From assembly GCA_037178675.1 (NCBI GenBank), contig JAYMGJ010000100.1, forward strand, positions 118,646-182,645: DNA of 64,000 bases. Reading direction: 5' to 3'. Positions 1-64,000 of the stretch are shown piece after piece. The notes beneath the pieces are model-generated. The model was not told the DNA's origin. It was given only the letters and a program-made list of their open reading frames with translations, and did not search any database. The DNA comes from Scleroderma bovista (taxonomy: Eukaryota; Basidiomycota; Agaricomycetes; Boletales; Sclerodermataceae). The position numbers and the translations under genes were made by a program. The stretch's first letter is position 1. Each line of letters starts with the position of its first letter.

Positions 1-137
1 TCGCCAGTGATTTTGTCGCCAACGGCCACTGCAAGCTCAGAACCCAGGCGATACCGACCGAGCCCTGAGAGTGGCTGATACCGTGCATTGACGGTGAACG
101 TCGTATCCCCTGCTGTGAACGTATGTCTAGGTGCCAT
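1..137 (-). CDS. Partial protein kinase N-terminus (MAP kinase-like)
   Basis: The minus strand opens with an ATG at 137 and stays open for 45 codons to the window edge. It reads M-A-P-R-H-T-F, then T-F-T-V-N-A-R-Y-Q-P-L, then G-L-G-R and V-G-D-K-I-T-G. A short leader with F-x-V-x-x-R-Y ahead of a Gly-rich segment is how fungal Slt2/Mpk1-type MAP kinases begin, and D-x-x-T-G recalls the segment after the Gly-loop. The catalytic core lies outside the window, and the Gly-loop is not canonical here, so a short intron may interrupt it. The kinase call is inference from the leader only. RMI1 ends 220 bp upstream on the same strand. Confidence 0.4.
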   Translation of the reverse strand, partial: MAPRHTFTAGDTTFTVNARYQPLSGLGRYRLGSELAVAVGDKITG

Positions 138-356
138 GATAAGTGCACCTGGGATGAGTAGAGTGGGGGCACCACGACACGCGTCGCTGCGACGGAGAGT
201 TGAAGATAACACGGCTTCCCCAACTGGGCGCTAACCCATATGAAGGGCATCGTTGCCCGTTTTAGTTGAGTGCCACGGTGGCCCCCTCAAGACTAAGCTG
301 GAGCGTGTATTCAAGCTCTAAGTACTGTATCCTCGGTACATGTACGGTAGACCAGG

Positions 357-2526
357 TCAGTCTGAAATATTGATCACATCCAACATCTCATGGTCACCCG
401 AATCTCCGCATCTTTCCAGCTTGATCTGTTGTTGACTTTGGGGCACACTGTCCTCGGCTCCGGCAGAGTTGTCCGCCTCTGAATCTGACGACGAAATGAC
501 GATGACAGTCGGGTCGCGCGTCAATCGACGTTTTGTCGGCTTCACCTGAGACGGCAGCGGCCGACATGGAGACCCTTCACGACGAATCGAGGGGCCGACG
601 CGTGGTGGCTGTGTCGATGGAGGTGGACGAAGGTCGGCATGTTGTTGCATGGAAGAACTTCCAACATCGCTCGTACTACGCGGTCGCTTCCCAGTGCTCG
701 AGCCTGATAATGTCGTACTGAATTGCAAGTCCGCATTCCAGCCAGTGGTAGGATGTTGTGAGGATTCAGTAGATGAAACCCGTATGACATTTTCTCCCTT
801 TCCTTGATCACATTCGCGACGGATCTGTGATGCAGGGCCAGATCCAGTAGTAGATGCCAATGCTTGCTGTTCAGCTTTATCCACTTCCGCGAGAAAGTCA
901 TCATCGACATCCAAATCCATGGAGAACGAATCGTATGGATCAATGGAGGTACTAGTACTTGCGCTGTATCCCTTTAGTCGCGTGTCACGCGGGGGTACAA
1001 GGTCGGTATTTTTTCCTGCAGTACGAGGCTCTGCAGAACCATTGTGTGTGGATTCGACAGCTGGACTTCGTTTATGTGGAGATGTGATCTTTGCTGTGGT
1101 ATGGACCTTAGTAAAGGGGCCCTCAGCATAAGCCCTGAAAGCATCGGACTCATCACTGTCCCATGTGATATCGAGCTCGGCTTGTCGTGAAGGCTGGGCA
1201 CGGACTGGGGAGAGACTGATATCGGGGACTGATGGAGAGGTTATCTTTTCTTCGGCTGAAGATGGAAAGTGGAGTGATGTTTGTTGCTGTGCGACAGTGA
1301 GCAGTCGATGCATTTTAGTGTTTGGAGCCGACCTAACTGTTGGTTGGGTTGTTGCACCAGAACCAGTCGATGTGCGGCCCGACAAGGCGGTAGGGCCCAC
1401 CGCATTGGTCTCCATCTGAGCCAAGGCATCTAACATTTCGGGGTCGATATCATCATCCTCGTACATGTCGTCAAGATCGGTAGGTAGAGGAGCGCGAGTT
1501 GGTTGGTGTTGCCGTGGCGGGGCTGTACGGGGCTGGGCTGGTATCGGCGGTGCTGCTTGCGCTGGCTGGGGTTGAGCTTGTTGCTGCACATGAGCTTCAG
1601 GGGGATCTGGACGTCTAAAGTCAACGCTATCAGAGTAGACTGAGGTGGACAATTCTATGGCGCTCACCCTAATCTCTTTCTAAGTCCACTTAAAAACACT
1701 TCCTCCCGGTGGGCATCATGATCTTCGGTTTGGTAACCCTTGAGTGTGACGTTGGAAGGCTCAAGAAAGGCGACGCCATTGCGGATAGGTGTGGAAGTTA
1801 ATAGCATCTGACAAGTTACTAGATGAGAACCACCAAGCAAACAACCAATACAACAAAGAGATCACAAATGCTCGCCTTGTAACCCAACGGTGTCTCTCCA
1901 AGAACCAAGTCTGGCACAGACCTGTATTCTATTGCCCTGAAGCGGGTGTGCCCATCCGATAGCTCGAAGCGCAGCATGCCATGCGGGAAGCGGGGGATTG
2001 GACCTTCGTCTTCATCCTGTTGTCGTGGTTCCTGTTGGTTGTCGTCATCACGGGCCAACCCAAGATCGGCGCGATCGAGTCGCGTCTGATGCGTGTTCAG
2101 GAGGGAAAAGGCAGAATGAGCGATTTCAGTAATAGACCTAATCTCAACCAAGAGAGGCGTAGGACCCGTGTCCACTTTCTTTCGGCGCTGGCCTTGTTGC
2201 CTGCGATTTGGCCGTGAACTCGGCTTCCCAGGACGTGTTCGTGATGGGCGATCTTCAGATTGGACTAGTTGTGGGTCCAAGCCCGTACCTGGCGCGGTTG
2301 AGTCTTCGAGATTGGACTGGAGAAGCTGTTCCTCGACGCGTGTAATGAATTCCTGGAAATGAGTGGAGGGTGTGATATTGTGTGTACTCGATATCCAGTC
2401 GCTACAATCCGAGAGCCACGCCTAACATACACTGTGAGTGAGACAGACCGCACGGAATGCGGGACTCACCGGATCTATGGTTGGTCGGGGGTAGTTTTGG
2501 CAGATCCAGCGTGCGACACGCTCCAT
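357..2526 (-). CDS. RMI1: RecQ-mediated genome instability protein 1 (RMI1)
   Basis: RMI1 is the OB-fold subunit of the Sgs1/BLM-Top3 dissolvasome, a nuclear complex that decatenates double Holliday junctions. My model has exons 2526-2470, 2421-1876, 1807-1668 and 1626-357, summing to 671 codons in frame. The product starts M-E-R-V-A-R-W and has the N-terminal helical domain (W-L-S-D-C-S-D-W-I, then F-Q-E-F-I-T-R-V-E-E-Q-L-L). The OB fold follows, with F-P-H-G-M-L-R-F-E-L-S-D-G and L-G-E-T-P-L-G-Y-K running across intron 2 into N-G-V-A-F-L-E-P-S-N-V. The last exon (about 420 residues) is low-complexity and probably disordered, ending near a V-I-V-I-S-S-S-D-S-E motif that resembles a SUMO-interacting motif. 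Intron 2 (1808-1875) is of GC-AG type. The gene is divergent from the carnitine acetyltransferase with only 99 bp between starts. Family assignment is firm; the long tail is specific to this lineage. Confidence 0.88.
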
Positions 2527-2625
2527 GATGAAGGCGAGTGTAGACAGAGGCTCGGTTTCGGGAATTCAATGATGTCCACCTCAGCTGGCGGTCACGTGAA
2601 TTACATACCTCTCTTCCATGAGCAA
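2527..2625. promoter_or_regulatory. Bidirectional promoter RMI1 / carnitine acetyltransferase
   Basis: Only 99 bp separate the start codons of the two divergent genes, so both promoters and 5' UTRs must share it or extend into the opposite gene. No TATA box is obvious. The interval contains CACGTGA near 2594, an E-box-like bHLH core. Regulation by that site is inference. Confidence 0.45.
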
Positions 2626-5554
2626 ATGCTCCGAGTCTTCCCAACGACGCGTCGAGGACTCTCTACCTCGATGTCGACCATGGCATCACCAAAGCTGCCC
2701 CGCCTGCCTGTGCCGGATCTCCATAAAACCATGGCCAAATACATGGAGTCTGTCCACCCTGTCTTACTCCAGGATGAGCTCGACGGCGGTCCTCCCGTCA
2801 TGGAAGCTCTCAGAAAACATGAGGACATTGTACGTTCCTTTCTAAATGGTCCTGGCCAAACAGCACATGCACGTCTGCTCGCATTGGACAAGGCGTCCCC
2901 CCACAACTGGCTAGACGACAACTTCTGGCTCAAGAAAACGTATCTTGAGTGGAGAGCCCCACTCCTCATAAACTCAAACTGGTGGCTAACTTTCGTCAAC
3001 GATACCGATGTGCCGGAGAAGGTCATAACAGACCAAGGACAGGGGTTCACTCCATGGCAGATCAGAAGGGCGGCCTGCTTGGTGCACGGCGTCCTCGATT
3101 TCAAACATAGAATGCAGTCGTGCGTTGTTTGTCTTGCGTTGCTAGACTTGTTCTGACGCAATTATAGACAGGAATTATATCCCGATACCACACGTGTAGG
3201 TGTGTCCATCAATATGCTCAACTACGCAAACTGACATCATTCAGGGATCTGGTTGAGACGCTGCACATCTGCTATTTTCAATATTTGCCGCATTCCTCAA
3301 CTAGGATGCGACACCCTTACTTCGCCCGCTGCCCCCACTTCTCCGTGGGCATCTAGTATCGTGGTCATGGCACACGACTTTTTCTATACCGTCCGCGTTG
3401 TCAACCCTGAAAGTGGTGCACCTTTGGATGTTGACGAAATCGAACGCGGCATCAGATGTATAGTATTGGATGTACTGCGTAGAAAAGGGAAAGGTGAGAC
3501 AGCGGTCAGGGTAGGAGTCTTGAGCTCTGATGAACGAGACGAGTGGGCTAAGGTCGGGCATTCCCCCCTCGGCAGCGGACGCAACTAATCTTTTGAAACA
3601 GAACTACACTCACCTCCGTTCCATTTCTCCAAAAAACGCCCATTCTTTAAATGCCATCCATGAATCCCTCTTCGTCCTCTCCCTCGATCACTGGCCTGCA
3701 CCATCCGCCTCAGAAGTTAACAAAGATTCAGCACTACTAACCTTCCCAACAGACAAGGCCGTACAACGGAATTGTCCGGTACGACCTGTGCCTTCAGAAG
3801 CCCGACAACAAGCTACAGCGCTACCAATGGGCACAGAAAGATCATCTTGTACATCCGACCTCGCCTTTTCCAATTCAGCACCACATGACCTCTTCGATCA
3901 TCAGCAACGCACGCGTGCCTCCCCTGCACTACAAAATCGCTTCTTCGACAAACCTCTCCAACTGATAGTCGAACGTACCACGCGCGCTGGTGCCTGCGGG
4001 GAGCATGCACCTGTGGACGCGTTGGTCCCGAGTGTCTTATGTGAGTGGGCAATAGCAAGAGCTAGCGGAATTTCTCTTGTCGGGGGTATGGAAGAAGTGC
4101 CGCTTTCCCCAAGTGAAATAGCAAGGTTTAGCACTGGAAGCCATGAGGACGCCGGCTTGGCTGGTTGTGAAAAATGGGGGAGACTTGATTTCGATGCATC
4201 CCCTCAAATTGAAGTTGCAATTGCTGATGCTACGCATCGTGCCGAGAAGCTCGTCGCGGACTCGGACCATAATGTGTTTTACTTTACGGAGTTCGGTGGA
4301 GACGAGATGCGACGTATATGTAAGTCCACGATACCTCTGCGTTGCTTGCTGTGAAATTAAGGAGACCCTCAGCAAACTACTCACCTGATGCGTTCGTTCA
4401 ACTGGCGCTGCAGCTTGCGTACTATCGCCTTCATGGCCGTACGACGCCCGTGTACGAGACTGCGCTCACGCGATCATTCCACCATGGTCGTACTGAAACC
4501 ATACGGAGCCTCACGTATGAGACCTTCACGTTTGTGCGGATGTGCGGACCCCGGAAAGGCCGTTCTTGGCAGGGACATACTAATGAGCCGGGGAAGAAGC
4601 AACGGGATGGTCAACACAAAGTGGTAAGTGGTCTTTTCACCTGGCTCTGCGGTTCGGTTGACCTCGAACGCTAAGCACACTGTTCTAGAAGTCTCCGTCG
4701 TCACTTTTCACCCTCCTTACTTCTGCATTACGTGCACATGCGTCGTTAACTCGTGCAGCCGCCGCTGGCCGTGGTATTGACCGACACCTCTTAGGACTGC
4801 GGTGTGTCCTCGGCTCGGAGTGGGACTGGCTTGACAGTGTGCCGAAGACTCAGGAAAAATCTCTTTCGAATCGAGACGACGAAGCGTTGTCAGCAAGCAC
4901 CAGCCAGACGACCCCAAGGGAACCTGTTGTTCTCTTTGAGCACCCCATTTTCTGGAAAAGCCAGACATGGCGACTAAGTACAAGCGGCCTAACAGAAGGA
5001 TGGCACTTCCGCGGCACGGGGTGAGTGTCTTTCCATACAGCCTTCCGGCACTTAGAATCGCCTTCGGATTCCTCTTTAATGTATTTCCCCCCTGACATGG
5101 TCATGATTTACTCACCTTTTTCCCTGTTGTCAGATTCGGTGCACCATTCAACGATGGATACGGCATCAACTGTGAGTATTTGATATCTGTCTCCCTCTAT
5201 TGCTCAACGAACTTTTCCTTGCCCCCTATTTTCGCCCACATGACGTCTGTACATTTAGACCTTATCGCCCCCTCTTTGGTCAGGTTTTGCATCGACTCCA
5301 AGCATTCCTGCCCAACTACCTCAACACGGGCATTCATGACGCAGCTCACGCATGCATTGAGGGACATGCAGGAAATTTGCTTGGATGCACAGAAGCGTGA
5401 CGAGGAATCAGGAGAGGATAAAGGTAGTTGTATGACAGGAAATGTCCCAGAAGGTAACAGGACATCAAGTCATGGTGGTGGCGAGGGTGAACAGTCTAAT
5501 GTGCTTCAAAGTGCCCACCGACCCAAGCAGGCGAATCTGTATGCACGACTTTAA
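2626..5554 (+). CDS. Carnitine O-acetyltransferase, probably mitochondrial
   Basis: This enzyme moves acetyl groups between CoA and carnitine, letting acetyl units cross the mitochondrial and peroxisomal membranes. From the ATG at 2626 the leader reads [15 protein letters not shown], Arg-rich and acid-free like a mitochondrial presequence. The family start follows (L-P-R-L-P-V-P-D-L), then [11 protein letters not shown] and [11 protein letters not shown]. The catalytic His lies in G-E-H-A-P-V-D-A near 4000. Later come [25 protein letters not shown] and, at the C-terminus, S-T-S-G-L-T, F-R-G-T-G-F-G-A-P and D-G-Y-G-I-N-Y. Exons 2626-3119, 3168-3199 and 3245-3552 join in frame and more follow from 3602. 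The segment at 3700-3930 fits the family poorly and may hide a further intron. Convergent with helicase copy A. A decayed second copy lies at about 9.1-11.5 kb. Confidence 0.85.
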
Positions 5555-5787
5555 ATAGACTTTCGCACTGGTTCTTGGGAATTTGTGTGGTGTGTGGGTG
5601 AGAAGATCTTGACCTGAACAGCACTATCTGGTTGGGAATTTGGATTGTGGAGCATGCACTACATCTTGCTGCTACTGACACAAATATTCGTCTCGTTTTC
5701 CAAAAAGTATTGTTTGGATGAGCAATCAAGAGACGGTGGTATGAAGCGAACAAGTGTACCAGAAGAACTTCAGAAGAAAGTGTATGT

Positions 5788-8432
5788 CTACGGGAGGTTT
5801 CCATTCGAAACATCCCTTTGATCTATCCACGCACCCGGTCCAAGGGAAGCCGCAAGCCGGCCAATTAAAGTACCCGATACTTGTGGGCTAGAAATGAAGG
5901 CACGACGCGTGCAAATGACCATGCTTTGTTTGCAACGAGTCAGCATCACGTTCGTGCGCCGCTCATTTTCAAGGAAACCGATATTCCGTGTGCGAACCAC
6001 CGACACGATGATATGGTCGCCCTCATTACCTGTCTTTGTCAGAGACGGACTGTAGAAATCGACGGATACAACGGACCTTGGAACGAATCTACGTTGAATA
6101 CTCTGTTCTCCCAGGGCAAGTCCGCATTCTTGAGGTCACTCTCGATGGCATTGCGCTGCGCATCATAGGGTGTAATAATGCGATAAGACTTATTCTGACC
6201 TTGATACAGACGCGCAAGACGGCAAACAATTATAACTTCTCCACGGTTCTTAGAAAGTACCTTCAGTATTACAGCATGGCGTTGTAAAACAAGACTTACC
6301 ACCCAGCTGTGTCCTTGTTTAGCTTCATTTCCACCTTTGATGTCAATGAACCGACAGGCTTTGCGGTCAGTGATATTGTGGCAAGTAGTCAATTGCCCGC
6401 GATAGACATTCTCTGAGATGAAGTCGCCAATAATGCATGGCATGCGGTCTAGAATTCATGAGGTATGCAGGGTTAGAAAAGGGAGAACGCATACATTGTG
6501 TGTCCAAGAAAACCGCTTTCTTCAGTAGATGATCGAACTCGAAAACACTTTGGAGCCCACGGACTTCCTCCTGGCCATATGGAGCCACTGTGTAACAGAG
6601 TCAGTCACTGGTCATTGGTGAGGACAAAGACAAACACTGCTTGTTATCCCCGATGAAAACAATTTTCCTCAAAGTTGATGAAAAGCTGTGGATCACAGGG
6701 ACATAATCTCCCACTTCAATTTGGCTAGCCTCGTCAAAGATAACTGTGTGTACCGGGACGACGTGAATGAATGCGGCAATGGAATGGCTTAATAACATGG
6801 ACAGAGTGCACAATATAACTCTGGCACCCAGAAGTTGCTTTTCTGCTGCAACAATGTCTTTGCTAAAGACATCAGAGCGGATGAAGCGCGGTTCGAGGAT
6901 GTCTTCGTATAGATGTTCATGCCTATTGGAAGTCTTGAGGGAGAGCAAATCGGAGGGAAAACGAACACACCAATCAAAATGAAAATCTTTGGAAACCAAT
7001 AATTTGAAATCATGGAAGCCGACCGCACAAAGCCTCTCAGCAATGTTCTTCACAGCAACATTGGACTGCGCAGCAATCCAAACTGAACGGTGGCGGTCTG
7101 CATGGTGGAAGCTGGTAACAGCGGCCGCGATGACTGTGGTCTTTCCTGTTCCCGGAGGACCATGGATCATTACTACCCGGTTCTCGTCATCAGACGACAC
7201 AATCTTCTCGACTGCCACCTCCTGCGAAGGATTAAGAGAACGCCCTGGAAAATATATGTCTGGTTCAAGAATTCTGCGACCTTGCTTTAGCCATAACGTG
7301 CGCCCATGCGGAAGCCAGATGTGTTGGAAAAATGGTTGTGACAAGAGCGATGTTCGATTTTGAAGGACGTGCAGGATGATCGTCTGTCGGGCGGCTTGGG
7401 CATATGTCATATCTTCCTTGCCGATAGTGTTGACTGAGACAATCTCTCCATCAACAAGACCATTGAACGATACATGTGCGCTTCGCCCTTCAACATGTTT
7501 CGCACGACCTGTCACTTTATTTGTCGAAGTTCCATTCTTGGTTTCTAACAAAATAACCTTCAAAGAGCATTACAATGACATATTCCGGCCAGCGTAAAGA
7601 AACATACTTGGTTACTAGAACGCCTGATGCGAGTGCGAAAGCGCTCGCAAGTCAAGTTGACGGTGTCCTGCTTCACAGTGAAGTCGCACCGCACATCATT
7701 CTTAGTGAAAGTGGGCTTAATCGACTCCAGGAGTTCACCGTCCCGTGCGATCTTGGCCAAAGCAGCCAATTGCTAAATCCATAGGAAATATGAGAGTAAG
7801 CGAGTCGGAGTTCAGGAGCAACTTGCCTTTCGTGTCAACTTGAATGTATCGATCCTTGGGCTAGACGCTATATCGGATAAAATAGCAACCAGACACGCCG
7901 CCCATGCTTGTATCGCTACGTCAGAGGGCGACATTTCTGTCATATCTTCGAAGAACAAGTTTTCCACACTGTGCCTGTGTAACTTGGGTAATCCGCCCAT
8001 GAGTTCCAAGAGGTGCTCTAACGAATGCCTATCAGCGCCTGTTATTCTCGAAGACAGTAGGTCTACTGCATCAGAAATTTGCAACGACAAGTCTGTGAAG
8101 AGAGAAAGAGACAGGGTATCCATCTTGAAGGTGCACTTCGTGTAGCGAGAGTCGTTAAGAATACACTCCTTAACAAGTGCCAACGCGTCTCTGTTATGTA
8201 GCTTCGCAAGACGAATGACAAGAGATGAAGACAGCGTGGCAAAGGCAATAGCGGTGATCGCGCAACGTTCGTCATAGATCGCAGACATGCCAATTGTCCC
8301 CTCGTCTGAGGCAGTATCCAAGAAGGACAGGAGGAGATCTCTCTCAAGAAGCCTTTCGTCTACCGTTGTAACAAAGATAGGCGGAAAAGACTGCTTGAAT
8401 AAGCCCTGTTGGATAGTGAATTCGTTCGGCAT
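5788..8432 (-). CDS. RNase D-like/UPF1-like SF1 helicase fusion, copy A
   Basis: Seven exons (8432-7827, 7772-7608, 7557-6636, 6587-6495, 6448-6300, 6248-6077, 6029-5788) join to 783 codons without a stop. Residues about 1-200 resemble a DEDD 3'-5' exonuclease fold (I-G-M-S-A-I-Y, then F-K-M-D-T-L-S-L-S-L-F, then I-S-D-A-V-D-L-L), but the acidic catalytic residues are not recognisable. The rest is a superfamily-1B helicase of the UPF1/SMUBP2/SEN1 group. Walker A is G-P-P-G-T-G-K-T-T, motif II is D-E-A-S, motif III is G-D-N-K-Q-L, then T-Q-Y-R-M-P, V-D-S-F-Q-G-N-E-G-D and N-V-M-L-T-R-C-K. Exon 1 ends at a GC donor (GCAAGT). Such helicases unwind RNA or DNA 5'-3'. The role here is unknown; RNA surveillance or element control is conjecture. 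Copies D and E are close paralogs, C is distant. Confidence 0.85.
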
Positions 8433-8890
8433 GGTAAGCTGCGAGGATGAAGGATGGCCTACGACGTGAGGGTGTGCATTTGGGGGCTAATCACTATTTA
8501 TGCTGTCAGTGTTGCAAGAATACGCAAAGTTGCAAAGTTGCGCCTCATGAAAGAAGGTTCCATTCAGAACTATGTGCAATCCATGAGATGTGTGGGCGAC
8601 TTCTCTTCCTAACGTTGTAGGTCCAACACGTGTTTGCAACGCGGTGTACTGTAGGCTGCTGTATTTCCAAGTAGGCGACAAAATGAACACCAGTTGGGTT
8701 GAATCTTGCAACATCGGGACCATTGAAATATTGAAGGGTCAAGTCGCGAATAGGGTTCGTCACGTATGGCTGGCCCGTGCGGGTCATAGGGTGCAGGACC
8801 CAGGTACCACACGGGTGAGGGTGCGGGTATCCAATCTGTACCCTAGGTGAGAGGGCTCCATGGGTCATTAACGAGGTGCACATGGCAGGT
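8433..8890 (-). repeat. Duplicated 5' flank of helicase A
   Basis: This stretch upstream of helicase A recurs, diverged, upstream of copies D (17584-17900) and E (22084-22445). Shared blocks include GGGCGACTT, a region with AACGTTG, and ACAAA(A/G)TG(A/C)ACACCAG. It shows that the duplicated unit includes promoter sequence beyond the coding region. Short open frames inside it are not supported as genes. The further stretch 8891-9074 shows nothing I recognise. Confidence 0.6.
8494..8503 (-). promoter_or_regulatory. TATA-like box of helicase A
   Basis: On the minus strand this reads GCATAAATAG, about 62-71 bp before the ATG at 8432. The same element stands at a similar distance before copies D (GTATAAATAG) and E (GCATAAATAG) while its surroundings have diverged, which suggests a retained core promoter. 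Confidence 0.5.
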
Positions 8891-9074
8891 TAGCATGAAT
8901 GTCACAAACAAACAGGGTTTATCTTAAAGCGCACTTGATAACGACGCATCCGAGAGAGCGGTGCCTCTTCCAGTGATGCTAGAGAGCACCACTTCAATAA
9001 GTATCTTCGCGGTTGTGGACTGGGTGGAGCCTGTGTATCATAGAATTAGTAAATGTTTCGAGTATGTATCGTGA

Positions 9075-11560
9075 TTGACTCGACTAGTCACTACGCACCC
9101 CTGGCAGGTCTTAGTGTTGACCACGGCTCGCTCAGGCCTGAGTTGTGCGGCATGCCTCTTGGCCCCAAATATTTCTAGTCCGTCTACGCCAGATCGATCT
9201 GGACGACGATCCTTCGATCATAGAAAGCCACGAAGTTATCGTGCACTTGTTTCTGGTGCTGGCCGGATGGCACAAAGACGTTTGCGTGCATTGGTCAACT
9301 TGGGGCGTCCCTGCACAATGGGGTAGATGGCAACTCATTGAAGAAACGTGCCTCGAGTGGCGAGCTCCCTGCTCGTAAACTCAAACTAGTAACTAATTTC
9401 CTTCAGCGCTACTGATGTGCTGTAGGAGGGCATCACAGACCCAGGGCGGACGTATACATCGGAAGAGCTGCCTGCCTGGCGCATGGCATGGTCGATTTCA
9501 AACAGAGAATGCAGTCGTACGTGCCTCGCCTTGCCCTGTCGGGTCTTCTCTGACGCGACAGTAGACAGTCCCGACGCCACGCTTGTAGGTGCGTCCATCG
9601 ATATGCTCAACCGCGCGAACTGACATCACTCAGGGATTTGGTTGAGATGGTACATCTCCAATAAATGCTTGCCATGCCCCTCAACTCGGATGTGACACCT
9701 TTGCCCTGCCCGCTACCTCTACTTCTCTGTGGGCACCAAATATCGTTGTCATGGCGCACGGCCTTTTCTGTACCCTCCGTGTTGTCTATGGTGCACCTTT
9801 GGGAATAGACAAAATTGAACGCGGCATAAGATGTATTCCATAGAAAACGACAAGGCGAGACAGCAGTCGGGGTAGGAGTCTTGAGCTCTGATGAACGAGA
9901 CGAATGGACTAACGTTGCCTTCCACTGTGGGTAGTGGCTCTTCGTCCTCACCCTCGGTAACTGGTTTGCGCCATCCGCTTCAGCTGGTAAGGCCAACAAA
10001 GATCCAGCACTACCAACCTTTCCAACAGACTAGGCCGTATAAAGGAATTGTCCGCTACAGTGCGTACCCCTCAAAGCCCAACGAACTACAGCTACCAATG
10101 GGCACAGAAAGATCACCTCGTACATCCAATCTCACCTTTTACAATCCAGTACCCCATGACCCCTTCGAACTTAGCAGCAACTACGAATATGTGCCCCGCT
10201 TGCACTTCAAATCGCTTCGTTGACAAACATGCGCTCCCGTGCATGCGCAGAACTCGCACCCGTAGTCGCGCTATTCCCGAGTTTCGTATGTGAGTGGGCG
10301 GTGACAAGAGCTAGTTGGATTTCTCTTGTTGAAGGTATCGAAGAAGTACCGCTTTTTCCCAGGCGAAATGGGAGGGTCTAGCACGAGGACGCCGGCCTAG
10401 CTGGTTGTGAAAAATGAATTCGATGCATCCCCTCAAGTTGAGGTTGCAATTGCTGATGCGACGCACCATGCCGAGCTCGTCATGGGCGCAGATCGCAATG
10501 TATCATACTTTCCAGAGTTTGGTGGAGACGAGATGCGAGGTATATGTAAGTCCACTGTGCCCCGGCCCTGCTTGCTCTGAAAGAGAACTATCTACTTGAT
10601 ACATCGCGCTGCAGTTTGCCTGCTACGATGAGTGTGTACGAGGTTGCGCTCAGGCGATCATTTCACCACCGTCGTAATACGGAAACCATACGGAGCCTTA
10701 CGCGTGATACCTCCACGCAAAGGTTGATGTTGGAGGGAATTTACTACTACCGAGGAAGGAAAGAAGCAACGGGTTGGTCAACACGAAGTGCAGTAAGTGC
10801 TCTGCTCACCTGGGTCTGTGGTTCTGTCGCCATCTACTGCTCAGCACTCTGTCTCAGACTCTCCGTCGTCACCTTTCGCCTTCTTTACTTCCGTGTTACG
10901 TGCACATGCGTCATTGACCTACGCAGCCGTCGCTAGCTGTGGAATTGACCGACGTCTCCTAGGACTACGATTTATCCTCGACTCCGAGTGGGACTGGCTG
11001 AACAGTGTGGAAGACGGAGATGAAAATCGACCGAGGACAGAGAAAATCTCTTTCGGATCAGCGTCCAGGCGGTCTTAAGGGAGCCCGTTGTACTCTTCGA
11101 GCATCCCATCTTCCGGAAACCCAGACGTTGCGGCTAAGTGCAAGCGGCTTAAGTGCTTCCGTGGCACCGATGATTGTTCTAGCCTTCCATTCAGTTTTCT
11201 GGGGTTCAACATTGCCTTCTGCCATACCTGTAATACATTTCCTGCGAGATCATGGGCATGGTTTGGCATGGTTTACTAATCTCTTCTTTTGATTGTCAGA
11301 TTCAGTATGCCATTCAACAACTTGGAGATGGCATTAACTGTGGGTATTTATTAACTGTGTTTCCCACTGTTGCTCAATGAATTTGCCTTGTCCTCTGTTT
11401 GCACACATGACTCTGTGCAATCTACACCCCATTGACTCAGGCATTCATGGCACACCTCACACATGCACTGAGAGACATGCAGGAAATTTGTTTGGGTGCA
11501 TACTGGTAGAGACATGACAAGGAATCAGGAAAGGATGAAGATAATTGCCGATGCCCACAA
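9075..11560 (+). pseudogene. Decayed second copy of carnitine acetyltransferase
   Basis: The stretch follows the order of the intact gene at 2626-5554 but with stops, deletions and shifts. Near 9290-9380 the counterpart of the S-P-H-N-W-L-D-D segment is interrupted, with TAA just after the R-A-P-like codons. Near 9700-9960 the H-D-F-F-Y-T-V-R and D-E-I-E-R-G blocks are recognisable but shifted. Near 10240 the catalytic-His region has lost part of G-E-H-A-P-V-D-A. The S-P-D-A-F helix and the His-Gly-Arg-Thr-Glu segment at 10610-10700 carry deletions. The C-terminal region (10800-11500) keeps pieces of R-L-S-T-S-G-L. It is convergent with helicase C exactly as the intact gene is with helicase A, so a carnitine-acetyltransferase/helicase pair was probably duplicated together. 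Confidence 0.75.
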
Positions 11561-13565
11561 AAATAACTGGATACAAAATCATGATCATGGCAAGGATGAA
11601 TAGTCTATTTTGACTTTATTGTTACTCTGGTGTAAATGTCAAACCAATTTCTGTGCCCACTTCAAAAAAAGGATGCCCTGGCATCCCAAGTATTTTTTTT
11701 TTTTCAGCAAGATGATATATGAGATACACTGTAGTTGCAAAACCAGACAGCATAGAACAACTAGCAGAAAGCAAACATCAAAGCAAGACAAAGCACAATA
11801 CATGTACATCAAAACAAGGTATGTTTGGCTGCAACTCTGAAGACCCACCCATCTCTAACTTACCCCTTACACAAAGGTGGTCTTCTGCATGTCCTGGATC
11901 TCAAGCCAGGCCTCATTGTCATAGTACTCCAAAAGGTTACCAACCAGAGAATCCTTCCCATACTTCTGCATGAAAGTCTTGCTAGTGAAGATGACCATCC
12001 CTCTCTTGCATCTGGTCAGCATGACATTTGTTCTGCGAAGATCTTGAAGGAAACCCAAGTCATAAGAGCGTACAAGAGAGATGATGATGTAATCTTCCTC
12101 ATTGCCTAGCAATTTGTCAGAATCAACTTCACATAGAAGATGATAAATACCTTGAAAGGAATCAACATTGAAACAGGTATCTGTCCACTTTAATCCAGAG
12201 TCCTTCAGCTCATTCTCTATCAGAGTTCTCTGAGCATCATATGGAGTAATGATCTTAAACCTCTTCCCCTTCTCCTGAAGGATAGAGGAAAGTTTAAGAA
12301 TGGCTTGACACTCCTCAGCATTCTGAGAGGTGAATATGTAAGTATATGTTAATGCAGGCTAGAGAGAATAATTACTTTCAGACTGGTTCCAACAGACACT
12401 TGCTTCCCAGCTACATTGATAAATTGGCAGGTCATATATGGAGTCTGAGCAAGTGAATGGCCATCACTGGATTTCAGTAGCCCTTCATAGACACTCTGAG
12501 AGATAAAGTCTCCAATCTGAGGTGGCATGCGATCTAAATGAAAGTTAGATCACAAATAGGAAAAAAAAAAAAAAAACATACACTGGGTATCAAGTAGAAG
12601 CATGTACTTTCTCAAATGTTCCACTTCAAAGATACTCTGCAATCCACCAATCTCCTCCTGCCCATGAGGTGGTACTACAAAGCATCAAAATAACAGGCCA
12701 GATTAGTACAATTGGGACTTACATTGTTTATCATCACCAATGAAGGTGACTTTCCTAATAGTGGAAGTGGTTGTGAACAATGGAATATACTCCCCAATCT
12801 CAATCTGTGATGCCTCATCAACCACAATATTTTTAAGAGGCACCTTTCTGAACACTCCAAGTTGATGGAGCTTGGGACTAGAAAGCATGCTCAGTGTGCA
12901 CAGCACAACAGGGCATCCATACAGCTGGCTCATAATGCTCTTATCAATAAACTCTTCACTAATGATGATGTTGGACCTGATGTGAACATAGAGATGCTCA
13001 TGCCTGTGACAGATGAGGACTATCACTAGTACTAGGGTCACACTTATGAAGCACTCACCAAAATTCATAGAATTCCTTGGCTACCAAAAGCTTCCAGTTG
13101 GTTAGCCCAAAGTCAGCCAATTTCTCAGCCATATTCTTCACTGCAATGTTAGAATGAGCAATTAGCCAGATGCCAGTTTGCCTAGCTGACACTGCAGTCA
13201 GGACATAGGATGCAATGACAGTGGTCTTTCCAGTTCCTGGAGGGCCCTGTACAACAGTGACTCTATCCTCATCAGCATTACTCAGCATCCTCCTTATCAC
13301 CTTAACCTGAGAAGAGTTGAGGGGACGAGGGATCTCATCCCTCTTAAGCTTGATGGGGGAAGTGGTACTCTTGGCCCAGTCAGCTGGCCATGCAAACTCA
13401 TCTCCAGGCTCCAAGAAGATCTGGTGGACCCAAGGATTGAGGCCCTCACTCCCCCCAGCACAAATCTTCCCCTGAAGGATCATGAGGACAATCTGTGCCC
13501 TCTTCACCTCTGCTGCAGTCAGATCCTCCCTCCCAGTGAGAGTGAGATATGTGACCCTTTTCCCA
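11551..13565. other. CpG-depleted block (about 2 kb)
   Basis: Reading line by line, 11881-13560 contains four CpG dinucleotides in 1,680 nt, and about 12,532-13,325 contains none; 11551-11880 also has none. The flanks are CpG-rich: 14161-14220 alone has ten. The block coincides with the helicase part of copy C and its 3' flank, and stops abruptly inside exon 3 near 13565. A homopolymer A run at about 12561-12576 lies in one intron. The simplest causes are long-term CpG methylation with deamination, or replacement by sequence from a CpG-poor source. Confidence 0.85.
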
Positions 13566-14644
13566 GACATGTTTCCATCCGTCTGTAACCTCACTCCTTC
13601 ACCTCGAGTTGGGCCAATGGCGGCAGACATGCTGTAACCTCCGCCAGCAGTGGCGCCAGGCACATGGATGCGAGCTTGCTGTAGTTACAGAGCACGTCAG
13701 AGACTGGAAATGATTGGGAATATATGTTCACCTGATTGTTCCCTTTTCGAATTTTGTGCTGGTAACGATCGACTTTTGCATCCACCTTCCCTTTATTGAA
13801 TGCGGCCACGACGGTCCGCGTGACCTCAGTCGGCTTTTTCTCGTCGAGCTGGAAGGCGTCCTGAGTGGTCTTCGCCAAGAACCGGAGGATCTACACCAGA
13901 TAGTCCGAAGGGTGTTGAATGGATTGAACGACAGTCACGAAAGTTTGAAGCCTGACATACCGTATCTGAGAGCTTAACTGTGTTGACCGGAGGGACATTG
14001 GCAAGCCGCTCCTCCATCAACCCAAGCTGAGAGATATGGTGGGCAACCCACGCTCGCTGCGCAAGCGGCGTAGTTGTTTGGCTGGCCGATGGGTCATCGG
14101 GGACATGACAAATGTAGTCGTTGAAGGCTCGAGTGATGTTTACGTCGAATATACGGGCTGTGTCGCCGATGGCGAACTTGACGGCCGCGAGCGGGGCGCG
14201 GGTCAGGGGGGTTGCGCAGGCGGACTGCACATCAATCGCCTGCTGGATACGGAGATTGTGGCTCTGCCACAGCGCCAGGGCGAGCGGGCCCATGTCGAAA
14301 CTGTGAACGAAGCCGGCGGAGCGACAGAGGACGTGATCGCGCAGATAATCAACCCCAACGGTGGTGTCGTGAGGCGGCGTAGCGCGTCCGTTGTCCTTGC
14401 TATTATCGGTCTCGAAATCAACGATAGTGACGGTAGTGGCGTCTGCGACTGCAAGAAGCCGGAGACCACCAATGGGTGAATATGCAGCGGAAAGACCGAG
14501 AGGACGCCCATCGTTACGCTCAACGAGGGTGAGCAAGTCGGTAAGGTCCTGGCTGAGATCGGATAACTTGATCAGCTTAACGTTGAGACCATCAGTGTCC
14601 ACGTCAACCAGGTTTTGGTGTATAATGCGAGAGGCAGGCATCAT
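11867..14644 (-). CDS. RNase D-like/UPF1-like SF1 helicase fusion, divergent copy C
   Basis: Eight exons (14644-13961, 13890-13732, 13678-13059, 13003-12723, 12674-12582, 12533-12376, 12322-12151, 12105-11867) join to 802 codons with no stop. The N-terminal 230 residues keep the exonuclease-like fold better than the other copies (G-L-S-A-A-Y, L-L-A-V-A-D, S-F-D-M-G-P-L-A-L-A-L-W-Q-S-H-N-L-R). The helicase has G-P-P-G-T-G-K-T-T, D-E-A-S, G-D-D-K-Q-L-P-P, T-Q-Y-R-M-P-P, V-D-S-F-Q-G-N-E-E-D and N-V-M-L-T-R-C-K. Relative to copies A, D and E it has an extra intron inside the largest helicase exon, and conserved 93-nt and 172-nt exons. The sequence is otherwise very different from them, so this is an older paralog. 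Exons 1-2 are GC- and CpG-rich, while most of the helicase part has almost no CpG. The intact frame argues that the gene is under selection. Confidence 0.82.
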
Positions 14645-14941
14645 GACGAGCGATGAGTGCTAAACGATGAAGAGACGATGGTGGGAAGGTCGCAATTGTC
14701 TCAGAATCAGAAAGATTGGAGAAGGTTGAAGTGAGGACAATGGCGACTTCGCCGTCTTCAACGAGGCAACCACGCCACAAACCTCGAGGCAGGATGAACG
14801 AACTTCGGAACCCCAACTACCAACCCGGGTATGTCGCAATATCGGCCGAGCCTTATCGTGACTATCCAAGTCATGTCAAGAAATATGAAGGTACGATGTG
14901 TAGCTAATGTGTACGGGGAACTTCAGAAGAGAGTGCTACGT

Positions 14942-17583
14942 CTAAGAGAGATTGCCATTCAAGACATTCCTTCCCTCTATCCACGCACCTGGCCCAAGCC
15001 AAGCCCCGAGCCGGCCGATTAAAGTGCGAGACACTTGTGGGCTGGACACGAAGACACGACTCGTGCAAATGACCATACTTTGTTTGCAACGAGTCAGCAT
15101 CACGTTCGTACGCCTCTCGTTTTGAAGGAAACCAATATTACGCGTGCGCACGACCGACACGATGATATGGTCGCCCTCGTTGCCTGTTTTTGTCAGGTGC
15201 CAGACTCTAGCAAAGGATGGACACAACAGACCTTGGAACGAATCTACATTGAAGACCTTGTTTTCCCAACGCAGGTTCGCATTTTTGAGCCCAACCTCAA
15301 TTGCAGTGCGCTGCGCGTCATACGGTGTAATAATGCGATAAGGCTTGTTCCGATCTTCATACAGACGCGCAAGACGACAAACAATCATAGCTTCTCCACG
15401 ATTCTAAGTACCTTGAGTATCGAAGCAACAAAGTAGTAAAGCAAGACTTACCACCCAGCTGTGGCCTTGTTTCACTTCGCTTCCACCCTTAACGTCGATG
15501 AAGCGACAAGCTTTGTGGTCAGTGATATTGTGGCAAGTAGTCAGTTGTCCGTGATAGACAATCTGCGAGATGAAGTCGCCAACAATGTATGGTAACCGGT
15601 CTAGATTTCATCAAGTATGCAGAGTTGAAAAAAGGAGAACGCATACATTGTGTGTCCAAGAAAACCGCTTTCTTCAGTAGATGATCGAACTCGAAAACAC
15701 TTTGGAGCCCACGGACTTCCTCCTGGCCATATGGAGCCACTGTGCAACGGAGTTAGTCACTGTCAGGTCATTGGTGAGGGTAAAAACGAACGCTGCTTGT
15801 TGTCTCCAATGAAAACAAATTTCCTCAAAGTTGATGAAAAGCGATGGATGACAGGAATATAATCCCCAACTTCGATTTGACTAGCCTCGTCAAACATAAT
15901 TGTATGTACCGGGGCGATATGAGTGTAGGCAGCGATGGAAGGGTTTGACAACATGGTCAGAGTGCACAATATGACCCTGGAATCCAGAAGTTGCCTTGCT
16001 GCTCCAACAGTGTCTTTGTTAAAATTATCAGAACGGATGAAGCGCGCTTGGAGGATGTCTCCGTATAGATGCTCATGCCTATTAGAGGTCATGAGGCAGA
16101 GTAGCTTAGAGGGAAAACGAACACACCAATCAAAATGGAAGTCTTTGGAAACCAATAATTTGAAATCATGGAAGCCGACCGCACAAAGTTTCTCAGCAAT
16201 GTTCTTCACGGCGACGTTGGACTGCGCAGCAATCCAAACAGACAGCTCGTGGTCTGCATGGTGAAAGCTAGTAACAGCAGCTGCGATAACCGTTGTCTTT
16301 CCTGTTCCCGGGGGACCATGGATCACTACTACGCGATTGTCATCATCAGACGACAGGATCTTCTCGACCGCCATCTCCTGCGAAAGATTAAGAGCACGCC
16401 CCGGAAAATATATGTATGGCTCGAGAGTTCTGCCATCTGGTTTTGGCCAAAACATGCGCTCATGCGGAAGCCAGATGTGTTGGAAAAATGGTTGTGATAA
16501 GAGCGATGTTCGGCCTTGAAGGACATACAGAATGATCTCCTGCCGGGCGATTTCCGCATATGTCATATCTTCCTTGCCGATAGTGCTGACCGACACGATC
16601 TCTCCGTTAACGGGACCATTGACCGATACTTGTGCGCTTCGCCCCTCAACACGCCTGGCGCGACCTGTCACATTATTTGTCGAGGCTCCATTCTTAGTTT
16701 GTATCAAAATAGCCTTCACGAAGCATTATAATAACATAGCTTAACCGATAGAAATGAGCATACTTGGTTATCAGAGATCCTGATGCGAGTGCGAAAGCGC
16801 TCGCATGTCAAATTGACATTGCCTTTCTTCACAGAGAAGTCGGGCCCCACATCATTCTTGGCGAAAGTGGGCTTACTCGATTCCAGGAGATCACCGTCAC
16901 GCGCAATTTTGGCCAAGGATGCCAATTGCTAGAACAATGGACAATATGAGCAAAAGCGAGGCAGCTCGGAAGCAACATGCCTTTCGTGTCAACCTGAATG
17001 TATCGATTCTTGGAATGGACGTAGTATCAGAAATAGCAGCAACCAGATACGCCGCCCATGCTTGCATCGCTACATCAGAGGGCGACATTTCCTTTGTATC
17101 TGTGAAGAACAAGTTTTTCACGTTGTGTCTGTGCAAAACGGCTTCTCCACCCATGACCCCCATGAGGGTCTCCAACGAGTGCCTATTACCTGTGATTCCC
17201 GAAGACAGTAGGTCTACTGCATCAGAAATTTGCAGCGACAAGTCTGTGAAGAGAGAAAGAGCGAAGGTATCCATCTTGAAGGCGTACTTAGTGTAGCGAG
17301 AATTGTCAAGAATACACTCCTTGATAAGCGTCAACGCGCGCCTGCCATGCTGCTTCGCAAAACGAATGATAAGAGTCGAAGTGAAAGTTGCAAAGGCAAT
17401 AGAGGTGATGGCACAACGGTTACCATAGACTGCCGACACGCCAATTTTCCCGTCGTCGTCGTCAGTGTGCAAGAAAGACAGGAGAATATATCTCTCAAGG
17501 AGCCTCTCGTCCAACGTTGTGACCACGATAGGCGGAAAAGACTGCTTGAATAAGCTCTGCTTGATGGTGAATTTGTTCATCAT
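14942..17583 (-). CDS. RNase D-like/UPF1-like SF1 helicase fusion, copy D
   Basis: Exons 17583-16981, 16928-16764, 16713-15792, 15739-15647, 15600-15452, 15403-15232 and 15183-14942 join to 782 codons. Lengths from exon 2 onward equal those of copies A and E (165, 922, 93, 149, 172, 242 nt). All helicase motifs are present (G-P-P-G-T-G-K-T-T, D-E-A-S, G-D-N-K-Q-L, T-Q-Y-R-L-P, N-V-M-L-T-R-C-K). The exon 1 donor is the non-canonical GCATGT. Exon 4 with its flanks is essentially identical to copy A, whereas the end of exon 3 is nearly identical to copy E, a mosaic that points to gene conversion. A consensus-like TATA box precedes it. Function as for copy A: a predicted nucleic-acid translocase with a probably inactive exonuclease-like front domain. 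Confidence 0.85.
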
Positions 17584-17900
17584 GGTGAGCTGCGAGGATA
17601 AAGGATAGCCTACGATGTGAGAGGCGTGCCTTTGGGGTGTGGGAGGTGACGTTGCACCGCTATTTATACTGTCAGAGTTGCAAGAGCGCGCAGCAATTGC
17701 ACCAGCGAGAAGATAGGGCCTTTCAGAACAACGTGAGATTCATTTAGATGCTGTGTGTGGGCGACTTCCTTTGACTAACGTTGTGCGTCAACATGTTCTT
17801 GCAATAGGTGGACTGTAGGATGCTGTATTAACGCAGTGGGCAACAAAGTGCACACCAGTTGGTTGAATCCTACCATATTCAATTGAGGGGTCTCACTAGC
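17584..17900 (-). repeat. Duplicated 5' flank of helicase D
   Basis: This is the counterpart of 8433-8890 and 22084-22445, with the same order of blocks: the TATA-like box, TGTCAGAGTTGCAAGA, the GGGCGACTT block and GTGCACACCAGTT. It bounds the duplicated helicase unit on its upstream side. Confidence 0.6.
17660..17669 (-). promoter_or_regulatory. TATA box of helicase D
   Basis: The minus strand reads GTATAAATAG, 77-86 bp before the ATG at 17583. It is the best match to the TATA consensus among the three related copies. Confidence 0.55.
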
Positions 17901-19445
17901 AAGGGCGAGTTGCGACGGCAAACCGAAGATTTGGTCGACTAGTAGTACGCTAAGGAACAGTGATCGGTCTCTAGTCTGAACGCCAAAGTCACGTGAGCTC
18001 TATCCTCAATTGGAAGTGCACCAAAACTCTACGTATGTGCGTCATTCCTAGGGATTTCATTTGTAGATACTGATGGACTCCCTCGTATCGCATGGTGAGG
18101 TGTCCCTTTTTCATTGTGGCTAACCCAACCTTCACCGCCTTTCATTCCTACTTTGCTCAAGGTGTAGGTTTCGTGTCCGTGGCCAAGCCGCCGCCAACCC
18201 CCATCGTTCCAAGTCTCCTCCGTCCTTGGGCCAAACTACTTACGTTTCACAGCCACATTCAAAGGCTGGCTCACCCTCTGCCGAACGCAGTTCCTCAAGC
18301 CTACCTTCACGCACTCTCCGCAATCAATTCTTACTTACCATGTAGTTTTGCGGACGCCCACCTTGCTACCAGTGATGTTTCCATGCTCCCAGCCATTCCT
18401 CTTGCATCAACCTCACTCCGTCACTTTTTCTGCTTTCACAGCGTCAGCTCCTCTCGTAGGCTTTCTCCGGCCATGGGTGTCCGTTCTTCATGGTGAGGTG
18501 CGTGGCCTTCAAGAAAATCCGAGCCATGCCAGCAAGTAGAGATGGTTCGTCAATAGTTTGTCATCGGGGTTGTCATTTTCCCTATGTGCATCTTCATCCG
18601 TCAGACTAATAGGCAGGCCGTCCGGCCATGTTTGGCAGAACCCATACGAGTGGCTGTTTATTCCAACTTCTTTCCCATTGGAGAAGGTTATGGATAACTT
18701 CTCGCACCTCTTCTTTAGATACCTATTGAATTTTATTCAGAAGATGTGTTCCGTGACGCAGTCTAATGCTGGCTCTCGCAATTCAGGAGGCACAATGTCT
18801 TCGTATTGTATGAAGTTCTGGTAATTCGTCACGAGTTCTGTCATTCTGTCAGAGCGCGATTCCTAGGTCGTCAGTGGATGCGCGGTCTCTAAAGCTCGAT
18901 AATGGTGACACGCGATTTCCCATCCCTACTGAGGGCGGCCCATGATTTGCTCGTAGGGAATGAGCAGCCCCGTTGTTGCGTATTTGTTGTGACGTCGAAT
19001 GCGTAGATCGTGTACTTCATGGCCAGACAGTCCTTTCGTCTTCAGCGATGGATTGATCCTGTAGCACGCTGTTGAATAATATTCTAATTCCCCGTTGGAG
19101 TCTGGCGATGATGATTTTCCTCGCTCTGTTGCGCATGATTGCAAAGGTAGAGTCTAGACTTCTTGGATATATTTTGGAGGTAATTAATGTTCCCTGAGCG
19201 GGTGATTGTGCATCCACGGAGATTATAGTGCAGTTTCACTGCAGCGAACTTGACTGAATTTATTGTCTCCCCAGATTTCAGGAGTAAAGCAGTGATTGTT
19301 TCACCCTTCCCCATGAAGGGCATACCCTCAGAGAGATACAGGAGTACTATTCAAGTCTAGCTATGTGTCAATGTGACAGGAAACTCAAGGTATGAGATAG
19401 CTGCGAACAAGTGTACCGGAGGAACTCCAGAAGGGAACATAACGT
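17901..19445. other. Spacer between helicases D and E, no supported gene
   Basis: I find no gene here that I can name. On the minus strand, 19084-19323 is open for 79 codons (beginning M-P-F-M-G-K-G-E-T) and looks protein-like, and 18600-18840 contains shorter open pieces separated by stops. These may be remnants of an inserted element or an old gene. The plus-strand frame at 18092-18496 has no recognisable domain. Confidence 0.4.
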
Positions 19446-22083
19446 CTAGGAAAGATTGCCATTCAAAACATTCCTTCTCTCTATCCACGCACCCGGACCA
19501 AGCGAAGCAGCAAGCCGACCGATCAAAGTACCCGATACTTGTGGACTGGACATGAAAGCACGACTTGTGCAAATGATCATGCTTTTCTTGCAACGAGTGA
19601 GCATCACGTTGGTGCGCCGCTCGTTTTGAAGAAAACCGATATTCCGTGAGCGGACTACCGACACGATGATATGATCGCCCTCGTTACCTGTGTTCATCAG
19701 AAACGGACTGCAGCAATCGACACATATGACGGACCTTGGAACGAATCGACGTTGAAGACCTTGTTTTCCCAATTCAGATTCGCACTTTTAAGCCCAATCT
19801 CAATGACAGTGCGCTGGGCATCATAGGGTGTAATAATCCGATAAGGCTTGTTCCGATCTTGATACAAACGAGCGATGCGACAAACAATCATAGCTTCTCC
19901 ACGATTCTAAGTACATGCCTTCAGTATTGCAGCAGCAACGTAGCAAAACAGGACATACCACCCAGCTGTGGCCCTGTTTGGCTTCATTTCCACCCTTAAC
20001 ATCAATAAACCGACATGCTTTGCGATCAGTGATATCGTGGAAACTAGTCAGTTTCCCGAGATAGATATTCTCTGAGATGAAGTCGCCAATGACGCATGGT
20101 AACCGGTCTAGTCCTCATTAGGTGTGCAGGGTTAGAAAAAGGGGAACGCATACATTGTATATCCAAGAAAACCGCATTCTTCAGTAGATGATCAAACTCG
20201 AAAACACTTCGGAGCCCACAGACTTCCTCCTGGCCATATGGAGCCACTGTGCAACAGAGTTAGTCACTGGTCATTGTTGAGGATAAAGACGAACGCTGCT
20301 TGTTGTCTCCAATGAAAACAAATTTCCTCAAAGTTGATGAAAAGCGATGGATGACAGGAATATAATCCCCAACTTCGATTTGACTAGCCTCGTCAAACAT
20401 AATTGTATGTACTGGAGCGATATGAGTGTAGGCAGCGATGGAAGGGTTTGACAACATAGTCAGCGTGCACAATATGACTCTGGCATCCAGAAGTTGCCTT
20501 GCTGCTCCAACAATGTCTTCGCTAAAGGCATCAGAGCGGATGAAGTGTGGTTCGAGGATGTCTTTGTATAGATGCTCATGCCTATTGGAAGTCTTGAGGG
20601 AGAGTAGCTCACAGGGAAAACGAACACACCAATCGAAATGAAAGTCTCTGGAAACCAATAATTTGAAATCATAGAAGCCGACGTCACAAAACTTCTCAGC
20701 AATGTTCTTCACGGCGACGTTGGACTGCGCAGCAATCCAAACTGAACGGCGGCGGTTTGCATGGTGGAAGCTAGTAACAGCAGCCGCGATGACTGTGGTC
20801 TTTCCTGTTCCCGGAGGACCATGGATCATTACTACGCGATTGTCATCATCAGACGACAGGATCTTCTCGACCGCCATCTCCTGCGAGGGATTAAGGGTAC
20901 GTCGCGGAAAATATACGGATGGCTCAAGAGTGCTGTGACCTTGCTTTGGCCATGACGTGCGCTCATGTGGAAGCCAGATACGTTGGAAAAATGGCTGTGA
21001 TAAGATCGATGTTCGCCTTTGAAGGGTGTGTAAGATGGTAACCTGTCGAGCAGTTTCCGCAAAGTTCATGTCGTCCTTGCCGATAGTGCTGACCGACACA
21101 ATTTCTCCTCTGACAGGGCCATCCACCGATACTTGTACCTTTCGCCCCTGAACCTGCGTAGTGCGACCTGCCACACTATTTTTCGAGGTCCCACTTTTAG
21201 TTTCTATCAAAAGAAACTTACAAAGCATTCGAATGACATAGGTTGGTTAGCACAAAGGAACATACCTGACTACCAGAGGGCCTGATGCGAGTGCGAAAGC
21301 GTTCACAAGTCAAGTTAACTCTGTCCCCCTTCACAGAGAAATCGGGCCGCACATCATTCCTGGTGAAAGTGGGTTTGATCGACTCCAGGAGATCACCGTC
21401 ACGTGCAATCCTGGCCAAGGAAGCCAATTCCTAGGTCGATGGACAATGAGCGGAGGCCACGAAATTCAAAAGTAACGTACCTTCTGTGTCAACTTGAGCG
21501 TATCGATCCTTGGGACAGAGGTCGTGTTGTACAAAATGGCAACTGTACACGCCGCCCATGCTTGCATCGCTACATCAGAGTGCGACATTTCCTTTGCATT
21601 TTTGAAGAACAAGACTTTCACATTCTGCTTGTGCAACATGTGTTCTCCGCCCATGACACCCAAAACTCTCTCCAACGAATGCCTATTACCTTTCGGTTTT
21701 AGAGACAGCAGATCTACTGCATTAGAAATTCGCAATGACAGGTCCGTGAAGAGAGAAAGAGCGAAGGTATCCATCTTAAAGGCGTACTTGGTATAGCGAG
21801 AGTTGTCAAGAATACAATCCTTGATGAGTTCCAACGCGCGCCTGCCATGCCGCTTCGAAAAATGAACAACAAGAGACGACGTCAGAGTGGCGAAGGCGAT
21901 GGAGGTAATGGCGCAACGTTTGCCATAGATCGCCGACACGCCAACTCTCTCCTCGCTGGAGTCAGTGGGCAAAAAGGACAAGAGAATTTCTTTCTCAAGA
22001 ACCCTCTCATCTACCGTTGTGATAGAGATAGGTGGAAAAGACTGCTTGAATAAGCCCTGGTCGACAGTGAATTTCTTCGTCAT
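19446..22083 (-). CDS. RNase D-like/UPF1-like SF1 helicase fusion, copy E
   Basis: Exons 22083-21481, 21430-21266, 21216-20295, 20246-20154, 20107-19959, 19906-19735 and 19687-19446 join to 782 codons, the same architecture as copies A and D. Walker A, D-E-A-S, G-D-N-K-Q and N-V-M-L-T-R-C-K are intact. The motif equivalent to T-Q-Y-R reads I-Q-Y-R, a change in an otherwise conserved position. Here the exon 1 donor is a canonical GTACGT, unlike the GC donors in A and D. The N-terminal 200 residues again resemble a DEDD exonuclease without clear catalytic acids (V-G-V-S-A-I-Y, F-K-M-D-T-F-A-L-S-L-F). It is the upstream-most copy, divergent from PAM18. Confidence 0.85.
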
Positions 22084-22445
22084 GGTGAGCTACGATGAGG
22101 ATAAAAGATGGCCTACGATGCAGGGATGTACGTGTTGGAGGTGACTGGTGACGCTAGACCGCTATTTATGCTGTGAGGCCGCAGAAGCGCGCGGCAATGC
22201 ACCTCACGCGAGATTGAAGGTTCCTTTCAGAACAATGTGCGATTCTTCAATAGATGCTGTGTACGGGCGACTCTTTCTCTGACTTACGTGTATCGTTGTG
22301 GGTCCAACATGGTTCCTGCAACGCGTTAAACTGTGGGGCCACTGCTGTGCCGCTGTGGGCAACAAAATGAACACCAGTCCGTCGATGTAACCAAGAGAGG
22401 ACGCGACACCGCCGGAATAATTCAAGGGCACGAGGGTCACATGAC
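22084..22445 (-). repeat. Duplicated 5' flank of helicase E
   Basis: This is the third copy of the flank found upstream of helicases A and D, ending about 55 bp before the PAM18 start. The divergent PAM18 promoter must therefore overlap the outer end of the repeat. Confidence 0.55.
22162..22171 (-). promoter_or_regulatory. TATA-like box of helicase E
   Basis: The minus strand reads GCATAAATAG, 79-88 bp before the ATG at 22083, equivalent to the boxes before copies A and D. Confidence 0.5.
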
Positions 22446-22500
22446 CTCTTAGCAGTTCTCTCAGTGTTTTCCTTCTCCCTTCTTCTTTTTACTCGCTCAG

Positions 22501-22876
22501 ATGGCAACTCCTGTTATTGTTGGTCTCGGTGCTATAACGGCTGCTCTCGTTGGTCGGCACCTCGTCCGAACTGGGGTTATTGGACAGAGGGCAGCAGAAC
22601 AATGGGTCAAAGGAGGTTTCAAGGCGAAGATGGATCGCAAGGAGGCTATCGCCATTCTCGGTCTCAAGTATGTCGTTTCCGTTTGCACTGTCTTTGCACT
22701 CTGTCAACAACCTGCGTTGTTGTGCTAGGGATGGACCAAGCCTTCGGCTTCGACTGAAGGACGCTCATCGTCAAATTATGCTCGCTAACCATCCTGACCG
22801 AGGCGGATCACCGTATCTGGCGAGCAAAATCAATGAAGCGAAAGATATGCTCGAAAAGACCGACGGAAAACGGTGA
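22501..22876 (+). CDS. PAM18: Mitochondrial import motor J protein Pam18/Tim14
   Basis: Pam18 is the inner-membrane J protein that stimulates mitochondrial Hsp70 in the TIM23 import motor. Exons 22501-22667 and 22729-22876 give 104 residues. Residues 1-25 form a hydrophobic membrane segment ([14 protein letters not shown]). Then come the family block [12 protein letters not shown], the J helix [18 protein letters not shown] with its HPD tripeptide, and the end [12 protein letters not shown]. The length is typical of short basidiomycete Pam18. The start is 417 bp from the divergent helicase E start. Confidence 0.93.
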
Positions 22877-23122
22877 CTTGTTTGTCGTATATCTTATAGC
22901 ATTATGTGAGTGTTCAATGGGAGGTTTACGACTGCGCTCCTCCGCTGACAAGGCCGCCAGACTGACCATGTATTTATATCAACGTTACCCGCACCATAAT
23001 GTTAGACTGTAACACACTACTCTCTCACCGCATCTTCTGCTTGTACACCCGCGGTACTGTCGTTCTACAGCATGACTAAGCAAATCATTCTTCCCGGCCG
23101 GCGGCCGCTATTGTACAAGCGA

Positions 23123-24045
23123 ATGGGTACGACAGATCTACAGCCTTCGAAGTTGGGGACTAGGGAACAGTAAGCGGTTCCATTTCACGGCATCGGCGTA
23201 CTGTTTCAAGACCGGTGATCACAGCTGGGAAGGTGTCTACGAGGAAGAGCTACGTAACTTTGAGGACTTTGGCGATGAAGGCGAGATCTGGTGTGTCATG
23301 ACTCTTCTTTGGTCATGCTCATCGCTCAATGCTCATGCCATCCAAGGTTTGGGGAGGAGTCTGTTGAAAAGATGGTTAATTGGGCGCTAGAGAACGTTCC
23401 TCCGAGGCCTGACCTATCTGTACTTGAAGTGGGCAGCGGCAACGGCACACTCCTCTTTGCTCTCGTCGAGGAAGGCTATGCTACCGATCGACTGATGGGG
23501 ATCGACTATTCTGAAGGGGCGGTTTCACTCGCTTCCTCCATTGCGGAGACAAGGAGCTGTGGAACCATCAGCTTCCATCAGTTGGACTTCCTCAAGGAGC
23601 AACCCCCACTGCTTATCAACGAGCAGGAGGCGGTCGACGGTGGTGCTTGGGATCTGATACTGGACAAAGGCACCTTTGACGCTATCGCCCTTATGCAGAA
23701 GGACGACAATGGCAAATCTCCTGCAGATGATTATCCCTCACGCATAGCCAAGTTACTGAAACCTGGCGCATATTTCCTCATTACATGTAAGTCAGGGTGG
23801 ACACAACCTGTACTTATAGCTCATACCACCTCACACAGCTTGCAACTTTACAGAGGCCGAGTTGCAAGGAAAGTTCGTTGCACCAACCACAGGCTTGCAA
23901 TACCAGTGAGTACAGCGCCAATCCTGATGGAGATTCCCACTGACATCGGGAAAGTTCTCGAATACAACACCAAACGTATACATTTGGCGGGAAAAGCGGG
24001 AGTATATGCTCCAGTGTTGCATTTTCCAAATCAAAGGCTCCTTGA
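23123..24045 (+). CDS. EFM4: eEF1A lysine methyltransferase (EFM4 family)
   Basis: EFM4 is an S-adenosylmethionine-dependent seven-beta-strand methyltransferase that modifies a lysine of translation elongation factor eEF1A in the cytosol. Exons 23123-23169, 23225-23290, 23347-23786, 23839-23905 and 23955-24045 sum to 237 codons. The product reads L-Q-P-S-K-L-G-T-R-E-H-W across intron 1, then V-Y-E-E-E-L-R-N-F, G-D-E-G-E-I-W-F-G-E-E-S-V. Motif I is V-L-E-V-G-S-G-N-G, the post-I acid lies in G-I-D-Y-S, and L-I-L-D-K-G-T-F-D-A-I is the family signature. The end is F-T-F-G-G-K-S-G-S. An in-frame ATG at 23072 would add 17 residues; I prefer 23123 because homologues begin close to P-S-K-L-G-T. The stop lies 16 bp from the end of convergent NOM1. 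Confidence 0.88.
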
Positions 24046-24061
24046 ACACGGCATATGATTA

Positions 24062-27000
24062 TTAGAGCCTTGGAACGTAGTCCATTCCACCCCGCAGCGT
24101 CTCTTTTGCTACCAAGCTCGCCCACTTCAAAAATCCGTCCTCGCGGAAAGTGTGTGAAAGAAAATAGATTAGTCCCTGTCCAAGGTTCTCGATCTTTGTG
24201 GCCTTCATAAAAATATTTTCTATTACTCCACGATTGCGTGAACCCAGTTCGTTGGCATGATCCACAAGTACTGGTGATGATCCCTGACTTGCAACAAATA
24301 CTTGTATGAAGAGCTCCTTGAGGAATTTCTGTGACTGAAGTTTGAGAAGAGTAAAGTCGACGGGCTGAATAATATTTAGCACTAGCGTAATGAAAGCCTT
24401 CTGTTGCTACCTCACCTTCAGGATCAGAAGAGAGCACGTGTCTTTCGCTATCCACCACCCATATGCTTTGGCAACGTTCTTCATTCGGGAAGAAGATATA
24501 CTCTTGACCTCAAGCTGGCCGTGATTATCCTTCAGATTCTTGATGACCTCTGCACCGCCGACATTTACTTGCCCAAGGTCACGAAGGAAGTCCCAGAGCC
24601 AGTATTGCAAGGTAATCTTATAGGAGTGTGAGTCTTGACAGAGGTGTTGACATATGAGCGTGTAGTATGGATTGTAAGTCTTTTCCTGTAACGCCACCTC
24701 AGCGTCGTAATTAGGGGCGCAGAGACTACGCTTACGTTCCCAGAGCAATGCAGGCCAACCCGGATAATCTCTCGCTGTTGCACTTCGGTAAGATTCAGCT
24801 GGGACAGTCGCTCGCATGCATCCAAGTAATCCTACGAAGATGTTCAGAATGGGTCTATGGAAAGTTATGTTCGTTACTCACGTCGCTACTCATAAGCACG
24901 ACAAAGATGCTTCGCCGAATATCCGTGTTCATGCCTTGCTTTCGTGCAAGCTTTTGTAAGTTGCTACTTACAGAGTTGTCTGTTGCATCTACACCGTCAT
25001 GCTTTGAAGTTTCTTGTTGGTGGTCCACAAGAGGATCTCCAGCCCAGGCAGCGCCTACCAGCCACCACTTTCCTTTTTCCCCTGCAGTCCGAAGATCTTC
25101 CAGAGAGACACGAAGGGGCTCATGCGCTTGCACTGTTAGGACAGGTTTATCAACCGTTGAAATGGACAGCGAAACATGCACTGACCGTGGCGCTTCTTTC
25201 CAAGTCCTGTCAAGAACTTCTTTAGGCGATCGACCGCATCACCTCCTTGGTGCTGAGCAGCAGCGGTCTTCTTCACTTTATTGTTCTTGAGGTTCGTAAG
25301 GGTTTCCATCATGAAGCGTACCCTCGAACTATCTGATGGTCAGCTAAGCAGAACGAACTAAACATTCCCCATACTTCAGATTATCTCCCTGCTTTGACTG
25401 GGCTAATGTAACGATGTCCTTTAATGCCGAGGGGTCATCCTGTCGTAACTGTTGCCCACAACCTGGGTGAGATGTAAGCACCGGATTCCAGGTACCACAC
25501 GCTCTCTCTCACTTTTCAGGATCTTGAGTAAAAGTTCCACTCCGATCTCAGAAAAATCTTGGTTGAGCAACTCTCGGATGAGGTCATACATAAGAACGCA
25601 TGCGATGACTTGGAAGTTGTATAACTCTGAGAGTAGCACGACGAGATTAGAGCACTCTTTACCCCGATCCTCGCTCGGATCGGACCCATGGATGCCATCT
25701 GCATGAGCCAGATGGCGTTCATAGGAGGCAACGGTGCTTTGCACAACGAAGGCAGCTGACAACACGTGGGAGTCCGGTCAGTATAACAAGCATTGGCGAG
25801 GCACATCAACCTACCAAACTCAACGCCGATCAATTTGTGCATGCTGGATATGAACGCCGCATGCAGAACCACGAACGAGTCGAGAAGCATGGCATGAGAA
25901 GAAATGCCGTCGATGATCAAGGTAGTCAGAGTTGACGTCACGTCTGGCAATATCAGTATATCTTGCCTAGACGGGATCGAATGACGTACCATGCCGACGA
26001 TGTTTGCGATATATCTCTTCCATGCCGTCTAAGACTGTAGCCATATTTTGTTCACTCATTCTACAGACCATGCGAATAAGCTGCCTGCACAAAGACGTGG
26101 GTTGTGGAACGTATGTACCGGTTGAGTAGCCCTTTCAGCTGTCGGGTGAGCTTTGTGAGATCCTCTTGAGACCCCAAGTCGCCCTCGAGCTGCTTTCTGA
26201 GACCCGGTGGGATATAGCGTCCTGTCACCAGTATTTGGGAAACGTGACGCCCCTTGCTTGATACAACACTCACCCCCAGAATTGGTTGACTCACTGATTA
26301 AAAGGGGATGCTCCCTCGCCCTCGGCCAGCTGGTGAGCATCAGTATCTGTTCTGACAATGTCCGCAACGTTCGAGTCGAAACCCGCCCACTCGTCATCCC
26401 CTTCGTCTATATCCTCGGAACCGCTCTGTGAAACTTCTTCCGATTCAGTTTCAGAAAGGTGTTCGGATCCCGAACCATAGGTGCTCTGTTCGGTATCACC
26501 GCTTGCCTGCGCATGCTGTCAGAACGCGCATATAGACAGCTATGGCGCACATACCATGCGCCCATTTGACATTAACGAATCAGCAAAATCCAACAAGTCT
26601 GAAGAAGATGGTGTCATGGGTCATTGCAGCTTCAGCCTCAATTACAACCAAGCGTACCGTCGAGTCCGTCAAGATCATTGTCCTTCTTGCGTTTCCCTGC
26701 TTTATACCCCAACTTCCCCTCGTAGTACGCGATACACGCGTCGTCCTCTGTTTCTTTTCGAGACTTGGTTGCAAGAAGCACTTCTTTTTGTTTTTGTACC
26801 CTACGTGCAACGCCCGAAACATTACTTCCAAGCTCCCTCAGTGACCTCCCCTTTGACTTCTTGGATGATTGCGACAATTTGAAAGCATCGGATGTCGAAG
26901 GTGATCTATCGGCGAGAGGGAGTGATCGAATCTGGACGTCCTCAGCAAAGTGTACAGTTTTGCGTCGCTTGGGCTTTGGCGATTCGTTATGTTCCTCTTC

Positions 27001-27281
27001 CACTACTCGTGTAGTAGGCCCAGCATGCGCCAAAAAGTGATCTGCTTTGCGCTTTTTACGGTCCAGTCTTCCTTGCTTCCGCCCATCCTTGCGTGAAAGG
27101 CTTTTCTTGTTGCTTTGACCCCGCCAAAGATTGTTCTGTGCACCTGAAATTCAATGAATGCTATGACGATGAACCAGAGTCACAATGAAGATTTACCAGG
27201 CGATACTCCTTCGTGTTCGATCTGATCCAGAAGGGACCTAGGCAGATTTATACCATGCTTCTGGTGTTTTGTCGCGGTCAT
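24062..27281 (-). CDS. SGD1: Nucleolar MIF4G/MA3 domain protein (NOM1/SGD1)
   Basis: NOM1/Sgd1 is a nucleolar protein required for 18S rRNA processing; it carries a MIF4G domain followed by an MA3 domain. The start is the ATG at 27281 (M-T-A-T-K-H-Q-K-H-G-I-N-L-P), exon 1 being 27281-27197. A basic N-terminal region follows (K-K-S-L-S-R-K-D-G-R-K, then P-K-R-R-K-T-V-H-F), then the family block D-D-A-C-I-A-Y-Y-E-G-K-L-G-Y. MIF4G begins at K-Y-I-P-P-G-L-R-K-Q-L near 26200 with L-T-R-Q-L-K-G-L-L-N-R, and continues through L-L-D-S-F-V-V-L-H-A-A-F and L-L-S-E-L-Y-N-F-Q-V-I. MA3 ends with R-E-D-G-F-L-K-W-A-S and G-M-D-Y-V-P-R-L at 24062. At least nine introns; not every boundary was fixed. A mobile element sits 16 bp before the start codon. 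Confidence 0.85.
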
Positions 27282-27297
27282 CTTTCAAATTGCTATT

Positions 27298-27612
27298 AGG
27301 GAGGCTCAGAGTAGTCGCAGTCGCAGTCGCAGTCTCACGTGACTTGCCATATCGAGGCATAGCGTATTATCTAATGTCGAAGGTTTGGTCGGAGTGCAAA
27401 TATTCAGTACGAAAACTTTCGAGTAGGATTGACTACCAAATAATGCTAATAAGTTGTGTACAAAAAAGTGCTAAATACAAAGGGAGAATACATGAGTGTG
27501 TACCATTGAAATGGAGCAAATAGAGGAGCCAAGATGGAGCCAAAAAAAGAGTGTGCATGGGGGGGGCTCAAACTGACACCTTAGGTAAAAAGAAGAGGGA
27601 CATCAACCATTA
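27298..27612 (-). repeat. Left arm of the inverted repeat, with tRNA-like boxes
   Basis: Read on the minus strand from the inner end, the arm begins near AGTCTAATGGTT, like a pol III A box, and about 40 nt later has GTCAGTTTGAGCCC, like a degenerate B box. It ends outward in the GCGACT array and GCCTCCCT. It pairs with 28403-28716. Confidence 0.6.
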
Positions 27613-27678
27613 GACTATAAACACAACAATATCATCATCAACAACGTAAATATGACCAAATTTAAGCATTCAGTCATA

Positions 27679-28362
27679 CAGTCGAAGCCCTCATAACCCA
27701 TACCGTTCGGGAGACACCCTAGAATATGGGTTGAGGGATTATGGGGTTGGGGAGATTGCCCCTATTACATAATAGTTGGTGGGGGGGTTGTTTTGTTTTG
27801 AACACCCTGACTGTTGCCATTGTAAATAGTAATGTGTACTGTACCAAAAGGTCTATGAAAGGACTCTAATGCTGGCAGTGATTAGGTCCTGTAATTTTTG
27901 TATGACTCTTTTGACATTTGAATCCAGTTGTGCTAGATTCCTCTCATAGTAGTCTGTCAGAAGCCTGTTCAAGTAGGCCCACAACACATTCCTTGTCCAC
28001 AAGATTTCCTTCGCCATCCAACCATTGTTCATCCTCCTCCGATAGTTTCTTCTTCATCCGCAAATCAGCATTGAGCTTTGTTCTCCACTTATGGGTCTTC
28101 TTAATGGTTTCGAGAGGCTTCATTGTGAGACAGCTTCACTGTGAGACAGAAAAGTTGAGCCTTCGAAATGATGACATGTCAAATTATATAATAGATAGGT
28201 CTATATTAGGGCATATTCAGGTACACGAGCCCCTAAGTATGGGTTATGGAGTATCAAGGGTTTATGGGTTATTCCCTGCAAACCAAGTTGGGAGATGTGA
28301 AATTGTATGGGGTTTGCAGGATTATGGGGTACATGGGATATGGGTTAAGAGGGCTTCGACTG
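27679..28362. mobile_element. Nested Tc1/mariner-pogo-like defective transposon
   Basis: It is bounded by 24-bp inverted repeats that begin CAGTCGAAGCCCTC and continue TAACCCATA, with one mismatch between the ends. Both are flanked by TA (27677-27678 and 28363-28364), the target duplication of the Tc1/mariner/pogo superfamily. At 684 bp it is far too short for a full transposase and carries only a 59-residue open frame. It sits between the arms of the outer element. It could be a later insertion or the original cargo. Confidence 0.65.
27944..28123 (-). pseudogene. Possible transposase C-terminal remnant
   Basis: A 59-codon frame opens with M-K-P-L-E-T-I-K-K-T-H-K-W-R-T and ends D-E-Q-W-L-D-G-E-G-N-L-V-D-K-E. 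The charged composition and the W-L-D-x-E-G-N-L-V-D segment resemble the tails of fungal DDE transposases of this superfamily. No catalytic residues are present. Assignment is by resemblance only. Confidence 0.4.
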
Positions 28363-28402
28363 TATTTACATTGACAACAACACTATCCATGGCCTGATGG
28401 TG

Positions 28403-28716
28403 TAATGGTTGATGTCCCTCTTCTTTTTACCTAAGGTGTCAGTTCGAGCCCCCCCATGCACACTCTTTTTTTGGCTCCATCTTGGCTCCTCTATTTGCTC
28501 CATTTCAATGGTACACACTCATGTATTCTCCCTTTGTATTTAGCACTTTTTTGTACACAACTTATTAGCATTATTTGGTAGTCAATCCTACTCGAAAGTT
28601 TTCGTACTGAATATTTGCACTCCGACCAAACCTTCGACATTAGATAATACGCTATGCCTCGATATGGAAAGTCACGTGAGACTGCGACTGCGACTGCGAC
28701 TACTCTGAGCCTCCCT
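28403..28716 (+). repeat. Right arm of the inverted repeat, with tRNA-like boxes
   Basis: Just inside the inner end the sequence reads GATGGTGTAATGGTT, matching the D-arm/A box of eukaryotic tRNA-Gln-type genes. GTCAGTTCGAGCCC follows, close to the B-box consensus. The anticodon-arm region does not fold into a proper tRNA, so this is tRNA-derived rather than a tRNA gene. Confidence 0.6.
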
Positions 28717-28881
28717 ATTATGTAGTATGTGCTTGATCCCTAAATACTACCAATTAACCCCTGTATCGAAATACAAAATCGATTCTTGTACACATACAAA
28801 TGAGTCCTTGCACGTAGCATAACAAATTACGGGTGAGAATACACGAAGAAAAGGTGAGAACATTCTGAACGTGGAAAGGCC

Positions 28882-30741
28882 CTATCGTTGATCAATCACA
28901 TCCACCGCAGACTCCAGCACAACCTTTGGTCGAAGCAGTAAACGTCGTTCGACATTCTCTTCTGGCATTACAGTAGCGTCCGCCGCCGCCCTGTGTGTCG
29001 AACATCGTAGTCCGAGCTCCGTCGTGCACAGCACCGTCCCCTTGGGGGTACCGTAGTCCTCAAATACATCCACCATCTCCTGTGAATCAAAGACACGGCC
29101 ACTCTCCGCCCCCACAACCTCGAAGTTCGCTGACATGATCTCCTCACGTGCGATCTGAGCCAACTTGCAGGCGTTCTTCGAAATGCGGTTGACCTGTGCT
29201 CGAAAGTGGGCACGGAATGCTTCCCGAGAGGCCGGAGTGGACTGAGGATTGGAGCAACCGCTGATCAGGAAGACGTCCAGTGTCCACCGCAAGATTGTGT
29301 CTGTCATCTCGTTAGTCGCGTAATTACTGAGTTCCGGGTGGAGCTCGTGGATGTGCTTATGCGTAAGGGCCCGCCACCGCGATGATGTCGGCTGTGGCTC
29401 TGAATTGGAATGACGTGAGTTACGAGAGAAGTAGAAGGTCACATTGCGGTGCTCACCGGATTGAAACATATGGGTATAAATCTGAGTTAGCGTGATGTTA
29501 GACTTGGACTGGTAGCCGATGCAGAATGATGACAAGGCTCGAGAAATGCAGAAAGAAATGCAGCCCTGCAAAGCAAGCTGAACGAGCATCGGATCTTGGG
29601 AATGGTCGCGGGTAGATAACATGCGAGTGAGGCCGTGGCCCAGCCTCGTTGTGACCTCGTTCACAGTTTGATTAATCTTTGGCTGGGTAGGACGCTGTTT
29701 GGTAAACGTGCAAAGTTCCACTGCAGAGGCAGCGAACTGCAGAATCTCCGAATTGAGGTCCTGAACAGCTTGGATGACTTGTGCGCCCGACCACATATCT
29801 GTTTTGGTAAGGAACGTCTCCATGCTCCTGGCATGTGCGCGCTCTTCCTCCGACACGGTCGACATGTTGTCGGCTATGGCGTCGCTGCTGGCGCGAGGGC
29901 GGCTGCGGCTTCTTTGAGAAGTGGTATCGGCGATACGGTGTTCGGTCCAATCTGAACTGGCGCGAACGCGCAGCGAGAGGAGAGAATGAGATGAGTTTGA
30001 TCTATTATGCGCGATGTCTTGGCTGCGCCTGCGATCAAGCCCCGAGGGAGGTCTCTCTCTCGAGTGGCGGTCGGCGGCCCATTTTTCCCTGTCCTGCTTG
30101 AGAACCTCGATCTCAAGGTCTCGTGCTCTCAAGAGGTCTTTCGTCTCCTTTAACGACCTCTCTAGTAACCTACACTTCTCCTCCCACTTGGCCGACTCCG
30201 CCTGACACCGTGCCAGCTCGGTTTTGGTTGCGTCATTATCTCGTCGCATGGTATAAAGTGTTGTGGCGACAGCAGAGGCACCGAAGGAGCGACAAGAGCA
30301 TGCACTGGGGCAGTGAGCACGTTTGGCGGCACTGAGCTTCCTACGTAAATTAGCGCACTCCTTCTGGAGGACGCCCACGGGGTCCGGAACGGGGGAAAGG
30401 TCCCTTGGGGTAATGGGTATCGAAAGGTCAGAATCTACGGAGTCTTCGTCGCCTCCGGCGAAGGTTCGGAAGGAGAAGGATGGACTACGTAGCGTAAAGA
30501 ACTCAACAGTGGTTTCGTACAAGTCTTTGAGGTGTAAGTTAGCGACAGGGAGCATGGCGACAAGGACGGACAAGACCGAACACCGTGCACGATAATCAGT
30601 GAATCTGATTCGATTATATCGCTCTGTTAGCGGTGAGGAGGGAATATAAGGTCCCAAGACCCACCATAGAACGACCGAAAATGGTGGGGCTTGCGTGTTC
30701 TCGCTCACACAGAATGCCCGAGGCTGTTCCGAAGTTGCCAA
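28882..30741 (-). CDS. Coiled-coil protein of unknown function
   Basis: The single open frame has 619 codons. Residues about 120-225 are a charged coiled coil (R-R-K-L-S-A-A-K-R, then W-E-E-K-C-R-L-L-E-R-S-L-K-E-T-K). A Ser/Arg-rich linker follows, then a helical C-terminal half (S-G-A-Q-V-I-Q-A-V-Q-D-L-N-S-E-I-L-Q-F). I know no named family; it looks like a protein restricted to mushrooms. The likelier start is the internal Met at 30555 (M-L-P-V-A-N-L-H-L-K-D-L-Y-E), since the codons before it read like upstream or intronic sequence. An apparent intron at 29403-29458 would break the frame, so I leave it unspliced. Confidence 0.65.
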   Translation of the reverse strand: MATSEQPRAFCVSENTQAPPFSVVLWWVLGPYIPSSPLTERYNRIRFTDYRARCSVLSVLVAMLPVANLHLKDLYETTVEFFTLRSPSFSFRTFAGGDEDSVDSDLSIPITPRDLSPVPDPVGVLQKECANLRRKLSAAKRAHCPSACSCRSFGASAVATTLYTMRRDNDATKTELARCQAESAKWEEKCRLLERSLKETKDLLRARDLEIEVLKQDREKWAADRHSRERPPSGLDRRRSQDIAHNRSNSSHSLLSLRVRASSDWTEHRIADTTSQRSRSRPRASSDAIADNMSTVSEEERAHARSMETFLTKTDMWSGAQVIQAVQDLNSEILQFAASAVELCTFTKQRPTQPKINQTVNEVTTRLGHGLTRMLSTRDHSQDPMLVQLALQGCISFCISRALSSFCIGYQSKSNITLTQIYTHMFQSGEHRNVTFYFSRNSRHSNSEPQPTSSRWRALTHKHIHELHPELSNYATNEMTDTILRWTLDVFLISGCSNPQSTPASREAFRAHFRAQVNRISKNACKLAQIAREEIMSANFEVVGAESGRVFDSQEMVDVFEDYGTPKGTVLCTTELGLRCSTHRAAADATVMPEENVERRLLLRPKVVLESAVDVIDQR

Positions 30742-31098
30742 CCCAGCTTGAACTTGCCTCGTTGTAATCGTGCGATATGAACGTGGACGTGGTTAATTGA
30801 GCGTCCTTTGCTGTGTACCCGGAAACCTACGCAGCCAACGACCATACCAATGATGTCGTTTGTCCAAGTAAGTCAACTCCTCATGGCGCTGGCATGGGAA
30901 GTCGAAGCTGTTTCCTGCTCTTTTCGACCAAGTACTTGACAGGATTGTGAAGGGCATAAACGCACTGCAGCACCTCCAACACTGACTCGTCCGGATACCG
31001 GCGACCTGTCCTCGTGGATCACATTTGATCCCTCCATTTCATAGATATATGACTCTTTGAAGCCATCTTCACTTGCTACACCCCTCTATCTCGGCGGC

Positions 31099-34000
31099 AT
31101 GAAGCAAACCTCTGACGTGCGGAAGCCCTACGGCGGCTCTACACGTTCCCTTGTAATTGCACTCGATGTCGGAACGACATTCAGTGGAGTATCATATGCA
31201 ATTATGGAACCCGGCGAGATACCAAAGATATATGGCGTGACACGGTGCGCTTCAGTCGTCACTCTGTGCTGGCTTTCGCTGAATACACCTCTCCCAAATA
31301 CATAGTTTCCCAGGTCAAGAACACGTCGCAGGCAACTGCAAAATACCATCTATATTGTACTATGACCAGAACGGCACCGTCATGGCTGCAGGTGCCGAGG
31401 CAGAAAGCGCGTCCATCGTCTCGCAGGCGGAAGACGATTACTGGATAAAGGCGGAGCTGTAGGACATCTTAGTCTTTAAAGTCGAGTCAAGCTAATCTAT
31501 GATGCCACGCAGGTTCAAGCTTCGCTTACGACCGAAAGCTATGAAACTTGATATGAACGGGATGCGTTTAAGTGCGCTACCCCGTAATAAGACACCTGTC
31601 GACGTCTTTGGTGACTTCCTGCACTACCTGTTTCGATGTACAAAGAGTTTCATCATCGACACCCACGCCAACGGTGAAACACTATGGCGCGCCGTGGAGC
31701 ATGGCATAGAATTCGTGTTGAGTCACCCGAACGGATGGGAAGGCGCTCAGCAAACCAAGATGCGACGCGCTGCAATTTATGGTGGACTGGTTCCCGATAC
31801 CGACGAAGGCCGTGCACGAATTAGGTTCGTGACGGAAGGCGAAGCCAGTCTCCACGCATGTGTCCAGAGCGGTCTGGCAGCAGATGTACTCTCAGTACGT
31901 TGGTTACGTTTCCATATCGATGGAGCTCACCCTCCCCGCTTCGGCAACACCGTAGAACCCTTCTAGACACGGGTTCCTTGTAGCTGATGCAGGTGGTGGC
32001 ACATTGGACATTAGCTCATACGCAGTCAGGGGCACGCAACCCCTTGTAATCGAGGAAATAGCTCCACCAGACTGTGAGCCGTTTCACCTCCACATTGCCT
32101 GTCCAAAAATGAAACTAACCTTCAATAGGTATCTTTGCTGGATCGGTGTTCGTCAGCCGAAGGGCAAGGGAGTTTTTCGCAGGTATGGGTAACAGGGTGG
32201 GGATAAGGGAACAACACTGACACAAGCACAGAGAAGCTCAAGAACTCGAAATACGGCACTTCCGATGCCATCGAGCACATCACAAAGCGTTTTGACGAGA
32301 CAACAAAACGACTGTTCCGCGATAAAAATGAAATTCAGTGGGTCCCATTCGGCTCACCGCTTGACAAAGATTTGTCTGTCGGGATACGAGGTGGCTCCCT
32401 AAAGCTAACCGGGTATTGGCCATACATTTTTTCGCCGTTCACCTCTCTAACTCCAAGCGGAACAGTGCGGAGGTGGCAGAGCTCTTTGAGCCCTCGGTCC
32501 AGGCTGCTGTGGCGTCAATCAAAGCCCAGGTAGAAGCATCACAGGGAATGATCAAGGTTAGCTTGCTCCACTAGGAGGAAACCACTGAACTCATTTTCTC
32601 ACCAGTCCGTATGGTTGGTGGGAGGGTTTGCTGCAAGTCCCTGGCTATTTAGTCAACTCCAAGAACGCCTAGCACCCCTGAACATTCGTGTCAGTCGACC
32701 AGACAGCCAAACGTGGGTGTCTAGTGGCCCTAGATAGCTGCGCAGGTGATGACGTGTCTAACGAGGCCTTTTCATATAGGTCCAAGGCCGTAGCTGACGG
32801 AGCCCTTGGCTTCTACTGCGATCACCATGTCTCCGCCAGGGTCTCCAAATTCATGTATGGCGTGGAGTATCTGCGGGAATTTGATCCTAATGACTCCGAG
32901 CACGTTTCCCGGAAGGATCGCCTTTGCGAGTTGCCCTCAGGTCCCCGACTTCTTCCGGATGCGTTTGATTGTATTCTCGCGAGGGTGGGTCTCTTCGTGT
33001 ATTAATCCTTCTCATGATCCTAAACTACTTCCGGTAGGGCGTAAAAGTGAAAGAGTCGACCGTGTTCACACGCAAGTACTGCACGGAACTCACGAACTTA
33101 TCTACCCTGTCTGTATTTGAAGTTGAAATATGGTGTTTCCGCGGTGGCGATGTAGTTCCTTTATGGATTCATCGGCAAGCAGGTATGTGGGATGCAAACG
33201 CGAATACAATTTTAGTTGCAACTGAGATACTCTTGCAGAGGATTTCTCCACGTTATGTGTAGTCCGCGCCGATTTGTCGCCTTTGAGTGGCAGCGCTGAG
33301 CCAAAACAAGGCAAGAATAGCAAGACTTACTGGACTATAGTGTTCAGCGTCGAGATTCATTTTGGTCTCACGGAATTCAAGGCTCGCATCAAATGGAACG
33401 ATAATGTTTGTCTTTTTCTTCCAGATCATTGTGTATGTGACTGACTTGGGACTTCCTCCCCGCAGGGAAGAACAAAATAGTAAGTCGTTGGGATACCTAT
33501 TACACTAAGTGACTGACAGAAAATTATCAGTGGCCCAGCATCGATTGTGTACAGTGAAAGTGGCCACCGCGTAGATGAGGACGAGCAAGATTCGTATTCA
33601 GAAGATGACCTCGGCCCCTCACGGGCTGTGTCGCGCGCCCATTCCCGTACCACTTCAGTCGCACCTTCAAGAGCACATTCTCGAGATTCGATGGGCTCTG
33701 GTGCCAAGACCCCACAAGGTGGGGCGAGGCAGGAACAGGCTTTCGTAGTAGACGTGCCGAACCGAGGCCGAACTGCATCCACCTCACAAGCCTCTGCGCC
33801 TTCCAAAGCTCCCGTATTCCCTTCTGTTTCTGCAATTTCTTCTGCCTCCGTGTACTCGGAGCGTACGAGGGAGGTCGAAGTTGAACGCATTTTCACATCT
33901 ACGTCACGGGTGTCCTCTTCTGTTACTCATGTTGAGCATGATCGCAGAGTGTCTTCATCAGTGGCGAAAGTTGCAACTAGCATTTCGACATCTGATGAGA

Positions 34001-35604
34001 AACGTGGCAAGGAAAGTGAGAAGGTAAAAGCTAAGGAAAAAGAAAGACTGGAGCGTGAACGAAGAGAAAGAGAGAAAGAGCTAGAAAGAGACCGCGAACG
34101 CGAACGCGAACAAAGGGAAAGAGAGGAAAAGGAAAGGAGAGAACGAGAGCGCACACAGAAGGAGAGGGAGGAGAGGGAGAGAAAGGAGCGGGAACGGGAA
34201 CAGAGAGAACGGCAGGAGCGGGAACGAGAGCAAAGGGAAAAAGAAGAAAAGCAGCGGAAGGAGCGCGAGAAAGAGGAAAAGGAAAGGAAGGAACGCGAGA
34301 AAGCGAAGGCAAAGACTCCGAAAGGAACGAGCAAACACAACTCGCCAATCGACTTGGCCGATTCGGTCGTCGGAAAGAGTCCAGGGCTCCTCGCCGATAC
34401 ACTTGTCTCCGTCTGGGGTTCCCAATCCAAGGCCGTTACACCTGCGGCTTCACCGTGGCCTTCAGCAAAATCTGTTGATCCGAGTACACCTAAGACGGAG
34501 CAACATCCACCATCCGAATCGCGCAAGCTCACTCCACGAAATGCAGAAGTTAAATTGTCCACTCCAGTTACGCCTGCTCTAGGTGAAGCTGAACAGGCAC
34601 TTTCTATACCGGTGGCCACGGAAGATCCCCCGAAACGCCTCTCCGTTCAGTTACCTCAGTTCCGGGACTTGGCTGGTACCGAAGCTCCTGGACAGACTCC
34701 TGCGGACTCTCTTCCACCCGAGCAAATACTACCCGCTGTCGCCTCTGAAGAAGCTGTCGAGGATACCCAGACTTTCGAACAAGCTGGTGGGTTTTCCAAC
34801 GAAAATGTTGAGCAAACCGAGGCGGCTTTGTTCGGGCATCCCCAGGATGGTATGTTTAGTAGTTGGGGGAACATTACAAACTCGATCTCCAACGGTTTAA
34901 CGAACATGACTTCCATTGCGGGCGATGGATGGACACACGTCGATCCGCAGTCTAAGCAGGGAGCACCTACTGCGGAAACAACGTCGGCCAAATCATCCCC
35001 ATCGCTCGGATGGGGGATCAGTACTAATCTCAAAAACGCAAAGAATAAATGGAGTCTTGGGACTACTTCGTTTGGTGGCAGTTTCGGAGGATCGCTGGGT
35101 GGATTAGGTAATTTACTTGGTGGAGATGATCACACTCACGAGGAGACAGCGGTATCGGAGACACTTGATGGCAATCCTGGTGGTATCCCGCTTGAAAACG
35201 TCAACTCCGGATTCGATGACGTTCACTTTGGAGGAGATCCTCCCCATGCTACAGAGCCTGCGGCAGAACAAGCTGCAGTCACAACTGAAGCCGAGAACTT
35301 CGTTGCACCACCTGGTGGGACATGGGGAGATCCGGTAGATATATATGAACAACCGGTAACCGCTTCAGAACCTCAAGTCGAGTCTGGAGAAACGCCGAAT
35401 GCGGATACAGAAGACAAGGCTGTTGAAGATGCTGGCGAAGGTGGTGGCCAAGTGGCAGGTGATGAAGAGGCTGTTGAGGAAGAAGAGGAACATCCAACTG
35501 GCAAGAAGAAGAAAAACAAGGGTGGAGGAGCCAATAGTGCCCCGCCAATCGAGAAGACAAAGAGTGGTGATGCTGGTGGAAAAAAGAAGAAAAAGAAGAA
35601 GTAA
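31099..35604 (+). CDS. Hsp70-like ATPase with long charged C-terminal extension
   Basis: The N-terminal part is a fungal Hsp70-like (HSPA12-type) ATPase. It has phosphate-1 motif D-V-G-T-T-F-S-G, then V-T-R-F-P-G-Q-E, L-F-K-L-R-L-R-P-K, phosphate-2 motif D-A-G-G-G-T-L-D near 32000 and adenosine motif V-G-G-F-A-A-S-P-W near 32620. Its usual C-terminal strands (F-S-V-E-I-H-F-G-L-T-E-F-K-A-R-I-K-W) end about 33400. Two further splices lead to S-G-P-A-S-I-V-Y, the normal end of the family, but no stop follows. The frame runs on for about 690 residues to 35604. The extension has an S/R-rich part, a coiled coil of Arg-Glu repeats (about 34020-34320), a Gly/Ser region (G-G-S-F-G-G-S-L-G-G-L-G-N-L-L-G-G) and a poly-Lys end. 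Start at 31099 or 31057. A separate second gene starting near 33690 is the alternative. Confidence 0.7.
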
Positions 35605-35864
35605 CGATGTTTGTTCTGTCGGACACGATATTGTTCACGGTGATTTGGTCAACCTCGTGGTTTCTTCATCGTATTTGCACTTATGATTACTTACGCTTGC
35701 TTGAGATATGGTAATAAAAAGTTCGATGAGAGTGACTACAGTGAATGGTACTTATAAACGTTGAGAAGGGTATATCCACAAGTCGTCATAAGGAGTCGTA
35801 ATAAGTCGTAAAGCATAAAAGAATAAACAATGTAACGAAACACGTCCTGTTTCTCCGAACCATC

Positions 35865-38800
35865 TCATCTCTGACCAACACGGACAACCCCCTGCTCAAA
35901 ACTATGCTTCCTTAACCTCCCATTCTCCCCGACGGGAACTGGCAATGCCTGTGTCAAACTTGCCAAGCTCGCTGCGTTTTTCTTCGCCGCATCGAGCGAG
36001 AATGCCCCGCTCACTGAGGGCATACTCAGCCGCCTGATCCATCCCTTCGGCCTCTCAGCGCGGAGCATGATGGGCGGCACCGGCGGGCGAAGATCATGTG
36101 GCGAGGGAGGGGCTGGCGGGAGGCTGTATTTACTCACTGAACAGGTATCGCATCCGCAAAATGGGGCATGGTCCTTCGCGGGCAGTGGTGTCGAAGACTG
36201 GGAACGGGAGGGGGATTGGGACCCCTTGCTAACTGGGTTCGGAAGGGGTTTTGGCACGGGCATCCGCAGAGGTAGGTGTGATGTTGAAGCAGCAGCAGCC
36301 GCTGCTGTCATGTTATTGGCAGTGGCAGATGAAGATGATGGACTCGGCAGAACGATGTGTGAGACACTTTGCGAGCCACGCTTGTGCATGAACGGGCTGT
36401 TCCTCGGGCCCCTTGGCATCTCTCCTGAAATGCCACCAGCACTGGAAGAGGGACGGGTATGGAGGAAGTGCAATTTGTCCCTTTCCAGTTCTCGAGACCG
36501 CAGGTTGAGTTCGCGTTCTCGCTGTCGTAGTTCTAATTCCTTTTCTTTAAACTCCAGCTCTTCAATACGTTGCTTCCGCCTCCGTATCTCATTCTCATCG
36601 ATCTGCAGATCCTGCGTCGCATGGCGCATGGGGGTTTCAGGGAAAGGAGGGAACCGATCGGTCGAGGGTGACACAGCCATTCGTCGCGAAGACATCGGTT
36701 CGTCAACAGGTTGGTACCTTGACGCAATCTCAAACACACTCATTGGCAAGCGAGGAATGTCCTTCGGTGCCTGCACTGGTGGGTCAACCTGCGGTGATCA
36801 ATGTCAGCACATATTTTCGACTAAGTCAAATACCCCGAAATAAAACGAAACGTACCATTCGACTATATTGACTCCTCAATGCGGCAACATTGCTCCCTGT
36901 GCTGTCGCCTCTATCAAGTGCCTTCTTGCCAGCATCTACACTGTGGCTCTTGAATCCATTCCTGCTGCTTCTACCAGTATTACCGGCGACCACACTGCCA
37001 TTGCCATTACTTTCGCCACTAGGATCATGTCGCACGCCAAACTCTCTCTTAAAAGGCGACTCTGGTCTGAAGGCCATTGTTGGCGACGGCACTGCTAGTG
37101 GAGGTGGAGGTGGCAATGGCGCTGTAGGTGCTGGTGATGGCAAGGGAGGACGTATGATAGACCGACGACGGGCCCGCCGCAACTCACCTCCATTGGAGTT
37201 GACCACAGCCTTGTGCCCAGAGGACGAACCTGGTCTGTCCTCAGGGAAAGACTCGGAATGGGGAGACACAGAAGGTGTTTGCGACAGTGGGGTTAGGTTA
37301 CGTGGCGATTTCGGCGGGTCAGACATCCCGAGGGTAGGATCAGTGATTGGTGCGTTTTCCATCGCCGGAGGTGATTTTAATAGAGGATGTTGATTATTCT
37401 CGACTTGCGCCAGAGTGTGGGCCTGGCTTTGAATCTCCATGTCTAACAGTGCTACTTGAATGTTCTGGAGCTGCATCTGCTGCTGTTTTAGCGCTTCCGT
37501 CTCTGTCGTCGGCGACACGGAGGAATGAACCGGGATGTGGGTAGGTGGTAAAGGGAACGCAGAGAGGGTCGTAATCGAGTGGATCGAGCTTTTGGTTTCG
37601 TTACTGTTGAGACTGTCATTCGTAGTAGCACTCGTGCGTGAATTGGTACTACTGTGAGTATTTGAAGCATAAGGTAAACAAGGTGGGTCCAATGGCCAGC
37701 TTGACGAAGTCAAAGCACCTTCGGGAGGGATCGGTAAAAGCCGCTGAGAAGTCGACGGCAATGTGCCCGTCAAACCCCACTCTGATACGGCCGAGGGATA
37801 CACTGCGCTACCCACCGCCGTTGTCATCGTAGGGGTAGGGGATATGTTGTAGCTGCGAGCACTGGGCGTATCAAGGGTATCTGGCAAATCGTCTGGTAGC
37901 GGTCCACTCCACGAGCCTTCGCACAGCGCTCTCCATTCACCGAGAGGGCCAATGGTGGGAGCAAATCGGCGCATGCTCTCACACGTCCTGACCCATTCAG
38001 CGTCAGCGATGCGTGCGAGACAACCTGCAACGCAGAAAACGGTTGAAGCGTGTTTTTGAGCGACAAACATGGCGTGGTTACTGGACAACAGGTGTAAATG
38101 TTGAATAATGCACTAACAGGGTAGTCACACATACTGCTTCGATTGGGACATTTCAGGTCCGAGGATGCTGAGCAAGTTAATATACCGCGCATGTTCCTCG
38201 CTGGCGTCTCGTGCACCTTTCTTGGATTTTTTCTCGTATGATTGTCCTTTCGAGAATAAATCCAGGTGATATTCTAATGCGTTCGCCAGAAAATCTCCTA
38301 CCTGCCTGCTTGATCTTCGCATTTGACTCATTCATGCGTTCATCATGAGCCTTCTCTTCTTTCTGCATGCATTGCCAACACGTCGGATAGAACACCATGA
38401 TCAAACCCATTTGGTTACGATGTGTAAAACTTGACACGAGGCAGACTGAATGCTCACCGCCAACTTCTTAAACCATTTCTTCACCTCTGCACTCATGCTC
38501 CCGCACTCTTTGACTGCAATTTTAGCAAACTTTGCGTCGACTTCTGCAAGCACCTCAAAGATAGTCGCTGTTGCATAGAGAGCATTTGCTGATGGCCTCT
38601 CCGTTAGATCACTTTGAAAGTACACGACAAGGGTAGATTAGCGCACCAGCATACTCCACACCACCCTTGATTCCGGCTGCGTCTTTTAGTGCCCTTGCAA
38701 CCTTCTTCTGCAAAGAAGCGAGTGTGCTCGCCGCTTCGCAGTAGTCCGTCAGTGTGCTAACAAGCACCTCAATCGTTCGACAAGATTTATGGATATCGTG

Positions 38801-38887
38801 TCGTTCAGCTGGATGAACCGTTTGTGCGCCAGGCGAGGACGTAGTAACTGGGAGCGCAGATGCTGGGACAATATTTGGACTGTTCAT
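35865..38887 (-). CDS. I-BAR (IMD)-like membrane-curvature protein, Ivy1-like
   Basis: From the ATG at 38887 (M-N-S-P-N-I-V-P-A-S-A-L-P-V), several exons encode a helical N-terminal domain of about 230 residues. It contains L-T-D-Y-C-E-A-A-S-T-L-A-S-L-Q-K-K, then A-T-I-F-E-V-L-A-E-V-D-A-K-F-A-K-I-A, E-V-K-K-W-F-K-K-L-A, K-E-E-K-A-H-D-E-R-M and F-A-P-T-I-G-P-L-G-E-W-R-A-L-C-E-G-S-W. This resembles inverse-BAR domains such as yeast Ivy1, which bind phospholipids and vacuolar Rab GTPase. A 650-residue low-complexity tail follows, with a second coiled coil near 36590-36500 (I-E-E-L-E-F-K-E-K-E-L-E-L-R-Q-R) and a C-x-C-x-x-C motif near 36150. The I-BAR call is inference from helix pattern and recall of fungal homologues. 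Exon borders in 38100-38630 are approximate. Confidence 0.6.
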
Positions 38888-39128
38888 GTTGGTCGTAACT
38901 GTCGTGTTCCTTGAAATGTAGTTTCTGGGTCTTCGAACAACGCGATGAGCGACGCCAACGAGAGACTTTTGAACGTGCTCCGCCGATTGTCGCTCGACAC
39001 CAACCTCCGAGCCGTTTCTCGCTTGCAAAATGCAGTTCGAGTTGTTCACAGTTCAGCGCTCAGCGCTTGCCAACGGACTTTGAAATTTCCCGCATCCAGA
39101 TAAGATATCAACTCGGGCCAACCAGTTG

Positions 39129-40001
39129 CTAAGACTCCTCGACTCCTTCCACTACACCATGTTCTGTGTGCACCTTCTGATGCCTCTTCCGGTTATCATG
39201 CGAGTCAAATACTCGTTTGTTTGACATCTCTGATGGTCCTCTGTGCCTCTTGTGTGGTCGTGGCGAGACCGAGCGCGACTCGGGGCTAATCACTCTATGA
39301 CGTCTCCTAGCATCCCTCGAATCACCTTCTTGACCATGATTCTCCTGCTTCTCTGGATCTTCGACCGATTCTCGTTCTCTGCTCTCATCGCCACCCTCGA
39401 CTATAGCCTTGCCTTTCTCCGTGAGCCTTTTCCTTGTCCTCTTCCACATCAACTTCCTCACGCATTTCGGACACAATACGACCTTGACAAGTGCTTGCTT
39501 CGCTACTCCTTTTTCTTCATAAGCAAATGGCAGCTCCAGAGTAGTCAACGACGGAGGGGTCGGGGCAGAGTGAGGGCGGTGATATTCACAGCGCATGTTA
39601 GCACAAGTCATCTCTCCCGTCCCATCCAAGACCTCGTTTTCAGTACGCCACCGCAAGGAAAACTGTGCATTCATCATGAAAACCATGGCGCTAGTATTAG
39701 TTACCGAACCAAGGAAAGGAAGGGGGCGTACATTCCCAGACTTATAGTGTTTTAGATTACACAGTGCGAACTCGCGATAGAGGCTATCATAATACTTCTT
39801 TGCGAGCTGGTCGTTCCATGATGAGGTGCTCGCTTCGGCCCCCGTGTCGTCTCTGAGGAATCTTTTGATGGCCCATAAGACGGGTGAATATAGTGTGTAA
39901 AACGAAGCATTTACTCACTTATGCGATTCCTTCAGGATATCAAACTCAGTGACTGGTCCCTGTGTATGTTTCTCGACTGATCTCGATGTGTACAGCGCCA
40001 T
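39129..40001 (-). CDS. FRA10AC1 family nuclear protein
   Basis: Exons 40001-39919, 39861-39732 and 39662-39129 join to 249 codons. The product has the family core K-F-L-R-D-D, S-W-N-D-Q-L-A-K-K-Y-Y-D-S-L-Y-R-E-F-A-L-C-N-L-K-H-Y-K-S-G, then F-S-L-R-W-R-T-E and two Cys pairs (C-A-N-M-R-C and L-C-P-K-C). The last 90 residues are basic and Arg/Ser/His-rich. FRA10AC1 proteins are nuclear and reported with splicing factors; the four cysteines probably bind zinc. The length is normal for fungi. Confidence 0.85.
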
Positions 40002-40332
40002 CTTGCATCATTGACTGTGAACATGTTCCGAACACTACAACTATCTACTTCGGCCAATTGACTGGATGCGGAAGTTAGTGCACACGCTACAGTTGTTACA
40101 TATAGTCACTACATGTCATACTGGTATCACTACACAATTGACCTAATTGCATATACTTTTCACCAGTGGCCTGATATGCATTATGGTGTAATTAACTGTA
40201 CAAGTATTTAACTCCAAAATTGCAAGGAGTGGCAAACATTTCCTTTGAGGAAAGCTGTAGCGAAGTCGTCAACCAGAGGTGAAGTTAATTGTGGCATATG
40301 CTGCACCACAACGGAGGTTTTCAAATTCCATT
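40002..40332. other. AT-rich intergenic stretch
   Basis: This lies between the FRA10AC1 start and the F-box gene end. It is AT-rich and has no open frame or repeat that I can support. It should contain the FRA10AC1 promoter; no TATA box stands out. Confidence 0.4.
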
Positions 40333-41862
40333 TCAGTTCACAGATTTAACACTCACCACCCTTAGGGGAGAATCTCCGTCCATAGAAAGATACATATGAG
40401 GTTTCACCAGGAAATGATCCATGTCCAGGATACAGTGCATCCGCAATTCTTCATACAAATTGGAAAAAAGCCCTGCGTCATTTTCGTGAGCTGCCTTCCA
40501 CGAGTTGTTGGTAGCAGCTGTCGTGAATTTCAGGCGCAACCGTGGTAGACCCAACTTCTGTCTCTCCTTCAGCCACGACACCAGTCGGTCAGTTCCCTGA
40601 GGGAACCAATCGTTGGGGAGGAGGATGTCGAAAGTCAAACTCTCGAGGAACCTCCAGGAGTCCGGATGATCGTCGAAGAGGGGGGATATGAGTTGAAGGT
40701 CTCCTTGTATATGATGCACACATGGAAATGCACGTGAAAGCGCCATAGCGTCGTCATAGCCAATGTCGTCGTGGTGCGGCAACGATACACTCGGAGAAAA
40801 GCAGAGTCGGTGGACATGGTCGAATTTGGATCCCAGATCACCAAACACCACAGCAGTACGACTTTCCCCAGGGTCACCTAGGTATGTAAATTGGGTCAGA
40901 ACAGGTACAACGATGGCCTCCAGGAACTGTCTCCCTCCAAAGAGGTGAAGATCAAGTGTATGGAGAAGCGGAAAATGGATGCTATTTGGTGGAAGTCTCA
41001 AGAAAGAGACATCGCCCGTGAGTGAGAGAGTCGTCAATGATTTAGCTGGGATCTGACGTAAGAAGGTAGTAGGGTCGATGTTAGGGATCACCGAAAATAG
41101 TTTCAATTTAAGCGATTTCAGAGTGTTGACAGTGCGAAAACGAGCTGACGGAGGATAGCTGTCAAGTTCCATATGTTCGAGAACAGGGGTGTATTTTGGG
41201 GCAAGGAAGTCAGGATAGGTCAATAACGCGTTTCCATCATTGGTATCGAGTGGTTGGCTTGGACTGATAATGGCCCTTTTGAGGGAAGGGAATGTCAGAC
41301 GACTGAACTTTCGAACGATGGGATTGTGTATTTGTAATAAGTTGAGATCTCCAATAATGACCATGCTACGCCAACGCTGCACACTGGGGATGAGTGAAGC
41401 GAGTTTCGCAAGAAGTAGATCAACTTCTTTGTGGCCGGCAAATCCATACCTCGGTCGGCATTGGATTATAACGTCCAGAGGTGCATCGTGGCTCCGCTTC
41501 AAATATGTCGCTGGTGAAGGTGTGCTTGGGCCCACCTCGATAGTAGTCCAAAGACTTGGACAACCGAAGATGATATCCCTCCAACGGCGCGACACACTAG
41601 CCAATTCCAGCTTCCTACCACCATCGGACTTGTATACAGAGAGGAATATATCATTCTCTTTGGGTATCGCAAGGGAAATTATATCCAATAGCAATTCAGC
41701 AGGAAGCCGATCGATTGGCGTTGGTCTGTTCCTAATCAATGCATCGATTTTGGATCGTTGCGCAGCAGCAATCTCCTTCGCATCCAAGAACTGCTGAAGG
41801 AGATTCTCTACCTTTGCTTCTAGTCGAGCCAGCTCAATTCGGGCCTTGGCTAGTTCATCCAT
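40333..41862 (-). CDS. F-box protein with leucine-rich C-terminus (1)
   Basis: This is a single exon from the ATG at 41862 (M-D-E-L-A-K-A-R-I-E-L-A-R-L-E). A short N-terminal coiled coil precedes the F-box: I-D-R-L-P-A-E-L-L-L-D-I-I, then R-K-L-E-L-A-S-V-S-R-R-W-R-D-I-I and C-P-S-L-W-T-T-I. The remaining 400 residues have irregular leucine-rich repeats (S-L-K-S-L-K-L-K-L-F, L-T-T-L-S-L-T-G). Such proteins act as substrate adaptors of SCF ubiquitin ligases through Skp1, and mushrooms have hundreds of them. The substrate cannot be inferred. Confidence 0.8.
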   Translation of the reverse strand: MDELAKARIELARLEAKVENLLQQFLDAKEIAAAQRSKIDALIRNRPTPIDRLPAELLLDIISLAIPKENDIFLSVYKSDGGRKLELASVSRRWRDIIFGCPSLWTTIEVGPSTPSPATYLKRSHDAPLDVIIQCRPRYGFAGHKEVDLLLAKLASLIPSVQRWRSMVIIGDLNLLQIHNPIVRKFSRLTFPSLKRAIISPSQPLDTNDGNALLTYPDFLAPKYTPVLEHMELDSYPPSARFRTVNTLKSLKLKLFSVIPNIDPTTFLRQIPAKSLTTLSLTGDVSFLRLPPNSIHFPLLHTLDLHLFGGRQFLEAIVVPVLTQFTYLGDPGESRTAVVFGDLGSKFDHVHRLCFSPSVSLPHHDDIGYDDAMALSRAFPCVHHIQGDLQLISPLFDDHPDSWRFLESLTFDILLPNDWFPQGTDRLVSWLKERQKLGLPRLRLKFTTAATNNSWKAAHENDAGLFSNLYEELRMHCILDMDHFLVKPHMYLSMDGDSPLRVVSVKSVN

Positions 41863-42820
41863 GCTGTAGTGAGAAATACAGGAAGGCCGCGCTGTCAACA
41901 GATGTGTCTGGTCAGTCTTATTATTACGCACCCAAGATTTGTGCTTCCAGCGTTCTACTTGAGAGTGTTCTCAAGAATGAAAGACGAGTGAAAGTACAGC
42001 AAGTTGATCACTGCAGAGTTGAGCGCGTGGCCAAATTATGTAATAACTGACTTGTCTGAAACTGGCACTGGGCAGCCTATAAAGTTCATCACGACTTATG
42101 CAATTACAAGACTAACAGACAATCAACCCAAACTTTATGGGGGCGGAGGAATAACCAGGGAACGTAGTGAGATTCTGGGCGGGTTCATCATGCAAGACCT
42201 GGGTTCATGGCAACACCGGAGGTTCATAGTCCTTCAAGTCCTCCCTACTCACTGAGGTCATCGTAATGCACCCATCCTTGTCCCCACGTACACATTACGT
42301 TCTGCTTTCTCTCATTGGGCGACGCCCATACACTGGCAGTGCCGGTTCTCGGAAACAAAGGTTTGCGACTGCTGATCTTGACCAGAATACAGCATCCGGG
42401 ATAGTTATCGATACTCCGCGACCGTCGGGACGCCCATACACTGGCAGTGCTGGTTCTCGGAAACAAAGGTTTGCGACTGCTGATCTTGACCAGAATACAG
42501 CATCCGGGATAGTTATCGATACTCCGCGACTGTCGGGACCACCACCTTCTAGAAGTTCCTCTAGCTGTTGTTCTTTCTCGCCCGGGGAAACCAACTATGG
42601 AACACGGGACTTTAGCCCGCCAGCAGCATAGGTGATTTGGCAGTGCCAAGCAACCCTGTTTCATGTTACCTATATATTCATGCTAAGTCGTAAACGGGAT
42701 TCAGCACTGGAAGTTTATCTTAACGCTCATAAGTTTCGAACTTATCTCCAGATCAATGATGCGATATAAAGTGAATCAACTCTCCTTCGACGTTGACCAT
42801 TTTGATCCTTTCGCAACGGC
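41863..42820. other. Intergenic region with a 108-bp tandem duplication
   Basis: Apart from the tandem repeat at 42321-42536, I see no supportable gene. The plus-strand frame 42266-42631 is open across the repeat but has no recognisable domain, and the opposite strand is open as well, so openness alone does not show coding. Confidence 0.4.
42321..42536. repeat. Direct tandem duplication, two 108-bp units
   Basis: Unit 1 starts at 42321 and unit 2 at 42429, both with GACGCCCATACACTGGCAGT. They differ at only a few positions (for example GCCGG against GCTGG). The period is 36 codons, so any frame through it is preserved. Near-identity suggests recent origin. Confidence 0.85.
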
Positions 42821-44234
42821 ATGGACAACAAGCCTTGTAGCGTGCGCCAGTGGTTCTCCGCCCACATACCAAAGATCCATGCCGTCAAAATCCGGAACTT
42901 GCGTTCAAGGCGGGACTTGGAGTACAAATTCTCATTGCAGCGTGACAATGATGATCTCGAAGAAAATGCGGCCAATCACAACAGTTTGTCAGGTCTCAGG
43001 CATGCAACTGCTCAATCAAACACCGACATTATTCCTGGCCAATCGGACACCGTGACCAAGCTTTCGGATGGTGCCCAGATGATATTACCCATAGTATTGG
43101 CCATTGGTGACGGAGTTCCTGTCGTAGGAGGTGTCGTCAAGGCTGTCGCGGGAGGACTGTTATATTTACTGGAAAGAATGGAGGCGAGTTTTCACTTGTC
43201 TGTTATGACATATCCTATTTATTACATGCCATGCCCAGCAGAGGTGCAACCAAAATAAAGAAGATCTTCAAGACCTTGTAACGAAACTTGAACAAGCAAT
43301 GCAAGATGCGGAAGACTTTCCGGCCATCCGAAACAAAGCACAGGAGGAGACACAAAAGGAGTTTGTGAGGTGCGCCATATTCATATCCCCTGGACTTCCG
43401 AAATAAACTTGCACCCAAGTGACATGAAGAGACTCCTATTTAAAATCGAGAAGATGCGGAGCGGTCGCTACAGATCTCCGCTTCAGTGGGGGTCATCGAA
43501 GCTTATGCAAGAGATCACCGCGTGCGCAAAGGAGATGGACAGTCATATGACGAACTACCTGGTAGCACGTTTTGTCACGGTATATGGCGATGAACTTAGC
43601 TCCACTCGCTCTAGGCGTGGTGTCAGGCAGAAGGCCTCCTTCATATTGACAACAAGCTAGACCACCTCATAGTTGCTCAGACTACGATGACGAAGCGCTT
43701 CAATGAGTTTGCCGTGCGCCAATCCCCCAGTGCAGGTGTTATACCGCTTCAATGTGTTACTTTGATCGATGCCATGGGTCGCCAACACCCAATCCCCCTC
43801 AGCTTCTGTTGGTCCTACAAGGTTTTCAGTAACAGTTTCATGTGTATTCAATGAGAAAACTGATTGTGCTACCCTAGACTCTCCTTACGTCCTTCGTACA
43901 CCTGCTGTGCAATCCCGCGTATCCATCTCTGGATGGGGAATTCATGCTTAGGTGTATACTTGCGACACGATTTGAGTTGTGTATTGACAAGGGGTACGAG
44001 GTAAGGGAACTCACGAACAGAGATAAAGATTGGGAAGCAGGTACCACAATCGTGATGAGAATAGTCTTCGAGGAGTTTGCCAGGGCTGCAACACTTTACA
44101 AATGTAGGATTTGTGGTTGTGAAATATATCTGGAGACGGGAGCAATCGATGACACAGCGGGCATCATGGCACCCATCGGTGTCTCAACGGAATGGTTGGT
44201 CAGACCATATGTCAGATATGATGTATGCTTATGA
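42821..44234 (+). CDS. MLKL/HeLo-like N-terminal plus ubiquitin-like domain protein
   Basis: The gene has several exons whose borders are approximate. The N-terminal part reads G-D-G-V-P-V-V-G-G-V-V-K-A-V-A-G-G-L-L-Y-L-L-E-R-M-E. After an intron comes N-K-E-D-L-Q-D-L-V-T-K-L-E-Q-A. This glycine-rich helix followed by N-K-x-D-L matches the start of fungal MLKL/HeLo-like helical bundles, which sit at the front of cell-death and NLR-type proteins. The C-terminal part reads V-T-L-I-D-A-M-G-R-Q-H-P-I-P-L (about 43760), then L-C-I-D-K-G-Y-E-V and W-E-A-G-T-T-I-V-M-R-I-V (about 44040). That is the ubiquitin-like domain common at the ends of agaricomycete proteins. Two cysteines follow (Y-K-C-R-I-C-G-C). 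No nucleotide-binding domain is seen. The middle has stops in every frame unless spliced, so decay is possible. It ends 45 bp before the micro-exon gene, and the two could be one transcript. Confidence 0.45.
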
Positions 44235-44279
44235 CTTTGTAGTCAAGGATGCCAAGCACGCCATCAGGTGTTCCGAACA

Positions 44280-47200
44280 ATGGCGTTTGATCCCTGGGAG
44301 CCTTGGGTTGGTATAAATGATATTGATGGTGCAACAGATCCTGCGTTGTTTAGGGTTCGGAACTATCGTCTTCAGCAAGTGGTAAGCATCTTTTGTAAGA
44401 AGATTCCTGCTTGACTCAGTTGCCACCACAATGCACACCTCTCATTCCTGGCCATATGATGCACTCCGTGTCCGCCGCGTTCTCAGGAAGTAAGTGCTCT
44501 GCATTCTATAGGCTGTCAAGCTCGAATGCGGCGTTTCCAGGTTGTGCGTAATCTAATACATTGACCAATTGAACTCTCTTTGATGACCCTTTTTTCAGTT
44601 GGTACGTGTCTTCGTCCATCGAGAACTTGAGTCGTTAAGCCCTTGCTCCTCAGGAGGTATGTACCTCGGCACTCAGCAAGGAATCCATTGTTCCTGCTGA
44701 TGTATTATTTTCAGATAGTACGTGATAATACGCGTCACACGTTTAGCGTATTTTCTGATATTTCCTTTGCCTTTCTCCTCCCATAGCATGTAAGTAAAGC
44801 CGTTAAACGGTCTCTGGCAGTTGACCCACCTTGATTCTTAGCAAGTGCGTGTGCCCATCGAACTAGGTATTCAAGTTGATTCCAAACTATTTGCTACCCT
44901 CCCCATTTTCAGGCAGTAAGTAGTCTAGGATGTAAATTAGCATAACCTATTCTGATACATCTTCAGATTGTACGTGTCTTTTCTAATTATAAAGCGTAAA
45001 GCGAACTTTTCATGCCTTCGTCCCAGGATGTGCGTAGTGCACAAATATGAGCAGGGAAATCATTTCTGACAAGCTGATGTCCCCTACGCCTTCAGTTTGT
45101 GCGTCGTGCAGTTACTACATAATTGGCGGGGCATCACTGCTAAGGCTCTTTTCTTCAGGATGTGGGTCACATTGCCGCTTGAGCAGCAATACTGATACAT
45201 TCTTTATTTCCTCTCGCCTCCAGAGAGTAGGTAATGTCATATGAATGGCTTCGTAGAATATTTCTGACCTTCGCCTTCCCGCCTTGTTTTTAGTGGGTGC
45301 GTTAAAGGAATTGTGCGAGAGGGCGATTAACGATGAGCTTCCGCACACAGGGAGTATGTGTCCACCTGCACTACTTAAACAGACTAAGTTGAAGTACGCT
45401 TGTCCCCCCCCCCCCTTCAGCCTGTGCGTAAAGTTATGTGATTATTTTACATGCCACTGCTAACCCATCACCGTCCAATCCACACTCAGATTGTGCGCAC
45501 TTTTTTTTACCGAGATGAATGCTGACCTCAACGTATTTTAGCAAGTGAGTCGTCAGAAATAGTGTATGTATATAATGCTGATACCTATACTACTATCAGG
45601 GGGTATGTGATGTGGTTCAATCGCAAGTGAACCACTTCTAATGCATGCTGTTACCACTCTCCCATCACAGACAGTGCGTGAAGCTTTCATTTGATACAGT
45701 GTCATTCTGAGTCCTCCTTCCCTCACAGGCTGTAGGTGGTGTTATGCATCGAGTGGCAACACATTCATGCTCATTCCTTATGCCTTTTAACTCTTAGCTT
45801 GTGTGTAATATTGAAATCGGAGGCATGCATACATTGTTACTGATGCATATACTCTCTCTTTTCGCTAGCTTGTGCGTATGCTATTGAACTAACCAACCAA
45901 GTAGACTACTGATGCGGCTCCCTTCACTATCAGCGGGTATGTGACATCTCCACCGCTCAGAAATTCTTCTTGAGTCTTCAATTTTAGGAAGTCCGTCATG
46001 ATACATATTGATTCAACAGACAAATTCTAACATGCTTTAACCTTCTTTCACTCGCAGTGGGTAAGTGGCAGTGCTTGTGAATGAGCCTGCTTTGATTGCA
46101 TACTTGTCGATTGCCTTTTAGAGTGTATGTGATGCTAATGAACTATTAGCAAACTGCTGATGACTATGATCATTTTAACTGCTACAGTTCGTGCGTAGTC
46201 CAAACTGTGCAGGATGCCTAGCCATTACTCATACGCTATACTTTAGAAAGTATGTGATACACTGAACGGGATGTTGCTGATGTCCTCCAACTTCGACAAC
46301 CTTCAGGATGTGCGTGTGAATAATCTTGAAAGTCTACATTTCTAATACTCTCTCCCTCTTTACACAGTGTGTGCGTGCCGGCCTTGACTAAATTTGCAAA
46401 ACCAACCCCTGATTTTCGAACTTGACAACATGTTCATTCTCTTCTATAATCAGATGGTTTGTGTCATAGTTAATTGGGTCAGTGAACCCAGCCTTACTGA
46501 CTGCTTCCCGCCTATAGCAAGTATGACGCCGTGCCTCACGAAAACACACTGTTGCTAACACAGTCATTACTATTTCCAACTCCCAGGAAGTGTGTGGCAG
46601 TGTACATTTGGACAATAGTCTGAGGCCTTCTGATGTCTCCTCTGTACAGATTGTGTGTGGCACTGACATCTGAGGAGGCGGACTAATCCTCACCTTTGTT
46701 GTTCTCTCCGATTATCCAGAGAGTGAGTTATTTTACACGCTGTCGCACTTCCGTTTTTGTTCTGATGCCTTTTTCCCCACAACTTTTAGCAGGTGTGCCG
46801 ACATGCTCTGTGGAAATGGATGACAAATTCTAACGTCTTTTCGTTCTATCCACAGGAAGTCGGTAACATTTCGAATTGAGTGGATGTACTATTATTTTGA
46901 CCATTCCACACTCCCTTCTCAGATCGTGCGTGACTATAAATGGTGAGGACGGACAAATGCTGATCCTTTTTGTGACTTGGATCAGATTGTGCGTCACTTT
47001 GCAATCGCTATTTTGAACCATTGTTTCCTATCCCCTGACTTTCAGAGGGTATGTGGAGCCGTGAATACTACCCATACGAGCCATTTCTAATCCATTATTC
47101 GTGATTCCCGTGTTTAGAATGTACGTGTTGTCGTTGATTGTGCAGGATAATGTTTTTTGAAGCGCTATTGATGTTCCCTATTTTCAGCCAGTGCGTATTT

Positions 47201-47447
47201 CTTTGACGTTGGCAAACTCAATGGATCTATATATTGTCCACTCCCACATAGCAAGTATGCGTCATCACTCGCTGAATGTAGAGACTGTTTCTGACGTCCA
47301 AGACCGGCAGCTCCTAGCAGGGGTGGGTTGAGTTCGCTTTGCTTAGACTCCGCATGCTGTTGGATGGTCTCTGATCACTGCTTTACCGCTAGGCGGGACG
47401 AGCAGTTACTGTGCCCCGATTCCAGGAACTGTAGATTTCGAACTTGA
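44280..47447 (+). CDS. Gene built of 44 single-codon micro-exons (unknown function)
   Basis: Exon 1 (44280-44381) is an ordinary 34-codon exon that starts M-A-F-D-P-W-E-P-W-V and ends Y-R-L-Q-Q-V at a GTAAGC donor. Then 44 consecutive 3-nt exons follow, the first GAA at 44487 and the last CAA at 47252. Each has AG immediately before it and GT immediately after. All introns are phase 0, so each exon is one codon. The 44 codons have no stop and spell a plausible helix-like, Glu/Gln/Ile-rich segment with two Trp, beginning E-V-L-E-I-H-Q and ending R-N-P-Q. In phase 1 a TGA appears early. A final exon starts at 47393; depending on the exon around 47311-47326 it ends at TAG 47434 or TGA 47447. The product would be roughly 95-100 residues; I recognise no family. 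Introns are 49-83 nt except the first (105). Expression is unproven. Confidence 0.6.
44487..47254 (+). other. Micro-exon array: 44 x AG-NNN-GT between complete introns
   Basis: The positions of the first base of each 3-nt exon include 44487, 44541, 44599, 44654, 44715, 44787, 44842, 44913, 44967, 45027, 45096, 45159, 45224, 45294, 45351, 45421, 45490, 45542, 45600, 45671, 45729, 45798, 45869, 45934, 45988, 46058, 46122, 46188, 46247, 46307, 46368, 46454, 46518, 46587, 46650, 46720, 46790, 46856, 46923, 46986, 47046, 47118, 47188 and 47252. Forty of the 44 donors fit GTNNGT and 14 are GTGCGT. Most introns show a CTGAC/CTGAT/CTAAC/CTAAT branch site 15-45 nt before a pyrimidine-rich acceptor; one tract is a long C run (about 45403-45415). 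The introns are unrelated to each other, so this is not a satellite. Confidence 0.85.
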
Positions 47448-48058
47448 TATATATAGTATGTCTGTGGGTTCTCATCCACAAATTATGCTGACATAGGTAA
47501 TTGTAGACCTCTGTTGTTTTCCGACCATAGATGAGCGACGTAGATGGTTTTGCTACATAGTTCGTACCTTTTGTCTTCCACACGTACTAATTCCAATCGC
47601 ACATCCAGGAAATTTTCACATCATGCCACCTTTATATGTTACCTACGCGCTGACCTGTATCTTTACTGACTCACAAAATCTGCTTTGTCGATTGGCAACA
47701 CGGGAGCCGATTTCACAAGTCATTGAGTGCATGCCCACTGGTGATAACCTGCCAGTACTTCCTACATATAGAATGCAGATAAATCACGGCTTCGCACCGA
47801 CAACATTCATTGGAACGCGAAACACACTTGCACAGGCTACAAGGGCCACGGGAATGGCATCCGAGTCGAAGATGTGGCAGCGAGGAAACTTACCACATTT
47901 GATAGTCGGGAGGAGAAAAACTCACACATGTACAGGCTAGAGACGTAAGCCAATGCGGGAGAGCGATGCGTAACCTTGCGTAACGCAAGGATTTTAGCAA
48001 GGATTATATCTTCTGCATATCGAATCCCCTGGTTGCAAAGTTGTTGCCGATGGTGACA
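47435..48058. other. Intergenic, small hairpin, no supported gene
   Basis: The only frame of note (plus, 47623-47940) has no recognisable domain. At 47974-47990 an 8-bp perfect inverted repeat (CCTTGCGT and ACGCAAGG around one base) could form a hairpin; its role is unknown. Confidence 0.35.
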
Positions 48059-48292
48059 TTACACCCTTATAGTATCTGGATCCGACAAGACCTCTTGTCT
48101 CCAATAGGCAGACCTGGCCAAATGTTCCAAGGAAGAAAGCCACCTTCTCGATCTAAAACCAGGCTTTGGTGGGTATCCGTAATACTCGCGATCTTGTAGG
48201 GAATTCATTGTGTCCCTCATCCACGCATACGATTGCCATTCCCGAGGCCTGAAGAGGGCCGCCTGATCTTCGGGAGATGATGGCATTCGCAT
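48059..48292 (-). CDS. Small hypothetical protein
   Basis: A 77-codon frame begins M-R-M-P-S-S-P-E-D-Q-A-A-L-F-R-P-R-E-W and continues W-M-R-D-T-M-N-S-L. The composition, rich in Trp, Arg and Tyr with balanced charge, looks like real protein rather than chance. No family is recognised. It could be the first or last exon of a longer gene whose other exons I cannot find. Confidence 0.3.
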   Translation of the reverse strand: MRMPSSPEDQAALFRPREWQSYAWMRDTMNSLQDREYYGYPPKPGFRSRRWLSSLEHLARSAYWRQEVLSDPDTIRV

Positions 48293-49909
48293 TTTTATCT
48301 ATGTACCGCGGCGCCCGCAACTCCTGCGGACACCAAATTATTGGTTTGTTTAATACCGCTCATCAATATTTGGGCCAAATGAAATCACCGAGCGACACGA
48401 CCACAAGCGATATCCTGAGATGAAAACCAACTGGACGGGCCGTTGACTCGTGCGCCTGGTTTTCGAGGGAATCCAATTACCAATGCCACGACGTTGTCGT
48501 GTGCGCACTAGTCACGATAAGTTACCGGTTGGGATCGATAGTGCCGCCGGGAATGTTGCATTGCCTCGGGGTTCGAGTCGTCATCACCGCAACCTCCGGG
48601 CTGCCGTATGCTGTTGCCAATCCTCGGCGTGCGCGGGGGCTAAACTACACGTGCGGGTCGGTGTGTAGATGGGATTCGTCTCGATTCAGGCGCCGAACTT
48701 ACTATGTACAAGGCGCTGGTGGTTTCCTTCACAATACTTCGACGAACGGTACTTGTTGATCGAGGCGCCAGTCATGGGCCTCAATAGCACGAGGCAACGC
48801 TGATTCGGATATTTACACGCCACTCATCCCTTGGACTGCCGGAGTCTATCGTGTTGCCCATCCATCCCAAAAACTTTTTGTGTCGACTAGCCAAGTGAAT
48901 TCTACAAACGAGCTTCCAAATACACAAAGAAGTGCGTCGCTAACCCTGCCTGTTGTCTCACATCATGTCGTTCCATGCTACACGCAACCCACGACAGTGG
49001 CGGAACCAAAAAGGTGACGACATACACACCCTCCAAAGCCTTGCGGACTGTCAAAAGCCCTACAGCAGGCTGCCAGCAGGCGTCGCCCAACGTTGCACCG
49101 CGGCTAGCTTTTTGTGTGTTTATTGTACTTACTTTTAGGGAGCAGGTGACACTGAGGGCCACATCATACGTATCAGAAGAGTGCCACCGATTTAACTTTT
49201 TCCTTGGCGGCTCGGATCTTCCCAGCGCGCTATGTATGTACATAACTCGGTGCTTGTATGTATCTGATAGCTTTGCTATCATAGAAGCCAACAGCTAAAG
49301 CCTAACGGAATGCAGTGTGGCCTCGGCGGTCGGCGACAAGGGATCAACTCGGAACTTGGAATGTCCGGGTTGTACATATGACTGTTACCATGGGTGAACG
49401 TCGAGGAAGCGAGAACTCACTTTGATGGCATCCAGTAACATTTAATGAATCATGGTTGTCAGGTCGAGACAGGGTGTTGGCGTTACCTAAACCCATCCGC
49501 GCTATCAAAGTTGTTATATGTATGCCGGCATTCGAATACCACAACAAAACGCGTTGATCAAACCTTGACTGACACTCCGGGTATGTATGTAAATCCCCAC
49601 AGCAGTCCTGGCCCGAGTGCCAAGCGGCGGATCGCAATTAATATTATAATTGCACAGTGCAACGTATCAAGACTGGGATATTAGGATATATCCTCGGGAG
49701 AGAGGAGAGTAAACGAGCGAGTAATGGAAGAATGCAATTGGTGAAGTGAAGTGAGAGATGCCAGTTGCGAATTGGAGTGAAATGAAATGAGCATCGACGT
49801 ACAGAGCGTGAAAATGTCAGGATGGCAATGAATGTGTAGCGGGCGCATGGTTAAAAAAATTCAACCGCTAACCCAGACCAAGAAAAAAAAAGATTTGACG
49901 GGATCAGTA
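48293..49909. other. Gene-poor stretch, nothing recognised
   Basis: All frames are short and lack known motifs. A B-box-like GGTTCGAGTCG near 48570 has no matching A box or fold. The last 170 bp before 49910 are AT-rich, with oligo-A runs, as expected downstream of the minus-strand gene. Confidence 0.4.
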
Positions 49910-51746
49910 TCAGTCCAAGAATGCCATCTCGCACAACCGCCTGCATTCGGGATCCTCGATGGCACGCATCTCGGACCATAGACTCGCGCGATTATGCATC
50001 GTCGGGCTGACGGGTGTCCTGATCTTCACTCCTACCTCGTCTGCCCCTGTGTCAGTAGAGCGCCGGGAGAGCGCAGTAGATAGGGGAGACGCGGTGCTGA
50101 TCGAGCGGAAACTCGTGGAGACAGAGCGACGGAGATTCGAAAACGAGGATACCTTGGCCAGAGCGGACCGACCTCGAGAGAGTGACGAAGTCGTGCGAGC
50201 GGCTGACGAGGTCGTGGGGGAGAGCGAGGGCTGGTAGCGAGATATGGTGACGGGAGGGTATGGAGCAGGTCGATCGCAAGTATCGGTGGTATGTCTGCGT
50301 GGTGGAAGCGAGGAAACAGAGGGACGAGGCAAATCTTGGCGCTGTTCCGTGCATGTATCTAGTGCCCCTGAACGCGGTGAGTGTGGGTCGGGCGGAACAT
50401 CCAGCAAGCCACTGCCATGACAGGACAACGGGGATAGACATGCAGCATCAAACATGCCCTCGACCATCATCTTTATCGGGCTGTCGTGTCCCTCTTGCCT
50501 AGATGGGTCCACAGCAGTCGAGATGACGATGCCTGGTTGCGTCATGGCGCGACTCTCTGCCTCTGCGACATGCACTCCCGGTGGGGGCACACTCGGCACA
50601 GGAGTGAACGGCCCTTCAAAGTCATCTTCCTCTGGGAGAACGTCGAGAGATGTCGAGAGACGCGGGAGCGAGGTCGAGCATGAGGGTCGAGATGCTGTGA
50701 TGTGTGGCACAGATGCAGTTGCCTGTTGTGGAGGCGCAAAGGTCTGTTCCTGAGACACTGCAGATTTGGGTGCCAGGTCCAGAATGACCTGTCCAGGTGG
50801 AGGCTTGATTGCAGGGTCCACGTCCACAGCATTTGGCGTTGCAGGAGACGGGAATGGATGCGTGTCATCTGGGGAATAGGCTGGGAGAGCGTGGTCGGAC
50901 TCGGTGTCCTGATTGAGAGCGACCCACTCCTCCCGGATCTTCTCTGCGAGACTTTTGCTTGCCACGCCGACATTCGCGTCAGGAGCAGATGGGCTCGGGA
51001 GGGTCACGACGGGTAATCTCGCATCGCGCTCGCGCTCCTGCTCGCTCAGATCTTTGCGTGGGGGTAAGAGGCCGCGCTCGCGTAGTGCAGCTTCGCGGTG
51101 TTCTCGTGAGACAAAGCTATTTGGCAGGGTGGGTGGCTGCGGGGGAAGGAATGAGTGGCGTCTGGGTGGTTGGCGGGAGTTGGGCAGCGCGGGGGGTGAT
51201 TGCGGGGAGCGGGGAGCGGGAGAAGAGACGGCTACGGAGAGATGGGGTTGTGATTTTGGGGGTATTGAGATGTGAAGTTTGGAGGTAACGCGGCGGATGA
51301 GGGTGGATTTCTTGTGTGCGATGGTATTACTGTTGGTACTAGGGGGCGTACTGGGATGGGCGGGGGTGGTGTTACAGGCGACATTGGCGTGGGTGCTTGT
51401 GTTGTTCGCAGAGGTGGCGTCGCTGTCCGAGGACGGAGGGGAAGAAGAGGGCGGCGGTCTTCCCGAAGCAGCGGGACGAGGGGCCGCGGTGGGCTTTGGG
51501 AGGCTGGGAAGCGAAGACGCGTGAGACGGCGAATGGAGGCAGTCGAGAGACTTACCTGACGATGTGTCCACGGAGCGCGTCCGCGGTGGTCGCATGCCCG
51601 CGGATGAGCTTGTCGGACGACTTGCGAGGGCCAACAGGGTGTTCTGGAGAGGAGAGGTCGCTGTCGTCCTCGTCGGAGGGAGGGGGAGGGAGAGGGAGCT
51701 GTTTCGTGCGGGGACGGAAACGAAAGGAGATGAGAGTGGCAGGCAT
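49910..51746 (-). CDS. Conserved Ser/Pro-rich basidiomycete protein
   Basis: Exons 51746-51556 and 51503-49910 join to 595 codons. The start M-P-A-T-L-I-S-F-R-F-R-P-R-T-K precedes an acidic patch (S-D-E-D-D-S-D-L-S-S). Most of the protein is low-complexity Ser/Pro. Two structured-looking islands stand out: F-V-S-R-E-H-R-E-A-A-L-R-E-R-G-L-L-P-P-R-K-D-L, and S-L-A-E-K-I-R-E-E-W-V-A-L-N. The end reads S-L-W-S-E-M-R-A-I-E-D-P-E-C-R-R-L-C-E-M-A-F-L-D, probably the conserved core. I cannot assign a function. Many Ser/Thr-Pro sites suggest phosphorylation. Confidence 0.75.
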
Positions 51747-53372
51747 GGGGAGGAGGAGGAGGAGAGGGAGCAGGCCTGGGGATCGAGTATTTATTCATCT
51801 TGGAGGGTTTCCCCATGCGATCCGACGTTTTTTTCGAGTTCGTTTTTGACGTGATCGGCAAACAGGGTTCAGTCTGGGGTAGTTGGCCTCACTCCTCTCG
51901 TCACGTGTGTCCGAATCCTCAGTTCTCCTCCGCAGTCGCCTCATCAGCACGGCCCGCGCGTGTCTCATTCCTCGAAAGATCCGGAGACGATATCTCCGAC
52001 AGTACCCCGAGCCAAATGCGGATCGCTCTGCTAATGTGTTCTCCAAACACGGACCTCACCTCGACGTCAATCGTGGACGTCGCCACCTTGATAGCAATAG
52101 CCCATCCATTCTTGTCAGGGGGAGGAATGCCTCAGGGCACATCCCAAGCCATGTAGCGACAAGCGTAACACTCAGTACGATTAGGATTCCCATCGGCACC
52201 ATTGTCCATGTCAGCTCTACTTCAACATCCATGACGGCTTCAGGGTGAACGTTGAACGTTACTACAGTGGAGTTAAACTCTCAATGACCGTCGCTAGCCA
52301 TGTACAATGTACGACGGCATTCACCCACCATGTCACAAACCCCGCCCGCACTGTGAATGCGTCAAGGTCTCCCTTCCACAACCCGACGGTCTCGCAAGCC
52401 CTATCTTTCGTGAATGGCTGCAAAGAAGCAAAGTATTTACTGCGGGTGCGAATGAAACCAGCCCTTTGCATACACGTATTCCCCTCAAACATCGTCATCG
52501 GGGAGTCTCCTCCTTAACACTATTAGTCTCCCGCGATAGGTCATACCTGCTTCGTTTGCTGATACTTATTCAATGCCGAGAGGGCCGTTGTCGTCATCGC
52601 ACCACATATTTCCATCCTACGTCCATCCAGAACACACAACCACGGCGGAGAGAAACCAGGTCCGAAAGTCTGAATCACGTGCTTAAAACGTCGTCCAAGA
52701 GGAACACCACCATTTTTGAATTGCGTTCCTGTTACACAGGGGAAAACTAGGGAAGCAACTGCTCAGCTTGCGCCACAGGTTCTGGTACTTGGCATTGAAT
52801 TGTCAATGGCTGTCCCTCCATGCAGTTCTACCACACCCTGGACTATGGAGGGGGGGGACCTGTATCGTTCACAGCCGGATAACCAAGTGGGATAGGTGGC
52901 CACACGCGCCTGACCGGGACGACCCCGCGAGATCTTATTCAACGCTGGATCACCATTACTGCAAGTATTGCAGAAGGTGGCAACATTTTAGGACTCGTAT
53001 CGATACTACATTCTCGCCAGTGATCTCCATCGCACAAATCTTCTTTTTCACGCAGGAAGGCGTATGGTGCGTGCTTATCGCTCTCTGAAATATCGTTGCC
53101 CATTCATATTCAAGGATACCTTTTCTAGGGCCCCGGTCGACTGCGAAGCCTACCATCACTAGACCACAAGGTGGTGGCGTCGTGGGCATCTTCTCACACA
53201 GCCAGAGATATAGGAGTGGGACACCTTGGGTTCATTGCACGTGTCCTTGGGGGATGCACAGGTAATACACAGACGGTTGCCCTTCGAAGATACCACCATG
53301 TGAATATGGAGCTTACCCGATTCGTCATTTGCTACGATACTTCTTTCCCAAATAACCCCGTTGCACCTCTCC
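51747..53372. other. Intergenic, no supported gene
   Basis: The region contains the promoter of the Ser/Pro-rich gene at its left end and the 3' flank of the ankyrin gene at its right. Frames at 51883-52248 and 52307-52750 (plus) and 53159-53431 (minus) have no recognisable domains and lack convincing splice partners. Confidence 0.4.
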
Positions 53373-53968
53373 TCACGAACCTCCCGCTTCCTCCTGGATG
53401 CCCAGTATCTCCAACACCCCCTTCCTCCCAAACATCATCGCCGTCTCTACCGCACTCGGTCTCCCTAGCAATGGATCTGCGCCACCATGGAAGAGAACGC
53501 ACACGACGTCCTCGTACCCCTTGAACACTGCCCCTGCGAGCGGGCACTGTCCACGGTCATTGAGTCTGTTAGGGTCCGCATGCCGGGCTAGCAGTCCCGA
53601 AACCAGTGCGGGGTGGTTGAAATAGGCAGCGAGTGTTGCCTGTCATTTCGTATACACAGATGCTCAGCGTTTATCACTAGTACTGTATGTGGATATTTGT
53701 GTTATAAGTGATCCTCACCTTGGTCGTTCGTCAGATTCGCAGGGAGCCCTGCATCGATGGCTGCGAGGAGGCGCTCGGCATTGCCTTGTCGTGCGGCATC
53801 GAACATGCTCTGCGCGAATGCGAGAGTGGCGGGTGGGAGGGCGTTCGCGTCCACTGGTGGGTGCTCGAGCTCGCCCAGTGTGCTGGTCTTGGCTTCATAT
53901 GACTCAGATTGGGGTGTCTGTACTACGGATGCATGGGATTTGTCCCCTTGAAGCGCCATTGACGACAT
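53373..53968 (-). pseudogene. Ankyrin-repeat protein gene, probable frameshift
   Basis: Exon 1 starts at 53968 (M-S-S-M-A-L-Q-G-D-K-S-H) and contains T-L-A-F-A-Q-S-M-F-D-A-A-R-Q-G-N-A-E-R-L, the first ankyrin-like repeat. It ends at N-D-Q-G with a GTGAGG donor (phase 1). After the intron the next repeats are clear: L-A-A-Y-F-N-H-P-A-L-V, D-P-N-R-L-N-D-R-G-Q-C-P-L-A-G-A-V-F-K-G and G-G-A-D-P-L-L-G-R-P-S-A-V-E. The stop is at 53373. However, the splice leaves the second exon one base out of frame, and the expected N-T-L-L residues are missing. A small deletion near 53630, a sequence error or an unseen splice site would explain it. Short proteins of this type are widespread in fungi; the role is unknown. 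Confidence 0.6.
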
Positions 53969-56900
53969 ACCATTGCAATGGATATGTCCAGGCTCCTAGG
54001 CATTGATTGTATATAGTTTATACTTACGGTCTACGGTTAGACTTACTTACATAATGCATAGTTTGTCTTTGTTTGTACCTCAGTCCGACCAAAACCGCCC
54101 ACAGTGCTGCCCAGGTCTGACACAGTTTGACTGGGACTGAGGTACGTCGTTGCTGATTATATCGGTACCAGATTCTGCCTTTAGGTGCCTCTAATGTTAG
54201 TCGTTGTTCATCAACACTGAGATCGTGTCTAGTCTACAAGGATGATCAAGTGCTCCTTTACAGCCTTTCGAGTCCTTCGAGCTCCAGCCAGTCGCCTGAC
54301 TCATCCCATCTCGGATGGTTTTACCTGGAGGGACCATGAACACCGTGACAGGGAAGGACACACCACTTCAAATCACCTCCTCCAAACTAGACCCGTCACC
54401 ATAAACAACCTGGAACAGTCACTTTCACGGACATAAGGAGGCACGGGGATACCTACCGAGTCCCGCTCTATCGCGATCCAGACTTGTATCGCCGAGTCGG
54501 ACATGGTCGCCAACTATTGGCCCATACATCGAGATATACTCTTCCCTCCCCAATTAGAATTATCAGTTACTATAGGTGCATCGGGTTCAGGCACGTGTCA
54601 AAGCCTCTCAGGTCGACGGTACCAGTTCCGCTCTTCTCTGATTCTTGTTCGACGAGAGCCGTGCACCAGTTTCCGCCTTTCGGACGTTTCCTCCCACCAA
54701 TGGAACACATTTAGCATCGCCAGGTTCGAAGGGTACGGCTGTGCCTGCAGGGATATCGAGTCGCTTGTACACCAGAACACGGCCGAGCTTGCGCCGGCAG
54801 CCACCTTGTTTACCAAGTATGTAGTTTTATTTCTCCTGTGTCAAACCCCCACCTTTCTTTTAAGACTGACCTAGGTAGGTAACACGACACTACTGGCTCT
54901 CTACGCATACCACTATCAATGGATGATGATGGAGACTAACAGGCGACAATAATCTCCCAGGCATTGTAGAGAACATATACTCGATCTCATGTATTCAAAC
55001 AGTTGCAACCTATATAGGACAATGACTCTAGCACTACATACCAGTACATTAGAGCGAAGACCGACATCCAAGTACCATCGTGTCAAATGTCACGCTCGAT
55101 ATATCACACTAAAATGCAGATAAACTCCCAGACTCGATGTCATGTACTCGGATGTGTTGATCCAACCATACTTTATTCTTGAAGCTTGACTCATCGGGCA
55201 TTGAACATTAAAGCGGGACACGAAAAACATCATCGCGAGTGTTCAAAAAACATACCAAAATACATGCCCGCCTCTCCAGTAGTAGTGACCTTGTAAACAA
55301 GGTGATTGCCTTGACACGATGGAAGGCAAGCTTTGCCTTGTTCGTCTCGACCAAGAAAACACTAGAGGAATGGAGAAGCAATAGGCTGAGCAATATCGGG
55401 GATATACGAGCATCGAGCGCTAGAATCACCCATCAGTGGACATATTTCCATTCCCTGACATTGATTTCCAGCGCATTTACTTCCCAGTGTGAAATCATCC
55501 AGGATTCCAGGGCCTCTCTAACCTCGCAAAATCTGCCCGTGCTCACCTTGTCCGTGAAACCATCTATCGTATCTAATCTTCCGATCCAGCTAGCTGATAC
55601 ACACACTTCGGGATGACGGTGTCCTGCCTTACAATGGTGGTGAAGCGCGAATATGCCAAGTGAGAGTGTAAGGTGTGTATATGAGGGTTTTGTTGAAATC
55701 GGAAGTAGGCTTGTTAGACACTTGTCACTATAACGAGGCAAGTTATTCGCTCCCCGACAACACCAATCCGGGCGTGACAAACAGGTGAGTCAACACTACC
55801 AAGCACGGAAACTGTTGGAGTCAGTTGGAGCTATTCAGAGAGGTCAAGTGGATGAAGTTCATCCGAATCAATAACGAAATGACGAGAATGGATGTGAACT
55901 CAGGACTGTTACTTCTTGACTGCCAGCCATGGTATCTTGCGTCTCAGTCGTATTTGGAGACTCTTTTTGCAGGAAGGGCGTTGCGCCCGATTGTGACACA
56001 CCGCACCACTTGTTTCCACAGGTGAGGGGCAGAAACCATGGTACTCACTTGACCACAGACCACCGATTATGCGGGGCTATTCTGTCTCCTTCGTACCAAC
56101 AAATAACACCATCGCAACGAGATCGCGATGAAATGGTTGCTCAGTGATTTGTGAATCGGCAACCAGTCATGTACTCCGTACAATTCGCGGCATTTCATGG
56201 GATAGACCGCTCACAAACAGATATGAGCGAGATTTGAGCGAAGAGAATCAAGATGTGAGCACTGAGACACGGATAAAGAGAACTGAAGAATCCAGGGACG
56301 ATATACAGGTGCCCATGGATTTCATGTATTCAGCCACAACATTCCCGCTATCCGTTACCTAGACAGCAAGTTGACTACGTAGAATGATATTGGTCATGCT
56401 TTCGCATGCTTGGTACAACACTCACCTTTAGCGCTCCAACGCTGTCCCTCTTTTGAGAATTCACTTCCGATGATTTGGAAAGTGCGGTGACCCCTCCTAT
56501 TGACTGAGTTTGAGAAGTCGAGAACCCTCGACGTTCGCGATGCCATGCATAAGCGTGTGTACTGTTTAGGAAAGATGAATAGAACATTCAATCTCACCTC
56601 TACAGAGATAACGCCCACGATAAGAGTATCTACCATTCCATTCGTGAAAGAATGGGGTGGAGGCGCCGCAAAACATGTCTCACGGTGTCATGTCTCCGAG
56701 GCTTATCAAGGTCGATCGTGTAGCGTATCTACAAGATGCGGCTCCGAGAACCTGTCACAATGCTGTGATAACCGTCGTAGATAACCAATATTGGGGCGGT
56801 GGTGAATGGTGTTTACTATGGCACATATAATAGAGAATCAGAGGACGCACAGGTGCAAGGGCATATGGGGATGATGACGAGCAACATTACGTGGCAATCG

Positions 56901-57808
56901 ATGGACACTCCCTATACTTGGGAAGTGGATTTGAGACGGTCAGAGCGATGCCAGTAAATGGAAATTGATGGCCGGAGAACCTTGCTGGATAGTGTGATGG
57001 AACTGGCTAAAAGCGTCCATGTACGTGAAGACGAACACGTATGTACTGACTCAGCGAGACTGGACAGAATCTACATAATCATTAGCTAGATAAGCGAAGA
57101 CAAAGCATGCGAATGGGCCCACGGCGTGACGCCTCGTTTACAATGAAGGCCCCTTTTCGAGACATGTCAGCTTTGTCTCAACATTATTTGTCACGGCGGA
57201 GCTCATAGTCACCTATGCAATGGTAGGTTGCACGCCGAGAATGCTGCTCATACATCACGGTTACTGAGAACGTGCCGGAGGGACAGCATAGCTTCAAATC
57301 CCGCAACTGAGATGAAAGGTAGGCTGAATCCGATTCCCGGAGCACCGGCAGCTACAGACGAGGAGATAAGGTATCCTGTTGTCCGCGTCAGCACGGCGAT
57401 GGTGGCGGTCAGAAGGAAAGGGGATGCGGTCTCTCAGTCACCGTGGACCAATCACATGTTCTGTGCGGGGTAATGATTGGTGTTTATTTGTGACACCGAA
57501 CAAATAGAGTTGTATTGACACTGACAGAAGTTACTCTGGTGACCCTGGACCACAATTATCTCTCTGTGCTCACTGTACCTCGTCGCGGCACTGCGAGCTC
57601 GTAGACGACGGCTCACTCGAGGACCAGCGACCGGCTCAATGTTGGAGACGCAGGAGCCGATATGGTATGTATTTTGAAATGAAGGGCCACGTGCTCTGGA
57701 GATCGGGGATTGCCAGGGGCGGGGTTATAAATGCGGACGACGCTGATGTCAGAAAGACCAGCTCATCCTCTCCTTCTCCCTCATACCATCCCAGAGTCTC
57801 GAGAAACC
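53969..57808. other. 3.8-kb stretch without a supported gene
   Basis: Frames here are short and on both strands. The plus frame 54503-54874 and the minus frames 55208-55429 and 55433-55780 look somewhat protein-like but show no known motif or consistent splicing. Isolated GTGAGT and CAG signals occur but do not form an array like that at 44.4-47.3 kb. It may be decayed sequence. Confidence 0.4.
54075..54145. repeat. 71-bp inverted repeat with 12-bp perfect stem
   Basis: GTACCTCAGTCC (54075-54086) is repeated in inverted form at 54134-54145. A TIR-like pair this close may be a short MITE remnant or a hairpin. No target duplication is obvious. Confidence 0.45.
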
Positions 57809-58560
57809 ATGAACTCCACCGACGGCTATACCAAGCACGACAGCGTAAAGCACTCAAAGCCAATCCCAATCTCTACCCAGCATCTCCGTCGCCGCTCCTT
57901 CTCGGTCGCCTCAGACTCGTCCCTCTCCCCCACCTCTCCTCCCGTCCAGACACCGCAGAATATATCCCCCCCTCACTTACCCTCGCTCTCTCCTTCAAGT
58001 TCTCCCATTCTGCAGTTCTTATCTCAATCGCCCACGAAATCCGCGACCTTCCCGTTCCGTGCCTTTGGACCCCCCATGGTTCCTGAAGGTGAGTACTTCC
58101 CTTAGGCTTCGTCACTCGCCGACGCCACAATGCAGCCATCTCAAAAGATGAGGTCCTGGAGGAGCCGCCAGCAACAGTGCACGCTCGCCGTTCCAGCATC
58201 AGCGGACGCTTCGCTCAGCAGACTTCTGTTGCTGACGCGCAACACGAACGAGGTGTAAACCTTTTGAGGCGCCTCTCTCTTAGCAACGGTGCTTTCCACA
58301 AGGTATGTCTATCCCTACTCAATTTGCCCACTTGTCCCTGAACAGCGTCCTAGCCTCCGATGTCAAGGGATCGGGGCCCCAGTCCCCCCTACCCGGCACC
58401 ACCCCCAAATACCGCCGCCACCTCTCCTGTCATCCCCACTGCATCCACGTTGGGGAGAAAGCCCAAGCGATCAGCAACTGTTACTGAGAGTGGGAGACCC
58501 CGTCGTGCACCCTCCCCCATGGGCGAGAGGATCCTCAAAGGGCATTTCGACGGCTTCTAA
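57809..58560 (+). CDS. Small conserved fungal phosphoprotein-like protein
   Basis: Exons 57809-58088, 58136-58302 and 58354-58560 join to 218 codons. The protein begins M-N-S-T-D-G-Y-T-K-H-D and is Ser/Pro-rich, with S-F-P-F-R-A-F-type segments. It has R-R-S-S-I-S-G-R-F, then L-L-R-R-L-S-L-S-N-G-A-F, then G-R-K-P-K-R-S-A-T-V-T-E-S. It ends with A-P-S-P-M-G-E-R-I-L-K-G-H-F-D-G-F, a C-terminus conserved across fungi. R-R-x-S and R-S-x-T sites suggest PKA/AGC-kinase or 14-3-3 targets. The function is not known to me. The start lies inside a longer frame; I chose the Met from which the conserved part runs. Confidence 0.72.
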
Positions 58561-59228
58561 AAAGCTTGCGTTCTCTCTCGACTCGGATCACCCATCCATC
58601 CACAGTGGCCCTCACTCATGCATGTATCTCGAAACGAGTCACATCACAACCCATCACCGATGAACAAGCACTCCAGTGCTGCACCTCTTTCTACTGTACT
58701 GTACACATGATATCGCCGCCAGATCCATTCCGTGTATTTGAGGAGCGGAATTACGCCTAGTCAACCAAAAACCAACTCACGATTGTTACCATCCACCTCC
58801 TACCCCAGGGGTGCATTATTCTGGTTTGCAATTTCCTGCACGTCACTTGTTGTATTATTATTTCACTGTGCTTTCTCTCTCACGTTTCGTTCTGCTTTCT
58901 GGGCAATTTGTTTTTTCCTGGATATTTATATACGCCTTGTAGGTGTACAGTGATTTGCGGGGTTCGCCCCAAGTCGTTTTCTCCCACTGTACTGTAATCT
59001 TGTCTGGACATACCACACTATCTCCTTAGGTATGAAAATAGTGACTGGCGGAATGCCGTTGTATCAAAAGTCCTGGCTGAGCATGAATCAGGGGTTTGCG
59101 CACTCTATGAAATGGCACTAGTTGTTAGGCACATGAAAAGATCGTTACAATAGATCGTTCCATTACATAGCACATGTCTAATCTATGCAAGCCATAGCCC
59201 GAGGCATACCCGATAGCAAATCTGTACC
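58561..59228. other. 3' flanks of two convergent genes
   Basis: This holds the 3' flank of the plus-strand gene and that of the minus-strand F-box gene. It is T-rich, with no recognisable gene, and frames under 90 codons are not supported. Confidence 0.4.
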
Positions 59229-61086
59229 TCAAGACACCCGCTTATACTTATTATACGTAGCCGCAGAAACACCCACATCCACCTCGTCCGCGCACAGCTC
59301 GTTCAGTCGCTTCTCCAGCTCGGGATCCGGATGCGCACAGATAGGCGAGGTCCCAAAGCCCCTGTACCACTCCCACCATATCGTCCAGTGGATCCACTTG
59401 AGCTGCAGAACCTTGCTGTCGCGCGAGCGGAGGACCGTGCGGGACTTGACCATGCGCGAAAATGCCTCTTCGAAGGTAAGCCCCGAGTCGTCGACCTTGT
59501 GCGTCAGCGCATCAATGGACTCGCAGCTGAGCGACAGCGCCTTGAGCCACGGTGCAAGCGGGAGACCCGCCTTCTCTTGCAGCGGAAGCGACGAGGAGGA
59601 CAGGGTCGGCGAGGACTGTGGGGATGGCAGGGCGCCGCACGAGGGGTCGTAGATCATGTCCTTGATGACCTCGCTCAGGACGAGGTGTGTCTTCGCCCCA
59701 TGGAGCTTGAGCAGCACAAGCGACGGACACCGCTCGATGATCTCGCGGAGCTGAACGCCCGTGATGTTGCTTGCGTGGAGGGTGAAGTGGTTGATACTGC
59801 ACTTGGAGCGGGCAAGCAGGGACAGGAAGGAGTCGTGGCACCACGCGGTTGCCATACGGCTGCAGTCCCAGACGCGCGTGAGCATCTGGAAGTCGCGCAG
59901 ATGGGGAAGGACGAGCGCGTCCATGAGGTGGTTGACGCATTCTTCGTGGCTGGTGATGGTGACAAGAACGAGCGTGTTGAGACAGGGCATGGTGATGCGG
60001 TCGAATTGCTCGTCCCACTTGCTCTCGGATCGGTACTGGGATATCTCGACATGGAGATAGCTCAGAAGGGGTGCACACGAGAGAATCTGGAGGAGCTCTG
60101 AGATGTCGGTGGTGCGGTAGCCACCGCGCAGAGTCAGATGAGTGAGCTGCGTCCACGGCAGGGTTCTATGGCTGTCGGGCATGGAGCCTGCAGGAACCTG
60201 GAGTTCACGCAGTTTGGGGAACAGTTCTGGTTTGAACGGTCCCCAGGGGGTGAACTGGGGAGATATCTCGAGCTCCTCTAGGTTCGGGAAGTGACAGCGC
60301 ACGAGCGCATCAAAGGACTCCCAATCTTGATCGTAAGCAGGGAAGTGGATAAAGATGGCCTTCCATCTATCAGAGTTCTCTGCAATGATGTCCGTGAGTT
60401 TCCGGAGGAACGACACGGGCATGTCGTCCGTCAAAAAGTCGTTCCACAACCAAAGCGATACAGGGAAGGGCCGTGAGCGTTCTAGCCATGCTTGCAAGAT
60501 TGCCTCTTGCTTTACAAATGTACCAGCGGTGGGCAGTCTGAGATAGAGTGTAGTCCACAGACGGGGTATCGCAAAGGACAGAGCGCGCCAGCTGCGGCAC
60601 ACGCTTCCCAATAGCAGTGGTGCTCGTTTGCTGGGCTCCGCATGGGGGCCACGAGCACCAATATCTCCACAGAACTCAAATATTCGGGACATGATCTCCG
60701 GTGGCATGCGTCTAATGGGTGAGAGGAGTGCATCGAGATCCTCTACGTAAGAAACGAGCTCTCGCTTTCGTCGCTGGTAGTCTGCAAGACGAGTCTGCAG
60801 GCTGGTTATGTCGTTCTCTACTGCTTCCAGCTCTGCCTTGGGTTCGGCAAGCAAGGAGCGCACCTCGTCCCGCTGAGTATCAGGTGCAGCGCAATTCGTT
60901 CCGAGCAGGCGCAATATGGACGACTAGCACATGGGTCAGATGTCGCTCCATTCACGAGACCTGAATATCATGGGGGGATGAATCGATACATACCGATGGC
61001 ACCTCCCTCACCTCGCCATATCGCTCGAGTTTGCTCACGTACAGCGGTACGCCAGTTTCTCTCAGAGTTCCAGCCTCTGCATCCAT
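59229..61086 (-). CDS. F-box protein with leucine-rich C-terminus (2)
   Basis: Exons 61086-60994 and 60923-59229 join to 596 codons. The first exon starts M-D-A-E-A-G-T-L-R-E-T-G and joins in phase to S-S-I-L-R-L-L-G-T-N. A coiled coil follows (E-V-E-N-D-I-T-S-L-Q-T-R-L-like heptads), then the F-box I-R-R-M-P-P-E-I-M-S-R-I-F-E-F-C and L-L-L-G-S-V-C-R-S-W-R-A-L-S-F-A-I-P-R-L-W-T-T-L. Leucine-rich repeats run to about residue 480 (L-T-H-L-T-L-R-G-G-Y). This is an SCF ubiquitin-ligase adaptor by family; the target is unknown. It is unrelated in detail to the F-box gene at 40.3 kb. Confidence 0.82.
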
Positions 61087-61555
61087 GGTGGCGAGGATGA
61101 CGATGATAGCGATGGGGGAAAGGTTAGTGTGGACAGGAAGACGGGGAGAGGAATTTGATCACAGGCAAGCTCGTGCTGCGTTTTATCACCCAACGCGACC
61201 TGCAGCATGGCAGGGTGAAGATGCTGGACCCAACGTTGAGACAACGTGCAACGCCTTCACAAAGGCCGCGGATGGCTGCAAGCGGGACAGTCTGCGTCCG
61301 CGTTTTTTTCCTCGACGCGGGCATCCAAATTATTATGTATTCAATTACAAGGCACGACTGGCTCAACGTTTACGACTGCCCGCAAGACCGTTCTGCTCAC
61401 AGAATCATTGGTGCGACGCCCAAGCAGATGTTCGATAGAGAACACGATCGATGGCCCCACTTTGGAAGTCTTGCGGGAATGGTGGCTCGAATGGGTGCAG
61501 GGTGTTGCACAAGATCACCCAATGGCCCCAACCGCAGAACGGTCTCTTGGAGCCG
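61087..61555. other. Spacer between F-box gene and CTF8
   Basis: It holds the promoter of the F-box gene and the 3' flank of CTF8. The plus-strand frame crossing it (61155-61883) runs antisense into CTF8 and shows no domain of its own. Confidence 0.4.
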
Positions 61556-62048
61556 CTACGCCCTGCGTGATGACGGTGCTGCACTGGCCTTTGCGGGGAG
61601 AGGCATGGGTCGCTTTGAGAACACCAATTTCTTCTTTACTACTGCTACCACGCCCCAACTTGTAATACTGCCTTCTGCTCCCTGCGTGCTCGAACCCTCC
61701 GCCGGGGATGAGAAGCTCTGTTTGTGTAAGACGCCCAGTGGTTTTGGCAGATTGACTACCTTTCCCTCGAGGAGGTGGTGTCCAATCATGAGGGTGGGTT
61801 TGTTCTGCACGTGCACTGGCCCATCAGCGAGACCCAGCCTGCACATCGATATGTTGGTGACGTACCATGTCACTCGTGTTTAGGTTTCCGATCAGCTGGC
61901 CATCCTTCTGTGTGGCTTCTGTTCCTTCGACATCAAGGATCCCCTGCAGCTCTATCAAGAAGATCTCGTCGTTCCCGAGTTGGGCAAGCTGGGGTGGCAG
62001 CTTTGGAGAGAACTGGCCTGGCCGCGAAATGGTGATGGGAATGATCAT
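61556..62048 (-). CDS. CTF8: Chromosome transmission fidelity protein 8 (Ctf8)
   Basis: Ctf8 is a small subunit of the Ctf18-RFC clamp loader, acting with Dcc1 in sister-chromatid cohesion and at replication forks. Exons 62048-61866 and 61804-61556 give 143 residues. It starts M-I-I-P-I-T-I-S-R-P-G-Q and has the family core E-I-F-L-I-E-L-Q-G-I-L-D-V-E-G, then G-Q-L-I-G-N-L. After the intron come K-P-T-L-M-I-G-H-H-L-L-E-G-K-V-V-N-L-P-K-P-L-G-V-L, and a basic end V-V-K-K-K-L-V-F-S-K-R-P. Length and order match fungal Ctf8. Confidence 0.9.
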
Positions 62049-62296
62049 GACTCGTGGAGAACACCGTTTGTCACGTGTCCGTGACGGGTCGCGTCTTGCG
62101 TGTGGTGGCGTACTACAGGATCTACATTTTGCAGGTGAAATCGCCACGAAGGAACCTAGAAGCACGAGGTAAAACACGCCATTGTACAAGTAATTCACAT
62201 TCTCGAGACATGTTCTAGATCTACTCGAGTCATACACTTCCCCATCGCAAAGCCACACAGCAAGCTTCCAGCGCTTTCAACCTCGTGGTATGCAAG

Positions 62297-63928
62297 TCAC
62301 GATTCTGGGAAGTCTCCAAATTCCCAACTATAGCAATCCTAGCGGCATAACACGTCATCGAAGGCCCAAAACGCAATCACAGCAGACTTACCACACAGTC
62401 TGCCTCTAGCTGCGACTCTGGAACCTCTCGACCAACCTCATCGGCGGGCGGCCAGGGTTTGCCCAGTATGTTGTCGATCACGTTCACAATCCCGTGCGTC
62501 CGTACATCTACCGACCAGGATAGGTTCGATACAGTATCGTACACGATAGATTTGCCGAGGTGACACCTGTAGTGCGCGCTTAGGACAGCCAGAGAAGGAG
62601 CAGTACGGTACCAGACGCACTTTGTTTCCATGGCATATCCCCCCAGTGAACAGGTGGAAAATATACCCGTGCACGTGCCCATGGCTATAGGATCAGCAGT
62701 ATGATATACATGCGTTACATGATGCGTGGACGGCTGCCAGGGCAGAATCACAGTTCACAGTCAAAAGACCAGAGGTCATGTGAGCGTCAAAACCGACATA
62801 CAGGCGAAGGGAGATGCAACCGTTTCGCCGCCAACCTCTCACCAGGAGACTCGAACGTAACAGCGGGCACACCAAAGGTTATTCCAAGCAACGACGCTAA
62901 AGCGCCACCTGTGGTGCGTGTTAAGCCAATCGACACGTACTTCCAGTATGACAAAAAAACCTAAGGAGTGCCCCACAATCCATATATTCGCCGTCGGATA
63001 CAGATAGGTTAGATTATTGAATAGATTCTACCCAGCTAACATTAGTTCTCTCTGCAGCCATAACATCACAACACGCACCGTTCCCACAGAATAGAACAAA
63101 CTCTCTTCTGTTAGCGCACGCTCCAAACAATCCTGATCACACTTCCATCCACTACGATAGCACCCACACACAGTCGTCCACGTCCAGTCGATACGCGCAC
63201 AGCAGCAGCTGAACAATAAATTATCGTTGAGTTTATCTTTCTTCATGGTCGGACCGCTGCCGCCGACCATGCTAGAGGCAGAGGTGCCCTTGATGGACAG
63301 CACGATCGTAGAATTATCGGGCGTGGCGAAAACATAGCCCCGGAACCCGTCCGCATCGGGTTCCCACCCAAATGGAAAGTACTGCACAATTACAAGATCA
63401 ATTTTAGTCAATGTGACCCACCACGAACGGGCCTCCTCGGATACTTATGTCCAGAGGCATGCATCCATGAAGACGTACATGAGCCCACTGTTCTTTCAGC
63501 ACATACCACGCACTATCGTTCGGAGCGACATACGCATTATTCGTCATCTTGGCAAGTTCGAGGAGCGTTTCTCGACCCTCAACATCCGGTGCGAGGATCC
63601 GTTCGTGGGCCCAGAACAAGTCGGTACTCTGTGCATGGCGGATGGAGCGCATTCTTGCTTCGATGTATTCATTGAAAGATGGCGGGCGGAACGAGGAGAT
63701 GTATGTCGTCCCAAGCTCGTGTGTTGGGTTGAGAAAACCCAGGCTGCTGACAGGCCCTCTGAGCACGTCCGAGAACACCACATGTCCCGAGGGTGCGACA
63801 GCGTGTTGGTGTCGAAGCTCGAAGTGGAGTCGCGGGGCCGTCTGCAGGTGGCCGTAATCGTCTGGACCTTTGTTGACGAAGATGTTCAGCAGGAGAATGA
63901 GCAGAGCCGTCAGTGCAGTCGGTAACAT
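62297..63928 (-). CDS. ATG15: Autophagy-related vacuolar lipase Atg15
   Basis: Atg15 is the phospholipase that breaks down autophagic and Cvt vesicle membranes inside the vacuole, reaching it by the multivesicular-body route. It starts [18 protein letters not shown], a signal anchor. Next are [12 protein letters not shown] and M-T-N-N-A-Y-V. The central block has [39 protein letters not shown] and C-Q-type cysteines. The nucleophile elbow G-H-S-L-G-G (Ser of the triad) is split by an intron near 62950. Then come F-E-S-P-G-E-R-L and H-T-A-D-P-I-A-M-G. It ends [12 protein letters not shown] at 62297. Six or more introns; 3' exon borders were checked, middle ones less so. Confidence 0.9.
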
Positions 63929-64000
63929 CGAGGACCATCACACTTTGCTGAGTCAGCAGAACCTCATCCCCACAAGACCAAATATGGCTTGCTCAAGCAG

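Follow-up and report, generated by a model that had tools for sequence, protein, structure and literature searches.

The window, the whole stretch of 64,000 nucleotides analysed here, is located on contig C100 of the Scleroderma bovista genome assembly (51.8 Mb, 850 contigs). A basidiomycete origin agrees with 47 matches to DUF6533, a family typical of mushroom-forming fungi. A gene was modelled on its forward strand from 42821 to a stop codon ending at 47434, and the 3' end of this predicted gene, which resembles ULD_2 proteins, is formed by an array of 44 units of one codon and one intron each. The six conventional exons of the model (42821 to 44381) were set by comparison with the C143 paralogue, with boundaries picked by eye. 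The features are listed below with the evidence for each in brackets; scores refer to the intron consensus of the array, which is described further on.

42821-43183, 43242-43369, 43420-43561 and 43615-43821, + strand: predicted 5' exons (likeness to the C143 paralogue, choice by eye, open joined frame)
43878..44194, + strand: predicted exon 5, ubiquitin-like and cysteine-bearing, with phase-2 donor GTTGGT (C143 paralogue, P0002)
44243..44381, + strand: predicted exon 6, the last conventional exon, with end ...VRNYRLQQV, phase 0 and donor GTAAGC (joined open frame; P0001, P0002)
44382..44486, + strand: first intron bordering the array, 105 nt, outside the repeat family (consensus score -8.65)
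44487..47310, + strand: array, 44 units of one codon (predicted 3-nt exon) and one intron of 49-83 nt, joined codons EVLEIHQAIDFDRWGPIQGTALLREWSFKDCMQEIRQEIIRNPQ (junction signals, common intron consensus)
47255..47310, + strand: intron after codon 44, excluded from training (array consensus score +7.99)
47311..47322, + strand: predicted 12-nt exon CTCCTAGCAGGG (LLAG), donor GTGGGT (picked for keeping the frame)
47323..47392, + strand: last intron, 70 nt, outside the repeat family (consensus score -8.98)
47393..47434, + strand: predicted terminal exon AGRAVTVPRFQEL, stop TAG at 47432-47434 (open joined frame)

Gene model and its relatives

When joined, the exons of the model formed a single open frame of 493 codons. 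The 5' exon boundaries (42821..43821) are the least certain part of the model, in whose 5' half GC (GCGAGT) serves as the first donor and AAG as one of the acceptors. Exon 5 shared 56% identity with the C143 paralogue across 86 amino acids (E 6e-29), and P0002, from another genome, resembled the same exon when judged by eye. The likeness to the ubiquitin-like family ULD_2 (PF22893) was scored at 20.0 bits (E 8e-4) for one exon and at 16.8 bits (E 0.0079) for the joined model, both under the Pfam cut-off of 24.5, and a RUFY4 match of the joined model (E 8e-4) was also under its Pfam cut-off. The relationship of the predicted host protein to ULD_2 is accordingly described here as a likeness only. 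The PF22893 profile found no match in the whole genome, a result that is not discriminating, since the control genomes were likewise without a match.

The array is absent from the C143 paralogue, where no YAG-N3-GTNNGT was present on the forward strand of two stretches (L005 and L006). No Rfam family had a match in the window at gathering scores. A protein search with the joined 493-residue sequence returned nothing at 0.001, the ULD_2-like part included; as even this part went unmatched, the database searched seems poor in spliced fungal proteins. When a 92-residue query was used to look for homologues of the tail, the only match was to the exon preceding it.

Structure of the array

A YAG acceptor, exactly three bases and then a GT were present at 44 of 44 consecutive sites between 44485 and 47254, with acceptors running from 44485 to 47250. 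Such a run of 44 AG-N3-GT junctions, with 40 donors fitting GTNNGT and a spacing beyond chance, had been proposed in the first-pass annotation, and each of these counts was reproduced. GTNNGT was found in 40 of the 44 introns located behind array codons and GTRNGT in 37, while the donor GT and a G at +5 were present in all 44; the acceptors of the same introns were CAG in 31 cases and TAG in 13. In the region 44382-47392 the pattern YAG-N3-GTNNGT was observed 40 times, whereas 1000 dinucleotide shuffles contained it 0.43 times on average and never more than 5 times. Every other spacing of AG-Nk-GTNNGT from k = 0 to 12 yielded 0 to 5 sites in the array region. Near 47318, where a 45th site would be expected, no GT follows after three bases.

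The 44 post-codon introns were 49-83 nt long, with a mean of 61 nt. This range agreed with that given by the first-pass annotation, except that the first intron, at 105 nt, falls outside it. The annotation had also described a CTNA(C/T) motif in the introns; the strict form was present near the 3' end of 28 of the 44 and YTNAY in 38, and YTNAY was absent from 7 of 43 in the range scanned, so that a good branch motif is frequent but not universal. Protein-coding repeats organised in units were excluded, as intron lengths modulo 3 occupied all three classes (19, 18 and 7 introns). Recursive splicing, with an exon of zero length, was also excluded, since the spacing is 3 and not 0. All 44 predicted exons are 3 nt long, of phase 0 and hence symmetric, and each is a very short exon with a canonical acceptor and donor, as in known micro-exons.

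Coding potential of the array

The exons flanking the array are in phase 0, and no stop occurs among the 44 joined codons, an outcome with a chance of 9-11%. Together with the intact splice dinucleotides and the open joined model, these features support the earlier proposal of consecutive one-codon exons in a fungal gene. A second reading frame of the joined codons was likewise free of stops; this frame 1 was rejected, as it is open yet out of phase with the flanking exons. The joined codons specify 19 of the 20 amino acids with 30 distinct codons.

The array triplets fitted codon usage better than intron triplets did (p 0.019), and their codon-usage likelihood was no better than that of YAG-NNN-GT triplets elsewhere (p 0.48). 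Purines made up 78 of 132 positions in the array triplets (59%), compared with 902 of 2120 in intron interiors (43%; p 3e-4); relative to YAG-NNN-GT triplets elsewhere, the purine excess had a p value of 0.088. A positional bias inside the array triplets was also detected (p 0.028). The codon statistics of the array are only suggestive.

Relationship among the array introns

The array introns had been described in the first-pass annotation as not being repeats of one another. Comparison by pairwise local alignment supported this description, as the intron interiors scored 12.06 against 11.96 +- 0.15 for an intron-like background, with no excess, and repeat finders run on the array reported chiefly the junctions. 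A simple recent tandem repeat was excluded on these grounds. The description did not hold for a position-anchored test, in which alone the kinship was visible: with the introns aligned at their donors, a faint common consensus extended beyond the splice signals, roughly GTGCGTGATNTTGTNNATTGAGNANNNAAANT. The column information at positions +7..+34 of 43 array introns was 3.54 bits, compared with 1.39 +- 0.21 for their own shuffles (z 10.1), and at +10..+34 the z value was 7.1. The same measure showed no consensus (z -1.5) in 59 control introns, which had been predicted by computation in 270 kb of this assembly, and stricter control subsets of 31 and 13 introns gave similar scores.

Matrices built from each half of the array recognised the opposite half relative to the controls (p 6e-6 and 3e-5), and a matrix from the odd introns recognised the even ones (p 8e-5). 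The stretch before the branch motif also carried a consensus in the array (z 6.2, 36 of 44 introns usable), compared with z -1.7 in the controls (51 of 59 usable). In a leave-one-out analysis, 23 of 43 array introns scored above 0, as did 16% of their shuffled versions and 4 of the 59 control introns. In the window background, the 95th and 99th percentiles of the consensus score were 2.02 and 4.25. The held-out intron after codon 44 scored between the 99.9th (6.66) and the 99.99th (9.02) percentile, and the seven other introns of the gene ranged from -1.6 to -9.0, with the five upstream of the 105-nt intron at -1.58 to -6.72. Three introns of the paralogue scored -2.89, +3.49 and -4.87. The second of these values lies above the 95th percentile and below the 99th, so that introns outside the array may share the consensus to some degree.

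Two candidate units outside the 44 were considered. A decayed extra unit in the first intron (44423-44486, 64 nt) was unsupported, with a consensus score of -5.85. The best score beyond the array, +6.46 at 47399, lies inside the last exon and has no donor, and was taken as chance.

The simplest account of these results is that the repeating unit consists of a codon and the intron behind it, and that its 44 copies, from 44487 to 47310, would have been multiplied long ago. An alternative source of the consensus would be a functional motif common to the array introns. Descent of the units as ancient tandem duplicates appears to be the most likely origin. Neighbouring introns resembled each other no more than introns far apart did, and similarity was not raised at any one lag (p 0.98), so that a duplication history is not visible in the array. 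In the best-preserved interior column, the retained share of the ancestral state was estimated at 0.41.

In some stretches, the variance of pairwise identity among the introns was above that of column-permuted sets, which may reflect composition.

Occurrence outside the locus

A DNA search of the 51.8-Mb genome with the array returned only the match to itself, in a search which copies as diverged as the array units would escape. Three junction patterns were matched at 144, 119 and 72 places in the genome, compared with 143, 108 and 68 for the reversed patterns. Array sites accounted for 11 of the 100 matches listed out of 144, for 6 of the 100 listed out of 119, and for 2 of the 72. No dense cluster besides the array was seen among the matches listed for the first two patterns (100 of 144 and 100 of 119). 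One further pair of junctions, 120 bases apart on contig C392, was among the matches listed; it had no match to a model of two successive junctions. This model had 30 matches in the window, all in the array; in 211,548 bases from elsewhere it gave a single match, which was weak and partial (E 0.0097). No second array was seen among the matches listed in these pattern searches of the genome.

Relatives of the host gene were found on other public contigs. P0001 and P0002 matched the 34 C-terminal residues encoded by exon 6 with 94% identity. P0002 continues into the first intron, where 5 of 10 residues differ, compared with 2 of 34 before the donor, when aligned by eye. P0001 seems to lack 11 nt inside exon 6, which would break its frame before the array; this was judged by eye and from the protein alone. 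No relatives of P0002 were confirmed among viral contigs.

A relative of the array itself was detected through an antisense open frame that covers introns 32 to 36, in part or in full, together with four array codons. This frame matched P0003, from a JGI metagenome contig of 4,689 bases, in an ungapped BLASTP alignment of all 101 residues, of which 93 were identical. Seven codons of the 101 were changed, the first residue being read alike, a divergence too small for a test of selection. At the positions that the antisense codons determine, all AG, GT and exon triplets were unchanged, and one change fell on positions +4 to +6 of a donor. The match indicates that part of the array is present, in slightly different form, in a second genome. 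As the alignment with P0003 extends across four array codons, the array is not an accident of one assembly.

Probable origin and processing of the array

The explanation that accounts best for these observations, and which is considered probable as a whole, is that the array consists of tandem duplicates of a codon plus an intron, kept ready for splicing by selection, spliced, and translated as a protein tail. A single unit of about 64 bp would have been duplicated in tandem again and again, and with every round the array would have gained one intron and exactly one codon. As each copied unit holds one codon, the spacing would always be three and never six or nine; selection on the reading frame alone permits exons of 6 or 9, and a constant length of 3 is what unit copying leads one to expect. 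Tandem duplication is the probable route, rather than some other form of copying. The copies, codons included, would afterwards have diverged almost to saturation, while selection would have preserved all donors, acceptors and exon lengths. If the units were copied from one ancestor, it must be selection that preserved their splice signals and exon length. The intact GT, +5G and YAG at 44 of 44 sites and the exon length of 3, beside intron interiors that are near-random, argue for selection for splicing. Extreme intron gain had been suggested in the first-pass annotation, and this suggestion needs amending: from their anchored consensus, the introns are probably copies of one codon-plus-intron unit rather than independent gains. 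A regulatory or protein-diversifying role, likewise suggested there, is neither supported nor opposed by these results.

From these signals it is inferred that the array is spliced. The pre-mRNA would be processed by intron definition, with the introns probably removed one neighbour at a time, because both splice complexes cannot fit a 3-nt exon simultaneously; this order of removal is a deduction from exon size. The mature mRNA would then extend a ULD_2-like protein of 432 residues by a tail of 44 + 4 + 13 residues, and it is likely that the tail codons are translated.

An unlikely variant is that the array is spliced and left untranslated, the protein ending in the first intron at a stop at 44412-44414 (...QQVVSIFCKKIPA) and the array forming a 3' untranslated or otherwise non-coding region. 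The read-through frame is indeed open as far as this stop, P0001 and P0002 are predicted with the corresponding end, and the codon statistics are weak. However, the stretch past GTAAGC behaves like an intron when P0002 is compared with the window (5 of 10 residues differing, compared with 2 of 34 before the donor), and a non-coding array leaves unexplained both the lack of stops and an exon length of 3 in 44 of 44 units whose introns vary from 49 to 83 nt. The consensus common to the array introns, and the existence of introner-like elements in fungi (described in PMC4457414 and PMC8469720), would also fit introns inserted singly by such an element that lands a set number of bases away from a splice site already present. 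This origin is doubtful, given that the array DNA matched only itself in the genome search (strongly diverged copies would escape it), that the array was the sole dense cluster among the matches listed, and that the three inverted-repeat pairs detected, 283 to 2111 nt apart, never lay inside a single intron.

That the locus is a decaying pseudogene or a sequence artefact, with splicing absent today, is very improbable. It would agree with the apparent frame break in P0001 upstream of the array, as judged by eye, and with the single GC donor and single AAG acceptor that the 5' gene model requires, but it is opposed by the GT, +5G and YAG that are intact at 44 of 44 sites despite near-random intron interiors, and by the second genome, in which 7 of 101 codons were changed (P0003) with the determined AG, GT and exon triplets untouched. 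In fungi, the splicing machinery mostly pairs the two ends of a short intron, so that exon inclusion is favoured. This speaks against the array as a combinatorial generator, in which any in-phase 3-base exon could be skipped to give many tail variants, and such a role is regarded as unlikely; the 44 of 44 symmetric exons, the lack of stops, and the variety of residues and codons encoded (19 of 20 and 30, respectively) are in its favour, as is the use of short exons, mostly multiples of three, in the schistosome micro-exon genes described in PMC10526429.

Comparison with known systems

No array of one-codon exons was found described in a literature search confined largely to papers outside subscription. 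Only isolated, or a few, ultra-short exons per gene were retrieved, in line with the earlier remark that no gene with dozens of one-codon exons was known. If confirmed, one codon per exon, 44 in a row, would be the most extreme exon fragmentation found described. It would provide a direct test of how the spliceosome handles dozens of exons too short for exon recognition, and a protein would have gained one codon with each repeated duplication of an intron-bearing unit, so that intron gain and protein growth would be connected. The bolder idea, that this is a new kind of element, an expanding codon-plus-intron array with one residue per exon, whose length would set that of the peptide and whose skipping would give many in-frame tails, is speculative and improbable at present; as every array exon is symmetric, exon skipping would preserve the frame. 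Very short exons are known to be missed by gene finders and RNA aligners, and comparable arrays may for this reason exist unseen.

Internal exons of the aphid bicycle genes are longer than one codon. According to PMC9168663, these genes have about 17 exons on average, the megacycle gene has more than 100 micro-exons, and the internal exons of bicycle genes are almost all of phase 2. The array resembles them in that a single gene is split into many micro-exons; it differs in that its 44 predicted exons are of phase 0 and of exactly one codon, and its introns probably share an ancestor. Schistosome micro-exon genes are described as having exons of 3-81 bp, most of 15 bp and mostly multiples of three, with introns of 0.1-5 kb (PMC10526429). 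Runs of short symmetric exons in multiples of three are common to these genes and the array, whereas the exons here are 3 bp and the introns, at 49-83 bp, are not long.

Isolated exons as short as these, or shorter, are on record. Exons of 1 nt are reported in Arabidopsis APC11 and in the Fusarium P450 gene CYP621A (PMC12940212), two 3-nt exons in Dactylellina lipS (PMC5639578), one 3-bp exon in Drosophila homothorax (PMC7392893), and three neighbouring micro-exons in human RPS24 (PMC11162997). Such cases indicate that spliceosomes, including those of fungi, are able to include exons of 1-3 nt (PMC12940212, PMC5639578, PMC8831610). They number one to three per gene in the reports cited, compared with 44 consecutive exons here. 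Both introns flanking a plant micro-exon are described as probably removed in succession (PMC8831610), and array neighbours could be removed stepwise in the same way.

Stwintrons and introner-like elements, like the array, involve related short fungal introns that multiply, or introns that are nested (PMC8469720, PMC5639578). In these reports, a stwintron has a splice motif interrupted by an internal intron, and introner-like elements are scattered across genes. In the array, no internal intron interrupts an outer splice motif, and nested introns were excluded, as each intron has full signals of its own and the three bases between introns are variable. Near-identical copies in many genes, as for introner-like elements, were also not found, the array matching only itself in the genome search and its introns not being near-identical to one another. 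Intron gain by tandem genomic duplication, as described in PMC4974935, is similar in that a duplicated segment gives rise to a new intron; it differs in being one event in one gene, whereas the array seems to comprise 44 copies of one unit. In the test for neighbouring copies, no neighbour effect and a pairwise similarity at background level stood beside a positional consensus of z 10.

Related sequences outside the array

Two regions of the S. bovista assembly outside the window are of note beside the array of 44 codon-plus-intron units:
C143, 15400-16900 (fetched as L005): paralogue of the host gene
C25, near 15,450 (L012 5436-5480), minus strand: partial two-junction match, E 0.0097

The array was absent from the host-gene paralogue in L005. 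Downstream of its matching VRNYxLxQV segment, the paralogue allows a reading in which a 6-nt exon, GTTGCG, sits between two introns; the second of these scores +3.49 against the faint donor-anchored consensus of the array introns (window-background 95th and 99th percentiles, 2.02 and 4.25). GTTGCG is possibly a lone micro-exon, and the reading frame seems to be shifted upstream of this point.

The C25 match was the only one beyond the array when a model of two successive AG-N3-GT junctions was tried on 211,548 bases of other stretches, and is possibly a lone 3-nt exon. Among the matches listed in junction-pattern searches, the words CCTCGTAGGTGGTATGT and CCCCCTGTAGGTGGTGTGT were repeated across many contigs; this recurrence possibly reflects a dispersed repeat containing TAG-GTG-GT by coincidence.

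The relative protein P0001, from another public contig, reads as though exon 6 were 11 nt short, and the host-gene counterpart may therefore be broken in that strain.

Other features of the window

40333-41931, minus: long F-box-like open frame
59229-60914, minus: long F-box-like open frame, slightly under Pfam's cut-off
20260-21228, minus: AAA_11/helicase-like open frame (E 1.6e-23)

A short way 5' of the host gene, a 108-bp unit was present twice in tandem (42321-42539; copies 98% alike).
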